This document shows, one piece after another, positions 1 through 45,966 of a DNA stretch of 45,966 nucleotides. A program made the translations under genes and the position numbers. Within the stretch, counting starts at the first letter, position 1. Each line of letters starts with the position of its first letter. The notes below the pieces were generated by a model, which saw only the letters and a program-made list of their open reading frames with translations, did no database searches and was not told the origin of the DNA. Source of the DNA: a virus; IMG/VR virus record IMGVR_UViG_3300046413_000426, positions 1 to 45,966 of that record. One strand, given 5' to 3'.

Positions 1-2292
1 AATGTTTCCTAATGTTGGTTGTCCGAATGAAGTCTCAGGAGAGTTAAACACCATTCTAAACTTAGACTCATCTGTAGAGAATGCATCTAAGTTACCAGGA
101 AGAGTTTCTGCATTTAAAGTATCATTGATTGTAAGAGTGTAATTCTGTGAACCAAGGAAGTATGTAACAGGATATTGTGGAAGTGAACTAACAGATTTAT
201 ATACAATACCATCATTAACATTTACAATTAATTCTAATTGTGCAAATGAAATAGGATCGTAATATTTAAAAGTAGTAATTGAATCACTTTGAAATCCAAT
301 TGTCATACTTACTGATGCATAAATACTACCAGTAGCACTACCAATAAAAACAGGACGTGATAACGAACATACAAATAAATCAGTGTATGTGCCCACAGCA
401 ACTGACATAGTTGTCTGTTCACCTGTAATACAATCGGTATAAGATAAAGATCCTGCAGTTAATACTTGTGCAATTAAGTATTGTGTAGACTGAGAGTTAT
501 ATGAGTTACTATTCTGTAATAAGAATGGATCAGCACTTAAGTCATTGTATGGATAGTTAGGGAAATAATACTCTGTTCCCTCACGAGTGTATTTACCAAC
601 GTTACGTAAAATACCTTTACCAACAATAGACTTGTGTGTATTACGATTAGCACGAACAATCTTGAATCCAGCAATATCTGCTTTCTGTGCAGCAGTAAGT
701 GAAGAGGCAGCAATTAATGCTTGTACCTGTGCTGTATCAATTCTAACACCAATAGGATAAACAGCATCAGCTGTTTGCATCACAGGTTGTCCTGCTACAA
801 GTGCAGCACTCTCAAAAATAGGAGATACTAATACATCTGGAAATTTATGATGACGAATCTTTTGTCCAGCAAGAGATCCCCATACAAGGCTATTAGAAGG
901 ATATTCATCTTCTGATTCCCAATATGCAAACTCACCATATTGATATGGTGTAGCACTATTGATATTTGATCCTGTAGCTGCTCCTGTTACAGAAGCTGTG
1001 TTATAGATCTTCCATGTAGGAGCAGATGTACCTGTACCAATATAGTCATTGTTAGATGCTTTATTGATAACCACAAGATCACTAGAGATAGCAGTTCTAC
1101 CAGGAATGTGGAAACCATCTGTCTGCTTACCGTTTTTTAATAAGAATACAATCTCAAAGGCATACACTTCATCACGAAGATATCCTCTTAGTTCAGCTGT
1201 ATTAATCTCATTAGCATAATTTTCTGTAGCAGGGAGTTTATATGTCTCCCACTTTAAAGCAATCTGAGTAGCAATAGACTGATAGTTAACACGATCATTA
1301 GATGTTAACCCATCCCATACAAGAACATCTTGTACAGATGTTACATCTTCTGCTACATCATAATAAGGAAACTTCTCAAAGATATCGTTAAGAGATAACT
1401 TAATCTGTGTTTGATTTTGACCAGAATATGTATATTCGGTAGCAGTGCTATCAATATAATATGTTCCAATTAATTCTACAGACTCAATACCATTTACAGT
1501 TTTAATTACTGCAAGGTTATAATAATCAAAATATCCTGTAGTTTCTAAATTACTAATGTTTAATCTAATAGATCTGTTTACAGAGTAATCAAAATCAGGA
1601 CTTGTAATTTGAACATTAGAAATAGAAATGGGATTTGTAATTGAATAATAGGATGTATATCCAAATCCCAACGCATCGCAATACTGAATAGCAAATTGAT
1701 ATGTACCAGCAGTTAGTTCTCCACCATTAATAACATCAATTACATCTAATTGAGGAATAGTAAAGTTAGGTTGAATCTTTAATCTGTTACAAATATCTGA
1801 TGTAGGAACATCATCAATGTTTAAATATCTACGAGCATTAAGACCATCAGTCCAATAAATCTCTGTTGCACAGTTAGTAACCCTATGTACAATTTTATGA
1901 ATAGGATAGTTAATATCAAATGCCAAACATGCATCAGCAAGAAGAACACGATATGTACAATCGTTATTCTCCATATAACCAATCTGTGAAGCATTAGTAA
2001 TAGGATTTACTAAAAAGAAAATATGTTTATTCTTTTCAGCAATAAAGTGATTACCAATTACAGTGTAGTCTTGAGGAAAAAAATCACCATTGTTATAACA
2101 CGGTTCGTTTCCTTGCTCATTCTGATAGTTTATAGAAGAGGAATCAAAGTTTTCTACAGCTGCATTTAATGCATAAGTCAGCTTCCCTTTAGGAACCTGA
2201 GCTAAAGTCTGGTCCATGTTTAGACCACCTTGACCAGCATTAAAATTATTACTGATGTTTCCTGAACTACTAGTTGTTTCTTCTGCGGCCAT
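1..2292 (-). CDS. Large tail hub/muzzle-like structural protein (partial, 3' end outside window)
   Basis: An open frame of 764 codons starts at the ATG at 2290-2292 and reaches the left edge without a stop, so the C-terminus is missing. The start (MAAEETTSSSGNISNNFNAG) leads into GGLNMDQTLAQVPKGKLTYA followed by LNAAVEN. This resembles the glycine-rich 'GG-N-D ... P-G-Y/TYALN' opening of large tail hub, stabilisation or muzzle proteins in crAss-like and other podoviruses. The rest is beta-rich, with many Ser/Thr/Tyr/Asn, as in virion proteins. It overlaps the upstream ring-protein gene by 23 bases and is the last visible gene of the late leftward unit. A tail role is inferred from opening motif, size and position; the exact subunit is uncertain. 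Confidence 0.6.
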   Translation of the reverse strand, partial: MAAEETTSSSGNISNNFNAGQGGLNMDQTLAQVPKGKLTYALNAAVENFDSSSINYQNEQGNEPCYNNGDFFPQDYTVIGNHFIAEKNKHIFFLVNPITNASQIGYMENNDCTYRVLLADACLAFDINYPIHKIVHRVTNCATEIYWTDGLNARRYLNIDDVPTSDICNRLKIQPNFTIPQLDVIDVINGGELTAGTYQFAIQYCDALGFGYTSYYSITNPISISNVQITSPDFDYSVNRSIRLNISNLETTGYFDYYNLAVIKTVNGIESVELIGTYYIDSTATEYTYSGQNQTQIKLSLNDIFEKFPYYDVAEDVTSVQDVLVWDGLTSNDRVNYQSIATQIALKWETYKLPATENYANEINTAELRGYLRDEVYAFEIVFLLKNGKQTDGFHIPGRTAISSDLVVINKASNNDYIGTGTSAPTWKIYNTASVTGAATGSNINSATPYQYGEFAYWESEDEYPSNSLVWGSLAGQKIRHHKFPDVLVSPIFESAALVAGQPVMQTADAVYPIGVRIDTAQVQALIAASSLTAAQKADIAGFKIVRANRNTHKSIVGKGILRNVGKYTREGTEYYFPNYPYNDLSADPFLLQNSNSYNSQSTQYLIAQVLTAGSLSYTDCITGEQTTMSVAVGTYTDLFVCSLSRPVFIGSATGSIYASVSMTIGFQSDSITTFKYYDPISFAQLELIVNVNDGIVYKSVSSLPQYPVTYFLGSQNYTLTINDTLNAETLPGNLDAFSTDESKFRMVFNSPETSFGQPTLGNI

Positions 2293-3256
2293 ATCGGTTT
2301 GTTCTGTTTGGCAGTTCGTACATGTTGAACCTGTTTAGGTCATTTTTGATTCTGCGTTGTTTATCCCAAGCAGTTTGTTTCTTTATTTCAATGTCTGCCA
2401 TAATGAAAGCTTCTTCAGAAAGTTGCTTATAATAGACAAGTTTTTGTTGTATTTGTTGGAACGTTTCATCTGTTAATTGATTAGATAGCATTTCAAAAAC
2501 TTTGTACTTAATAAATGCTTCTACATATTCACGAATACGGTAGTTATCAGGAATCAATTGATTACCAATCTCATCATATTCTGTAGCATAGAATATCAAG
2601 TGCACAATACCATTTCTGAAGTTAGTCACAAACTTGTTGTCTCTAACATCAAATGAGTCATATCCTGCAGATCCTGGAGTAAACTGATGTCTAGCAGGAA
2701 CTGCAGTACCATTATCCCAAGCAGTAGTGTATGCAAGATCACAGTTAGATCGTGCAGAAATATTACCTGGTTTAAGTAAATAGTCTTTAGTGTATAAGTT
2801 TATAGCACTATTGTTTGTCTTGTAAATTGTAGAGAACATCTCTGGCATACAAGAACCATCACAACCTGGTGTATTACAGTCTGTATTAGCACAAGGATTG
2901 TCACAGGTGCCATCATTTGTGGTCACTGGACTAACTTGTATAGTAGTGGCAGTAAACGCCTGAGAATAGAAAGAATTAGGGCTCTGGTAAGGATTACCAT
3001 GAACTGCCGTACACATCCAGGCTTCTCTCACTGCATAGAAGTTATCTGGAAGACGTGCTTCAAAATCTTCAATGTTAAGAGGTTGCTCAGCAATAACGTA
3101 AGTAGTTCTACCTAACTTCTTTAGACACTTGTCTAAGTAAGTAGGAAATAATAAGTCATCGACTGCTCCTGTATCGAAGTAGCTCTTAAGCTCTTCCTTT
3201 ACTGTAGCGTATACAGGCTCAGGAGAGATAAAGTCGTATTTGTAATAGTAAGACAT
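2270..3256 (-). CDS. Neck/ring-type virion protein with a Cys-rich insert
   Basis: Encodes 328 aa if it starts at the internal ATG (MSYYYKYDFISPEPVY), which lies one base after the stop of the upstream gene. A longer frame to 3298 would add 14 residues and overlap that gene. The opening and the segment DTGAVDDLLFPTYLDKCLKK look like conserved crAss-like neck/tail ring proteins. A compact Cys-rich insertion follows near residues 120-140 (CDNPC, then NTDC, NTPGC, DGSC), suggesting a metal-binding or disulfide knuckle. The C-terminal third is helical and charged. Structural role is inferred from neighbours (IHF-like gene upstream, muzzle-like gene downstream). Confidence 0.6.
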   Translation of the reverse strand: MSYYYKYDFISPEPVYATVKEELKSYFDTGAVDDLLFPTYLDKCLKKLGRTTYVIAEQPLNIEDFEARLPDNFYAVREAWMCTAVHGNPYQSPNSFYSQAFTATTIQVSPVTTNDGTCDNPCANTDCNTPGCDGSCMPEMFSTIYKTNNSAINLYTKDYLLKPGNISARSNCDLAYTTAWDNGTAVPARHQFTPGSAGYDSFDVRDNKFVTNFRNGIVHLIFYATEYDEIGNQLIPDNYRIREYVEAFIKYKVFEMLSNQLTDETFQQIQQKLVYYKQLSEEAFIMADIEIKKQTAWDKQRRIKNDLNRFNMYELPNRTNRYGRRRNN

Positions 3257-3257
3257 A

Positions 3258-3734
3258 TTATTGGATCCATTGTTGATAGATATGTTGATACCTATCATTT
3301 GTTTTTATATAATGAGAAAGTAATCTCGAAGTAGTTCTAGAAGGTTTAAAATACCAAAGCTCTGAGTCTCTTAGTCTTGCAGAGTCTTTAAACCACTTCC
3401 ACCCAAAGAAATAACCTTCCGTGTGATAGTTGAAGTTATAAATGATCTTACCCTTCTCTTTAGTTTTTTGCCAGTCAACAGGAAGATTCATATACTCTTT
3501 CCCATTAGTGGTTATGATTTTCTTTCTCTTCTTTTTATTGATAGAGAATTCACCAAAACCAAACGGTGCTTTAGCTTTTTCGCCTGTTTCTAGAATGTAA
3601 TTTTTGAAAGACTCATTAAACTCGTAGATGATGTTTCGCCACTCATCAATAGAAATCTTGATGGCAGGATTCTTCTTGCAGAAGTTTTTGTAGTTTACTG
3701 GGCTGGAGCTTCTCCAATCGACTGGTGTACGCAT
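3258..3734 (-). CDS. IHF/HU-like small virion-module protein
   Basis: Encodes 158 aa, overlapping the preceding gene by one base. Residues ~25-72 (EWRNIIYEFNESFKNYILE followed by APFGFGEFSINKKKRKK) have the helix-turn-helix plus 'P-G-G' beta-arm look of the IHF/HU-like proteins annotated in crAss-like structural modules. The C-terminal half is aromatic and basic. Despite the DNA-binding fold, members in this genomic position are often considered part of the neck/tail assembly rather than host-style nucleoid proteins. The IHF-like resemblance is by eye. Confidence 0.55.
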   Translation of the reverse strand: MRTPVDWRSSSPVNYKNFCKKNPAIKISIDEWRNIIYEFNESFKNYILETGEKAKAPFGFGEFSINKKKRKKIITTNGKEYMNLPVDWQKTKEKGKIIYNFNYHTEGYFFGWKWFKDSARLRDSELWYFKPSRTTSRLLSHYIKTNDRYQHIYQQWIQ

Positions 3735-4441
3735 TATTGTTTGCTTACTTGATCATCTTTATTATCAGATGTTTTATCATCGTTAATTCTAAAGTATGTC
3801 TGTAGTAGTTTTTGTGAAGTTAATTCTAACACTTGTTTTTCTAAATACCCAGGAACACCATATTCTTTATCTAATGGATTTTTACAATACTCTTTAGTAT
3901 CAATAGCCTGAGATGAACAACCAAATGCAATTGTATTAGGAACATCACTTTCAAAGAATGCAGAAATTCTAGCAGTCTTTAATAAAGGATTAGTGATGTA
4001 TAGATAATCATTATGAATCCAGAAGTATGCTTCTTTCTTAATGATTGGAAGCTTTAATAAATTGGTGTAACGATTGATTGTAATCTCTTTGAACTTCTTA
4101 GCAGTTCCTCCCATAGCATTGATAGAATATACACCTTGAATAAGGTATTGATAATTACCTTCTGAAATGGGAGGAAGTTTGTATTTGCTTCTTGAGATTG
4201 TACAAGGATCTGTATAATCACAGCACTCTGAGATGGGTACTTGAATCATCTCTAAACACGGAATAGTTGTGAACAAAGTATCCGTAGCCCATAGTCTACG
4301 TAAGTTTGTTTCACGTTTAATCAACAAAACACTATTGTTCTTAATTTCAGACGCAATAGCTCTGTCTGTTATCAAACCATCAGTTGATAATAATTTGTGC
4401 AATGAACGCACGTCTGAAACTAATTTTCTTAATGTTGCCAT
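3734..4441 (-). CDS. Neck/ring-type structural protein
   Basis: Encodes 235 aa, starting one base before the stop of the metallophosphoesterase gene at 4443. The N-terminus is helical (MATLRKLVSDVRSLHKLLS), then comes a beta-rich middle with PISECCDYTDPC, a short Cys cluster like those in neighbouring virion genes. The aromatic segment AYFWIHNDYLYITNPLLK is typical of conserved crAss-like ring/adaptor proteins. It sits between the phosphoesterase and IHF-like genes in a run with 1-bp overlaps, so it is probably co-translated with them. The exact ring subunit cannot be named. Confidence 0.5.
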   Translation of the reverse strand: MATLRKLVSDVRSLHKLLSTDGLITDRAIASEIKNNSVLLIKRETNLRRLWATDTLFTTIPCLEMIQVPISECCDYTDPCTISRSKYKLPPISEGNYQYLIQGVYSINAMGGTAKKFKEITINRYTNLLKLPIIKKEAYFWIHNDYLYITNPLLKTARISAFFESDVPNTIAFGCSSQAIDTKEYCKNPLDKEYGVPGYLEKQVLELTSQKLLQTYFRINDDKTSDNKDDQVSKQ

Positions 4442-4442
4442 T

Positions 4443-5666
4443 TTATATTCTTGATTCGAATTCTGCTATCTTACCATGTGTATGATCATATACTAATGCT
4501 AAGCCAGCTCTGATACTATGTACAAAGTTATTGTCAGAATGCCAACGGTCTGTACCAGACAAGCTAGGCATTTGTTGGATTCTAACACCTTTGACTTCCT
4601 TAGCCATGTAATGGTGTTTATCTCCTGTGTGAACCTCACGATATACAGCATTACCAAAGTATATACTGTAATCTTTATGAGTTGCAAATAATAAAGGAAG
4701 ATCTTCAATCTTACAGTTACCATGATGATAACCAATGAATGTATTTCCTAATACAACTGCTTTTACTAATGATGTTGTTCTATCAAAATACACAGCAGGA
4801 TCTTCACTATAATAAACGTCTAATGCATGTGCTAAGTAATAAGACTTAGTTCTATCATGATTTCCTTGTACTAATACAACTTGAACTTCTTCTGCATTTG
4901 CTTTTAAGAAATCAATTGCTTGTACTAATAAATCAAATCCAGCCTCATACTCTTGTGCATAATCAACAATTGTATCTTGTGGAGTACCATTTGTTGTAGC
5001 ATGTTGGTAATTATCTGTATGAAAGAAGTCATTTGATATAGGTAATACAACTACATCAATATTATAAACACCACGTACATTCTTTACTAATTCTTGCACT
5101 ACGTGCATGTATGCTGCTTTTCTTACTTCAATATCATTGTTACCATCAATCACTTTCTTTGCTAAGTGAAAATCAGATAGAGAGATTTCTACATCTACTG
5201 TTTTCTTATCTGGATGAATCTCTACAAATTTTACAGCACTATGTTGTGGCTTATATTCTTGTAGAAACTTAGCAAAATCTTCTGGAGTGTAATCTTGTGC
5301 TTTCTTTAGTTTAGAGAACACAGATGATGTAAACTTACCACTAGGTAAAACCTTTGACCAGTAATTAGTAATTACATATTTGTCAAGGTTAATCTTGTGC
5401 AATGCTGCTAATTCAAGATCATCTTTAGGTTCGTAGTCCAACACTAATGTGCTTTCTAGCGTTCCTTTCTCATTGTTTACCTTACGTGTAGAAGAGATGT
5501 ATTCTACAATCTCATCTTCAACAGTTGAGTCTTTTCCTCTCAACTCTTTCAATAATTCTTCAACTTCACCTTCCGTAATTTCTAGCTTTTCAGCCATAAA
5601 TTTCTTACTCTTTTTCCAACTTAAAAGCTTTTCAAGCTGAAACATTAGGTTTTGGTCTTGAGCCAT
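4443..5666 (-). CDS. Calcineurin-like metallophosphoesterase with N-terminal HTH-like segment
   Basis: Encodes 407 aa. Metallophosphoesterase motifs are visible in order: SDFH (D165/H167), SNDFFHTDN (~211-219, where 'GD' is usual), GNHD (268-271), YHHGN (~313-317) and HTGDKHH (346-352). These are the two-metal ligands of the calcineurin-like fold, so a phosphodiesterase, phosphatase or nuclease activity is likely. Residues 1-45 (FQLEKLLSWKKSKKFMAEKL, then TEGEVEELLKEL) look like a helix-turn-helix, suggesting DNA or RNA binding. It begins a new late transcription unit: terminator and promoter lie just upstream. An enzyme among neck/tail genes may be packaged or act late on DNA. Substrate unknown. 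Confidence 0.75.
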   Translation of the reverse strand: MAQDQNLMFQLEKLLSWKKSKKFMAEKLEITEGEVEELLKELRGKDSTVEDEIVEYISSTRKVNNEKGTLESTLVLDYEPKDDLELAALHKINLDKYVITNYWSKVLPSGKFTSSVFSKLKKAQDYTPEDFAKFLQEYKPQHSAVKFVEIHPDKKTVDVEISLSDFHLAKKVIDGNNDIEVRKAAYMHVVQELVKNVRGVYNIDVVVLPISNDFFHTDNYQHATTNGTPQDTIVDYAQEYEAGFDLLVQAIDFLKANAEEVQVVLVQGNHDRTKSYYLAHALDVYYSEDPAVYFDRTTSLVKAVVLGNTFIGYHHGNCKIEDLPLLFATHKDYSIYFGNAVYREVHTGDKHHYMAKEVKGVRIQQMPSLSGTDRWHSDNNFVHSIRAGLALVYDHTHGKIAEFESRI

Positions 5667-5691
5667 GTATCGTTATTTAGTTAAATTGTCC

Positions 5692-5724
5692 TAAATATAT
5701 AAATTATTTTTTGAAATAACCAAA
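5692..5724 (-). promoter_or_regulatory. Bacteroidota-type promoter for the phosphoesterase-ring-muzzle unit
   Basis: On the minus strand TTTG (complement of 5721-5724), a 21-base spacer and TATATTTA (complement of 5692-5699) match the Bacteroidota form TTTG-N19-21-TAnnTTTG except for the last base. The box lies 25 bases before the ATG at 5666 and follows a terminator, so it plausibly starts a separate late unit. Confidence 0.55.
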
Positions 5725-5767
5725 CAATTGTAATCAAATTAATTATATAGGTTAATCAAATCCGTTA

Positions 5768-5803
5768 TAAAAATGAAAACCCCAGACACAAAAGCATCTG
5801 GGG
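5768..5803 (-). terminator. Intrinsic terminator after the adhesin-like gene
   Basis: On the minus strand the stem CCCCAGA/TCTGGGG (complements of 5797-5803 and 5780-5786) is followed by TTTTCATTTTT. It lies about 45 bases after the adhesin-like gene and before the phosphoesterase gene. Confidence 0.75.
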
Positions 5804-5846
5804 AAACCCTGTAAACCAACAACCAGAGTTTTTTATGTCTTAATTA

Positions 5847-6890
5847 TTATGGACAAGGTGCAATTGATCCTAGATCTCCTAGATATTGCTCTCTTACTTT
5901 CTGTGCTCCTATAGGTGGTACTGGAGCTGAGTAGAAACCATCAGCCGCCACGTTAATACCATTTATATCACTATAGAAACGTTGAGAACCTGTAAAAGTA
6001 GTATCATAAGAATAGAAAACACCAGGTTGTGCAGAGCAAGCATCAGTGTCAGTTGTTCCATAACCAGCACTGATTGCATTTAATGTAGGCAATGGAGTAG
6101 TGGTTGTAACTGTGCCACACCCTGGCATTGCTGCACAAGATCCGTAATCTGTAGTATTAATTTGGTAAGCAGCACCTGGAGCTTGTCCTGTATCAGTAAT
6201 CTTATATACGTAATTTGAAACATCAAATGATGCATAGAATCTATTTGGTGCAAGCGTTGATACTGAAGCTTTGACTAATACACCAGTATTAACAGGTACA
6301 CAAGTATCACAATAGTATTCGTCTGCTAAATAGTAATAATACTGAGCAACTGTACAAGTTGTTGCTACTTTAGTCACAATTTGGTTATTGATATCATATG
6401 TACCAGATCCAAGTGTTTCTATATAATATTTAGTAGTTCCTCCATTAATTGTATAATATCCAGTACCAATCGATGTGAATGACCACCAAGTAGCATCAGG
6501 TGCACCTAACTCACAAGTTAAGTTATCTAACACTGGTTGAATTCTAATATTGTATCTAAGAATAGTAGTGGTAGTACTAGTTGTAGAAGGTCCGTTATAC
6601 GTTGTTGTAGTAGTGGTAGTCTGAGGAGCTTGAGTTGTAGTACTGGTTGTTGTACTAGTAGAAGTTGTAGTTGGTTGAACTACTGGAAGAAAAATAGCAC
6701 TTGTACAATTTCCTGTAGACTCTACTTTAATTGTAATAGCAAGAGGCGGTACCCAAACATTATAACCAGCAACCAATGCAGACTTAGCAACATTTGTAGC
6801 AACTGGTACAACGTAGTTATCATCATTTGTGTAAATGTTGAATGGACCAGTATCTGCTCCAGGATTAACTAATGTTATTGTAACATTCAT
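5847..6890 (-). CDS. Modular surface protein with Thr-rich linker (adhesin/tail-fibre-like)
   Basis: Encodes 347 aa. A small N-terminal beta domain (~1-72) is joined by a Thr/Ser linker (~73-110, with TTTSTSTTTSTTT and TTTTTTTY runs) to Cys-containing beta modules. The C-terminal module (YGTTDTDACSAQPGVFYSYD ... YSDINGINVAADGFYS) has the A-C-S ... Y-D-x-x-G ... A-x-x-G-x-Y-S pattern of short repeats in Bacteroidota surface proteins. Further Cys pairs occur in YYCDTCVP and CAAMPGCG. The layout fits a virion-anchored binding protein for the host surface. It ends its transcription unit at a strong terminator. Host-binding is inferred from architecture. Confidence 0.55.
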   Translation of the reverse strand: MNVTITLVNPGADTGPFNIYTNDDNYVVPVATNVAKSALVAGYNVWVPPLAITIKVESTGNCTSAIFLPVVQPTTTSTSTTTSTTTQAPQTTTTTTTYNGPSTTSTTTTILRYNIRIQPVLDNLTCELGAPDATWWSFTSIGTGYYTINGGTTKYYIETLGSGTYDINNQIVTKVATTCTVAQYYYYLADEYYCDTCVPVNTGVLVKASVSTLAPNRFYASFDVSNYVYKITDTGQAPGAAYQINTTDYGSCAAMPGCGTVTTTTPLPTLNAISAGYGTTDTDACSAQPGVFYSYDTTFTGSQRFYSDINGINVAADGFYSAPVPPIGAQKVREQYLGDLGSIAPCP

Positions 6891-6894
6891 TGGT

Positions 6895-7164
6895 TTATTT
6901 GTTAATCAATATTTGTACTTTACTAGCTATCATAGGAACTGTAAATGCTTTACAATAGTCAGCATTACAAAATTTCCACTCTAGTATTTGTTTGTATTCT
7001 AATAAATCAAACATCACTTGACCATTGATGTAATGGTTTAAATCATAAACAATGTTATTATACTGTTCATTAGCAAGTGATGCAATCTTCTTGTTAATAT
7101 TGTCAATTAATACAGGGATAGTAGCACAATCAATACAATTGTTGAGCCTTGGTAATAACATCAT
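6895..7164 (-). CDS. Small virion-module protein, unknown
   Basis: Encodes 89 aa from ATGATG at 7164 (MMLLPRLNNCIDCATIPVLI). The same frame is open to 7296, but that upstream part overlaps the better-supported 49-aa Cys-rich gene and has a Leu-rich composition typical of an out-of-frame reading, so the short start is chosen. It contains CIDC near the N-terminus and CNADYC near residue 70, continuing the Cys theme of this region. Four bases separate it from the previous stop. No family is recognised; a structural role is guessed from position. Confidence 0.6.
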   Translation of the reverse strand: MMLLPRLNNCIDCATIPVLIDNINKKIASLANEQYNNIVYDLNHYINGQVMFDLLEYKQILEWKFCNADYCKAFTVPMIASKVQILINK

Positions 7165-7168
7165 AATA

Positions 7169-7318
7169 TTATTGATTTTGTTGTTGAGCTTGAGCAATAG
7201 CTTGTGCAGCCTCAATAGCTTCCTGTTGAGCAACAGCACTAACACAAGAAGCACACATTCCGTTGGTAAGTTGGCATCCACAGCCAACTGAAACACCGCA
7301 TCTTTTACAATTTGCCAT
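7169..7318 (-). CDS. 49-aa Cys-rich zinc-ribbon-like protein
   Basis: This short gene starts with ATG at 7316-7318, overlapping the stop of the upstream gene as TAATG. The product begins MANCKRCGVSVGCGCQLTNG and continues MCASC, giving six Cys as CxxC, CxC and CxxC. A helical Ala/Gln-rich tail (SAVAQQEAIEAAQAIAQAQQ) follows. The Cys spacing fits one zinc-binding knuckle; the tail could form a coiled coil. The next gene starts five bases after its stop, so start and stop both fit the operon. Function unknown; probably a minor virion component or assembly factor. Confidence 0.7.
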   Translation of the reverse strand: MANCKRCGVSVGCGCQLTNGMCASCVSAVAQQEAIEAAQAIAQAQQQNQ

Positions 7319-7884
7319 TATTGAAAGTTTACTATGTAGTTGTTACCTGAACAACCACAGTTGTTTAATAAGAAATTATCTAACATCATATTAGCTTGCT
7401 GATATAATTTAGCAGCTTGTGTAGAAGCTAAGTTATTAGCAGCAGCAATAGATCCTTGAATTAAGAAGTAAATGCTACTTAATACTACCTTTTGTTGTGT
7501 TTTAATAGCCATATCACATTCCATCATATCTAACTTCATAAACGCATTATCAAACTTCTCTTGAATTTTGTCTGTACGCATGATGCTTTTACTTACAGAA
7601 CCAGCTCCTGTTACAGAGTAAGTCAATCCGTAAATACCATCAGGAAGAGGATTAGAAGTCCCTACTGCAGACAACTGTAAAGTTGCAGAGTTGAAAACAT
7701 TATAATCGTTTGGGGTAAAAGGAATAGATACTGTTGTACCTCCCGAAAGAGTCGTAACACCTGCAGGTAAAGTAACAACCATTGTTGGGGCTACAGCAGG
7801 AGTATCATATGTAGAATTATCAGCAACACCTAATGTTAAAGTGCTGTAAGTATTAATTACTAGGAAATTTAAAGTTGTTGCCAT
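7318..7884 (-). CDS. Virion-module protein with beta N-terminus and helical C-terminus
   Basis: Encodes 188 aa. Residues 1-100 form a Thr/Val/Gly-rich beta domain (VTLPAGVTTLSGGTTVSIPF) resembling a phage Ig-like or decoration domain. Residues ~105-175 are helical (DKIQEKFDNAFMKLDMMECD), and the end carries NNCGCSGNN. It is the first gene after the terminator at 7889-7936 and overlaps the Cys-rich gene as TAATG. Probably structural, but not assigned to a known subunit. Confidence 0.55.
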   Translation of the reverse strand: MATTLNFLVINTYSTLTLGVADNSTYDTPAVAPTMVVTLPAGVTTLSGGTTVSIPFTPNDYNVFNSATLQLSAVGTSNPLPDGIYGLTYSVTGAGSVSKSIMRTDKIQEKFDNAFMKLDMMECDMAIKTQQKVVLSSIYFLIQGSIAAANNLASTQAAKLYQQANMMLDNFLLNNCGCSGNNYIVNFQ

Positions 7885-7888
7885 GTTA

Positions 7889-7936
7889 TAAAAAATAATG
7901 CCAGAGGATAGAGATTATCCTCTTACCCTCTGGCAT
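7889..7936 (-). terminator. Intrinsic terminator after the 369-aa virion gene
   Basis: Minus-strand stem ATGCCAGAGG/CCTCTGGCAT (10 bp; arms at 7927-7936 and 7898-7907) encloses a second inverted repeat (AGGATA/TATCCT) and is followed by TTATTTTTTATAA. It lies between the 369-aa gene and the 188-aa gene, so it should reduce read-through. Confidence 0.75.
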
Positions 7937-7957
7937 AGGTTAAACTGTGTGTTCTTA

Positions 7958-9067
7958 TTAAGGAACTAAAGGATCTGGAGTTGGAGTACCAGCAGTCTCA
8001 TCTGTAGCAGCACCTAAAGCAGCAACTAAAACAGTTTGGATTGCAGAAGATACACCACCTGCAGGAGCAGCGATGATCACTGTAGAATCTTCGATGATGT
8101 AATCACCCCACTTGTAAGCAGATGCACTTAACTCATTGAACTTGATGTAGTAAGTATCATAAGTTGTACCAGCAGATACCCAAGACTCAAAGTTCTCGTT
8201 GTATCCAGCCATACGATATAAGTGCTTCAAATAACCAGCTTGGTAGCTATAGAAGTTCTTCTCTAACTGAGCGATCTCTGCAGATGATCCAGTTGGGTAA
8301 GAAGAGTGTTGAGTGATTGTAGACTCAGCAACAATGTTACAAGAATCAGCTACGATAAAGTCAGCAGTAGTAGCTGGACCAGCGTAAGCAAATGTACGGA
8401 AGTACATACGATCATACTCGTAAGGGAATGCAGCAACGTCACATGGTTGTCCGTAAGCTGTTAAAGGCTTAGCAGTGATAACCAATACAGAAGATTGACC
8501 AGAACCAGAACGAGAGAATGTCCAGAACGTGTTGAAAGAGATGTTGTCAGGGTTGTTACCTGGAGCAGCTTGCTCGAACTTAGCGATGAAATCATCAACT
8601 AAAGCTTCGTGATCAACTTGAGCACATGGATCTCCACCACAATCTAAACAAGCACCTTTAACAGTTACTGAGCGAGTGAAACCATTGAAATACAATGTAT
8701 CAATGTAAGAAGAGTGAGCACGTAATGTAATAGTTACATCAGTACCAGGAGTAACATTCCAAGCTCCAACTTCAGTGATCTGAGTTGTAACAGAAGAGTT
8801 ACCAGTTACTTTGTACCACTCAGATACGTTAGATCCTGTAGAAGAGATCTTGTCAGAACGCTTCGATCCTTGTAAATAAGTGTTTGTACGACCTTGAGCA
8901 ACATAGAAGTATTTATTGTTCGTTTGGATGTTACCAGCATTAGCTACTGTGTAATCCGCTTTGAAAATACCTACTTGACCAGCAGCCAAATCTTGTGTAG
9001 AACCAGAGCTAGGTAATGTGTTACCTACTGGAACTACAAACAGGGTGGTTAATGAAAAATCAGCCAT
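7958..9067 (-). CDS. Abundant-looking virion protein (beta-rich, unknown subunit)
   Basis: Encodes 369 aa. Beta-rich and Thr/Ser/Ala-rich (MADFSLTTLFVVPVGNTLPS), with a Cys cluster near residue 142 (ACLDCGGDPC) and aromatic segments. Its DNA is less AT-rich and uses C-ending codons like the capsid gene, which suggests selection for high expression. A strong terminator follows directly. High expression plus position four genes after capsid suggests a major head-decoration or tail component. No diagnostic motif is seen, so the subunit is not named. Confidence 0.5.
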   Translation of the reverse strand: MADFSLTTLFVVPVGNTLPSSGSTQDLAAGQVGIFKADYTVANAGNIQTNNKYFYVAQGRTNTYLQGSKRSDKISSTGSNVSEWYKVTGNSSVTTQITEVGAWNVTPGTDVTITLRAHSSYIDTLYFNGFTRSVTVKGACLDCGGDPCAQVDHEALVDDFIAKFEQAAPGNNPDNISFNTFWTFSRSGSGQSSVLVITAKPLTAYGQPCDVAAFPYEYDRMYFRTFAYAGPATTADFIVADSCNIVAESTITQHSSYPTGSSAEIAQLEKNFYSYQAGYLKHLYRMAGYNENFESWVSAGTTYDTYYIKFNELSASAYKWGDYIIEDSTVIIAAPAGGVSSAIQTVLVAALGAATDETAGTPTPDPLVP

Positions 9068-9097
9068 TTGTATTTATTGTTTATTGTTAAAAAAAAT

Positions 9098-9823
9098 TTA
9101 CTCGTTCGTTTGAATTCTGTATGCTGCATTTTGAACCGCAGATTGGTTCTCTATGTACATGGCTAAATTCTGTACTGTTAAATCTAAAAGTTCGTCTTCT
9201 AGATATAATTCTAATTCACAGTCTACATTAGTTGATGGAGTACCATCAAACTTAATATATCCAACTTTATCTATATAAACTGGATATCTCATATAAGAAA
9301 CCCAAAGTTTACTTGGAGTAAATGTGCCATCTGTGTAGATGGACATCTCATTAGAAGATAAAGAGTTGAATGTTTCTTGATATTCAAAAGATGGTTTGTA
9401 ATGATCATTGTTCAAAAGCAATGATATATCACCATGTTTTGAAAGATCTTTATTAATCCAAATTTGTCTATCAATACACAAACCTTTACTTGCAATAACA
9501 TATGCATCTACATAGAACATATACTTAGGAGTAAGTAATGATAAATCTGCAGAGTATTGCTTAAGCGTGTCGTTTTTTAAAACTAGTGATAAATCTTTAT
9601 AATTTACCACTAGTTTCTGTAAGTCCTCATAACGCTTCTTGAAAGCGTCAAGTCCCAATCCTGAGACTGTACTTTGACCATCAACCTTTTGCTTAATTAA
9701 CTTGATCTGTGCCTCATTGAGAGCTAAGATCTTATCTTCTAATGGTATTTGCTGATGTTCATTAGTAGATAGTTTATTTAGTTTCTGATCAATCTTATAT
9801 AATAAACTATCTACGGGTATCAT
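9098..9823 (-). CDS. Neck/ring-type connector protein
   Basis: Encodes 241 aa, overlapping the previous gene by four bases (ATGA). Residues ~1-90 are helical (LLYKIDQKLNKLSTNEHQQI), the middle is beta (ALPTKYMFYVDAYVIAS-like segment at ~105-115), and the end (LELYLEDELLDLTVQNLAMY, then QSAVQNAAYRIQTNE) resembles the C-terminal helix of crAss-like ring/adaptor proteins. Position downstream of the capsid gene fits a portal-neck connector. Assignment is by pattern only. Confidence 0.5.
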   Translation of the reverse strand: MIPVDSLLYKIDQKLNKLSTNEHQQIPLEDKILALNEAQIKLIKQKVDGQSTVSGLGLDAFKKRYEDLQKLVVNYKDLSLVLKNDTLKQYSADLSLLTPKYMFYVDAYVIASKGLCIDRQIWINKDLSKHGDISLLLNNDHYKPSFEYQETFNSLSSNEMSIYTDGTFTPSKLWVSYMRYPVYIDKVGYIKFDGTPSTNVDCELELYLEDELLDLTVQNLAMYIENQSAVQNAAYRIQTNE

Positions 9824-10788
9824 ACTGAAGCTAATTTTTTACCTTTTAATTTTTGTTCTAATACAATAAGTTCATCTTGATTGTCGTCATTAGCTAAGAA
9901 CTTAACTAATTCTTCCTCATCAATTGCAACTTCTAGTTCACCCATGTAAATTCTTCCATTCGCTTTCATACGATAGATAGAGTGAGCTAATGCTTGTTTT
10001 ACCAAGTCTTTAATATGAAGCAAGTTTTCCTTCATATCTGCAAAACGGTTAAATACTTCTACTGGATTTAATCCTGCGTATTTACCATCTTTGAATTCAG
10101 TTTGTTTCAACATGTTATCAACAAGGTTGTAAACAACTTCTTCTTTAGTATCATCAACTACAGGTAAGCCTAGTAAACGTGCAACTTTCTTCTTGCGTTC
10201 AGGAGTCATTGCATCAAACTTGATAATAGCCTTGTTGATCAATTGTTTCTTCTTAAATACAACAGCATTCTCGATTTCATCATCTACAACATAAAACTGT
10301 GTATCTGCAGGAAATTCACCACGTTCCCAAGCTTGGTAGCTAGAAGCGATTGTTGGGTGAACTCGTAACCAAGAAAAAGCAATCTCTTGCATTGTACTAG
10401 TGAAATCAAAATAATTATCACCATCTAACAATTTAACTGGCTGCACATGCATCTGATCAGTTGTAGAAGTTGCTAAACCATAGTTCCAGAACTTAGAACG
10501 AGGACCTAAATCCACATCACCTAATTGTGATTCTAATCTAGCACGTAAGTTTGTTACACGTTCAATTTCTAATTCACGTTCTGTAGGATCTTGAATTCTG
10601 CGAATGTAAGCAGCATTAGGATCTAATCCTGTACGATACTGTCCATCCATTTCCTTGTAAGGATACTTGAACACTCCTGTACCAGGAATACGTGTCAAAC
10701 CTTTTTGTGCAAGACCGCCTTGCATAGTTTGCATTTGAGAGTTGTTATACTCTTTCTTAATAGTAGAGATTTTTCCTATCTTACCCAT
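9820..10788 (-). CDS. Conserved-looking head/neck-module protein, unknown
   Basis: Encodes 322 aa. It starts with a basic, disordered-looking segment (MGKIGKISTIKKEYNNSQMQ), followed by a helical body and an acidic end (DEEELVKFLANDDNQDELIV). Residues ~195-245 (RKKKVARLLGLPVVDDTKEE) suggest a small helical domain. First gene after the structured block that follows the capsid gene, overlapping the next gene by four bases. Location suggests a capsid-associated, ejected or neck protein; none of these is proven. Confidence 0.5.
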   Translation of the reverse strand: MGKIGKISTIKKEYNNSQMQTMQGGLAQKGLTRIPGTGVFKYPYKEMDGQYRTGLDPNAAYIRRIQDPTERELEIERVTNLRARLESQLGDVDLGPRSKFWNYGLATSTTDQMHVQPVKLLDGDNYFDFTSTMQEIAFSWLRVHPTIASSYQAWERGEFPADTQFYVVDDEIENAVVFKKKQLINKAIIKFDAMTPERKKKVARLLGLPVVDDTKEEVVYNLVDNMLKQTEFKDGKYAGLNPVEVFNRFADMKENLLHIKDLVKQALAHSIYRMKANGRIYMGELEVAIDEEELVKFLANDDNQDELIVLEQKLKGKKLASV

Positions 10789-10817
10789 ATGTAGTTTTAA
10801 TTTAAGTTTGGTTTTGG

Positions 10818-10945
10818 CAGAGTGCTATCCATCGAAGGAATAGCGACCAGGGACACCCCAATCCAAGCACTCTGTATTCAAGAAGAAACCCTCCCCGTAG
10901 GAGGGAGGAGTGGGGAGGGATCTTCTTGTGCTTTCGATTGAAAGC
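10818..10945 (-). promoter_or_regulatory. Structured GC-rich block after the capsid gene (attenuator/processing region)
   Basis: The 177 bases between the capsid stop and the next start hold three stable elements on the transcribed strand: GCTTTC/GAAAGC (10930-10945); CCCTCCCC/GGGGAGGG extended by AAGAAGA/TCTTCTT (10880-10927) and ending in a T-rich arm; and GCACTCTG/CAGAGTGC (10818-10874) enclosing a competing GCTATCC/GGAATAGC pairing. The block is GC-rich in an AT-rich genome. It probably protects or partly terminates the capsid mRNA. Confidence 0.55.
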
Positions 10946-10965
10946 TAGGGCTGTTGCCCCGTATA

Positions 10966-12519
10966 TTAGAATTGAGGGATTTCTTCGATCAAGACTGTGC
11001 GAGACAAGTCTTCGATAAATACGTCACAACGATCCTTCATCCAGATTTCGTATCCTGGGAATTTGTTCGCAGAACTCATACCTTGAGACTTAGCAAAACC
11101 TAAGTGGTGACGAGTACCATCGATATAACCCCAAGTCATTGAAGGAGCACCCTTCATACGTACTTCACGGATGTTGTTAACCATTGAACCATCAGACATT
11201 GGAGATACGTCAAACACCATAAATACTGGAGTAGACTTCTTGTTTTGTCCGAATTCTAAGTTAGATTGTGGAAGGTCTAATTCTTTTAAGTGAATTAACT
11301 CAACACGACCAGTCTCACGAGTTACCATTGCATCGAATGCAAAGTTGTAAGTGATGTGTTGTCCTTCTCCTTGCATGTAGCGATTACCTGAATCAGCCAT
11401 GAACGTTAAACCTGAGTTTAATGCATCGTTCTTCAAAGCTTGTTGGAATACATCGAAACCAGCTTCGTTAGTGTACATTTTAACACGACGATCCTTAACA
11501 TCCACACGACGATAGAATAAATCACCAAATACTGAACGAATCAAGTTAGCAGTGAATTCTCCACGGTTGTATTGTACTAAGTTACCGTTGTTACGCATAC
11601 GGTGGTAAACACCAGCAGATGTACGCTTTAACTCTTGCTTAGAACCGTTAGTCTTAACAGTACCTGGCTTAGACCAGATCATACGCTTAACTTTCAATTC
11701 TAACATAGATTTACGCATCCAGAATTCGATAAACGGTTCCCACTTAACATCATTACGAGTTAATGGTAATTGGTTACGACGTTGTGGAGCATATACTAAG
11801 ATATCTAATGCTTTACCTGAAGCATCAACCATCATTTTATCATCAGCCCATTCAGTGATCTTGTGCTCATAACCATATGCAGAACCTAATGATTCAAACA
11901 TTGTGATTTGCTCACCTAAACGAGGAAGACCTAATAAGTCTTGATCAAACTCACCAATAGCAGCATCAACTAATTCCAATTCAATACCATTCTGTAAGAA
12001 TGTATTAGATACGAAATCAACAGTTGGGTTGTCACTGATTAAGTTGAATGTGTACAAATATCCTGCATTGTAAGGAACTGGATCTTTGATCACATAGAAA
12101 CGAGGACCATATTGACGAGAACCTACAGATACGATTGCGTTCTTAGAGAATTCATTAGTATCTAATACTAAAGAGAACTCTTGACCATCGATACCTGGCT
12201 TGTCCAACTGTAAAGTTGTAGCAGGGATGTCAATAATTTTAGGGAATTTGTAAGGTACAGCTACCTGCCACTTCCAAGCATCACTATTGTTGTCAATGTA
12301 ATAAGGCGTTGACTTGTTGATCATGTCCAAGAAGTCATTGCTATACAATGAGCTCTGAGTGTACAGAGAGATAATTTTCTTATCGTAGTCTGCTGGCTCA
12401 GTTGAGTGGAAGCTTTCCAAGTGGTTTGAATCTGTCAACTTACCTACTGCACGCTTGTCCATAGACGCAACGCGAGCATAAGTAAAGCCAGTTAAACCTG
12501 GAATTGTTTGAATTGCCAT
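10966..12519 (-). CDS. Major capsid protein
   Basis: Encodes 517 aa, close to the size of crAss-like capsid proteins. The N-terminus (MAIQTIPGLTGFTYARVASM) is followed by a segment with STPYYIDNNSDAWKWQV that resembles the conserved early part of HK97-fold crAss-like capsids. Codons are C-rich (AAC, TTC, GGT/CGT), unlike many neighbours, which fits very high expression. It lies downstream of an acidic scaffold-like gene and just before a structured mRNA block. The call rests on size, codon use and gene order (terminase, portal, scaffold, capsid); no protease-site evidence is visible. Confidence 0.75.
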   Translation of the reverse strand: MAIQTIPGLTGFTYARVASMDKRAVGKLTDSNHLESFHSTEPADYDKKIISLYTQSSLYSNDFLDMINKSTPYYIDNNSDAWKWQVAVPYKFPKIIDIPATTLQLDKPGIDGQEFSLVLDTNEFSKNAIVSVGSRQYGPRFYVIKDPVPYNAGYLYTFNLISDNPTVDFVSNTFLQNGIELELVDAAIGEFDQDLLGLPRLGEQITMFESLGSAYGYEHKITEWADDKMMVDASGKALDILVYAPQRRNQLPLTRNDVKWEPFIEFWMRKSMLELKVKRMIWSKPGTVKTNGSKQELKRTSAGVYHRMRNNGNLVQYNRGEFTANLIRSVFGDLFYRRVDVKDRRVKMYTNEAGFDVFQQALKNDALNSGLTFMADSGNRYMQGEGQHITYNFAFDAMVTRETGRVELIHLKELDLPQSNLEFGQNKKSTPVFMVFDVSPMSDGSMVNNIREVRMKGAPSMTWGYIDGTRHHLGFAKSQGMSSANKFPGYEIWMKDRCDVFIEDLSRTVLIEEIPQF

Positions 12520-12554
12520 TTGTTTGTTTTGTTTAAATTAAAAAATATTACGTG

Positions 12555-13802
12555 TTATGAAAACCAAGATGTTGGTGTTGATGACTTGGATTTCCCTGTA
12601 CCTTTGGAGGCTTGACGTGCAACCTCTCCAAACAGCTCATTTGACTTCTTAGAGATACCTGATTTTTGAATCGTTGATAGAGTAGGATCTTTTTCTAAAA
12701 CTTTTAGTAAAAGAGCAACCTTCACTTTTTGTTCATGATTCTCAGGACGCTTAAGATCAAGAATGGTACGATCAAAATCTGTTAATGTTTCTCCAGATCC
12801 AGTCTTCCATTTCTCAGCCAAAAGGAAATCTTGTAGTTCACCAGCTAATTTTGGGTTAAGAGGAATGCCATCAAACTCTTTAGCTTTTAGCTTCTCTTGT
12901 AGAACTGCTGTAACGTTTTGCTGATACTGTTGTTTGTATTGAGCTTGACGTTGTAATTCTACAGTTCTTTGTTCTTCTAATTTCTGTAGCTTTGCAGCTT
13001 CTTTCTTTATTAGAACTTTATGATGTTTAGCAGCTACGCTTTCTAAATCACCATAGTTTTGAAGTCTTTCAACTTCTGTTGTTATATCTTCAGGATCAAA
13101 ACCTTGATCTGCTAAAGCTTGTTTAATTACTGCTATCTGATTTGATTCTTGAGATAAGTCCATCTCAGTGAAAGATTCAATAGCATTGTATGTACCGAAA
13201 TATTCTTTAGGATCTACACCCTTAACAAAGATAGCATCGAATGCTTGTTGGTAATCTTCTCCAAACTGTCCAATGAAGTTTTGTACCACTTCAATTGCAC
13301 CTTTCTTTTTCTCTGTCTCGAAACGTTCTAAGAAATCTTCTGCAGAATTAATAGGAGCATCTTCTTCTCCATCTTCTTTTGTGAAAACACCAAGTTTAAA
13401 AAGATCTCGTGATAAAGCAGTGAATTGGTTACTTGCTGCATCTTCTTCATCTTCTTCCTCATCAGCTGCTGGAGTATCTTCTACTTTCTTAGCTTTTGTA
13501 GCAGGAACATCTTCTTCTTCATCCTCATTCTCATCACCTCCTAATAGGAAGTCTTGAATTGACTTAGAAGCATCTTCATCTGTTTTATCATCACCCTCTT
13601 CATCAGCTTTTGCTGTAGGTGCTTGTTTTTTAGTAGAAGCTGGTGCAGGCTCTGCATCAATCTTCTGTACATCATCGGGATCAGCAGAGGCTGTATCAGG
13701 ACCCATTAAGTCATTTAATAACTCTGCGTTTCCTAAACCCATTTCCATGGTGTTCTCAATGCTAAAATTCCCAAATCCTGGGTTTTCTAAATTCTCGGCC
13801 AT
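12555..13802 (-). CDS. Acidic scaffold-like head assembly protein
   Basis: Encodes 415 aa. The first ~130 residues are very acidic and low-complexity (DEEGDDKTDEDASKSIQDFL, EDEEEDVPATKAKK, DEEEDEEDAASNQF). A helical, coiled-coil-rich C-terminal half follows (KKEAAKLQKLEEQRTVELQR). Position between portal and capsid genes, high charge and helicity are classic for a scaffolding protein that shapes the procapsid and is later removed; a packaged cargo protein is the alternative. No protease motif is seen. Its own promoter lies about 33 bases upstream. Confidence 0.6.
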   Translation of the reverse strand: MAENLENPGFGNFSIENTMEMGLGNAELLNDLMGPDTASADPDDVQKIDAEPAPASTKKQAPTAKADEEGDDKTDEDASKSIQDFLLGGDENEDEEEDVPATKAKKVEDTPAADEEEDEEDAASNQFTALSRDLFKLGVFTKEDGEEDAPINSAEDFLERFETEKKKGAIEVVQNFIGQFGEDYQQAFDAIFVKGVDPKEYFGTYNAIESFTEMDLSQESNQIAVIKQALADQGFDPEDITTEVERLQNYGDLESVAAKHHKVLIKKEAAKLQKLEEQRTVELQRQAQYKQQYQQNVTAVLQEKLKAKEFDGIPLNPKLAGELQDFLLAEKWKTGSGETLTDFDRTILDLKRPENHEQKVKVALLLKVLEKDPTLSTIQKSGISKKSNELFGEVARQASKGTGKSKSSTPTSWFS

Positions 13803-13834
13803 ACGTAGTTCAATTTTTATTTGGTTTTTCGATA

Positions 13835-13865
13835 TAAAAGTATATTACATTAATTTAATAACAAA
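13835..13865 (-). promoter_or_regulatory. Bacteroidota-type promoter for scaffold-capsid unit
   Basis: Minus strand TTTG (complement of 13862-13865), a 19-base spacer and TACTTTTA (complement of 13835-13842) fit TTTG-N19-TAnnTTTG apart from the final base. It lies in a 140-base gap and would drive the scaffold and capsid genes separately from the terminase-portal genes. Confidence 0.55.
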
Positions 13866-13922
13866 GGGTAATCCTGCTATAGAGTTGAATATTCCGCATA
13901 ATATAGCATTAATGAAATTTAC

Positions 13923-13941
13923 TCTAACCTAATTGGTTAGA
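13923..13941 (-). terminator. Short hairpin directly after the portal stop codon
   Basis: TCTAACC/GGTTAGA (7 bp, 5-base loop) starts two bases after the portal stop on the minus strand. The following sequence is only mildly T-rich (GTAAATTTC), so termination is likely partial or the stem protects the mRNA end. Confidence 0.4.
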
Positions 13942-13942
13942 A

Positions 13943-16525
13943 TTACTTAGCTTTCTTTGCTCTACCCTTTGCATTTTCTTTAGCAATTGCTAAGTCATTA
14001 GCTTGATTTTCTCTAGCTACTTGTAATTTCTCACGCTCTATTTGCATTTTTTCAGATGCTTGTTTAGACTTAGCTTGGATATCTTGCATCTTAGCTTGGT
14101 AATCAGATTGTGCTTTAGATTGATCATTTGCTAATTTACTCATCTCTAACACATCTGGAGTACCTGAAGCATCTTCATCAGATAAAGGACCTGACTTAGA
14201 CTCTGCTGCAATCATTGCAATTTCAATCTTATTCAAGCGATCAAGTTCATTTTGGTAATCGTCATGAGCAATCTTCTCTTGTTGCAACTGTTGAGCTTGT
14301 TGCATCTGTGCTTGAGCAATTTGTTGCTGTTGTTCAATTTGCTGCTGTTGTTGTTGCATCTTTTGATCTTCAAGTTGTTCTTGACGATCCTTAAGAGTTT
14401 TAAACACTTTCTTCATATCACGTACAGAGTTTGTAGAATACAACTCAATAATGTCGTGTAATGAACCACCATTCTGTAGAACAGCTTGAGACAATCCTCT
14501 AATCTCATTGAACATCTGCTTATCTTCTGGACGATTAGTCAAGAACACTTTAAGATCACGGAACTTAAGATCTGTTCCATTCACTTGTACGAATGCTGAT
14601 TCTCCTTCAGATGTAATGTATGAAATAGTAGATTGAGGCTTTTGGCTCTCTACATATAATGAAGCATCGATGATAGCTTGGTATAACTGACCTAGTACAT
14701 ACTCGTGTGCCACGAATAATGGCTCTGTCTGCGAGTAAGATTGTGTAATGGCAGTATTAGTACCTGTAGCAGTTTCAGAGGCTGAGACAGAGCCTAAACG
14801 TTGTTTAGACATACCAATTAGTTCCCAACACTCGTTCTTCAACTGCATAGCTAAGTTGTAACGAGATTGAATCTCCTGTGTACGTGTTAAATCAATATCA
14901 CGGAATTGGTTGAATGATGATGGAGACTTTAAGTTCTCTGGACTGTCATCAATAAACATTACACCACGGTTACGTGCTTCCATTTCCCAAATGTCAAGAG
15001 CATCTTGTGCATCTCCATCTTTAGGAATAGGAATGTGACGAATAGATGTTAAATACACCTTACCAACTTCTTTCTCTAACAATTTGTATAATTGGTTCAT
15101 ACAAACGTTATAAAGAACTTGGAATGGTTTCATCAAGTCTACAAGAGACTTAGCCTCTGTATTCTTAACCTCATGTACTATACCAATGATTGGGCAATAA
15201 TCTAATAACTTGAATGGCTTGATGTGGTAAACATCTGGACCAATCTTAATACCTTGGTACCATTGGTTAATCCATCCCCACTCTAATGATTGTTCTGTAG
15301 GGATTGTACCTTTCTTATAGTTTTCATCTACAAGCATAGATTGTTCGTTACCTAACTCATCTAAATAGATCAACTTACCAATCTTCTTCTTAGAGATCCA
15401 ATAACAACGTACCACTACATATTTGTAACCAAATGAAGAAACGTTGTTTGTTAAGCCTAAGAAGTCTTTCAAACCATCGTTGTTCTCTTTCATTTCTGAT
15501 TCAATGATCATACGTGTCTGTAACACAGCTGGATCATATGTATCGTATTGTACAGAGTCTGTACCTGGAATAGCATCTGGATTACCTAAGTTAGATTCAC
15601 GAACGTTAATAAGACCGTAGTCTTGTAATGAGCTACGAAGGTGATCAATCTCTTCTTTAGTAATGTCTGGAATAGACTCAATAATCTCAGACAATTCCAT
15701 AACTTGCACAGTACCAGCAGCATACGCACCTTGAGCACGTCCTGATGGATCTGAAATGTATTTACGATCTGGTGTTGTTAAGAACCAAGTGTTCTTTGGG
15801 TTAGCCACTTCGATGTTATATCCAAGCTTAGAGTTATCCTCATAGATGTGATAGAACTCACGAGCAGAGATTAACATATCACGGAACGCATCTTCTGATT
15901 TCTCTTTAAGAACAAAGTCTGCTTTCTGACATGTAAGAACATGGTTAGCCCATTTCTCTGCTGCAGATGTATAAGAATCAAGTTCATCTTGTACTTGATC
16001 CATTGTCATTTTTTGTAACTGCTCGTCCTCAATCTCTTCTCCAGCAATAGCAGCTTTTTCTAAGATTTTTTGCTTAGCTTCATTTAAAATATACTCTTGT
16101 AGTATACCTGTTTTAAACTCTAATTCCTCTGCCTTAGAGTCCTCATCAAATGCCTTAACGCGGAAAGCATCAGGACGCTTAGAGATCTCGCCTACAAGCT
16201 CATTTATAGGGGTTGTAATGATAGAGTAATGTTTAACATATGCTGGCAAAGATAGATCACTTGTCAACATATCTGTAAAACTTCTTACTTCAGGCTCTTG
16301 GTAGAAATCTTCTGGACGCAAGATACCTTTCACTAAGTCATAGTTCTTAACAAATGTATCACGATTCTTGATATACTCCGAATAAGCTTTATTCGCAAAG
16401 TAATCCATCGTGTTCTTGATCCAACTCTCATCTTGTTTCTCCTTCTCAGTTTTGAATTGATCAGGGAAGATGTTCAGATACGCATATCTAATTGTTGCAT
16501 CTTTCGTATATCTAATAATTGCCAT
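13943..16525 (-). CDS. Portal protein
   Basis: Encodes 860 aa, in the range of large podovirus/crAss-like portals. It starts in TAATG overlap with the terminase stop. Visible features: an N-terminal segment with DSWIKNTMDYFANKAY-like helices (~35-50), a long central region with many conserved-looking aromatics (WLTTPDRKYISDPSGRAQG-like at ~235), a likely crown/wing, and a C-terminal Gln-rich coiled coil (~740-790, runs of QQQQQ) ending in a basic tail (KGRAKKAK). The portal is the ring at the capsid vertex through which DNA is pumped and ejected. Identity comes from size and position directly after TerL. Confidence 0.8.
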   Translation of the reverse strand: MAIIRYTKDATIRYAYLNIFPDQFKTEKEKQDESWIKNTMDYFANKAYSEYIKNRDTFVKNYDLVKGILRPEDFYQEPEVRSFTDMLTSDLSLPAYVKHYSIITTPINELVGEISKRPDAFRVKAFDEDSKAEELEFKTGILQEYILNEAKQKILEKAAIAGEEIEDEQLQKMTMDQVQDELDSYTSAAEKWANHVLTCQKADFVLKEKSEDAFRDMLISAREFYHIYEDNSKLGYNIEVANPKNTWFLTTPDRKYISDPSGRAQGAYAAGTVQVMELSEIIESIPDITKEEIDHLRSSLQDYGLINVRESNLGNPDAIPGTDSVQYDTYDPAVLQTRMIIESEMKENNDGLKDFLGLTNNVSSFGYKYVVVRCYWISKKKIGKLIYLDELGNEQSMLVDENYKKGTIPTEQSLEWGWINQWYQGIKIGPDVYHIKPFKLLDYCPIIGIVHEVKNTEAKSLVDLMKPFQVLYNVCMNQLYKLLEKEVGKVYLTSIRHIPIPKDGDAQDALDIWEMEARNRGVMFIDDSPENLKSPSSFNQFRDIDLTRTQEIQSRYNLAMQLKNECWELIGMSKQRLGSVSASETATGTNTAITQSYSQTEPLFVAHEYVLGQLYQAIIDASLYVESQKPQSTISYITSEGESAFVQVNGTDLKFRDLKVFLTNRPEDKQMFNEIRGLSQAVLQNGGSLHDIIELYSTNSVRDMKKVFKTLKDRQEQLEDQKMQQQQQQIEQQQQIAQAQMQQAQQLQQEKIAHDDYQNELDRLNKIEIAMIAAESKSGPLSDEDASGTPDVLEMSKLANDQSKAQSDYQAKMQDIQAKSKQASEKMQIEREKLQVARENQANDLAIAKENAKGRAKKAK

Positions 16526-18549
16526 TATGTAAACAGTTTATGTTTTTTTGTTTCTGAAAATAGACCATTGCTACTTCCAAATAATTTATTATTTTTCTTC
16601 TTAGCGTACATTGCCTGCACTCTGGCATCACCACCTGCACCAACTTTACCCATTAATGGATCTAATTTCATGGCTAATGCAATGGCTAACTCTGCTGCAA
16701 TGATGCGGTCAAAGTTACCTTCTTCGTTATATTGTATCATTTCTTCTAATAGTACAGGATCGAAGATCTTTACCATACCTTTTACCTCAGATGTAACTTC
16801 TCCTTCGTCATTTTTCTCTACAACTAAGGTTTCTTCTGTATACTTCTTAAGACATCCGTGTAAGAAATCTCTAATCTTCTCTGACGATCTATGTATACCA
16901 TAGTCACGTCTCACTGTTGTATTAGGTACAACTTCTTTCAACCACTCTGGTTGTCTCTCTAGGAAATGTGCTTCGTTCCTAGAAATCATGTGATCAATGA
17001 AGGACATCTCATCATTCTCGACAAGTGCTCTTGCATTGTAGTATTTAATGAGGAGGCGAGCTTGTTCTTCCCACGTTTCTTTCTTGTCTGGACGTGCACA
17101 ATAGGACGCAACAAACATATCTTGGTACTTTTCCCCTGTAATGGCATGCATACGTTTATATATGTACACAGAACCTAGTGATGTAGAGTATGAAGCTTTA
17201 CCTTGGCGGTATGGATCGACTCCTGCTACATACAATCCATAAGGAGGACTTTCTACAGGAAACTCATATATAACTATAGGAGCATCCTTCATGTCTGAAT
17301 TCTTGAGAGGGAAGTTGGAGATGGGTAGCTTGTCTGTGAATTCATGCTTAACACCTTCTCCATCATCATATAGCACGACTGGAGTTCCTGTACGCTCTTG
17401 AGATAAGAGTCTGGACTTCTGTCTTTTAGCTCCCTCTATATCAAAGATGTTTGAATCCTCATTGAGGAATATATCATCTACCTCTTGTGGATAGTACATC
17501 TTTTCCTTCAAGTAGGCAATTCTATCACCTGCTTTCTTGAGTCTTTCTAAATTGTCGTTGGTTATTTTTGTGGCTAATTCTTCATTAGAAACTAACATTT
17601 TAATGTTATGAAGATCATCACCTTTGGGTAATTCTAAATAAGCACCAAGAGTGGATTCCTCTTTAGCCTCCATTCTAAACTTATGTGAGATGAATAGTCC
17701 GTGTACACGAGTGTCATCTTTGGCATTGTTGTATTCTAAGAAGTTATAGTTACCTACGTCAAACATCAAGGACTTAGCGTCCATGAATTTCTTCATATCC
17801 CCGCCTGTTCCCGTAAGAATTGGTGCACAACCCCAGCCAAAGGGTGTTGTGAAACCTGGAACAGCAGCCTGGAAACCTCGTAGGAAAGAACCCTTACCAA
17901 TCTCATCTATAATTAATCTTCTAGGCTTTGTACCTGCAATAGCCTCTTCGTTATTACCTTCGTCAAGGTTACGTATTAATATTTGTGAAAAGGGGATACG
18001 TTTTCCTCCTTTTGTTTTTACACCTAATGTTACCTGGTTCTTCCAGTTATCTTCAACCCTTTGCCATTGCCACGCTTCTGGTAAATGGTTAAGTCCTTTG
18101 TCAATCTTATCTGTAATCAGCTTTATATCGGCTGCATTCAAACCAGCAATGATGTTCTGTGAGTTCTCATCAAATGTAGCCCCATGGGACACATATGAAG
18201 CCTCTAGAACAGACTTAGCAAAACGTCTGATTCCTAGAATAACTAGGCCCTTACGTTCTTGTTGTGCTCTGTCAATCTCTGTTGACACCACCCACTCGTT
18301 ATCTCTAAGGGAAGGATTAGCATATTTCTGTGCAATTCTACCATACTCATCAATAACGTCCACTTCTGTATGCCATGCATTTAGATGCCAATATAAGAAT
18401 GGGTTAATATATGTATCTCCCATCATGGCTCCGTTCTTACACAGTTCCTCATGAAAGGCAAAGAAAGCATCATACTCCTCACTATCTGGTGTAGGAAGAC
18501 GCTTCTGGCACATTAACCAATCCTTATAGTCTATCTTAAGCAGTTCCAC
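16525..18549 (-). CDS. terL: Terminase large subunit
   Basis: Encodes 674 aa with the two catalytic parts of a packaging motor. ATPase: LGIRRFAKS (~105-113) is a variant Walker A and RRLIIDEIGKG (~210-220) is Walker B with D215/E216. Nuclease (RNase H-like): GVDPYRQGKAS with D445, ALVENDE with E511/D513, and NFDRIIAAE with D614 supply the metal ligands. The enzyme cuts concatemeric DNA and pumps it through the portal. The frame starts at GTG (18549), overlapping the upstream gene by 14 bases; the first ATG is 12 codons later (18513). Gene order TerL-portal supports the call. Confidence 0.92.
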   Translation of the reverse strand: MELLKIDYKDWLMCQKRLPTPDSEEYDAFFAFHEELCKNGAMMGDTYINPFLYWHLNAWHTEVDVIDEYGRIAQKYANPSLRDNEWVVSTEIDRAQQERKGLVILGIRRFAKSVLEASYVSHGATFDENSQNIIAGLNAADIKLITDKIDKGLNHLPEAWQWQRVEDNWKNQVTLGVKTKGGKRIPFSQILIRNLDEGNNEEAIAGTKPRRLIIDEIGKGSFLRGFQAAVPGFTTPFGWGCAPILTGTGGDMKKFMDAKSLMFDVGNYNFLEYNNAKDDTRVHGLFISHKFRMEAKEESTLGAYLELPKGDDLHNIKMLVSNEELATKITNDNLERLKKAGDRIAYLKEKMYYPQEVDDIFLNEDSNIFDIEGAKRQKSRLLSQERTGTPVVLYDDGEGVKHEFTDKLPISNFPLKNSDMKDAPIVIYEFPVESPPYGLYVAGVDPYRQGKASYSTSLGSVYIYKRMHAITGEKYQDMFVASYCARPDKKETWEEQARLLIKYYNARALVENDEMSFIDHMISRNEAHFLERQPEWLKEVVPNTTVRRDYGIHRSSEKIRDFLHGCLKKYTEETLVVEKNDEGEVTSEVKGMVKIFDPVLLEEMIQYNEEGNFDRIIAAELAIALAMKLDPLMGKVGAGGDARVQAMYAKKKNNKLFGSSNGLFSETKKHKLFT

Positions 18550-18874
18550 TACGTTCCTTTAAAAACTTTTCAGCCTTAGATCCTAGAGATGAGCCACCTC
18601 TAACCTCAACCTTTGCTTCTTCCTTCTCACGAAGCTTATCTACAACCTCTAATAAGGCTAGATAGTTCTTCATTGTCTCTTGAATGAATTTACCCTGTGC
18701 TTCAATGGAAGCAATAACCATAGGTAATAAGCCTCCTTTGCCTGTAGGTTTCCATTCAATTCTATCTTTGAGCTCATGCATTGGATTTGCATCCACGTAT
18801 TGTCTCCAAGACTTTAATTGTTCCTCAGCCCATTCGAGCTCAGTGTTAATGTATGTAGTTTTCTTTAATGCCAT
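18536..18874 (-). CDS. Candidate small terminase subunit
   Basis: Encodes 112 aa, largely helical (MALKKTTYINTELEWAEEQL, ending KAEKFLKERSGTA), overlapping terL by 14 bases. Small size, charge, helicity and position directly before terL fit a small terminase that recognises packaging DNA. The 11-bp-period repeat cluster immediately upstream could be its target. No HTH motif is clear, so the call is positional. Confidence 0.4.
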   Translation of the reverse strand: MALKKTTYINTELEWAEEQLKSWRQYVDANPMHELKDRIEWKPTGKGGLLPMVIASIEAQGKFIQETMKNYLALLEVVDKLREKEEAKVEVRGGSSLGSKAEKFLKERSGTA

Positions 18875-18876
18875 AA

Positions 18877-18935
18877 CTTAGTCGTTACTTAGTCGGAGCT
18901 TAGTCGTTTATCGACCAAGTTAACCGACCTAGTCA
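18877..18935. repeat. Tandem 8-mer repeats with 11-bp period before the terminase genes
   Basis: CTTAGTCG occurs at 18877-18884, 18888-18895 and 18899-18906, exactly 11 bases apart, so the sites face the same side of the helix. Degenerate or inverted relatives (TCGACCAAG, CCGACCTAGTC) continue to 18935. The cluster fills the gap between two late genes. Likely roles are a packaging (pac/cos-like) recognition site or an operator. Confidence 0.65.
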
Positions 18936-19216
18936 GTGAAGTCTTGGAAATCTTCCTCAGTGTCTAATATTGTATTGAGGTTCATTCCATCCTTTATAAT
19001 CTTATCTATTTCTGTATCATCAGGATGAGGAACATCCTGCATCAATTCTGCCTTATACTTTGACAGTGCGTAAACTATCTCTCTATCTGTCATTCCCCAT
19101 ATGTCTTTGTATTCATATAGAGCTGTTGATAAATGTCTTCCTAGATTGTATGTAGGAAATGCTTTATGTAGATCTTCTAAGATCTTTAATGCTTGTTGAT
19201 AGGAGGTTAGTTTCAT
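18929..19216 (-). CDS. Small conserved-looking protein, unknown
   Basis: Encodes 95 aa. Helical with acidic C-terminus (KIIKDGMNLNTILDTEEDFQ); the middle (WGMTDREIVYALSKYKAELM) looks like a small helical bundle. It overlaps the repeat cluster at its 3' end and lies between two other small genes of the same unit. No family recognised. Confidence 0.55.
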   Translation of the reverse strand: MKLTSYQQALKILEDLHKAFPTYNLGRHLSTALYEYKDIWGMTDREIVYALSKYKAELMQDVPHPDDTEIDKIIKDGMNLNTILDTEEDFQDFTD

Positions 19217-19222
19217 AAGGGG

Positions 19223-19492
19223 TTAAATTAAATCATTGATGTCCTCCTCAGAAAATGTTGAATCCTCTTCGTTGTAATCAATGTCTTCGATGCTGTTCTG
19301 AATCAATTCAAAATCATCTGATTCTTGCATCTCTTTACACATGTATTCTTTTGTAAAAATGACAGAGAGCTTTCCTTCCTCTTCGTCGGTGTTGACCAAA
19401 TCAACATAATCCACTCCTTTATTATATAAGTCTACAAAGACATCTATAATCTCGTTCAAGGAAATCTTCTTGATTAATATCTTCTTAGCCAT
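19223..19492 (-). CDS. Small acidic protein, unknown
   Basis: Encodes 89 aa. The alpha/beta N-terminal part (MAKKILIKKISLNEIIDVFV) precedes a strongly acidic tail (DIDYNEEDSTFSEEDINDLI). Overlaps the upstream zinc-ribbon gene by eight bases, so translation is probably coupled. The acidic tail could mimic DNA or bind a basic partner, but that is speculation. Confidence 0.55.
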   Translation of the reverse strand: MAKKILIKKISLNEIIDVFVDLYNKGVDYVDLVNTDEEEGKLSVIFTKEYMCKEMQESDDFELIQNSIEDIDYNEEDSTFSEEDINDLI

Positions 19493-19784
19493 TGTTTACG
19501 TCTTTTTTTAATTGATCTTCTTCTTCTGGATTTGACATTACAGATGTCCATTTATTCTGTGGACAAGAGCATGATAAACATGATGTCTTAGCATCTAAAT
19601 TACAACCACAATCTGTACAGTGATTATCTGGACGTAATGGCGTACTATGAAACTTAGAATGAAAAGGACATTTACTACATATTGCTAAACGTTCTTCTGA
19701 TACATCATGTATCAACACTTTCATCTCTGTAGGAGGAACTAACTTATTGCGCCATCCCTCGTAAATTTGGCTGAAGTTAATCAT
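19485..19784 (-). CDS. Zinc-ribbon protein
   Basis: Encodes 99 aa with eight Cys in paired knuckles: ICSKCPFHSKFH, HCTDCGCNLDAKTSCLSCSC. The spacing CxxC...CxxCxC...CxxCxC suggests two zinc sites. C-terminal motif NPEEEDQLKKDV is acidic. It overlaps both neighbours by eight bases. Zinc-ribbon proteins of this size in late modules may bind nucleic acid or polymerase; no specific role is visible. Confidence 0.65.
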   Translation of the reverse strand: MINFSQIYEGWRNKLVPPTEMKVLIHDVSEERLAICSKCPFHSKFHSTPLRPDNHCTDCGCNLDAKTSCLSCSCPQNKWTSVMSNPEEEDQLKKDVNNG

Positions 19785-20127
19785 TGGTTTTTATTTTTGG
19801 TTTTAAAAGTCTTATCTGCTTTTCCAACACCTCTATAGCATCTCGTAGTTTCTTGGGATCGGCGTTGTTATCGTCCAGTTGTTTTTGTGTTCTTTCTAAC
19901 TTAGCCTCTAAAGCAGCTAGTTTCTTCATTGCCTTCTTATTATTAAACAATATACGTCCAAATCCAGAAAGCTCTAGAGAATGATTAACATCCATAGCCT
20001 CATTAGCTGATTGAAACTGATGATTAACCACAGCTTCCACTACCTTCTCTGGCATTGCCAACTTTATCGACAATACCCTAACAAGATATTCCTTATGAGA
20101 CATACTCTTAGGTTTATTATACTCCAT
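19777..20127 (-). CDS. Coiled-coil protein, unknown
   Basis: Encodes 116 aa. Residues ~60-112 (KKLAALEAKLERTQKQLDDN, then IEVLEKQIRLLKPKI) are a clear heptad-rich coiled coil. The N-terminal 50 residues (HKEYLVRVLSIKLAMPEKVV) may form a small helical domain. Overlaps both neighbours by 8-11 bases. Possibly an oligomeric partner of the wHTH protein upstream. Confidence 0.55.
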   Translation of the reverse strand: MEYNKPKSMSHKEYLVRVLSIKLAMPEKVVEAVVNHQFQSANEAMDVNHSLELSGFGRILFNNKKAMKKLAALEAKLERTQKQLDDNNADPKKLRDAIEVLEKQIRLLKPKIKTND

Positions 20128-20479
20128 GCTCTAACTTTATCTCTAATGTAAGGTTCTCTGAGAATGGTAGGATGATGACAGGATTAACTTTAATCTTTGT
20201 TCCATCCTTAACTAAGACACCAACTTTCTTAAGCTTGGAAATAATGTTATTGATTGTAGGAGATGTAGAATTATACTTGAGGCAAAACTCTTCTCTTATA
20301 TTAGAATAGGAAATATTACCATGTATAGCTGTAAATGCTACTAGTTGTATTTCTCTTTGTGTAAGGTTTAAGTTATTCACTGTAGACAATATGCTATAAT
20401 ACTTTTCAGCCATAGCATAGACATCATCTGTAGTCCTTTTTAATCTTTGTACAATAACCTTTTTCTTAATCTCTTCCAT
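20117..20479 (-). CDS. Winged-helix DNA-binding protein
   Basis: Encodes 120 aa. Residues ~35-100 look like a winged helix: NLTQREIQLVAFTAIHGNIS, then SPTINNIISKLKKVGVLVKD (recognition helix) and GTKIKVNPVIILPF (wing strands). It is the first gene of the leftward late module, next to the divergent control region, so it could regulate late genes, or act as a DNA-recognition factor for packaging. The fold call is by pattern. Confidence 0.6.
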   Translation of the reverse strand: MEEIKKKVIVQRLKRTTDDVYAMAEKYYSILSTVNNLNLTQREIQLVAFTAIHGNISYSNIREEFCLKYNSTSPTINNIISKLKKVGVLVKDGTKIKVNPVIILPFSENLTLEIKLEHGV

Positions 20480-20687
20480 ATGTAGTTGGCATTCTATAGA
20501 ATTATAGACGCTATATTAAGAATTATATTTGGTAATTACAAATGAAAGAGAAAATATTATTACAGAGACTGTTAAACTGTAGACAGAATGATTGTACAAT
20601 TTTCTACTCTTATAATGTACTCCTATAGAAAAGTTTGTAAATCTGTTTAATGTAAAATAAATCATAATGAAAGGTTTTTAGTTATAG

Positions 20688-20705
20688 CCCCCCCCTTCCC
20701 CCCCC
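20688..20705. repeat. C8-TT-C8 homopolymer tract
   Basis: Two runs of eight C separated by TT stand out in an AT-rich genome. The complementary strand (G8-AA-G8) has enough G-runs for a G-quadruplex, the C strand for an i-motif. It is far from the nearest start, so it acts, if at all, at DNA or 5'-leader level. Run length is also prone to sequencing error. Confidence 0.75.
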
Positions 20706-20770
20706 AAAGGTAGAACAACTTTTTGAAAACACAAAATTTCGGCTGAGTTGAAAATTGGAAAAATTTTTTA

Positions 20771-20813
20771 GGATGGGGATACCTCTCGTATAGATGAGAG
20801 AGGAGTCCATTCC
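20771..20813. other. Hairpin in the divergent region
   Basis: GGATGG/CCATTCC (one bulge) encloses CCTCTC/GAGAGG (20782-20787 with 20798-20803, 10-base loop), giving about 12 pairs. It is 84 bases upstream of the first rightward gene, and may be part of its leader or an origin stem. Confidence 0.5.
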
Positions 20814-20822
20814 ATATTGCAT

Positions 20823-20858
20823 CCCCCAGGGGAAATTGTCGAGTTGGGGGTAGTCCCC
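20823..20858 (+). promoter_or_regulatory. Interleaved complementary segments (pseudoknot-like or switch) in leader
   Basis: CCCCCA (20823-20828) can pair with TGGGGG (20845-20850), while the adjoining GGGGA (20829-20833) can pair with TCCCC (20854-20858). The two pairings cross, so they form either an H-type-like pseudoknot or two mutually exclusive hairpins. It ends 38 bases before the first rightward start codon. Confidence 0.45.
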
Positions 20859-20896
20859 AGGTTGCTTGGCATTCACTTTAAATTTAAAAAATCATT

Positions 20897-21322
20897 ATGG
20901 AAGCAGTAATTCAATTACCACAACCAGCAATTCAGTCAGCTGTTAGAATGACAGAAACTACAATGGGAACATTTGGAGCATTAACATCACAAGCTTCGAA
21001 CTACGGTTTTGACCCAACCAACTTTGCTAATCAAGATACAGCATTGTTAATCTTTGCAATTGATGCAACAGGCAAGCGTGATAAGTTTGTTCTTAGTAAA
21101 GAATTGTCACGTGAGTACTACGCTAAGGAGATTGAATTCAATCAATTGTTAGACTTAGACGTTAGACTTGCAATCAGCGAATCAGGCGAAGAAATCAAAA
21201 TCATTGCTAAGCCATCACAAATGATGACATTCGCAGCAAACAAAGTAGTTGCTAAGCCATACAAAGCTAAAACTACTCTTAGTGAGGCAGATGTTCTTGC
21301 TCTTGCTAATGTTAGCATCTAA
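20897..21322 (+). CDS. First gene of the rightward module, unknown
   Basis: Encodes 141 aa. C-rich codons (AAC, GAC) hint at high expression. The sequence is Ala/Thr-rich at both ends (MEAVIQLPQPAIQSAVRMTE; KTTLSEADVLALANVSI), with a basic middle (KRDKFVLSKELSREYYAKEI). It stands alone between the control region and a strong hairpin, with a structured leader, which suggests an early, abundant product such as a regulator or nucleic-acid-binding protein. No family recognised. Confidence 0.6.
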   Translation: MEAVIQLPQPAIQSAVRMTETTMGTFGALTSQASNYGFDPTNFANQDTALLIFAIDATGKRDKFVLSKELSREYYAKEIEFNQLLDLDVRLAISESGEEIKIIAKPSQMMTFAANKVVAKPYKAKTTLSEADVLALANVSI

Positions 21323-21328
21323 CACATT

Positions 21329-21371
21329 GCTTACGCATTCCTTGCTCTTAGTGGGCAGGGAGTGCGCAAGC
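21329..21371 (+). terminator. Long stable hairpin right after the first rightward gene
   Basis: Arms 21330-21345 (CTTACGCATTCCTTGC) and 21355-21370 (GCAGGGAGTGCGCAAG) pair over 16 positions with one mismatch and two G-U pairs, extended by one G-C; the loop is nine bases. It begins seven bases after the stop. No T-run follows, so it may be a 3'-end stabiliser or factor-dependent terminator. Confidence 0.6.
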
Positions 21372-21419
21372 GTGTATAAGGGTGGGAATTTATCAGGGTG
21401 GGTAGAATAAAAACCAACA

Positions 21420-21655
21420 AAAAGTTTATTTCTCTATATATATAGAAAACTTTTGTGAATGAATAAACACAGGAGTGTAACCCTTGTATGTATATATATG
21501 TGGATTGGTGAATGCTCTGAATTGGTATAGGTATCATTATATAGCAATAAATAGATATATATATAAGAGTTTGTTCTTTCTATATAGATAAGTTTAGTCT
21601 CTATATATATTGTAGTTGTTAGTATATACATAGTTAGTATTATAGTATTGACTAT
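21420..21655. other. Extremely AT-rich non-coding stretch
   Basis: Alternating TA runs (TATATATA and longer) dominate. The open frames crossing it on the minus strand are Tyr/Ile repeats expected from such composition. No gene is supported. Easily melted DNA next to the control region could serve as an unwinding element. Confidence 0.4.
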
Positions 21656-21698
21656 GCGATTTTATTTAATGCATCATTCTATCGTGGATATGAAGACT

Positions 21699-21931
21699 TC
21701 TTATGTTAAAGGCTACTCTGTTAGTACTCATAAGATGTGAAACCACCTGATCAGAGCACCTGTAAACGGCAAGCCTAGTAACAGGTAGGTAATAAGCTAG
21801 GCTGATCAGCTCCCAAGGGATAGCAGATGGATAGTGACAATGAATACATAGATTGCATATATTATAGCAGTGCGTGCTTACTTAAGAATATATGTAGAAC
21901 TATTATACATTGACGCAGCACTATTCATCTG
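21699..21931 (+). ncRNA. Candidate structured non-coding RNA with a pseudoknot
   Basis: Three pairing domains follow one another. First, TCTTATG/CATAAGA (21699-21705 with 21729-21735). Second, crossing stems ACCTGT/ACAGGT (21758-21763 with 21781-21786) and AGCCTAG/CTAGGCT (21772-21778 with 21797-21803), flanked by two copies of CTGATCAG (21747, 21802). Third, a 13-bp stem CAGATGGATAGTG/CACTATTCATCTG (21824-21836 with 21919-21931, one G-U) that encloses nested CAATG/CATTG, CATATATT/AATATATG and AGCA/TGCT stems. No gene fits in 21323-21984. This density of long complementary arms supports a real RNA; class unknown, strand assumed from neighbours. Confidence 0.5.
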
Positions 21932-21984
21932 AATGCAGAGGGAATATATAAATCATTTTTTAACCTTTATAATATTACATTCTC

Positions 21985-22221
21985 ATGAAAAACATGAATC
22001 AGATTAAATTGAATGCTATCGTAGATAGCCACAGAAGAAAGTTGTTAATTGGTGCTATGATTATTCAAATCATGGCTATGATTGTAATGACTATGTCATT
22101 GGTTGGATTGTTTGTTGATCCAGCACACACTGAAGGATATTGTATTGTATTTACATTCTTCAGTCTTATTGCATTGTTTGGTGTATTACAATATGATAAA
22201 CACAAGAGAGACTTCAGATAG
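21985..22221 (+). CDS. Small two-helix membrane protein
   Basis: Encodes 78 aa. Two hydrophobic helices: LIGAMIIQIMAMIVMTMSLV (~21-40, running on to GLFV) and YCIVFTFFSLIALFGVL (~52-68), with basic ends on both sides. Probably in the host inner membrane with both termini in the cytoplasm. Function unknown; candidates are superinfection or lysis-related. Confidence 0.6.
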   Translation: MKNMNQIKLNAIVDSHRRKLLIGAMIIQIMAMIVMTMSLVGLFVDPAHTEGYCIVFTFFSLIALFGVLQYDKHKRDFR

Positions 22222-22244
22222 TCTCTCTTACATCCTCTATAGAA

Positions 22245-22400
22245 ATGAAAATATTAGAAAACAAAGTTCTTGTTCTTAATGTAAGAGAATACTATTTATT
22301 CAGGGAGTTGTTTAAATGGTCTTTTATATATTTTGGGTATTGTGCTGGTAGCATTGTTATAGCTGCTGATTCACATTTGTTAAGCTTATTAGGATATTAA
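22245..22400 (+). CDS. 51-aa single-pass membrane protein
   Basis: Short gene fitting the gap exactly: stop at 22398-22400, next start at 22403. Product starts MKILENKVLVLNVREYYLFR, then a hydrophobic segment (WSFIYFGYCAGSIVIAA) and a short tail. One membrane helix. Function unknown. Confidence 0.5.
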   Translation: MKILENKVLVLNVREYYLFRELFKWSFIYFGYCAGSIVIAADSHLLSLLGY

Positions 22401-22402
22401 TC

Positions 22403-22858
22403 ATGAAGACATGTAAAAAATGTAACCAGACTTTAGAGTTTGGTTACTTCTTCAGACATGGTTATAATGCTAATGGTTCTATTAAATACTATAATCAGTG
22501 TAAAGATTGTGTTAGAGATAAACACAACGAATACAATAGACAATGGAAGCTTAATAATCCTGATAAGCATAAAGAACATGTGAAGAAGCAATGGCAAACA
22601 CTGAAATCTAATCCAGATAAATTGCAGAAACATTATGAAAATACGCTTAAGTGGAATAATGCATTTAGAGCGTATAAACCTGATGTAGCAAAGACTAGAA
22701 AAGCTAAATATAGAGAAGAGTTGCACGATGAATACATCAAGCAATTAATTCTAAATAGAAATTATGGTCTTTTATCAGCTAAAGATATAACTACAGATAT
22801 GTTAGTTATGAAAAAACAACAAATAATTTTAACACGTAAACTTAGAAATCATGAGTAA
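22403..22858 (+). CDS. Zinc-finger phage protein (HNH/endonuclease VII-like N-terminus)
   Basis: Encodes 151 aa. N-terminal CKKCNQTLEFGYFFRHG and QCKDCVRD form a CxxC...CxxC zinc site like those at the start of phage HNH and endonuclease VII-like proteins. A basic helical middle and a C-terminal segment (EYIKQLILNRNYG-type, then ITTDMLVMKKQQIILTRKL) resemble small phage proteins in which that tail recurs. No HNH catalytic triad is visible, so it may bind DNA without cutting. Overlaps the next gene by eight bases. Confidence 0.6.
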   Translation: MKTCKKCNQTLEFGYFFRHGYNANGSIKYYNQCKDCVRDKHNEYNRQWKLNNPDKHKEHVKKQWQTLKSNPDKLQKHYENTLKWNNAFRAYKPDVAKTRKAKYREELHDEYIKQLILNRNYGLLSAKDITTDMLVMKKQQIILTRKLRNHE

Positions 22859-23114
22859 GAAGAACACAACAACATTAGTAGAAGTAACAGTTACATCACA
22901 AGCACAAAAGACTACAACTGTAGATGATGTGCGTAAGATGTGTCAAAAGATTGGTGATTCACTTAGTAGTACATATGCTAATACAGGTGATATCAAGGCT
23001 GCAGCAGGTGCAATTAGTGCTTATGGTACAGCTATTGGCGCAGTGAAAGCACAATTGATCTACAAGAAGATGACTAGCAGTCCTGCTAGAATAGAGTTCT
23101 TTGAGACTAATTAA
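22851..23114 (+). CDS. Conserved-looking small phage protein, unknown
   Basis: Encodes 87 aa. A Thr-rich start (MSKKNTTTLVEVTVTSQAQK) is followed by two helices; the end AISAYGTAIGAVKAQLIYKK plus MTSSPARIEFFE resembles a small protein family seen in Bacteroidota phages. Function unknown. Overlaps the zinc-finger gene upstream. Confidence 0.6.
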   Translation: MSKKNTTTLVEVTVTSQAQKTTTVDDVRKMCQKIGDSLSSTYANTGDIKAAAGAISAYGTAIGAVKAQLIYKKMTSSPARIEFFETN

Positions 23115-23123
23115 GCTATTGAT

Positions 23124-23384
23124 ATGAGAAAACTATTAGTTATCATCATGATGTTGGGAGTGGCATCATGTGTAAAGGATGATCAAGAATCTAAAACTGT
23201 TAATATAGAACATAATGATAAAATCTATAGTGTTGGAGGTAATACTATGATGAGTAGTTTTGCTGCTCAAGAAGTTACCATTGATGGTTGTCAATATCTA
23301 TATATTTCAAAAAGTAATGGTATAGTATTAACACACAAAGGTTATTGTTCTAATAATATGCACTTAATAAACAATAGATTATGA
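23124..23384 (+). CDS. Small lipoprotein
   Basis: Encodes 86 aa. Signal peptide MRKLLVIIMMLGVASC ends in a lipobox (VASC, Cys16), so the mature protein should be lipid-anchored. The rest has a short beta-like domain with two Cys (DGCQYLYISKS; KGYCSNN). It may act at the host envelope, for example in superinfection exclusion. Overlaps the next small gene (ATGA). Confidence 0.65.
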   Translation: MRKLLVIIMMLGVASCVKDDQESKTVNIEHNDKIYSVGGNTMMSSFAAQEVTIDGCQYLYISKSNGIVLTHKGYCSNNMHLINNRL

Positions 23385-23500
23385 GAAAGAAAGGCAAAGC
23401 TTATATATTATTACCATTAGTAGCTATTTCTATAAATGATGATGGTAGTAAAGAATTAATGTTTGGATGGTTTAACTATACGTGGACCATTATATTTTAG
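23381..23500 (+). CDS. 39-aa small protein
   Basis: Starts in ATGA overlap with the lipoprotein gene. Product MRKKGKAYILLPLVAISIND then GSKELMFGWFNYTWTIIF. Basic start and hydrophobic stretches suggest a membrane-associated peptide. Support is positional only. Confidence 0.4.
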   Translation: MRKKGKAYILLPLVAISINDDGSKELMFGWFNYTWTIIF

Positions 23501-23502
23501 AT

Positions 23503-23576
23503 CTTTTCTGTATTCTTGTTACGTTGGAATAACTAACGAGAAATGATTGACTGACGTAACAAGATGCAGAGAAAAG
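23503..23576 (+). other. Long imperfect hairpin before the tRNA-like element
   Basis: CTTTTCT...TCTTGTTACGT (23503-23524) pairs with ACGTAACAAGA...AGAAAAG (23554-23576), about 20 pairs with two small bulges; the loop is 29 bases. It begins three bases after a stop codon and ends five bases before the tRNA-like element. Could be an RNase III processing stem or mRNA 3' end. Confidence 0.6.
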
Positions 23577-23581
23577 GGAAT

Positions 23582-23671
23582 AGTCAGGTGGCGGAATGGT
23601 AGACGTAAAAATTAAATAGGTGTAAAAACCTAGATTTATATACAGGTTCGAATCCTGTCCTCGACTGACCA
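23582..23671 (+). tRNA. tRNA-like element, leucine type (probably degenerate)
   Basis: D-arm TGGCGGAATGGTAGACG matches class II tRNA-Leu, and the T-arm ACAGG-TTCGAAT-CCTGT (23642-23658) is perfect. Acceptor AGTCAGG (23582-23588) pairs with CCTCGACT (23659-23666) only if one C is bulged, and CCA follows two bases later. Between D and T arms, no standard 7-base anticodon loop closes; instead TAAAT-AGGT/ACCT-ATTTA (23614-23639) makes a long bulged hairpin. TTAAA in this part hints at anticodon UAA. It may be a decayed tRNA or a tRNA mimic. Confidence 0.45.
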
Positions 23672-23708
23672 ATATGTATAGGAGTAGTAGAAATATTACT
23701 CCTAACTA

Positions 23709-23739
23709 TTGGATTATTAAATAAAAGTTCGTATATTCG
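23709..23739 (+). promoter_or_regulatory. Promoter for the HNH homing endonuclease gene
   Basis: TTGG (23709-23712), 19-base spacer and TATATTCG (23732-23739) approximate TTTG-N19-TAnnTTTG. It lies 21 bases before the endonuclease start and downstream of the tRNA-like element. Confidence 0.45.
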
Positions 23740-23760
23740 TGTATACAAAATAATAAATAT

Positions 23761-24168
23761 ATGAAAAGATTTTTTGATAAAGTAGATAAAACTGATACCT
23801 GTTGGTTATGGACAGCATCATTAAGAGGTAAAACAGGATATGGTGCATTTAAACTTAATGGTAAAGTTCTTGATGCTCATAGATTATCATATCAACTACA
23901 TAATGGAGAAATTCCAAGTGGATTATATGTATGTCACACTTGTGATAATCGTAAATGTGTTAATCCTAAACATTTATTTTTAGGTTCACCCAAAGATAAT
24001 TGGCAAGATGGATTTGATAAAGGTAAGATTAAGTTATTAGGTGGTATAGATCACGATAAGCTTAAAAAACATCCTAGTAAGGGAGCTTACAACAGAGGAT
24101 GTAGATGCGATGAATGTAAGGCTATTCATAATATGATGGTCAAAAGATATAGGACAAGTTTGAAATAA
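23761..24168 (+). CDS. HNH homing endonuclease
   Basis: Encodes 135 aa. The HNH_3-type core is clear: DAHRLSYQLHNGEIPSGLYV then CHTCDNRKCVNPKHLFLG (H/N/H plus zinc Cys), preceded by CWLWTASLRGKTGYGAFK. A second Cys motif (GCRCDECKAIHN, ~110-121), also found in other phage HNH proteins, lies near the end. Such enzymes nick or cut DNA to spread themselves. It is flanked by a tRNA-like element and a structured RNA, a usual insertion niche. No intron boundaries could be proven. Confidence 0.8.
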   Translation: MKRFFDKVDKTDTCWLWTASLRGKTGYGAFKLNGKVLDAHRLSYQLHNGEIPSGLYVCHTCDNRKCVNPKHLFLGSPKDNWQDGFDKGKIKLLGGIDHDKLKKHPSKGAYNRGCRCDECKAIHNMMVKRYRTSLK

Positions 24169-24178
24169 TCCTGTTCTG

Positions 24179-24317
24179 ACTACAATAAAGAGAGATGAGT
24201 GAAGCTGTAGTTAGCACACCTCTGATAATGGTGATTATACCGAAAAAAGGTTTAGAGTAGGTATAAGTGAAATCAGGCATGACCAGTAACCTCGAAAGAC
24301 CCGAAGTCTCTCTTTAT
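24179..24317 (+). ncRNA. Candidate structured RNA downstream of the HNH gene
   Basis: An 11-bp stem ATAAAGAGAGA/TCTCTCTTTAT (24185-24195 with 24307-24317) closes about 110 bases that contain TTATACC/GGTATAA (24235-24241 with 24260-24266) inside CTGAT/ATCAG (24222-24226 with 24272-24276). ACTACA (24179-24184) just outside can pair with TGTAGT (24206-24211) inside, a crossing interaction. No gene occupies 24169-24422. Class unknown; no group I P7 signature seen. Confidence 0.45.
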
Positions 24318-24422
24318 AATTATGTGTGCGCAGTTAATAGAACTGGCTTATTAAAACTATTATTCCTCAGCATGAATTAAAACTGCTTTTTAAATTATTG
24401 TTTAATCATTTAATATAGCATT

Positions 24423-24596
24423 ATGAGATTTATCTATAAGTTTATGGAAGTTTATGTATGGTTATTATTTTCCATACTAGGTTTGCTTGGGTTTGCACAA
24501 AATATATATTTTGGCAACATCGCCTCATCTCTTGGGATGTTAGGTATGTCTATTATATTCATGTTTGTATATATTAGAGAAAAGAATTTGGGTTAA
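24423..24596 (+). CDS. 57-aa two-helix membrane protein
   Basis: Product MRFIYKFMEVYVWLLFSILG, then LLGFAQ and a second hydrophobic stretch (SSLGMLGMSIIFMFVYI). Two membrane helices and a short basic end (REKNLG). A terminator follows 24 bases after its stop, supporting it as the last gene of a unit. Confidence 0.5.
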   Translation: MRFIYKFMEVYVWLLFSILGLLGFAQNIYFGNIASSLGMLGMSIIFMFVYIREKNLG

Positions 24597-24620
24597 AGTT
24601 TTTCATAGAGGTGTAAGATA

Positions 24621-24651
24621 AAGGGCTGATGTTATACGTCAGTCCTTTTTT
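24621..24651 (+). terminator. Intrinsic terminator
   Basis: AAGGGCTGA/TCAGTCCTT (24621-24629 with 24639-24647; nine pairs including one G-U) runs into TTTTTT. It closes the unit ending with the 57-aa membrane protein. Confidence 0.85.
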
Positions 24652-24677
24652 GTTATTCCTCATAGACAAGAACATTT

Positions 24678-24989
24678 ATGGAAATATTAAAAAAGGACGA
24701 TATAGTTAAATTCAGAATTGGTAGTCTTACACTAAACTATATGGTGTGGAATAACCATGTGAGTTGTACAGATGGATTTAGTAATTATGTAGTATTTGAT
24801 AAGCTTGGTCTAAACGACTCTCAAAGAAAAGCATTAGCTACTAAACATTATGGTTATAAACCGATTGGTCATGGTGATTGGCCTAACTTTAAAGGAGGTG
24901 ACTATAGAGCTGCTACAGAATTAGTTAAAGCTGTACATGATTTATGTAATAAACATAATTTTAAATTAAGAGAAGATGAAAGAGCTTAG
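24678..24989 (+). CDS. Paralogue A of a tandem pair, unknown
   Basis: Encodes 103 aa. It shares with the next gene the layout ...V-F-x-x-G-x-x-x-L-x-Y...H...D-G-x-S-N-Y-x-V-F and the C-terminal signature GDWPNFKGGDYRAATELVKA plus DLCNKHN. These two proteins clearly derive from a duplication. No catalytic motif seen; family unknown. Overlaps its paralogue by 14 bases. Confidence 0.65.
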   Translation: MEILKKDDIVKFRIGSLTLNYMVWNNHVSCTDGFSNYVVFDKLGLNDSQRKALATKHYGYKPIGHGDWPNFKGGDYRAATELVKAVHDLCNKHNFKLREDERA

Positions 24990-25272
24990 ATTCGATGATA
25001 AAGTTACATTCAAAGTTGGAGATAATGTGTTACACTATCAAGTGAGAGTAAATCATTTAGATTACATAGATGGTATTTCTAATTATGAAGTGTTTAAACT
25101 TTTAGGAATGACTAAACATGAAGAAAGACGTGAGTTTGCAAGTAAAATCTACGGTTATGAATCAAAAGAAGGTGATTGGCCAGTTTTTAAAGACGGAGAT
25201 TATGCTGCAGCTACAGAGCTTGTTAAACATCTGTATGATTTATGTAATAAGTATAATTTAAAACACACATGA
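24976..25272 (+). CDS. Paralogue B of a tandem pair, unknown
   Basis: Encodes 98 aa; signature GDWPVFKDGDYAAATELVKH and DLCNKYN match the upstream gene, while the N-terminal half has diverged (MKELRFDDKVTFKVGDNVLH). Retention of two copies suggests a heteromer or diverged specificity. It overlaps the following gene by four bases (ATGA). Confidence 0.65.
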   Translation: MKELRFDDKVTFKVGDNVLHYQVRVNHLDYIDGISNYEVFKLLGMTKHEERREFASKIYGYESKEGDWPVFKDGDYAAATELVKHLYDLCNKYNLKHT

Positions 25273-25502
25273 AAAGAACACATCTTATGCTAATGGTTGC
25301 ATTTGCAACTATAGCACTGTTGATAATCATGGGAATGGTTAGCAACCATAGTGGTGATAAGAAATACACCATTATAACCAAGCGTGAAGTTTACCACACT
25401 GATTCATTCAGACTGTATGGTAAAGGTATTGTCTTTGATGATGATCATAGACAAGTTATAGTAATGGGGGATTTTGAGATAACGTCTAAATTAGAACAGT
25501 AA
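25269..25502 (+). CDS. Small membrane-anchored protein
   Basis: Encodes 77 aa. One N-terminal membrane helix (LMLMVAFATIALLIIMGMV) then a small soluble beta-like domain (KYTIITKREVYHTDSFRLYG, VIVMGDFEI). The positively charged start suggests the domain faces the periplasm. Function unknown. Confidence 0.55.
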   Translation: MKRTHLMLMVAFATIALLIIMGMVSNHSGDKKYTIITKREVYHTDSFRLYGKGIVFDDDHRQVIVMGDFEITSKLEQ

Positions 25503-25585
25503 TGCAAGAGTTTATTTTACAAGTAGGCTGCTTTCTATTGGGAGTAATAGTAGGTATGCGAATTCATAGTTTATTAACTAAATGA
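25502..25585 (+). CDS. 27-aa membrane peptide
   Basis: Starts and stops in tight overlap with both neighbours (TAATG at the start, ATGA at the end). Sequence MQEFILQVGCFLLGVIVGMR then IHSLLTK: a single glycine-containing membrane helix. Coupling suggests it is translated; role unknown. Confidence 0.4.
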   Translation: MQEFILQVGCFLLGVIVGMRIHSLLTK

Positions 25586-25941
25586 GAGGAATTTTAATTG
25601 ATGCATGGGATAGCGATGTAAGGGAGGTTACAATCGTTGACGAAGCAAGTATATTACAACAAATGTACGAGCTTATTGGATGTTCAACTGTAGAATGTGT
25701 ACATCTACCAAATGGTAATGACCTGTGGGTAGATGAAGAGGGATTATTATTCCTTACACATAATAGTAGATTCTTTCAGTATAAGGATGTAATGCCTATA
25801 CATGGAAGAGGAATTATTTTAGGGTTAGATCGTACTACAGGAGATTGTAAGAGCACAAAACTGAAACTGGAAGATGTTACAGATAGTGTTGACTTCTATT
25901 CTATTGAAGAAGTACGAGAACTAGTTAAATCAGAGTATTAA
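25582..25941 (+). CDS. DUF3846-like protein
   Basis: Encodes 119 aa. The pattern (MRGILIDAWDSDVREVTIVD; then IGCSTVECVHLPNGNDLWVD, EEGLL, HGRGIILGLD) closely fits the DUF3846 family common in phages and plasmids: a start with 'lLIDp', an 'iGC' segment, 'D-L-W-V-D-E-E-G' and a 'G-x-G-(I/L)-(I/V)-L-G'. Its function is not established. Confidence 0.65.
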   Translation: MRGILIDAWDSDVREVTIVDEASILQQMYELIGCSTVECVHLPNGNDLWVDEEGLLFLTHNSRFFQYKDVMPIHGRGIILGLDRTTGDCKSTKLKLEDVTDSVDFYSIEEVRELVKSEY

Positions 25942-25959
25942 TTTTTAAATAACACACAA

Positions 25960-26550
25960 ATGGAGAAGATTACATTTAACCACGAAGGAGTACATATTCA
26001 TGACTCTTTCAATTTGACAAAACAACAAGGTAACAAGATTGATTCTGTTATCATGTTCGAAACTATTGTAGCTGATAGAATTCTAGAAGTACAATACGAA
26101 GGTATTCGTGAGGATGCACCACGTGAAATCAAGACTAAAACTGGTGTATTAGCTCGTTGTATGAATTATACAAGCACTGATCAAGAGAAAATCTATCTTG
26201 CATATGCATTTGCTAGTAAACATCATGCTGCACTATCTGTGTTAGCTGGTTACGAAGCATTAAGACGCGTTACAGATAAAGAAGGTGAGCTACGTTCACA
26301 ATTTCTTGAGGCTGCTAGAGATCATTTTGGAGATAAATTCTCTGAAGAGAAGCTAGAAGAGAAACTTGAAGAGATGGTTGGTAGTAAAACAAGACCATTT
26401 AAGCCTGTAAAGAAGTTAATTCGTCAAGTAGATGCTTCTAACTATGATTATTCATTGTTTAAAGCTATGCTAGATGAAGAAGATGGTGATGCTTACATCC
26501 CAGAACTTGTAGATGACATTATAGCAAATGTCAAAGATCTAGATGATTAA
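25960..26550 (+). CDS. Unknown helical protein upstream of the AAA-VWA genes
   Basis: Encodes 196 aa. Begins with MEKITFNHEGVHIHDSFNLT; helical body with charged coiled-coil-like stretch (FSEEKLEEKLEEMVGSKT), acidic end (DDIIANVKDLDD). Its leader TTTTAAATAACACACAA recurs before the gene at 43121. A hairpin follows the stop, so it may be a single-gene unit. Position before the AAA and VWA genes makes a link possible, but only by proximity. Confidence 0.5.
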   Translation: MEKITFNHEGVHIHDSFNLTKQQGNKIDSVIMFETIVADRILEVQYEGIREDAPREIKTKTGVLARCMNYTSTDQEKIYLAYAFASKHHAALSVLAGYEALRRVTDKEGELRSQFLEAARDHFGDKFSEEKLEEKLEEMVGSKTRPFKPVKKLIRQVDASNYDYSLFKAMLDEEDGDAYIPELVDDIIANVKDLDD

Positions 26551-26574
26551 TTTGTGTGTGTAAAATGAGGATAA

Positions 26575-26604
26575 GAGAGCAGCATTCACCTAAGTGTTGC
26601 TCTC
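26575..26604 (+). terminator. Hairpin terminator-like element
   Basis: GAGAGCAGCA/TGTTGCTCTC (26575-26584 with 26595-26604) gives ten pairs with one G-U and a 10-base loop, followed by ATTCTCTAATT, only mildly T-rich. It lies between the 196-aa gene and the AAA+ gene. Confidence 0.55.
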
Positions 26605-26647
26605 ATTCTCTAATTAAGCACGTTATAGTTTAATAATCAATTCAATT

Positions 26648-28198
26648 ATGAATTTTATAACTAGGTTTTTTAAAAAAATTAATAACAAAGAAATGGAAAA
26701 AGTTAAATATTATTTACCTGGAATTAAGGTAAAATGCATTAGTGCATACTGTAGACTAGGAGAAACTGCTACAGTTGTGCGTAAAATAAATGATTATGAT
26801 GCAGTTTATATCAAATATGACTCAGATGGTTCTGAAGATACAGCTCGTTTTGGTACGAATGGTAAGTATGATCTAGGGTTTGTAGATTCTCAAGATGAAT
26901 TGCTACAGATAGCAATTGAGAAATATGATGGAAAATCATTTACATCATTATCAGGTACAAATTATCAGAATTTCAAACCAGTCAAGGCAAAATGGATCAG
27001 TGGTCATAAATTTGATATAATTCTTGATGATAAGGATGAGCGTAGTGCACATGTCTATGAATCAGGTCAATGGGCTAAATTAGAATCACCATCTGACGAT
27101 GTATCTGATATCAGAGTGGGTGAAACGATTAGAATTAAGCCTCAAAAGGAGCGTACATTGTTTTCATATTGTAATGTGAAACCCACTGCAGGATATGCAA
27201 CTCATAATGGTTGGGCAGCACACGATAATTTAGAACATGAAGTTAAAGATGTTTATTATGCTAAACAGTTCAATAGCTGGTTCTATAAAATAGATTGCAA
27301 ATATGGCGATGATGATAGTCATTGGTATGCATCAGATGCTGTTGAGCTTGTTAAAGCTCCTGAATCAAAAGGAGAGTGGTTATTTGAGGAAGTATTTCCT
27401 GAAGAGGGACAATGTAAGACTATTACGCCTGAATTAGAAGCATATTTACGCAAGACAAGAACTCCAGAAGGAGACCAAGCTCAGAAAGATAAAGCAAAAG
27501 CTATTTGCTGGAATCACAAGGGTTATTGGTATGTTTCTCGTAGTTCTCAAAAGCAAGAATATATAATTACTCAATTGTCGAAATTTTTCACACCAAAACA
27601 AGAACAACCTATGGAGCCACAAGATGCCCAACAGTTTGATTACACACCACAAGGTGGCTTTCAGTTAACACTTCCTCCTGAAATTGTAGGAGCAGCATTA
27701 CAACAAGCTACACAAACACATTTCAGAGAGTCTGAGAAGAAGTTTGAGAAGCATCGTGAAGATGTTGCTGCCTTGATAGACAAGAAGAAGCAAATGATTG
27801 AGACAGAATTATATCAGAAGTTTGAAAAGACTATCGGATGTGATTTTGTAGAGTTCAAGACAAAAGTTGTAGAAGACTATTTGACTTCTAAGCAAGTTGT
27901 TATTGAGCTAGGTCAAGACAAGAAGTATGAGTTCTCTCTTGAGGACAAGCATGCAGAATTACCAAAGATGGTAACATTTCTACAGTTGTTTAAGCAAGCT
28001 ATGATTGTAGGTCCATCAGGATCAGGTAAATCAACTATGGCTAAGCAAGCAGCTGAAGTTATGGGACTACGCTATGGTGCATTCTCTTGTAATCTAGAAG
28101 CATCTAAGTCAGAGTTAGTAGGTTTTGCTAACATTGACGGTTATGTAGAGTCTTCATTCTTAGATTTCTATGAGAACGGTGGTGTATTCTTGGTGGAT
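26648..28198 (+). CDS. MoxR/CobS-type AAA+ ATPase, exon 1
   Basis: First 517 codons of a gene split by a group I intron. N-terminal ~1-260 hold repeated beta segments of unknown fold (KVKCISAYCRLGETATVVRK; then GETIRIKP...WYASDAVELV, SH3-like). A helical linker (~330-420) leads to the AAA+ core: Walker A GPSGSGKST (~456-464), then GVFLVD, half of Walker B, ending exactly at the aspartate. Unspliced, the frame reads two more codons to a stop. MoxR/CobS ATPases remodel proteins together with VWA partners; such a partner follows exon 2. ATG at 26693 (MEKVKYYLPG) is an alternative start. Confidence 0.8.
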
Positions 28199-28401
28199 GA
28201 ATTATAAAACTCGTCCGTACTTATTTAATTGCTGGAAGCCCTAAAGCCGAGATAGCTACAACGTAACCATGAAATATAGGTAAGCGTGAATGCTAAAAAT
28301 ATCAAGGATGTAAATGGGTAATCAGCAGGGAAGCCCCGAATAGGGGAACCTTCAGAGACTATCTCCTTTGTAGGAGAGTACAAATATTTTTAATCAATTT
28401 A

Positions 28402-28434
28402 TTTGGAAAAGGTAAGAATTATTTTGTATATTGC
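28402..28434 (+). promoter_or_regulatory. Possible promoter for the intron endonuclease
   Basis: TTTG (28402-28405), 21-base spacer, TATATTGC (28427-28434), a partial match to TAnnTTTG, lies 27 bases before the endonuclease start and would uncouple its expression from the host gene. Confidence 0.35.
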
Positions 28435-28461
28435 ATACATGATATCATACATGTAAGCTTT

Positions 28462-29214
28462 ATGAAAACTGGTAGAATTTATTGTTTAATTGATCCCTTT
28501 AGTTACGAAGTAAGGTATGTTGGTTTTACAACTAACACCTTAGAAAATCGTTTTTCAAGTCATAAGTACGAAGCCTTAAAAAGAAAAGGTCCTACTTATA
28601 AAGATAAATGGTTTAGAAAATGTGCTAAACAAGGAAAAATTCCTATAATATCCTTGTTAGAGGATAATATTCCATTTGATAAATGGGAAGAAAAGGAAAA
28701 CTATCATATTGGTAAGTACAATAACTTAACTAATATAAGAGCTGGAGGACACGGTATAATTGTTGATAGAACACAAAGTTCTGTTGATTCTTCTAACGAA
28801 TGTAGAAAAAAGGCAATAGTTCAATTAAACATTGATGGATCTTTTGTTAAACAACATGACAGCATAAGAGATGCTGAGAGAGAATTAGGCTTTATAAGAA
28901 GCTCTAGAATTGGTGTAGTTTGTAATAAGAAAGCATATTCAGCTTATAATTACAGATGGGCATTTCTAGAAGATTATGAAAAAGGCGAATTACCTATTTA
29001 TGTTGATAAAAAACAAAAGTATCTTGATAGAAAAAATGGAATGTCTCAAAAAATAATGGTAATTAATACATTAGATCCTAGTGATATAAAGTATTATGAT
29101 TCTATTGTTGAGTTTGGTAAAGTAATTTCTCCAAACAATATTGAGCCAGGAAAAGTTTTTATATCTAAGAAAACTGGTTTAGTTCAAAACAAATACAAAA
29201 TAATTAAGATATAG
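28462..29214 (+). CDS. GIY-YIG homing endonuclease (intron-encoded)
   Basis: Encodes 250 aa. GIY-YIG core: GRIYCLIDPFSYEVRYVGFT (RIY...YVG), then Arg in ENRFSSH, catalytic Glu in WEEKENYHIG and Asn in LTNIRAGG. A NUMOD1-like DNA-binding region follows (IVQLNIDGSFVKQHDSIRDA ... SAYNYRW), and a second related repeat may lie at ~185-240. The enzyme cuts intronless alleles to drive intron homing. Its last codons overlap the 3' strand of P7, so gene and ribozyme are interlocked. Confidence 0.88.
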   Translation: MKTGRIYCLIDPFSYEVRYVGFTTNTLENRFSSHKYEALKRKGPTYKDKWFRKCAKQGKIPIISLLEDNIPFDKWEEKENYHIGKYNNLTNIRAGGHGIIVDRTQSSVDSSNECRKKAIVQLNIDGSFVKQHDSIRDAERELGFIRSSRIGVVCNKKAYSAYNYRWAFLEDYEKGELPIYVDKKQKYLDRKNGMSQKIMVINTLDPSDIKYYDSIVEFGKVISPNNIEPGKVFISKKTGLVQNKYKIIKI

Positions 29215-29292
29215 TCCGATCCTTTGGCGAAAGCCTTAGATGGTTTTTTATGTTAAGATGATAACTTAGCTAAACGAAAACCTAATTTTATG

Positions 29293-29781
29293 GAGTATGA
29301 TTCTATGTCTCCATCTATTGCTGTAGTGTTAAATGCTGCGTTCGATAGAACTGGTATGATCGCTGTACCAAACCGTAAGGATAAAACTATAGCTAAGAAG
29401 CACAAAGATTTCTATTGTATTCTGGCTGGTAATACCTGGGGTTCTGGTTCTGTAGAATATCAAGGGCGTGAGATGCAGGATGCTGCCTTCTTAGATCGTT
29501 TCAAGATGTGTCGTATCTTCATTGATTATGATGAGAAGCTTGAGAAGAACATTGCTGGTAAGCATTATCCATTCTTCAAGAAGATTCGTGATTATGTCAA
29601 CAAGAAGGTAGATGGTGAGAACTTCTCAACTCGTTCTATGTATGATGCTACAATGCTATTGGAAAATGGCTTTAAGCAAGAGAACATCTTAACTATGATC
29701 TCTGAACATTGGGATGAAGCATTGCGTAAAGACTTATTCAAGACTATGAAGGTTGAATATGACTATACAACAGCAGCATAA
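29293..29781 (+). CDS. MoxR/CobS-type AAA+ ATPase, exon 2
   Basis: Final 162 codons, starting with GAG TAT GAT. Spliced product is 679 aa. EYDSMSPSIAVVLNAAFD completes Walker B and gives the 'D-x-x-x-P' segment usual in MoxR/CobS; NTWGSGSVEYQGREMQDAAF plus LDRFKM provide sensor and arginine-finger-like elements. The rest is a helical lid. Without splicing it could start only at ATG 29290, lacking the P-loop. Its stop overlaps the VWA-like start (TAATG), indicating co-translation. Confidence 0.8.
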   Translation, partial: EYDSMSPSIAVVLNAAFDRTGMIAVPNRKDKTIAKKHKDFYCILAGNTWGSGSVEYQGREMQDAAFLDRFKMCRIFIDYDEKLEKNIAGKHYPFFKKIRDYVNKKVDGENFSTRSMYDATMLLENGFKQENILTMISEHWDEALRKDLFKTMKVEYDYTTAA

Positions 29782-30644
29782 TGAGAATAGTTAAAGAAGA
29801 GAAGAAAGTTTTTCACATGTATTTTGATTCTGTAGATGATTTCTTTCAACATAGTGATGCAAGAGCATTATTAGCAAAAGGTATAAGCCATTTGCCTGAT
29901 AATAATCGAGATCACATTAAAGAAATTGGAGACGGAGATGAGAGAAGTTGGAGATATGCAGAGGAGAAAAACAAAGATCAGTTTGAAAAGACTAGATTTG
30001 ATCCTAACAAAGGTAAAACAATGTGTGCAGATGCTGTTAAATCAACTATGGCTGATAGAAGCTATAAGAAGTTGATGGCTAACGCTATGACATATCGTAG
30101 AAAACCTAAGTTTCAGGATGTAGGATCTAGACTATCTGTCCCACGAGCTATAGCTGGTGAGGATAAATACTTTGTTAGTCTGAAGTCTGCAAGAAAACCA
30201 ACAGTGAAGATTGCTATTAACATTTGCGGGAGTGCAAGTGTTGATGCAGCAGCGTTTAGAAGAGTGGCAGAAACAGCTATTCCAACCATTTATGCGTTGG
30301 AACAAGCTGGTATTACCACTGAAGTTTATTATTGTGCGTTTTCTACAAGAACCCATCCAGATTTTGATCATAGTCAACTATCTGTAAAAGTTAAATCAGC
30401 CCAACAACGATTCTCTTGGACATTATTTGCTCCAGTGTTTTGTGTTGGTAGCTATAGAGATAACATCTTTACAGCATGGAGTAACTGTGATGAGGAAACA
30501 AGCAGCGGATTAGGTTGTCCAATGAATGAGTCCACTATCGAAGAGTTTGATAACTTTGGATATGATTCTGTGATTGGTCTTAATGCTGTAGGTCCTGTAG
30601 AAAACGTAGGCTCTATTTTTAGTAAAATAAAGCTTAAAAAATAG
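29781..30644 (+). CDS. VWA-like partner of the AAA+ ATPase
   Basis: Encodes 287 aa. A helical charged N-terminal part (~1-120) precedes an alpha/beta domain: VKIAINICGSASVDAAAFRR, IPTIYALEQAGITTEVYYCA, resembling VWA folds as in CobT/MoxR partners. The usual metal-binding D-x-S-x-S is replaced by N-I-C-G-S, so the MIDAS looks degenerate. Coupled by TAATG to the ATPase gene. In CobS-CobT and MoxR-VWA pairs the VWA protein delivers or adapts the substrate; here the target is unknown. Confidence 0.6.
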   Translation: MRIVKEEKKVFHMYFDSVDDFFQHSDARALLAKGISHLPDNNRDHIKEIGDGDERSWRYAEEKNKDQFEKTRFDPNKGKTMCADAVKSTMADRSYKKLMANAMTYRRKPKFQDVGSRLSVPRAIAGEDKYFVSLKSARKPTVKIAINICGSASVDAAAFRRVAETAIPTIYALEQAGITTEVYYCAFSTRTHPDFDHSQLSVKVKSAQQRFSWTLFAPVFCVGSYRDNIFTAWSNCDEETSSGLGCPMNESTIEEFDNFGYDSVIGLNAVGPVENVGSIFSKIKLKK

Positions 30645-30665
30645 GTTAAATGATTAATGGTTCAT

Positions 30666-30702
30666 AGAGCTCTTAGACTTTGTCTTTGAGCTCTTTTATT
30701 TT
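30666..30702 (+). terminator. Intrinsic terminator after the AAA-VWA unit
   Basis: AGAGCTC/GAGCTCT (30666-30672 with 30688-30694) enclosing AGAC/GTCT, followed by TTTTATTTT. Ends the ATPase-VWA transcript. Confidence 0.85.
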
Positions 30703-30726
30703 CTCACACTTTAAATTTTAGAACAA

Positions 30727-31059
30727 ATGAAAATTGTTATTGAAAGATCAGGAAGATCATTCTTCCTACACGCATTACATTGGGTAGTGTTTGGTTTGTA
30801 TGTGTACCAAATGTTTACAAAAGAAGACTATTTAACTAGTCTGAATTGTGCAATTTGGGTAGGTATTGCTTATGTACGTTTTCTACAACTAACAGCGTCA
30901 GAAGTTAGATTACAAATGTTAGAAAGCGAGGTAGCTGATGAGATTATTAATGGATTCAAGCAGTTCATGAAAGATAACAAGGATGAGCTTGTTGATGATC
31001 TTAATAATAAAAAAGATGTTAAAATCAAATTAGGTAAGAACGATGAAAGAGCAAATTGA
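30727..31059 (+). CDS. Membrane protein with cytoplasmic helical tail
   Basis: Encodes 110 aa. Two hydrophobic segments (~12-30, FFLHALHWVVFGLYVYQMF; ~38-55, LNCAIWVGIAYVRFLQL), then a charged helix (LQMLESEVADEIINGFKQFM ... DELVDDLNNK). First gene after a terminator, overlapping the next by 17 bases. Function unknown. Confidence 0.55.
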   Translation: MKIVIERSGRSFFLHALHWVVFGLYVYQMFTKEDYLTSLNCAIWVGIAYVRFLQLTASEVRLQMLESEVADEIINGFKQFMKDNKDELVDDLNNKKDVKIKLGKNDERAN

Positions 31060-31420
31060 TTCATTGACCAGTCTAGCTATACATGCTAGAGATTATGCAA
31101 AGCGGGTAGGCATTGAACCTATAGACAATTATATTGTATTTCAGAATCAATATAAAGCATATTGTGCAGACAATTATAGGTTCTTTAGTATTGTCTATGA
31201 ATATGGCGTAAGGGTTAATGTTAGTGGTTATAATGATAAGACATCATGTGAAATTACATTTGGTACTGACTTAACAGAAGAACAACTACAAGAAGCTTAT
31301 AACAAAGGCTTTACTGCTATATTTGAGCATGAAAAGAATCAAGCCGAAGTGCTAGAAAAGCAAAAGATTGCACAGATTGCAGAATTAGAATCTAAATTAG
31401 CACGTTTAAGAGATTTATAA
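31043..31420 (+). CDS. Unknown protein with C-terminal coiled coil
   Basis: Encodes 125 aa. Alpha/beta N-terminal part (YRFFSIVYEYGVRVNVSGYN) and coiled-coil end (EVLEKQKIAQIAELESKLAR). Overlaps the upstream membrane protein gene and is followed two bases later by the next start. No family recognised. Confidence 0.55.
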   Translation: MKEQIDSLTSLAIHARDYAKRVGIEPIDNYIVFQNQYKAYCADNYRFFSIVYEYGVRVNVSGYNDKTSCEITFGTDLTEEQLQEAYNKGFTAIFEHEKNQAEVLEKQKIAQIAELESKLARLRDL

Positions 31421-31421
31421 C

Positions 31422-31922
31422 ATGGGGTATCAACCTGTAAAACTAATCTATAACTCATACCAGCCGACCAATTTGGAGGTTGGTATGATGTTTGCTATGG
31501 ATGTCACTATAAATGAGCATTCATACTTGCATTTGAGGAAGCTTGAGAAGCTACCACGGAATATTGAAGAATATTTACAGCATAACGGATTGCCCGTTAA
31601 GCCTTATTTTATTAGAGCTGTAGACTCTAACCCAGATGTTCCACCAGAGGTGGTGGCATATCCAGATCAAATTGCATACTATGATCAAGATGGTCAACTG
31701 TTTGATTTTACAGTTGATGATATGAACTACATATGTATAGAAGATGATGGATATATCGGATTATACTTTGATGACGAAACAAACCAACCTGTATTAGAGG
31801 ATGGTCGTGTTGTAGTCACATCAATGGATAATGTATTCGATGCAGATGATGAAGACTGGGAAGAGCACAATCTAATAGAAGATTGGGATGTCACATTACA
31901 AGATGGTCTAGATGACCTATAG
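31422..31922 (+). CDS. Acidic unknown protein
   Basis: Encodes 166 aa, very acidic towards the end (VFDADDEDWEEHNLIEDWDV). Beta-like core (YICIEDDGYIGLYFDDETNQ). Acidic phage proteins of this size can be DNA mimics or inhibitors, but nothing specific is visible. Tightly packed after the coiled-coil gene. Confidence 0.55.
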   Translation: MGYQPVKLIYNSYQPTNLEVGMMFAMDVTINEHSYLHLRKLEKLPRNIEEYLQHNGLPVKPYFIRAVDSNPDVPPEVVAYPDQIAYYDQDGQLFDFTVDDMNYICIEDDGYIGLYFDDETNQPVLEDGRVVVTSMDNVFDADDEDWEEHNLIEDWDVTLQDGLDDL

Positions 31923-31928
31923 TACACA

Positions 31929-31974
31929 ACAAAGTTTAATTATTTAAAAACAAAGTTTTATAAAAAAACAAAGT
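31929..31974. repeat. Three direct ACAAAGT repeats in a leader
   Basis: ACAAAGT occurs near 31929, 31949 and 31968, about 20 bases apart, in the A/T-rich 53-base gap before the ParB-like gene. Two helical turns apart, they could be binding sites for the product or simply the leader's A-rich pattern. Confidence 0.4.
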
Positions 31975-31975
31975 C

Positions 31976-32734
31976 ATGAAAAAAACAACATTAATTACAG
32001 GATTTACAGCTTCAAATTTTAAGCAATGGTTAGGCAAGAAGAAAATTAGCTTCTTAGCAGGTATTAATAGACCAATTGATCCAGCACAAGTTACAAAGCT
32101 TGCTGTTTCTGTAGATTTACTAGGTACACAACGTACTATTGTTATTGCGGAATTATCATTTATTACAGGTAAGAAAGAGTGGTACATCATTGATGGTCAA
32201 CACTTATATCATGCATTGATGCGTAATGGTCAAGATATTCCATATGTAGTAGTAGCTATTAAAGACAAAGCTGATCTTGTAGAGAAAATTGCATTATTGA
32301 ATGCTTCTTCTAAAAGCTGGTCTACACAAGACTACATCACTGCATGGGGATCGTTGAAAACTGATTATGTTAAATTGAATGAGTATTTGAATCGTTATGA
32401 TTTAGAGAAAGCTTTCACTGCATCCGTGTTAATGAATTTTGCACACGATGGTAGTGGTATCAATAAGCATATTAAGAAAGGTACTTTTGAAATTATCAAT
32501 GAAGAAGAGAATGTAAAGATTCTTGATTATATCACTGATGTATTAAAAGTTATTCCTCGTCAAAATCGTGTAGAGAATAAGTATGTATGTCGTGAGTTCT
32601 TAAACTTTATCAAAGGTTGTCCAGATTACAATCACGAACGATTCATTTCAAACATGCTTAAAATTAAAGATGAATTCAAATTTGCTACACAGCAAGAAGG
32701 ACGTTTGTCAGATTTCTTTTATAAACTAAAATAA
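31976..32734 (+). CDS. ParB/Srx-fold (DGQHR-like) protein
   Basis: Encodes 252 aa. N-terminal ParB-like nuclease domain: INRPIDPAQVTKLAVSVDLL, WYIIDGQHLYHALMRNGQDI, and NASSKSWSTQDYI after it; these match 'R-x-x...I-D-G-Q-H-R...N-x-x-x-x-x-W' patterns. Helical C-terminal half. Phage relatives range from DNA-binding to nuclease or sulfiredoxin-like activities; the catalytic outcome cannot be decided. Its leader carries three ACAAAGT repeats. Confidence 0.65.
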   Translation: MKKTTLITGFTASNFKQWLGKKKISFLAGINRPIDPAQVTKLAVSVDLLGTQRTIVIAELSFITGKKEWYIIDGQHLYHALMRNGQDIPYVVVAIKDKADLVEKIALLNASSKSWSTQDYITAWGSLKTDYVKLNEYLNRYDLEKAFTASVLMNFAHDGSGINKHIKKGTFEIINEEENVKILDYITDVLKVIPRQNRVENKYVCREFLNFIKGCPDYNHERFISNMLKIKDEFKFATQQEGRLSDFFYKLK

Positions 32735-32742
32735 TTAAAGTT

Positions 32743-32961
32743 ATGTCTATTAAAACACGCGTAGGTAGAATGGTTGAAGTAATCAACCAAAATAAAAAGA
32801 AAAGCTCTGCTGATACATATCACTCTGTATTATTAAAGACTGGTAACACAGTGAGAGAATTTCTATTTACAACAGTTGAGCTAGATGTAGCCTCTTCACG
32901 TGCTCGAAAGAACATTGAGGATACATTGGAGCAAAGCTTCATTTCTAAAATTATAGATTAA
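32743..32961 (+). CDS. Small basic protein, unknown
   Basis: Encodes 72 aa (MSIKTRVGRMVEVINQNKKK; middle KTGNTVREFLFTTVELDVAS). Probably a small alpha/beta protein; the next gene starts on its stop (TAATG). Function unknown. Confidence 0.5.
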   Translation: MSIKTRVGRMVEVINQNKKKSSADTYHSVLLKTGNTVREFLFTTVELDVASSRARKNIEDTLEQSFISKIID

Positions 32962-33194
32962 TGAAGAAGGTTATAGTAATCTTGAGCACTATGGGACTTA
33001 TGTCCTGTAGTGCTTATAAAATTGAAGTGCGTAATAATTACTACACTCCTATAGAAAGAACTGGTATTACATGGAGAAAACATTGGTTTTCTTTTGATAC
33101 AGAACAACAAGCAAGGAATTATATAGAACATTTACGCACTGAAGCTCAGATTCGTAGAGCAGCACGTAAGAAACGTTATATTAAAATCAAATAA
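32961..33194 (+). CDS. Small lipoprotein
   Basis: Encodes 77 aa. Signal MKKVIVILSTMGLMSC with lipobox LMSC (Cys16), then a short basic, aromatic domain (ERTGITWRKHWFSFDTEQQA; RRAARKKRYIKIK). Second lipoprotein in this module, so envelope modification is plausible. Confidence 0.6.
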   Translation: MKKVIVILSTMGLMSCSAYKIEVRNNYYTPIERTGITWRKHWFSFDTEQQARNYIEHLRTEAQIRRAARKKRYIKIK

Positions 33195-33195
33195 T

Positions 33196-33468
33196 ATGTC
33201 TACAGCTAAAGGAACAAGCTATGTCACATGCTATCATCCAGAGAACGATGATCTATGGTGTGAGCTAGAAGTAACATGGAAGCACACAAGCGAACCAGCA
33301 GTTATGTATTATGAGGATGGTTCAGGCTATCCTGGCGATGAGTCATTTGAGATTATAGAATCAAAGATGATTTCATATTGTGATCAACCAGTACAAGAAA
33401 TGGTAGAACCACATTGGATTGATTGGGATAAAGTAATGGAGGATTTAGATCCTGAAAACTTATATTAA
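33196..33468 (+). CDS. Small acidic protein, unknown
   Basis: Encodes 90 aa: Trp/Glu-rich (ENDDLWCELEVTWKHTSEPA), ending HWIDWDKVMEDLDPENLY. Beta-sheet-like pattern. Resembles small phage proteins of unknown role. Starts one base after the lipoprotein stop. Confidence 0.5.
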   Translation: MSTAKGTSYVTCYHPENDDLWCELEVTWKHTSEPAVMYYEDGSGYPGDESFEIIESKMISYCDQPVQEMVEPHWIDWDKVMEDLDPENLY

Positions 33469-33469
33469 T

Positions 33470-33628
33470 ATGTCAGAAGTAGAAAAAGCTGAGGAGCTTA
33501 TGAAAACCTTTGGAGATGTTGCATATGATGCAGCACAACTCGCACAAGATCAGTATGGTGAACAGGAAAATCCTGATCAATTTTTATTTTGGCACAGAGT
33601 TAAAATTTATATTCATGCACACAGCTAA
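33470..33628 (+). CDS. 52-aa protein
   Basis: Begins one base after the preceding stop: MSEVEKAEELMKTFGDVAYD, acidic helices, then FLFWHRVKIYIHAHS. It overlaps the following gene by 14 bases. Operon spacing supports translation; function unknown. Confidence 0.45.
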   Translation: MSEVEKAEELMKTFGDVAYDAAQLAQDQYGEQENPDQFLFWHRVKIYIHAHS

Positions 33629-33770
33629 AATCACTGTACAGTCAACCTTTGAGCATATTGACAAAGAGTTGAAAAAGGAGTATCTTCGTGATAAACAACG
33701 ATACTTAGAAAAATGGGGCTTACGAGCTATTAAAACTAACACACCTAAAACAGCATTAGAATCATGGTAA
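33615..33770 (+). CDS. 51-aa basic protein
   Basis: Start chosen at the internal ATG (MHTAKITVQSTFEHIDKELK) because the longer frame back to 33510 runs across the 52-aa gene. Basic helical body (KEYLRDKQRYLEKWGLRAIK). Overlaps the membrane protein gene downstream by seven bases. Confidence 0.5.
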   Translation: MHTAKITVQSTFEHIDKELKKEYLRDKQRYLEKWGLRAIKTNTPKTALESW

Positions 33771-34075
33771 AGATCTATACAATTGGACATTTGATTCTTG
33801 CAATATTTGTAGGCTGTGTTACAACTTCTATAATCTTAGGTGTAAAACAAGGTTTAGAAGAAAGAGATCGTGAAATAACACGATTTGAACAGCTTCCTCT
33901 TTCTAAATGCGATAGTTTAGTTATGGCTAATGATTCATTGGTTACACGAATGGTAACATTAGAGAATAGATTACTACAATATCAAACTGGTTTGTCATTC
34001 TTAAAAGATAAAGACAAAGGAGCTTATGATTATGCAGTTAATGCAGGTAATCTTAAATTTGAAGACTTATGGTAG
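33764..34075 (+). CDS. Single-pass membrane protein with coiled coil (Rz-like layout)
   Basis: Encodes 103 aa. N-terminal membrane helix (IGHLILAIFVGCVTTSIILG) and an extramembrane helix/coiled coil (DSLVTRMVTLENRLLQYQTG). Layout recalls spanin (Rz)-type proteins or phage membrane-anchored coiled coils, but no partner lipoprotein is adjacent, so function stays open. Confidence 0.5.
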   Translation: MVKIYTIGHLILAIFVGCVTTSIILGVKQGLEERDREITRFEQLPLSKCDSLVMANDSLVTRMVTLENRLLQYQTGLSFLKDKDKGAYDYAVNAGNLKFEDLW

Positions 34076-34212
34076 TACCAATAATGGTCATCCTACTCAT
34101 CTCTGGACTTATAGTCTGGAGATGGGTTATAGGAATAGACTACATGCACAAGAACCATCCTAATTACAAGGGTGAAGATTTATTTGGAGAAGATGAGGAA
34201 CACAAAAATTAA
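34069..34212 (+). CDS. 47-aa single-pass membrane protein
   Basis: Overlaps the previous stop by seven bases. MVVPIMVILLISGLIVWRWV is a membrane helix followed by a charged tail (YKGEDLFGEDEEHKN). The following gene starts inside it. Translation is supported by packing only. Confidence 0.45.
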   Translation: MVVPIMVILLISGLIVWRWVIGIDYMHKNHPNYKGEDLFGEDEEHKN

Positions 34213-34732
34213 AGAAAGTTCAGCTATTTGTACAAGCTGTGGACATAGTCATGATGTAGAGGTAATAAAAAATAAATACGAAAGTTTTCAACGAGGACGT
34301 ACAAGCTTTTATTGTGAATCCTGCAACACTTATAATCGTATTATATCTACAAAAACAGGAATCTTTCGCCTAGGTTCTCTAAAACCAAAGGGCAAAGGTC
34401 CTGTAACTGTTAGAGAAGACAGAATGAACTGTCCTCATTGTGATAGATCTATAGACAGAGAAGATTTTGATTTCTTACTAAAGAACAGAACTTATAGAAG
34501 AACTACATGTCAATCGTGTTATGGTCCAGTGTTAATTAGAAGAACTGTACTTGGGTTTTATACCACTGCGAAAGCAGATATCAGAAGAAAAGCAATTAAT
34601 ACAGAAAAAGGAATTAATCGTCTTGAATTCGATCCTGAAACAAAGACATTTAAAACTATAAAAGACAGATATTATTTGCACAAAATGTGGAAACAGATTA
34701 AACAACAAGAAAATGATACCAATCCTAAATAA
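34193..34732 (+). CDS. Protein with multiple zinc ribbons
   Basis: Encodes 179 aa from ATG 34193 (MRNTKIKESSAICTSCGHSH); an upstream in-frame start at 34172 would lie deeper in the previous gene. Eight Cys in four CxxC pairs: ICTSCGH, FYCESCN, MNCPHCDRS, TTCQSCYG, giving two zinc sites. Basic linkers. Likely nucleic-acid- or polymerase-binding. Its C-terminus IKQQEN is encoded by the repeated junction sequence. Confidence 0.6.
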   Translation: MRNTKIKESSAICTSCGHSHDVEVIKNKYESFQRGRTSFYCESCNTYNRIISTKTGIFRLGSLKPKGKGPVTVREDRMNCPHCDRSIDREDFDFLLKNRTYRRTTCQSCYGPVLIRRTVLGFYTTAKADIRRKAINTEKGINRLEFDPETKTFKTIKDRYYLHKMWKQIKQQENDTNPK

Positions 34733-35090
34733 AACATATTACTTTTTTGATGATGGTAAGATTAGATTCAGTCGAAGAAGTAGAGTTGTAATAAAAGAAA
34801 TCATTCCATTTAACGAAATTGACCAAGAAACCTTGGCTAAATGGGAAGATGACGTAAATGAATGCGATTGGTTGTATAGAGAAACAACTGACTATTTCGT
34901 TAAAGCTGAAGCAAGTGAAGAAGTTAATGGAAACGTAATCGATGAAACCTTAATGTTTGTTAGAAGCAAAAACGATGGTTGGTTTAGCCTTGGTTTTTGG
35001 GGAGGAAGATTAGACATTGATGGAACACTTAACGCTTTTTGCGAAGAACATTTTAAGGAATTACCTAAACAACAAGACAATGGTAAATAA
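34713..35090 (+). CDS. Unknown protein (junction block 1)
   Basis: Encodes 125 aa. Beta-rich: KTYYFFDDGKIRFSRRSRVV then DETLMFVRSKNDGWFSLGFW, ending KELPKQQDNGK. Similar small beta proteins occur in Bacteroidota phages. The start is supplied by a junction copy. Function unknown. Confidence 0.6.
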   Translation: MIPILNKTYYFFDDGKIRFSRRSRVVIKEIIPFNEIDQETLAKWEDDVNECDWLYRETTDYFVKAEASEEVNGNVIDETLMFVRSKNDGWFSLGFWGGRLDIDGTLNAFCEEHFKELPKQQDNGK

Positions 35091-35331
35091 ACAAACGGCA
35101 ATGATACAAATGCTTGAGTTCATTAATGAATTAGGTGAAAAGCATCCAAGTAAAATGCACGCAGTGTTATGTCGAGAGAAAGCTATAGAACTGCTTGAAG
35201 TTGAAAAAGAGCAGATAATAAATGCGGCACACGGTAATAGAGTTGTAGGAGGGCTTGATGAAAATGGTTATTTTACATTAATAGAAGTAACAGGAGAAGA
35301 TTATTACAAGGAAACTTATGGAAAAGAATAA
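35080..35331 (+). CDS. Small helical phage protein (junction block 2)
   Basis: Encodes 83 aa from the ATG supplied by the junction copy (MVNKQTAMIQMLEFINELGE). An in-frame start at 35017 would overlap the previous gene by over 70 bases. Pattern KAIELLEVEKEQIINAA ... GEDYYKETYGK matches a widespread small Bacteroidota-phage type with 'LLE.EK.QI..A' and 'YY.ETYG'. Function unknown. Confidence 0.65.
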   Translation: MVNKQTAMIQMLEFINELGEKHPSKMHAVLCREKAIELLEVEKEQIINAAHGNRVVGGLDENGYFTLIEVTGEDYYKETYGKE

Positions 35332-35332
35332 A

Positions 35333-35542
35333 ATGAGAACAATAACAAGATCAGTAATTAAACTTTCAGAGATACCTGAAGAGTTTCACAAAGAAGATGT
35401 GTTGGTTGGTCACAAAGAACACACTTATATTGAGTGTCATATTGATGATTCTTTAGGAGCTAGTCCCCTTACTTTATGGATGATAAGTCAATATCCAACA
35501 ATAAAACGTAAGATTAGTTTTCTTATTCACATAGATAAATAA
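35333..35542 (+). CDS. Small protein, unknown
   Basis: Encodes 69 aa from ATG 35333 (MRTITRSVIKLSEIPEEFHK), one base after the previous stop; a start at 35318 would add five residues. Beta-like (HTYIECHIDD). No family recognised. Confidence 0.5.
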   Translation: MRTITRSVIKLSEIPEEFHKEDVLVGHKEHTYIECHIDDSLGASPLTLWMISQYPTIKRKISFLIHIDK

Positions 35543-35546
35543 GACA

Positions 35547-35930
35547 ATGGAAAGAGAGTTCTGCTCATACGAGCAATCATTAGCCTTAAAGGAATTAGGG
35601 TTTGATGAAGATTGTTTTGTATCATTTTTTATACCCAATTTGTATAGCATAAAATTTACTGCTACTACAAAAAGAAATTCAACTTTGGCAATGGGTAAAG
35701 ATGGATGTACTGCTCCACTTAAACAACAAGTATTTAAATGGTTTAGGGAGAAGTATGAATTATATTATCGCATAAGTGGGGTAAAACAAAGCCGATATCA
35801 TTATTCTATTGACTATCAATATAAAGATGGTAAATGGGGAATGATGGGAGGAGATATTACTACCTACGAAGAAGCAGAGAATGCTTGTATTGATAAACTT
35901 ATTTCAATCTGTAAACAACAAGACAAATGA
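35547..35930 (+). CDS. Unknown protein (partial junction at start)
   Basis: Encodes 127 aa: MEREFCSYEQSLALKELGFD, central region rich in aromatics (KWFREKYELYYRISGVKQSR), end EAENACIDKLISICKQQDK. The 'S/C-Y-E-Q-A-L-A-L-K-E-L-G-F-D' opening is common in small Bacteroidota-phage proteins of unknown function. Its start carries AAGACAATG, and its end a full junction copy. Confidence 0.6.
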   Translation: MEREFCSYEQSLALKELGFDEDCFVSFFIPNLYSIKFTATTKRNSTLAMGKDGCTAPLKQQVFKWFREKYELYYRISGVKQSRYHYSIDYQYKDGKWGMMGGDITTYEEAENACIDKLISICKQQDK

Positions 35931-36100
35931 TTAATGTATATCCAACAAATGACTTAGAAGAACATATTTTAGATTCCACTTGCAAATGTATGCCAAAGAT
36001 TGAGGAAGAATATGGAGAAATGATTGTAGTACACAATTCATTTGATTGCAGGGAAGCTGTAGAGGAAGCGAAAGAAATAATTAAACAACAAGAAAAATGA
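35927..36100 (+). CDS. 57-aa protein (junction block)
   Basis: ATG supplied by the junction copy, ATGA overlap with the previous stop. Sequence MINVYPTNDLEEHILDSTCK then IVVHNSFDCREAVEEAKEII and KQQEK. The 'I-V-V-H-N-S-F-D-x-R-E' stretch is a recognisable small phage protein type; role unknown. Confidence 0.6.
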   Translation: MINVYPTNDLEEHILDSTCKCMPKIEEEYGEMIVVHNSFDCREAVEEAKEIIKQQEK

Positions 36101-36243
36101 TAGGAGATGTAGTACTTTGGATAGTAAAATTTGTGAAGCAACAGTTTTTGTGTATTCACAATTATATGCCTGATAGAATAGGTATTATAACAGGCTTGGG
36201 ACACTCAAGAATTTGCACTAAGTGTGGTAAGTATGAAGACTAA
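36097..36243 (+). CDS. 48-aa zinc-binding-like protein (junction block)
   Basis: Starts in ATGA overlap at a junction copy. MIGDVVLWIVKFVKQQFLCI then H-N ... ICTKCGKYED: a C-x-H plus CxxC arrangement fits a small zinc site as in short phage proteins of the DUF1660 kind. The stop TAA is the first codon of the next junction copy. Confidence 0.55.
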   Translation: MIGDVVLWIVKFVKQQFLCIHNYMPDRIGIITGLGHSRICTKCGKYED

Positions 36244-36255
36244 ACAACAAGACAA

Positions 36256-36510
36256 ATGAAACTATATACAGAAGAACAAGTATTAAATTCAATGAAGTCT
36301 GTTATTTATTATGTTAATCATTACCACGTAAATGTTATTGATAAAATAATTGACAATCACATTAAAGCTTTGGGTGCTGTTGAACTACCGAGTGACGATG
36401 AGATTATAGAGCATTTAAAAGGCATTGGAGATGATGAACATAAACTTGGCTTTAGTAGAGGGACACAATGGGCAATTAATCATATTAAACAACAAGAAGA
36501 TGGCAAATAA
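36256..36510 (+). CDS. Small helical acidic protein (junction block)
   Basis: Encodes 84 aa: MKLYTEEQVLNSMKSVIYYV, HIKALGAVELPSDDEI, then FSRGTQWAINHIKQQEDGK. 'YTEEQV' at the start and 'E-L-P-S-D-(D/E)-E-I' are features of a frequent small Bacteroidota-phage family. Start and end are both junction copies. Function unknown. Confidence 0.6.
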   Translation: MKLYTEEQVLNSMKSVIYYVNHYHVNVIDKIIDNHIKALGAVELPSDDEIIEHLKGIGDDEHKLGFSRGTQWAINHIKQQEDGK

Positions 36511-36739
36511 AGACAAATGCGTAATTTGTGGTATAGAAACACAATACGATCAATCAACAAGTGTAGATTATAGATTTAACTATGTTGATGGAATGGGACA
36601 ATTATGTGGCAATTGCTACAAGAAAGGTTCTACACCTATAGAGCACATTAGTATTCCAAAAGAATACATTAGTAAATATTCCAATGATATGGAATTAGGT
36701 GGTGCTGTTAGACAGTTTTATAATCAAAACTACAAATAA
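36500..36739 (+). CDS. Zinc-binding protein (last junction block gene)
   Basis: Encodes 79 aa from ATG 36500 (MANKDKCVICGIETQYDQST), set by the last junction copy; an in-frame start at 36425 would overlap the previous gene. CVIC and LCGNCYKKG give a four-Cys zinc site. Last gene before the RNA-repair genes. Confidence 0.6.
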   Translation: MANKDKCVICGIETQYDQSTSVDYRFNYVDGMGQLCGNCYKKGSTPIEHISIPKEYISKYSNDMELGGAVRQFYNQNYK

Positions 36740-36754
36740 TTTAAAAGCGTAATT

Positions 36755-37879
36755 ATGGAAAATAACAATTCAGTATGCTTTGTAGGTAAAGTTACCGACA
36801 TCAAACCAATTGATGGGGCAGACAATATCGAATTAGTAGTAATAAACGGATGGAATTGCATCAGTAAGAAAGGTGAATATAAAGTAAATCAATTAGCAAT
36901 CATTGCTACTACAGATGCAATTATACCACAATCGTTATCTGATGAAATCGGTGTTACCAATTACTTACGCAAAGGTGGACGTGTGCGTACTATCAAACTA
37001 CGTGGTGTGTATTCTGAATGCTTAATCATCCCATTACATGATGCAATGGATCCTAAATTATTGAGCGAAGAAGGTAAGGATTTGATGGATGAATTAGGTA
37101 TCTATAAATATGAACCACCAGTTAGACAAGTTCAATTAGCAGGAGGACGTAAGATTAAATACAAGGATAATCCAAACTTCCACGTCTACTATAAGTTTCC
37201 TAACTTTAAGAACGTACCTAATATGTTTAATGAAGATGACGTAGTTGAAATCACTCGTAAGATTCATGGTACAAATGCTCGTTATGGTATTATCAAAAAG
37301 ACTAAACCATCATTATGGGATAAAGTAAGGAAATACTTTGGTAATGAATGGGCTGAATATGAATTTGTTTATGGATCACACAATGTAGAGAAAGGATCTG
37401 ACAGTCAAGGATTCTACGATACAGATGTATGGAGAACAATTGCTGATCGATATGATATCAAAGACAAATTATGGTCTCATGTTAAAACATGGTATTCACC
37501 TGATATGATTGGTACTGGTTTTATTATCTATGGAGAAATCTATGGCAAAGGTATCCAGAAGAACTATGAATATGGTTTAGATGATATCGAGTTTGTAGGA
37601 TTTGATGTTGAGGTAAATAGTATATACCAATCAGTATATCGATCAGACGCAGAGATTGCTTCTTTAAAATTAGACTATGTAGAGTTATTATATAGAGGAT
37701 TTTGGTCTCAAGAAGTACAAGACGCATTTACATTCAATCAATTCATTGACGGTACTAAAGTGCCACATGAAGGTATTGTTATCAAATATGAATCAGGTAG
37801 TAGAAGTAAAGTAGCTAAAGTAATTAATCCAGACTATCACATCTATGCTGAAAAGAAAGATGTAGGAGATTCACATTAA
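36755..37879 (+). CDS. RNA ligase with N-terminal OB-like domain
   Basis: Encodes 374 aa. The N-terminal ~1-100 (FVGKVTDIKPIDGADNIELV, NGWNCISKKGE) is like the OB-type domain of Rnl5/DraRnl-type ligases. Nucleotidyltransferase motifs: I = K169-I-H-G (EITRKIHGTNARYG), Ia/III-like VYGSHNV, III = FIIYGEIYGKG (~256-266), IV = HEGIVIKY (338-345), V = KVAKVIN (352-358). It would seal RNA ends via ligase-AMP on K169. The adjacent phosphoesterase and kinase genes point to a tRNA/RNA repair role against host nucleases. Confidence 0.8.
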   Translation: MENNNSVCFVGKVTDIKPIDGADNIELVVINGWNCISKKGEYKVNQLAIIATTDAIIPQSLSDEIGVTNYLRKGGRVRTIKLRGVYSECLIIPLHDAMDPKLLSEEGKDLMDELGIYKYEPPVRQVQLAGGRKIKYKDNPNFHVYYKFPNFKNVPNMFNEDDVVEITRKIHGTNARYGIIKKTKPSLWDKVRKYFGNEWAEYEFVYGSHNVEKGSDSQGFYDTDVWRTIADRYDIKDKLWSHVKTWYSPDMIGTGFIIYGEIYGKGIQKNYEYGLDDIEFVGFDVEVNSIYQSVYRSDAEIASLKLDYVELLYRGFWSQEVQDAFTFNQFIDGTKVPHEGIVIKYESGSRSKVAKVINPDYHIYAEKKDVGDSH

Positions 37880-37886
37880 TACAATT

Positions 37887-38519
37887 ATGAAACTAAAAAT
37901 CAAATTAATCGGAGGTCAAAGGTTATTCTTTACCTCCGATACTCATTACAATCATAGAAATATCTGTAGAGGAACTACAACATGGACTGATCCAGATAGT
38001 AAAACTCGTGATTTTGATACATTAGAACAGATGAATGATCGTATAGTGAATAATATTAACTCTGTTGTAGGACAAGATGATATTTTAATTCATTTAGGAG
38101 ATTGGTCATTTGGTGGCTTTGAAAGTATTGATGCATTTAGAAATAGAATTCATTGTAATAAAATTCATTTAATTCTAGGAAACCATGATCATCATATTGA
38201 AAGAAATAATGGAGATTCTTGCATATTATTTGAATCAACTAATCAATATGTTGAATTAAGTGTAAATAAAGAACATAATTTTGTGTTAATGCACTATCCC
38301 ATCATGTCATGGAATAGAATGAACGATGGTGTTATACATTTACATGGACATGTTCATTTACCTCCTGAATTAAGAATAGGAGAAGGTAAAATGATGGATG
38401 TAGGAATGGACGGTAACAATTTCTTTCCTATAGAAATGGAAGAAGTGTTAAAGTTGATGAATAATCAACCTATAAAATCAGGATTAAAAGAAGATCATCA
38501 TATTAAAGACAAATCATGA
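37887..38519 (+). CDS. Metallophosphoesterase (RNA-repair cassette)
   Basis: Encodes 210 aa. Motifs in order: SDTHYNHRN (D-x-H), HLGDWSFGG (GD), GNHDHH, LMHYP and HLHGHVHL (GHxH). These are the metal ligands of calcineurin-like phosphoesterases. Between ligase and kinase genes it could remove terminal phosphates or cyclic phosphates, replacing the phosphatase half of a T4-type Pnkp. Overlaps the kinase gene by four bases. Confidence 0.8.
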   Translation: MKLKIKLIGGQRLFFTSDTHYNHRNICRGTTTWTDPDSKTRDFDTLEQMNDRIVNNINSVVGQDDILIHLGDWSFGGFESIDAFRNRIHCNKIHLILGNHDHHIERNNGDSCILFESTNQYVELSVNKEHNFVLMHYPIMSWNRMNDGVIHLHGHVHLPPELRIGEGKMMDVGMDGNNFFPIEMEEVLKLMNNQPIKSGLKEDHHIKDKS

Positions 38520-38926
38520 AACAATTACTATTAATTAGAGGATTACCTGGAGCAGGTAAAAGTTCATTTGCTAATTTTGTTTGGAGCGATTATGCAATAT
38601 GTGAGGCTGATAAGTTTTTCTACGATAAAGAAGGTAAATACAATTTTGATGCTACTAAATTAAAAGAAGCTCATGAATGGTGTAGAAATCAGGTAGAAAC
38701 TCGTATGAAAGACAATCAAGCTAAGCCACAGTATTATCCAGAAATTGTAGTAGCTAATACATTTACACAAGAGTGGGAAATGGAACCTTATTACAAGTTA
38801 GCAGAACAATATGGATATAGAGTGTCTACTATAATTGTAGAAAATAGACACGGGTCATCATCAGTGCATGATGTACCGTCAGAAACAATTGATAAAATGC
38901 GAAATAGATTTTCAATTAAACTATAG
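38516..38926 (+). CDS. P-loop kinase, polynucleotide kinase-like
   Basis: Encodes 136 aa. P-loop RGLPGAGKSSFANFV at residues ~8-22, CEADKFFYD (acidic motif after it), and R-rich C-terminal region, as in AAA_33/PNK 5'-kinase domains. No phosphatase domain. Transfers phosphate to 5'-OH ends, needed before ligation. With its neighbours it forms a three-gene repair set. Confidence 0.7.
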   Translation: MKQLLLIRGLPGAGKSSFANFVWSDYAICEADKFFYDKEGKYNFDATKLKEAHEWCRNQVETRMKDNQAKPQYYPEIVVANTFTQEWEMEPYYKLAEQYGYRVSTIIVENRHGSSSVHDVPSETIDKMRNRFSIKL

Positions 38927-38929
38927 AAA

Positions 38930-39187
38930 ATGAAAACAATTTATAAATACGAATTTAAAGAAGGTAGTGTTGAAATGCCAATAGGAGCAAAGATACTAAC
39001 TATAGAAGATCAAGATGGCCGACTTCATATATGGGCTATAGTAGATACTGATGCAGAATCTGAATTTAGATATTTTGCAATAGTTGGTACTGGACAGGAT
39101 TTTCCAGAAGCAGATGAAGTTAATTACATTAATACAATTCAAGATAGTCCATTTGTTTGGCATATTTTTGAATTGATAGATAAATAA
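38930..39187 (+). CDS. DUF7352-like small phage protein
   Basis: Encodes 85 aa: MKTIYKYEFKEGSVEMPIGA, KILTIEDQDGRLHIWAIVDT, IVGTGQDFPEADEVNYINTI, SPFVWHIFEL. The pattern 'YKY...MP.GA.IL...Q...L..WA.V' and 'V-(W/F)-H-(I/V)-F-E' fits a common phage small-protein family (DUF7352-like). Role unknown. Confidence 0.65.
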   Translation: MKTIYKYEFKEGSVEMPIGAKILTIEDQDGRLHIWAIVDTDAESEFRYFAIVGTGQDFPEADEVNYINTIQDSPFVWHIFELIDK

Positions 39188-39201
39188 AAACTATAAAACA
39201 A

Positions 39202-41154
39202 ATGCAAGTATTAATCTATGACATCGAGACCATACAGGAGTTCTTCCTGATGAATGTCTGCGAACCTGAAACAAAGGAATGTCACGAGTTTATGGTTAGC
39301 AAATGGCATAATAATCTTGATGCAATGGTTAAATTCATTGAAGATCATAAAGATTTTTATTTTGTTGGCTATAATAACTTACGATTTGATGCTCAAGTTG
39401 TAGAATGGATCTTACGTAACTACGAGAATTGGCACCAGAAGGACAATCTAGAGATATGTGCTATGATTGCCCAGAAGGCTGCTGATGTCATCCATGACGC
39501 AAACTTTGAGGTGTTTCCTGAATACAGAGAACAAGACTTATCATTTAAACAAATAGACTTATTTAAGGTGAACCACTACGATAATAAGACGCGTATGGTG
39601 AGCTTAAAGAGACTAGAGTTTGAGATGGATCTTGAGAACATTGAAGAAATGCCTATTCACCATACAAAGGTGGATATGACACAGGAAGAGATTCAAATCA
39701 CGCGTGACTATTGCAAGAATGACGTGTTTGCTACTTATGAATTCTATAAGATAACTACAGGTCAGTGTGATCATCCATTATACAAAGGAAACAATCAGTT
39801 AGAGCTAAGACAAGATATACAGGAAGAATTCGGTATACCATGTCTAAATTATTCTGATTCAAAGATTGGTGATGAGATGATTAAGAAGTATTATTGCCAA
39901 GAAAAGAAAATACAATACACAGAATTACCACGTAAAGGTTTCTTCAGAAAAGAAATTAAGGTGAAGAACTGTATTGCACCGTATGTTACATTTAAAACTA
40001 CACAGCTACAGACATTCCTAAAGAAAATGAAAGGAACTACACTGGGGCTGCAAGATGATTTTAAAGAACATATAGATTTCTATGGCAATACATATTCGTT
40101 TATGAAAGGTGGCTTGCACACAGAAAACAAGCCAGAAATATTTGAAGCAAATGAAGAATATGAGATTATTGATTGGGATGTTTCTAGTTATTATCCTGCT
40201 ATTATTATCAATAATGGTAAGTATCCCGCTCACCTTGGTAAAGAGTTTCTTGAGGGTTATAAACAAATGTTTAATAAGCGTCTGGAACTTAAACCGTTGG
40301 CTAAGAAGGATAAGAAGATAGCTGGTATTGTAGGAGCTCTTAAGTTAGCTGTAAACTCTGTCTATGGTAAAAGTTCTGATATGCAGAGCTGGATCTATGA
40401 TAGACAGTTGACTATGTTCACTACTATCACTGGTGAATTATCTTTGATGATGCTTATTGAAGCATATGAACTAGCAGGCATACATGCTATTTCTGCTAAT
40501 ACAGATGGTGTAACTATTCGAATTAAGAAAACCGACCTAGATAAAATGCATGAGATTAATGCATGGTGGTCACAACTAACACAATATGAACTTGAACGAA
40601 CAGACTATGAGAGAATTATTTTCTCAACGGTCAACGACTACTTGGCGATTAAAACTGATGGGGGAATCAAAAAGAAGGGAGACTTCCTTACTGATTTTGA
40701 GCTGCATAAAAATAAGTCTGCTCGCATTGTTCCCATTGCTCTTGAGCAATTCTTTATCAACAATACGCCTGTTGCTGATACTATTAATGAGCACAGAAGC
40801 ATTTATGATTTTGCTATGCGTCAAAGAGCTACACGAGATTTCCATTTTGAGGGCAAATCTGAAAAGGGAACTACAATCTATAACAAACTTATTAGGTTTT
40901 ACGTCTCTAACACAGGAGAAAAGCTCTTAAAGGTTAAGAATGCTGATTCTACATCTGGTGCTGCACCAATATCACAAGTGGAAGCTGGTGATTGGGTAAT
41001 GACTGTATGTAATAAACTACCTAAAGATCATCCTATGGATAACATCAATAGAGATTATTATATAGAACGTGCACAAAAGATGGTAGATAAGATACTACTT
41101 GGCGGAAGAAAGCCTATCTTTGTAGATCCAAATCAACTTTCTTTGGGGTTTTAA
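39202..41154 (+). CDS. Family B DNA polymerase with 3'-5' exonuclease
   Basis: Encodes 650 aa. Exonuclease: ExoI YDIET (D7/E9), ExoII GYNNLRFD (D63), ExoIII YCKNDVFATY (Y170/D174). Polymerase: motif A DWDVSSYYPAI (D325), motif B KLAVNSVYGKSSD (K381...N385-SVYG), motif C NTDGVTIRI (D435), KKKGD later. It copies the phage genome with proofreading. It is shorter than cellular PolB and shows no obvious terminal-protein priming insert, but TPR1/2 absence cannot be proven by eye. Located near the helicase, so a replication module. Confidence 0.92.
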   Translation: MQVLIYDIETIQEFFLMNVCEPETKECHEFMVSKWHNNLDAMVKFIEDHKDFYFVGYNNLRFDAQVVEWILRNYENWHQKDNLEICAMIAQKAADVIHDANFEVFPEYREQDLSFKQIDLFKVNHYDNKTRMVSLKRLEFEMDLENIEEMPIHHTKVDMTQEEIQITRDYCKNDVFATYEFYKITTGQCDHPLYKGNNQLELRQDIQEEFGIPCLNYSDSKIGDEMIKKYYCQEKKIQYTELPRKGFFRKEIKVKNCIAPYVTFKTTQLQTFLKKMKGTTLGLQDDFKEHIDFYGNTYSFMKGGLHTENKPEIFEANEEYEIIDWDVSSYYPAIIINNGKYPAHLGKEFLEGYKQMFNKRLELKPLAKKDKKIAGIVGALKLAVNSVYGKSSDMQSWIYDRQLTMFTTITGELSLMMLIEAYELAGIHAISANTDGVTIRIKKTDLDKMHEINAWWSQLTQYELERTDYERIIFSTVNDYLAIKTDGGIKKKGDFLTDFELHKNKSARIVPIALEQFFINNTPVADTINEHRSIYDFAMRQRATRDFHFEGKSEKGTTIYNKLIRFYVSNTGEKLLKVKNADSTSGAAPISQVEAGDWVMTVCNKLPKDHPMDNINRDYYIERAQKMVDKILLGGRKPIFVDPNQLSLGF

Positions 41155-41162
41155 AATAAAGA

Positions 41163-41194
41163 TTTGCATTTTTATTTTAATTTACTTATATTTA
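41163..41194 (+). promoter_or_regulatory. Promoter for the RHH-NUMOD4-HNH endonuclease gene
   Basis: TTTG (41163-41166), 20-base spacer, TATATTTA (41187-41194): TTTG-N20-TAnnTTTG with one mismatch, 16 bases before the ATG at 41211. Confidence 0.55.
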
Positions 41195-41210
41195 TAAAAA
41201 CTTATAAGCT

Positions 41211-41915
41211 ATGATAAATATTAATGCAAATCTTAAACCTTCTGTTTATAAACTAGTAGAAGAAATATCAAAAATCAGAAATAAAAGTATATCTGATACG
41301 ATAGATGAACTATTGTCTGAACATTTGTATCAAATTAATAAAAAAGATACTAATGAAACTGAAGTAGTATTTGATGAATCTAAAGAGGTTTGGAAAGATG
41401 TACCAGGATACGAAGGATTGTATCAAGCTAGTAACTATGGTAGAATAGCATCTATTAGATATGGATTTAAAATAAGATCTATTGTTAGGAATCCTACTGG
41501 TTATTTACAATGCGCATTCAGAGTAGATAATAAAACTAAAACATTTTTAGTACATGTTATTGTTGCAAATACATTTCTTTTGAAATGTGAAGATTGTACT
41601 CAAGTCGATCACATTAATAATGTTAAGACAGACAATAGAGCAGATAATTTAAAATGGGTTACCAGAAGTGATAATATGAAAAATAATTATTATAGAGGAG
41701 TAACTACTGTAGAAAAACAAGGATCTAAAGGTAAAAGAATTGAAATACTTGATTTACAAGACAATAGTCTTGGGATATTCAATTCATTAAAAGAAGCAAC
41801 TTTAGAATTTGATGTAAGTCACGGTAACTTATCTAGTATATGTAATCCTTATGCAAGACTAAAAACCACATTTAGTAAAAGTAAACAAATACGAATTAAA
41901 GCAAGATTATTATAA
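41211..41915 (+). CDS. Homing endonuclease: RHH-like start, NUMOD4, HNH, NUMOD1-like end
   Basis: Encodes 234 aa. Residues ~1-42 (NLKPSVYKLVEEISKIRNKS, ISDTIDELLSEHL) look like a ribbon-helix-helix or similar DNA-binding unit. NUMOD4: EVWKDVPGYEGLYQASNYGR. HNH: HVIVANTFLLK, QVDHINNVKTDNRADNLKWV (H/N/N), then TRSDNMKNN. C-terminal NUMOD1-like (ILDLQDNSLGIFNSLKEATL). Free-standing after the DNA polymerase stop, with its own promoter; no intron in the polymerase gene is needed. Confidence 0.8.
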   Translation: MININANLKPSVYKLVEEISKIRNKSISDTIDELLSEHLYQINKKDTNETEVVFDESKEVWKDVPGYEGLYQASNYGRIASIRYGFKIRSIVRNPTGYLQCAFRVDNKTKTFLVHVIVANTFLLKCEDCTQVDHINNVKTDNRADNLKWVTRSDNMKNNYYRGVTTVEKQGSKGKRIEILDLQDNSLGIFNSLKEATLEFDVSHGNLSSICNPYARLKTTFSKSKQIRIKARLL

Positions 41916-41926
41916 TCATTATTTTA

Positions 41927-42262
41927 ATGGCAGGAACAGAGAAACAACGCGAAGAGATCAACAGGAAGTTGGTCTCTATGCAAATGGAGATGATAGGTCT
42001 CACGTATGAAGATGCTATGAATACACCAGAGTTCTGGCGTGTTTATACATTAACTACAGAACAAACTATAGAATGGCGTAAGAAGGCCCTTCCTCTAATC
42101 AGAAAAACTTTTAAAGTTAATAAGGCTAGAGGTGAGCGTATCATGGCGTTATTTGAGCTTGATCTAGGATTACGTGAATTCAATCCTCCTCCTACAGCTT
42201 ATCTATTAGAGAAGCCTACGTTCTGGCAGAAAGTAAGAAAATTCTTTATCGGTTATTATTGA
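41927..42262 (+). CDS. Unknown helical protein
   Basis: Encodes 111 aa: MAGTEKQREEINRKLVSMQM, EMIGLTYEDAMNTPEFWRVY, then FELDLGLREFNPPPTA. Helical and charged. Its stop overlaps the membrane-protein start (TGATG). No family recognised. Confidence 0.5.
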   Translation: MAGTEKQREEINRKLVSMQMEMIGLTYEDAMNTPEFWRVYTLTTEQTIEWRKKALPLIRKTFKVNKARGERIMALFELDLGLREFNPPPTAYLLEKPTFWQKVRKFFIGYY

Positions 42263-42804
42263 TGAAAAACTGGATGTTAGTGCTATTTGTAATTGTAGCA
42301 ATTGCAAGTAGATTTATTATTACAGCTGGACCAGCTTGGGCTAACTTCTCACCACTAGGTGCATTAGCTCTATATGCTGGCTATCATCATTTCTGGAAAG
42401 GATGGATTGCTACAGCTGTAGGCGTAGTGCTATCAAATATGGTGATAAACAATCTATTGTACTCTCAGTATTATGATGGGTTCTCTTGGGGAATAGATGC
42501 AAACGTTATTTTGTTTGTAATCATCTCTGTTATGGGACAATTCAAATCAGAGAATGCATTTACATTGAATATTGGCAGTGTTCTGATGTTCTTCCTACTA
42601 TCTAACGGATTGGTATGGTCAGGAACAATGTACACACATGATATGAAAGGACTTATAGAGTGCTATACAGCAGCATTGCCATTTCTTGGTAATACAATGT
42701 TAAGTCAGTTTGTATTTGGTGGCGTGTTCTTTGGTCTGCACAAAATGGGCATTAATAATGCAAACTATTTTGCCAATCTCGGAAGTAAAAACGTGCCAAA
42801 TTAG
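42262..42804 (+). CDS. Multi-pass membrane protein resembling host DUF6580 proteins
   Basis: Encodes 180 aa from ATG 42262 (MKNWMLVLFVIVAIASRFII); a TTG one codon earlier is not needed. At least five hydrophobic helices. The 'SRFI...P..NFSPLGALALYAGY' opening resembles DUF6580/ECF S-component-like membrane proteins of Bacteroidota ('RF.P.PPN.TP.GA.ALF.G'). It might aid import of a small molecule, or have been repurposed. Probably acquired from a host. A double hairpin/terminator follows the stop. Confidence 0.6.
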   Translation: MKNWMLVLFVIVAIASRFIITAGPAWANFSPLGALALYAGYHHFWKGWIATAVGVVLSNMVINNLLYSQYYDGFSWGIDANVILFVIISVMGQFKSENAFTLNIGSVLMFFLLSNGLVWSGTMYTHDMKGLIECYTAALPFLGNTMLSQFVFGGVFFGLHKMGINNANYFANLGSKNVPN

Positions 42805-42809
42805 GAAGT

Positions 42810-42826
42810 CGTTACAAAACGTAACG
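42810..42826 (+). other. Short hairpin after the membrane protein gene
   Basis: CGTTAC/GTAACG (42810-42815 with 42821-42826, 5-base loop) starts six bases after the stop; it precedes the main terminator. Confidence 0.5.
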
Positions 42827-42835
42827 GTTTATAAA

Positions 42836-42867
42836 AAAAGCCTCAGAGAGATCTGGGGCTTTTCTTT
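42836..42867. terminator. Bidirectional intrinsic terminator
   Basis: AAAAGCCTCAG/CTGGGGCTTTT (42836-42846 with 42853-42863; one T-G pair) is preceded by an A-run and followed by TTTTCTTTT, so it should stop transcription from both sides. It separates the rightward membrane-protein gene from the leftward 44-aa gene. Confidence 0.85.
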
Positions 42868-43001
42868 TACACTTCCTTATCAAGAATCAAAGGCTTCATG
42901 TGCTTTCGTTCAGAACGAATGATTGTAGACTTTGAGAATTTAGAGAGTGTAGCTCCTAATGAAGAGCAGATTAACATAACAGCGAGTAGTAAGTGTATCA
43001 T
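42867..43001 (-). CDS. 44-aa membrane/secreted peptide on the opposite strand
   Basis: Minus-strand ATG at 42999-43001 and TAA at 42867-42869. Product MIHLLLAVMLICSSLGATLS then KFSKSTIIRSERKH and MKPLILDKEV: a hydrophobic N-terminal helix and a basic tail. It has a consensus -7 box 20 bases upstream and ends at the bidirectional terminator, a complete one-gene unit running against all surrounding genes. Function unknown. Confidence 0.55.
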   Translation of the reverse strand: MIHLLLAVMLICSSLGATLSKFSKSTIIRSERKHMKPLILDKEV

Positions 43002-43021
43002 AGAAGTATAATTATTTTATA

Positions 43022-43053
43022 CAAAAATACGTCACACGATTGTATTATCCTAA
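43022..43053 (-). promoter_or_regulatory. Promoter for the leftward 44-aa gene
   Basis: Minus strand: TATTTTTG (complement of 43022-43029) is a perfect TAnnTTTG box; TTAG 20 bases further upstream (complement of 43050-43053) is a weak -33. The box lies about 20 bases before the ATG. Confidence 0.55.
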
Positions 43054-43071
43054 TAAGAATTGCATTTTACC

Positions 43072-43092
43072 AAGAACTTGATAAAAGTTCTT
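43072..43092. promoter_or_regulatory. 8-bp inverted repeat upstream of the 71-aa gene
   Basis: AAGAACTT/AAGTTCTT (43072-43079 with 43085-43092), 5-base loop, in the gap between divergent genes at 43001 and 43121. Symmetry and place suit an operator; followed by T-rich sequence, so a weak terminator is the alternative. Confidence 0.45.
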
Positions 43093-43120
43093 TATTTATT
43101 TACATTTTAAATAACACACA

Positions 43121-43336
43121 ATGAAAGTAAAAGTAACAGAGATTAGAAAAACTAAGTTTTTTGATCCACCTAATGTAATAGGTTCTCTATGCCGTATAGA
43201 TATTACATATGAAGTATACACAGGAGATGGTGTAATAAAAACGCTTCATACTGAAAAGAGTCTTGAAGCATACCTTAAGTATCTTGAAGAAAGACAGAAA
43301 GATTATCATAAAGTTATTAAAGAAATAGAAATATGA
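43121..43336 (+). CDS. Small protein, unknown
   Basis: Encodes 71 aa (MKVKVTEIRKTKFFDPPNVI; RIDITYEVYTGDGVIKTLHT; C-terminal helix). Probably a small alpha/beta protein. Leader TTTTAAATAACACACAA is shared with the gene at 25960. Overlaps the phosphoesterase gene by four bases. Confidence 0.55.
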   Translation: MKVKVTEIRKTKFFDPPNVIGSLCRIDITYEVYTGDGVIKTLHTEKSLEAYLKYLEERQKDYHKVIKEIEI

Positions 43337-44073
43337 AAACATTAGTGCTAGGGGATACCCATGGTCGTCCGTATTGGAAAGAGATCATAGCAAAAGAAAG
43401 TCCAGATAGAGTGATATTTATTGGAGACTATTTTGATAGCTATGATGATTATACAGCTGCTGAGCAGATGGATAATTTTAAGCAGATTGTAGAATACAAA
43501 CAATCAGGACAAGCTGAGGTAATAATGTTAGTTGGTAATCATGATTATCACTACATGCGAGGTGTATCTGAGCATTATTCAGGACATCAAGGCGGTGCTG
43601 CACCTGCTATACAGCAATTACTAGAAGATAATAAAGAACATCTACAGATGTGTTATCGATTAGGTGATTTTGTATTTAGTCATGCTGGTATTAGTCACGA
43701 TTGGTTAACTGTTCATGGCTATAGTGTAGAACATGATCTTATAGAATGGGTTAATGATAAGTTTAAGTTCACTCCTAAACTATTTGAGTTTGCAGGATGG
43801 GATCCTTATGGAGATAGCGTAATATCATCACCTATTTGGATTAGACCAGCGTCATTGTTAAAATCAAATAAGGAAACTTGGTTAAAAGAAAAACATATCC
43901 AAGTAGTGGGACACACTCAGGTTAATAAAATAGATGTAGCAGGTAAAGCCACTGGTGGTAAATATTATCTTATTGACACACTAGGCACAACAGGTGAATA
44001 TATGGTTATTGACATGACTTTAGATGAAGACAAAATAACATTTCCTGTATATGAAAAAGATGGGAAGATTTAG
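43333..44073 (+). CDS. Calcineurin-like phosphoesterase
   Basis: Encodes 246 aa. Motifs: GDTHGRPYW (D-x-H), FIGDYFDSYDD (GDxxD), LVGNHDYHYM (GNHD), FSHAGIS (H), VVGHTQVNKID (GHT). These are the PPP/ApaH-like serine/threonine or diadenosine phosphatase-type metal ligands. Third metallophosphoesterase of the window. It might hydrolyse nucleotides or dephosphorylate proteins; substrate unknown. Confidence 0.8.
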   Translation: MKTLVLGDTHGRPYWKEIIAKESPDRVIFIGDYFDSYDDYTAAEQMDNFKQIVEYKQSGQAEVIMLVGNHDYHYMRGVSEHYSGHQGGAAPAIQQLLEDNKEHLQMCYRLGDFVFSHAGISHDWLTVHGYSVEHDLIEWVNDKFKFTPKLFEFAGWDPYGDSVISSPIWIRPASLLKSNKETWLKEKHIQVVGHTQVNKIDVAGKATGGKYYLIDTLGTTGEYMVIDMTLDEDKITFPVYEKDGKI

Positions 44074-44311
44074 CAAAGAAGCTCTTGAAAGAAGAAGAGC
44101 TAGACGTAGAAGAGAAGCTACTAAACACATGCCTACAGGTGATCAAGCTATTCAAAATGCTTTACAAAAAGGACTCATTACTATGGATCAAGTATCTGAA
44201 TTTTGGAAAGAAGAACAGAAAAAAGATGCTGAGAAAAGAGAAATGATAAAAGCTTTGAAGAAGAAACCAAAGGCTAAAATAGTATATGGTTTAAACACAA
44301 ATTCAATGTAA
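44060..44311 (+). CDS. Small very basic protein
   Basis: Encodes 83 aa from MGRFSKEALERRRARRRREA; an in-frame ATG at 44051 would add three residues. Arg-rich helix, then KQKKDAEKREMIKALKKKPK-like basic stretch (central EFWKEEQKKDAEKREM). Likely binds nucleic acid. Overlaps the phosphoesterase end by 14 bases. Confidence 0.55.
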   Translation: MGRFSKEALERRRARRRREATKHMPTGDQAIQNALQKGLITMDQVSEFWKEEQKKDAEKREMIKALKKKPKAKIVYGLNTNSM

Positions 44312-44313
44312 AG

Positions 44314-44520
44314 ATGGAAGATTATGAACACGCTTTAGCCAAGGATTTCGTATATTTGTTGGCTGATCAGATGCTAGATGAGCATCTACCAAGAATAGAA
44401 GTTGTAGACAAAGATAAAGTATTTAAAGATGAAGATAGACATAAGCATAGAACAGTTCGAAGACATGATAGCCAAAGGATACACGATGGACATGGTGTTT
44501 CTACTGATGATGTTACATGA
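44314..44520 (+). CDS. Small protein overlapping the replication gene start
   Basis: Encodes 68 aa. Residues 1-40 (MEDYEHALAKDFVYLLADQM; LDEHLPRIEVVDKDKVF) look like a real helical protein, but the last ~28 residues (HKHRTVRRHDSQRIHDGHGV) overlap the next gene in another frame and look random. Either a true 92-base overlap or a sequencing/recombination relic. Confidence 0.4.
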   Translation: MEDYEHALAKDFVYLLADQMLDEHLPRIEVVDKDKVFKDEDRHKHRTVRRHDSQRIHDGHGVSTDDVT

Positions 44521-45052
44521 ACAGTATGATGTAAAGCTTATATCTGAAGATAATATTAAACTACAAATGTTATGTCAATCTTTACATAGAAAGGGATTGA
44601 TTACATCAGAGTATAAGATAACAGAAACAGGAACCAAGCTGCTAGAATATCTAAAAGCTAAAACCCGACAGAAGTTCGTGAAGCCTAAGATTTCAGCACA
44701 AGAGTTTGATGACTGGTGGGATGCTTACCCTGGAACAGATTCTTTTGTACATGCAGGGAAGAAGTTTCAGGGAAGCCGCTCCCTACGTTCTGCTAAAGAA
44801 GATTGTAGAGTTAGGTTTAATGTTATATTATCAGAGAAGGAATACACAGCACAAGAATTAATAGATGCAATGAAGCATGATGTTCTATTGAAGAAAGAAG
44901 CATCGATCAAAGAGAACAAGAATAAACTATCGTTTATGCAGAACTCTTTGACATATCTTAATCAAAGAAGTTATGAACCATTCATTGAATTGATTAGAGC
45001 TGGAGAAACAATTAAAGAATCAGTTAAACCTGTAGGAGGAACAGACATATGA
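44429..45052 (+). CDS. Candidate helicase loader/primosome protein
   Basis: Encodes 207 aa. N-terminal winged-helix-like part (~15-75: MVFLLMMLHEQYDVKLISED ... LCQSLHRKGLITSEYKITET). C-terminal part contains FDDWWDAYPGTDSFVHAGKK and CRVRFNVILSEKEYTAQELI, resembling proteins next to phage DnaB-type helicases. Placement two genes before the helicase suggests loading of helicase at the origin. Inference from position and fold pattern. Confidence 0.5.
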   Translation: MKIDISIEQFEDMIAKGYTMDMVFLLMMLHEQYDVKLISEDNIKLQMLCQSLHRKGLITSEYKITETGTKLLEYLKAKTRQKFVKPKISAQEFDDWWDAYPGTDSFVHAGKKFQGSRSLRSAKEDCRVRFNVILSEKEYTAQELIDAMKHDVLLKKEASIKENKNKLSFMQNSLTYLNQRSYEPFIELIRAGETIKESVKPVGGTDI

Positions 45053-45282
45053 TAACACCAAAAGAAAAAGCATATAACCTAATAGGAAAATTTATAATGT
45101 TAGATACACATGATGAAGATTCATTTATAATTAGACAGCACAGAGCAAAGCGATACGCATTACTTGCAGTGGATGAAATGATTGCATTTGTAAAACACGC
45201 CTTCAGTTATATCAATATTGAATTGGCAACACCATCAATTGTATATTTAGAGGAAGTTAAACAAGAAATAGAGAAGCTATGA
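45049..45282 (+). CDS. Small protein between loader and helicase genes
   Basis: Encodes 77 aa: MITPKEKAYNLIGKFIMLDT, SFIIRQHRAKRYALLAVDEM, YLEEVKQEIEKL. The 'KAYNL...' opening and 'K-R-Y-A-L-(L/I)-A-V-D-E-(M/I)' stretch occur in small Bacteroidota-phage proteins. Overlaps both neighbours by four bases, so co-translated with the loader and helicase. Confidence 0.6.
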   Translation: MITPKEKAYNLIGKFIMLDTHDEDSFIIRQHRAKRYALLAVDEMIAFVKHAFSYINIELATPSIVYLEEVKQEIEKL

Positions 45283-45966
45283 GTTTTCAAGATTTAAAAT
45301 TAGCTGTAGAAGATGGCTTGAGTGGTAAGAACGGTGGTATACCGATGGGGTTTGATAGACTGAATAGATACATTGGTATTCGTAAGTCTATGTACACTCT
45401 TGTAGGTGGACTAACAGGTTCTGGTAAAACCTCATTCATCGATGATGCGTATGTACTAAATCCATTTGATTGGTCTTTATCACCAGAAGGAATTGCTTCT
45501 GGGATTAATGTAAAGATTATCTATAGATCAATGGAGCGTAGTAGAACCTATAAGTATGCCAAATGGATTGGCAGAAAGATCTTTCTAGATCATGGAGTTA
45601 TTATTCCTGTAGGAAAGATGTTAGGTTGGACTGATAAGATGAGTCATGATGAGCATGATTTGTTTTTACAGTATGAGGAGTATGGTGAAATGATGAAAGA
45701 GAAGATCACTATCATTGATGGACCAGATAATCCTGTAGGTATAGCAAAGCAACTCAAAGAACATGCTATGGAACGTGGTGAAGTTATTGAAGTGGATAAA
45801 TGGAATAGAAAGTATATTGCCAATGATCCTAATGAAATAACTCTTGTGGTTGTTGATCACATCGGTTTGCTCAAGCTTACCAAAGATCATCCTACAAAGA
45901 AAAGTTCTATAGACAAGATGTCTGATGAGCTACGCTACGCCAGGGATTTCTACGGTTATTCACCAG
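45279..45966 (+). CDS. DnaB-type (SF4) replicative helicase, partial (3' end outside window)
   Basis: 229 codons are visible; the gene continues past the right edge. It begins MSFQDLKLAVEDGLSGKNGG then IPMGFDRLNRYIGI, directly before Walker A GGLTGSGKTSFIDD (~44-57). Walker B ITLVVVDHIGLLK lies at ~190-202. The N-terminal primase-binding domain of cellular DnaB is absent, as in many phage helicases. A hexameric DNA-unwinding role at the fork fits the neighbouring polymerase and loader. Confidence 0.8.
   Translation, partial: MSFQDLKLAVEDGLSGKNGGIPMGFDRLNRYIGIRKSMYTLVGGLTGSGKTSFIDDAYVLNPFDWSLSPEGIASGINVKIIYRSMERSRTYKYAKWIGRKIFLDHGVIIPVGKMLGWTDKMSHDEHDLFLQYEEYGEMMKEKITIIDGPDNPVGIAKQLKEHAMERGEVIEVDKWNRKYIANDPNEITLVVVDHIGLLKLTKDHPTKKSSIDKMSDELRYARDFYGYSP

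Follow-up and report, generated by a model that had tools for sequence, protein, structure and literature searches.

A viral contig of 45,966 nt, analysed over its whole length and referred to here as the window, carries a group I intron between the Asp and Glu codons of the Walker B motif of an AAA_5/CobS-like ATPase gene, and four introns with related endonucleases split SF2 helicase genes at the identical codon boundary. We consider it likely that the window intron is a mobile group I intron of a lineage that has specialised on the Walker B Asp-Glu codons and has crossed from SF2 helicases to an AAA+ ATPase.

The intron and its host gene

The features of the locus, all on the + strand, are the following.

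26648..28198, +, ATPase exon 1, AAA_5/CobS-like, C-terminal end FLVD (translation)
28010-28036, +, Walker A motif GPSGSGKST of the ATPase, in exon 1
28193..28218, +, P1, exon GTGGAT (28193-28198) with guide GTCCGT (28213-28218), U·G at the splice site
28199..29292, +, group I intron, 1094 nt
28209..28212, +, P10 strand ACTC, partner exon 2 GAGT (29293-29296)
28220..28416, +, P3-P7, 5' part of the ribozyme core (Rfam alignment)
28357-28362, +, P7 5' strand GACTAT, within the 5' core
28363-28367 and 28372-28376, +, core hairpin CTCCT / AGGAG, within the 5' core
28417..28426, +, P8 5' strand AATTATTTTG, partner CAAAATAATT (29196-29205), a 10-bp stem
28462..29214, +, GIY-YIG/NUMOD1 homing endonuclease ORF, 250 aa, in the P8 loop, stop TAG in P7
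29211-29216, +, P7 3' strand ATAGTC, pairs with GACTAT
29222-29239, +, P9 hairpin CTTTGGC-GAAA-GCCTTAG (sequence and Rfam alignment)
29293..29781, +, ATPase exon 2, EYDSMSPS... (translation)

The sequence places the 5' splice site after T28198 and the last intron base at G29292, in agreement with the boundaries and with the P1 and P10 pairings of the original prediction. Comparison with intronless relatives alone leaves the junction ambiguous by up to 2 nt (a shared GA), and its position is fixed because the U·G and terminal-G rules settle this ambiguity. The joined exons translate in frame to FLVD-EYDSMSPS, so that the insertion separates the Walker B Asp codon from the Glu codon, as had been claimed. 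The Rfam group I model (Intron_gpI, RF00028) aligns in two pieces, the 5' core at 28220-28416 (42.9 bits, E 3e-9) and a 3' part ending at 29239 (24.6 bits, E 9e-4), separated by the 753-nt endonuclease ORF. Both pieces lie below the 50-bit gathering score, which is a score threshold and not a biological feature, and at that threshold the whole window gives no match to Rfam. The P3-P9 catalytic core, the P7 pairing, stems backed by covariation, the splice-site U·G, a P1 with internal guide and the terminal G are all present, and together with the Rfam matches and P10 they bear out a group I intron at this position. The last endonuclease codons double as the 3' strand of P8 and as a portion of P7, where the stop codon (TAG, 29212-29214) is embedded in the strand ATAGTC, again as first noticed. 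The intron is predicted to self-splice from the ATPase transcript, giving the normal protein.

The spliced ATPase, with Walker A and Walker B both present, matches Pfam AAA_5 (E 1.2e-11, 45.2 bits against a cut-off of 22) and phrog_249 (E 1.3e-42; labelled porphyrin biosynthesis, CobS-like), and its best relative among solved structures is CobS (E 1.8e-6). The motifs LAGNT and LDRF of exon 2 are read as sensor-1 and arginine finger. The label "MoxR-type" given to this protein is correct if taken to mean the AAA_5 group; phrog_249 and the CobS structures are the named families that come closest. Exon 2, used as query against IMG/VR, returned 19 relatives (67-93% identity), all of which lack the intron and read [VI]DEYD through with no stop; a look for intronless homologues of this kind was the check proposed with the original prediction. 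Between the spliced ATPase region and the intronless relatives dN/dS is about 0.07-0.13, values that point to purifying selection on the spliced protein. Presence and absence at one site, as expected of a mobile intron, are seen for the window against these 19 relatives and for Flavobacterium phage FPSV-D18 against its siblings (see below).

Two further observations concern the neighbourhood of exon 2. The intron ends in ATG (29290-29292), in frame with exon 2, and the same is found in FPSV-D18; an ORF caller consequently places the start of a 163-aa gene there, and inspection by eye showed no Shine-Dalgarno sequence before this ATG. The gene directly 3' of the ATPase (29781-30644, + strand) encodes a DUF7192 protein, which by its position may be compared with the VWA-type proteins that partner MoxR/CobS ATPases.

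The intron-encoded endonuclease

The window protein scores 19.0 bits with Pfam GIY-YIG (cut-off 22.6). Among the five members of the intron-borne family this profile matches three (best E 2.2e-6) and NUMOD1 matches all five. In an alignment of 10 endonuclease relatives, residues Y7, Y19, G21, R30, E77, E79 and N91 are invariant. The AlphaFold model has a confident N-terminal domain, and the best fold matches of the model include GIY-YIG nucleases and I-HmuI, none of them at E 0.001; model and alignment together support a GIY-YIG fold carrying the conserved Y, R, E and N.

Searches for close relatives of the endonuclease with single sequences gave none or one short match, and tblastn matched only three phage records, the best being the unannotated Flavobacterium phage FPSV-D18. 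The family was recovered with two alignments as queries (A1, built from three endonucleases, and A2). The scan with the three-endonuclease alignment found the IMG/VR contigs L260, L261 and L262, and the second alignment scan contributed nothing beyond L303, which is a near-identical copy, and endonucleases that are freestanding; a scan of genome contigs found no relative. In the tree (IQ-TREE, 30 sequences) the intron-borne endonucleases form one clade (support 99/94), with the window protein nested inside it and grouping with those of L260 and L261 (92/82), the closer link to L261 being weak (86/30). The remaining endonucleases in the tree are freestanding, as far as their contexts were read.

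The window encodes a second homing-type endonuclease (41211-41915, + strand), an HNH protein of phrog_59 placed 3' of the DNA polymerase gene, whose C-terminal part weakly matches the same endonuclease profile.

Related introns in SF2 helicase genes

The four nearest intron-borne relatives lie in FPSV-D18 (MW442830, locus L021) and in contigs L260, L261 and L262, and the hosts are in every case SF2 helicases (Pfam ResIII/DEAD/Helicase_C). Their Walker B motifs are split between Asp and Glu, as GVLD-ECHN (FPSV-D18), FVCAD-EIHN (L260), FFIVD-EFHS (L261) and LVIMD-ECHR (L262), against FLVD-EYD in the window; the codon boundary is identical in the five genes.

The FPSV-D18 endonuclease ORF sits in an intron core 72% identical to that of the window, and in all five introns the ORF is placed in the P8 loop and P9 is closed by a GAAA loop. 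P1 is fully paired throughout (exon/guide GTGGAT/GTCCGT, TTGGAT/GTCCAA, GCGGAT/GTCCGC, GTGGAT/GTTCAC and ATGGAT/GTCCAT), although shuffling of exons and guides among the five is weak as statistics, with 6 of 120 permutations tied. In some of the other introns P10 is weak or missing. In P8, six of the seven counted pairs vary on both sides. Over P1, P8 and P9, 98% of the cells are paired and 14 of 20 pairs show two-sided changes, against 6 in shuffles, a count that is partly circular and leans towards structure because pairing was itself what guided the selection of the stems by eye. With Rfam, L021 has no match reaching E 0.001 and L260-L267 have none even at E 0.1; the identification of L021 and L260-L262 as introns comes from blast likeness together with covariation. 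By blastn each of the five cores is connected to the others, either directly or by way of L262, and the tree of the ribozyme cores does not group them.

FPSV-D18 also has, at L021 1-540, another endonuclease-like ORF followed by a second intron-like 3' end (AAGATATAGTCCGAT); DNA polymerase-like sequence comes immediately after.

A silent exon footprint in P1

The intronless siblings of FPSV-D18, FpV21 and FPSV-D5, encode a helicase that is 100% identical in protein sequence. Between -1500 and +829 of the insertion, FPSV-D18 differs from both only at -7, -6 and -4; the three changes are synonymous, and each of them contributes a base that P1 needs to pair with the guide. A similar picture is obtained in the window, where the only differences from the nearest intronless relative (L002) between -84 and +34 are at -4 and -1, both synonymous and inside P1. 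All five intron-bearing alleles have G at -4, a base that is absent there from the 30 intronless loci read, of which 19 are ATPase and 11 helicase loci. The simplest reading of these alleles is that a very short exon stretch was co-converted along with the intron; an exon I bias of co-conversion is known for GIY-YIG enzymes, I-TevI among them (PMC2988022).

Target specificity and origin

By mechanism, the element is best read as an ordinary homing intron. The endonuclease would cut an intronless Walker B site, and repair would copy in the intron along with the short exon stretch paired to the guide in P1, which would make the new splice site functional and leave the protein unchanged. A move to a non-homologous ATPase could then proceed by illegitimate repair or by reverse splicing at the short Walker B sequence that the genes have in common, both being proposed routes of homing introns into non-homologous genes; illegitimate repair at microhomology has been put forward as an entry to ectopic sites (PMC2988022). 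We further hold it somewhat probable that the lineage parasitises a protein motif and not a gene, its endonuclease targeting the DNA of the Walker B Asp-Glu codons and letting the intron cross P-loop NTPase superfamilies, from SF2 helicase to AAA+, while the silent P1 footprint carried along enables new splice sites.

Donor and recipient sites can coexist in the phage lineage of the window, since related phages carry, 3' of a DnaB-like gene and with the same neighbours, a helicase orthologous to the host of the L261 intron in an uninterrupted frame. The window ends inside its DnaB-like gene (45264-45965, + strand), and the phage's own helicase would therefore lie just outside. The lineage is known from only five independent insertions, one of them in an AAA+ gene, and the presumed direction of transfer is from helicase to AAA+.

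How far the target itself is recognised was addressed with a matrix built from the four helicase sites. The window site (-10 to +19) ranks 14 of 89,686 positions, but with P1 masked it ranks about 1084 of 89,656, and exon 2 alone about 860 of 89,706; these masked ranks indicate a likeness to the target that is real at the DNA level but modest. Pattern scans for GGAT/GTCC, which served as control only, showed introns of other lineages in the wider ribozyme family, with the same guide, at varied motifs, among the matches listed, after LDANG, INSAYG, GVDWD, MTDAD and others; the guide by itself is thus not enough to select Walker B.

An ordinary phage homing intron might also have reached the same position as the helicase introns by coincidence or convergence, through the preference of homing endonucleases for conserved codons and the ribozyme's need for a T before the splice site. 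It is established that phage introns insert in functionally critical codons (PMC2988022, PMC3984707, PMC2814812), and the ungrouped ribozyme cores and the modest target likeness outside P1 would fit such an origin. However, the five endonucleases form one supported clade, every member of which is at the same codon boundary, introns of other lineages with this guide occur, among the matches listed, at many different motifs, and the window offers only 20 GGATGA sites on both strands; we consider this alternative unlikely.

A variant of the proposal based on collaborative homing, in which a Walker B-specific GIY-YIG gene invaded a group I intron of another lineage already resident in the ATPase, is likewise improbable. 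The window core is 75% identical to the Str-PAP-1 intron and 72% to that of FPSV-D18, and the core tree does not settle the relationships, which leaves room for it. On the other side, none of the 19 ATPase relatives has at this site an intron without this endonuclease, the ORF lies in the P8 loop in all five introns, and the cores are interrelated in blastn. As the core tree groups nothing, a jump of the whole intron and a hop of the endonuclease are not separable, and within the preferred reading, a Walker B-specialised lineage that crossed superfamilies, what moved may have been the endonuclease, into a different intron, and not the intron as a whole.

The unspliced product

The original prediction held that the unspliced product lacks a complete Walker B motif and that splicing could act as an on/off switch for the ATPase. 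The first point is incorrect: the intron starts with GAATTATAA, and because it opens with GAA the unspliced frame, ...FLVDEL before the stop, keeps both acidic residues. What this product lacks is the second, downstream half of the AAA domain, and it is probably inactive for that reason and not for the one first given. Before their stop codons the five unspliced frames end in DEL (window), D (L021), DRLLSA (L260), D (L261) and DELYVHLKPL (L262), so that Glu is kept in two (window, L262) and lost in three, with no common design. In favour of a regulatory switch, the unspliced transcript gives a protein cut off inside the AAA domain, but with Asp and Glu retained in the window, the five ends unlike one another, all 19 related phages managing with no intron and no sequence sign of regulated splicing, such a role is highly improbable.

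Comparison with known systems

The open-access literature searched contained no report of one intron lineage at the Walker B motif of different ATPase superfamilies. What makes the present case interesting is that the lineage keeps to one motif across protein superfamilies and carries a silent footprint in the exon; the case suggests that a short catalytic motif common to many enzymes can suffice as a foothold for a mobile element. Target specificity, co-conversion and ectopic transfer become measurable in a natural setting, given five related introns that occupy one codon boundary in genes of two ATPase superfamilies and a set of Flavobacterium phages that are nearly identical but either have or lack the intron.

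The closest counterparts are the introns of FPSV-D18, L260, L261 and L262, which have in common with the window the related GIY-YIG/NUMOD1 endonuclease in P8, the insertion between Asp and Glu and GGAT before the splice site; their hosts are SF2 (ResIII/DEAD) helicases, whereas that of the window is an AAA_5/CobS-like ATPase. The T4 td intron is hosted by the thymidylate synthase gene. Like the window intron, it is a phage group I intron mobilised by a GIY-YIG enzyme, I-TevI, with exon I-biased co-conversion (PMC2988022), but it has one target gene, and cleavage takes place 23-25 nt upstream of the insertion, in contrast to a silent footprint of about 4-7 nt here. The Twort, Stau2, ICP1 and Str-PAP-1 introns have ribozyme cores 71-80% identical to that of the window over short stretches; their insertion sites differ, and the annotated endonucleases of the Twort and ICP1 loci are HNH proteins. 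In Vibrio phage ICP1 (L022 1001-1292) the group I intron, upstream of the HNH endonuclease ORF80, scores 77.9 bits, above the Rfam threshold, and the record carries no intron annotation there. The intron of Bacillus phage SPO1, with I-HmuI, resembles the window in its NUMOD-like C-terminal region and its insertion at a conserved site, but its nuclease is HNH and its host a DNA polymerase gene. Inteins at ATPase P-loops are likewise mobile splicing elements that favour ATPase motifs; they act by protein splicing and at other motifs, whereas the element described here is an RNA intron at the Walker B Asp-Glu boundary.
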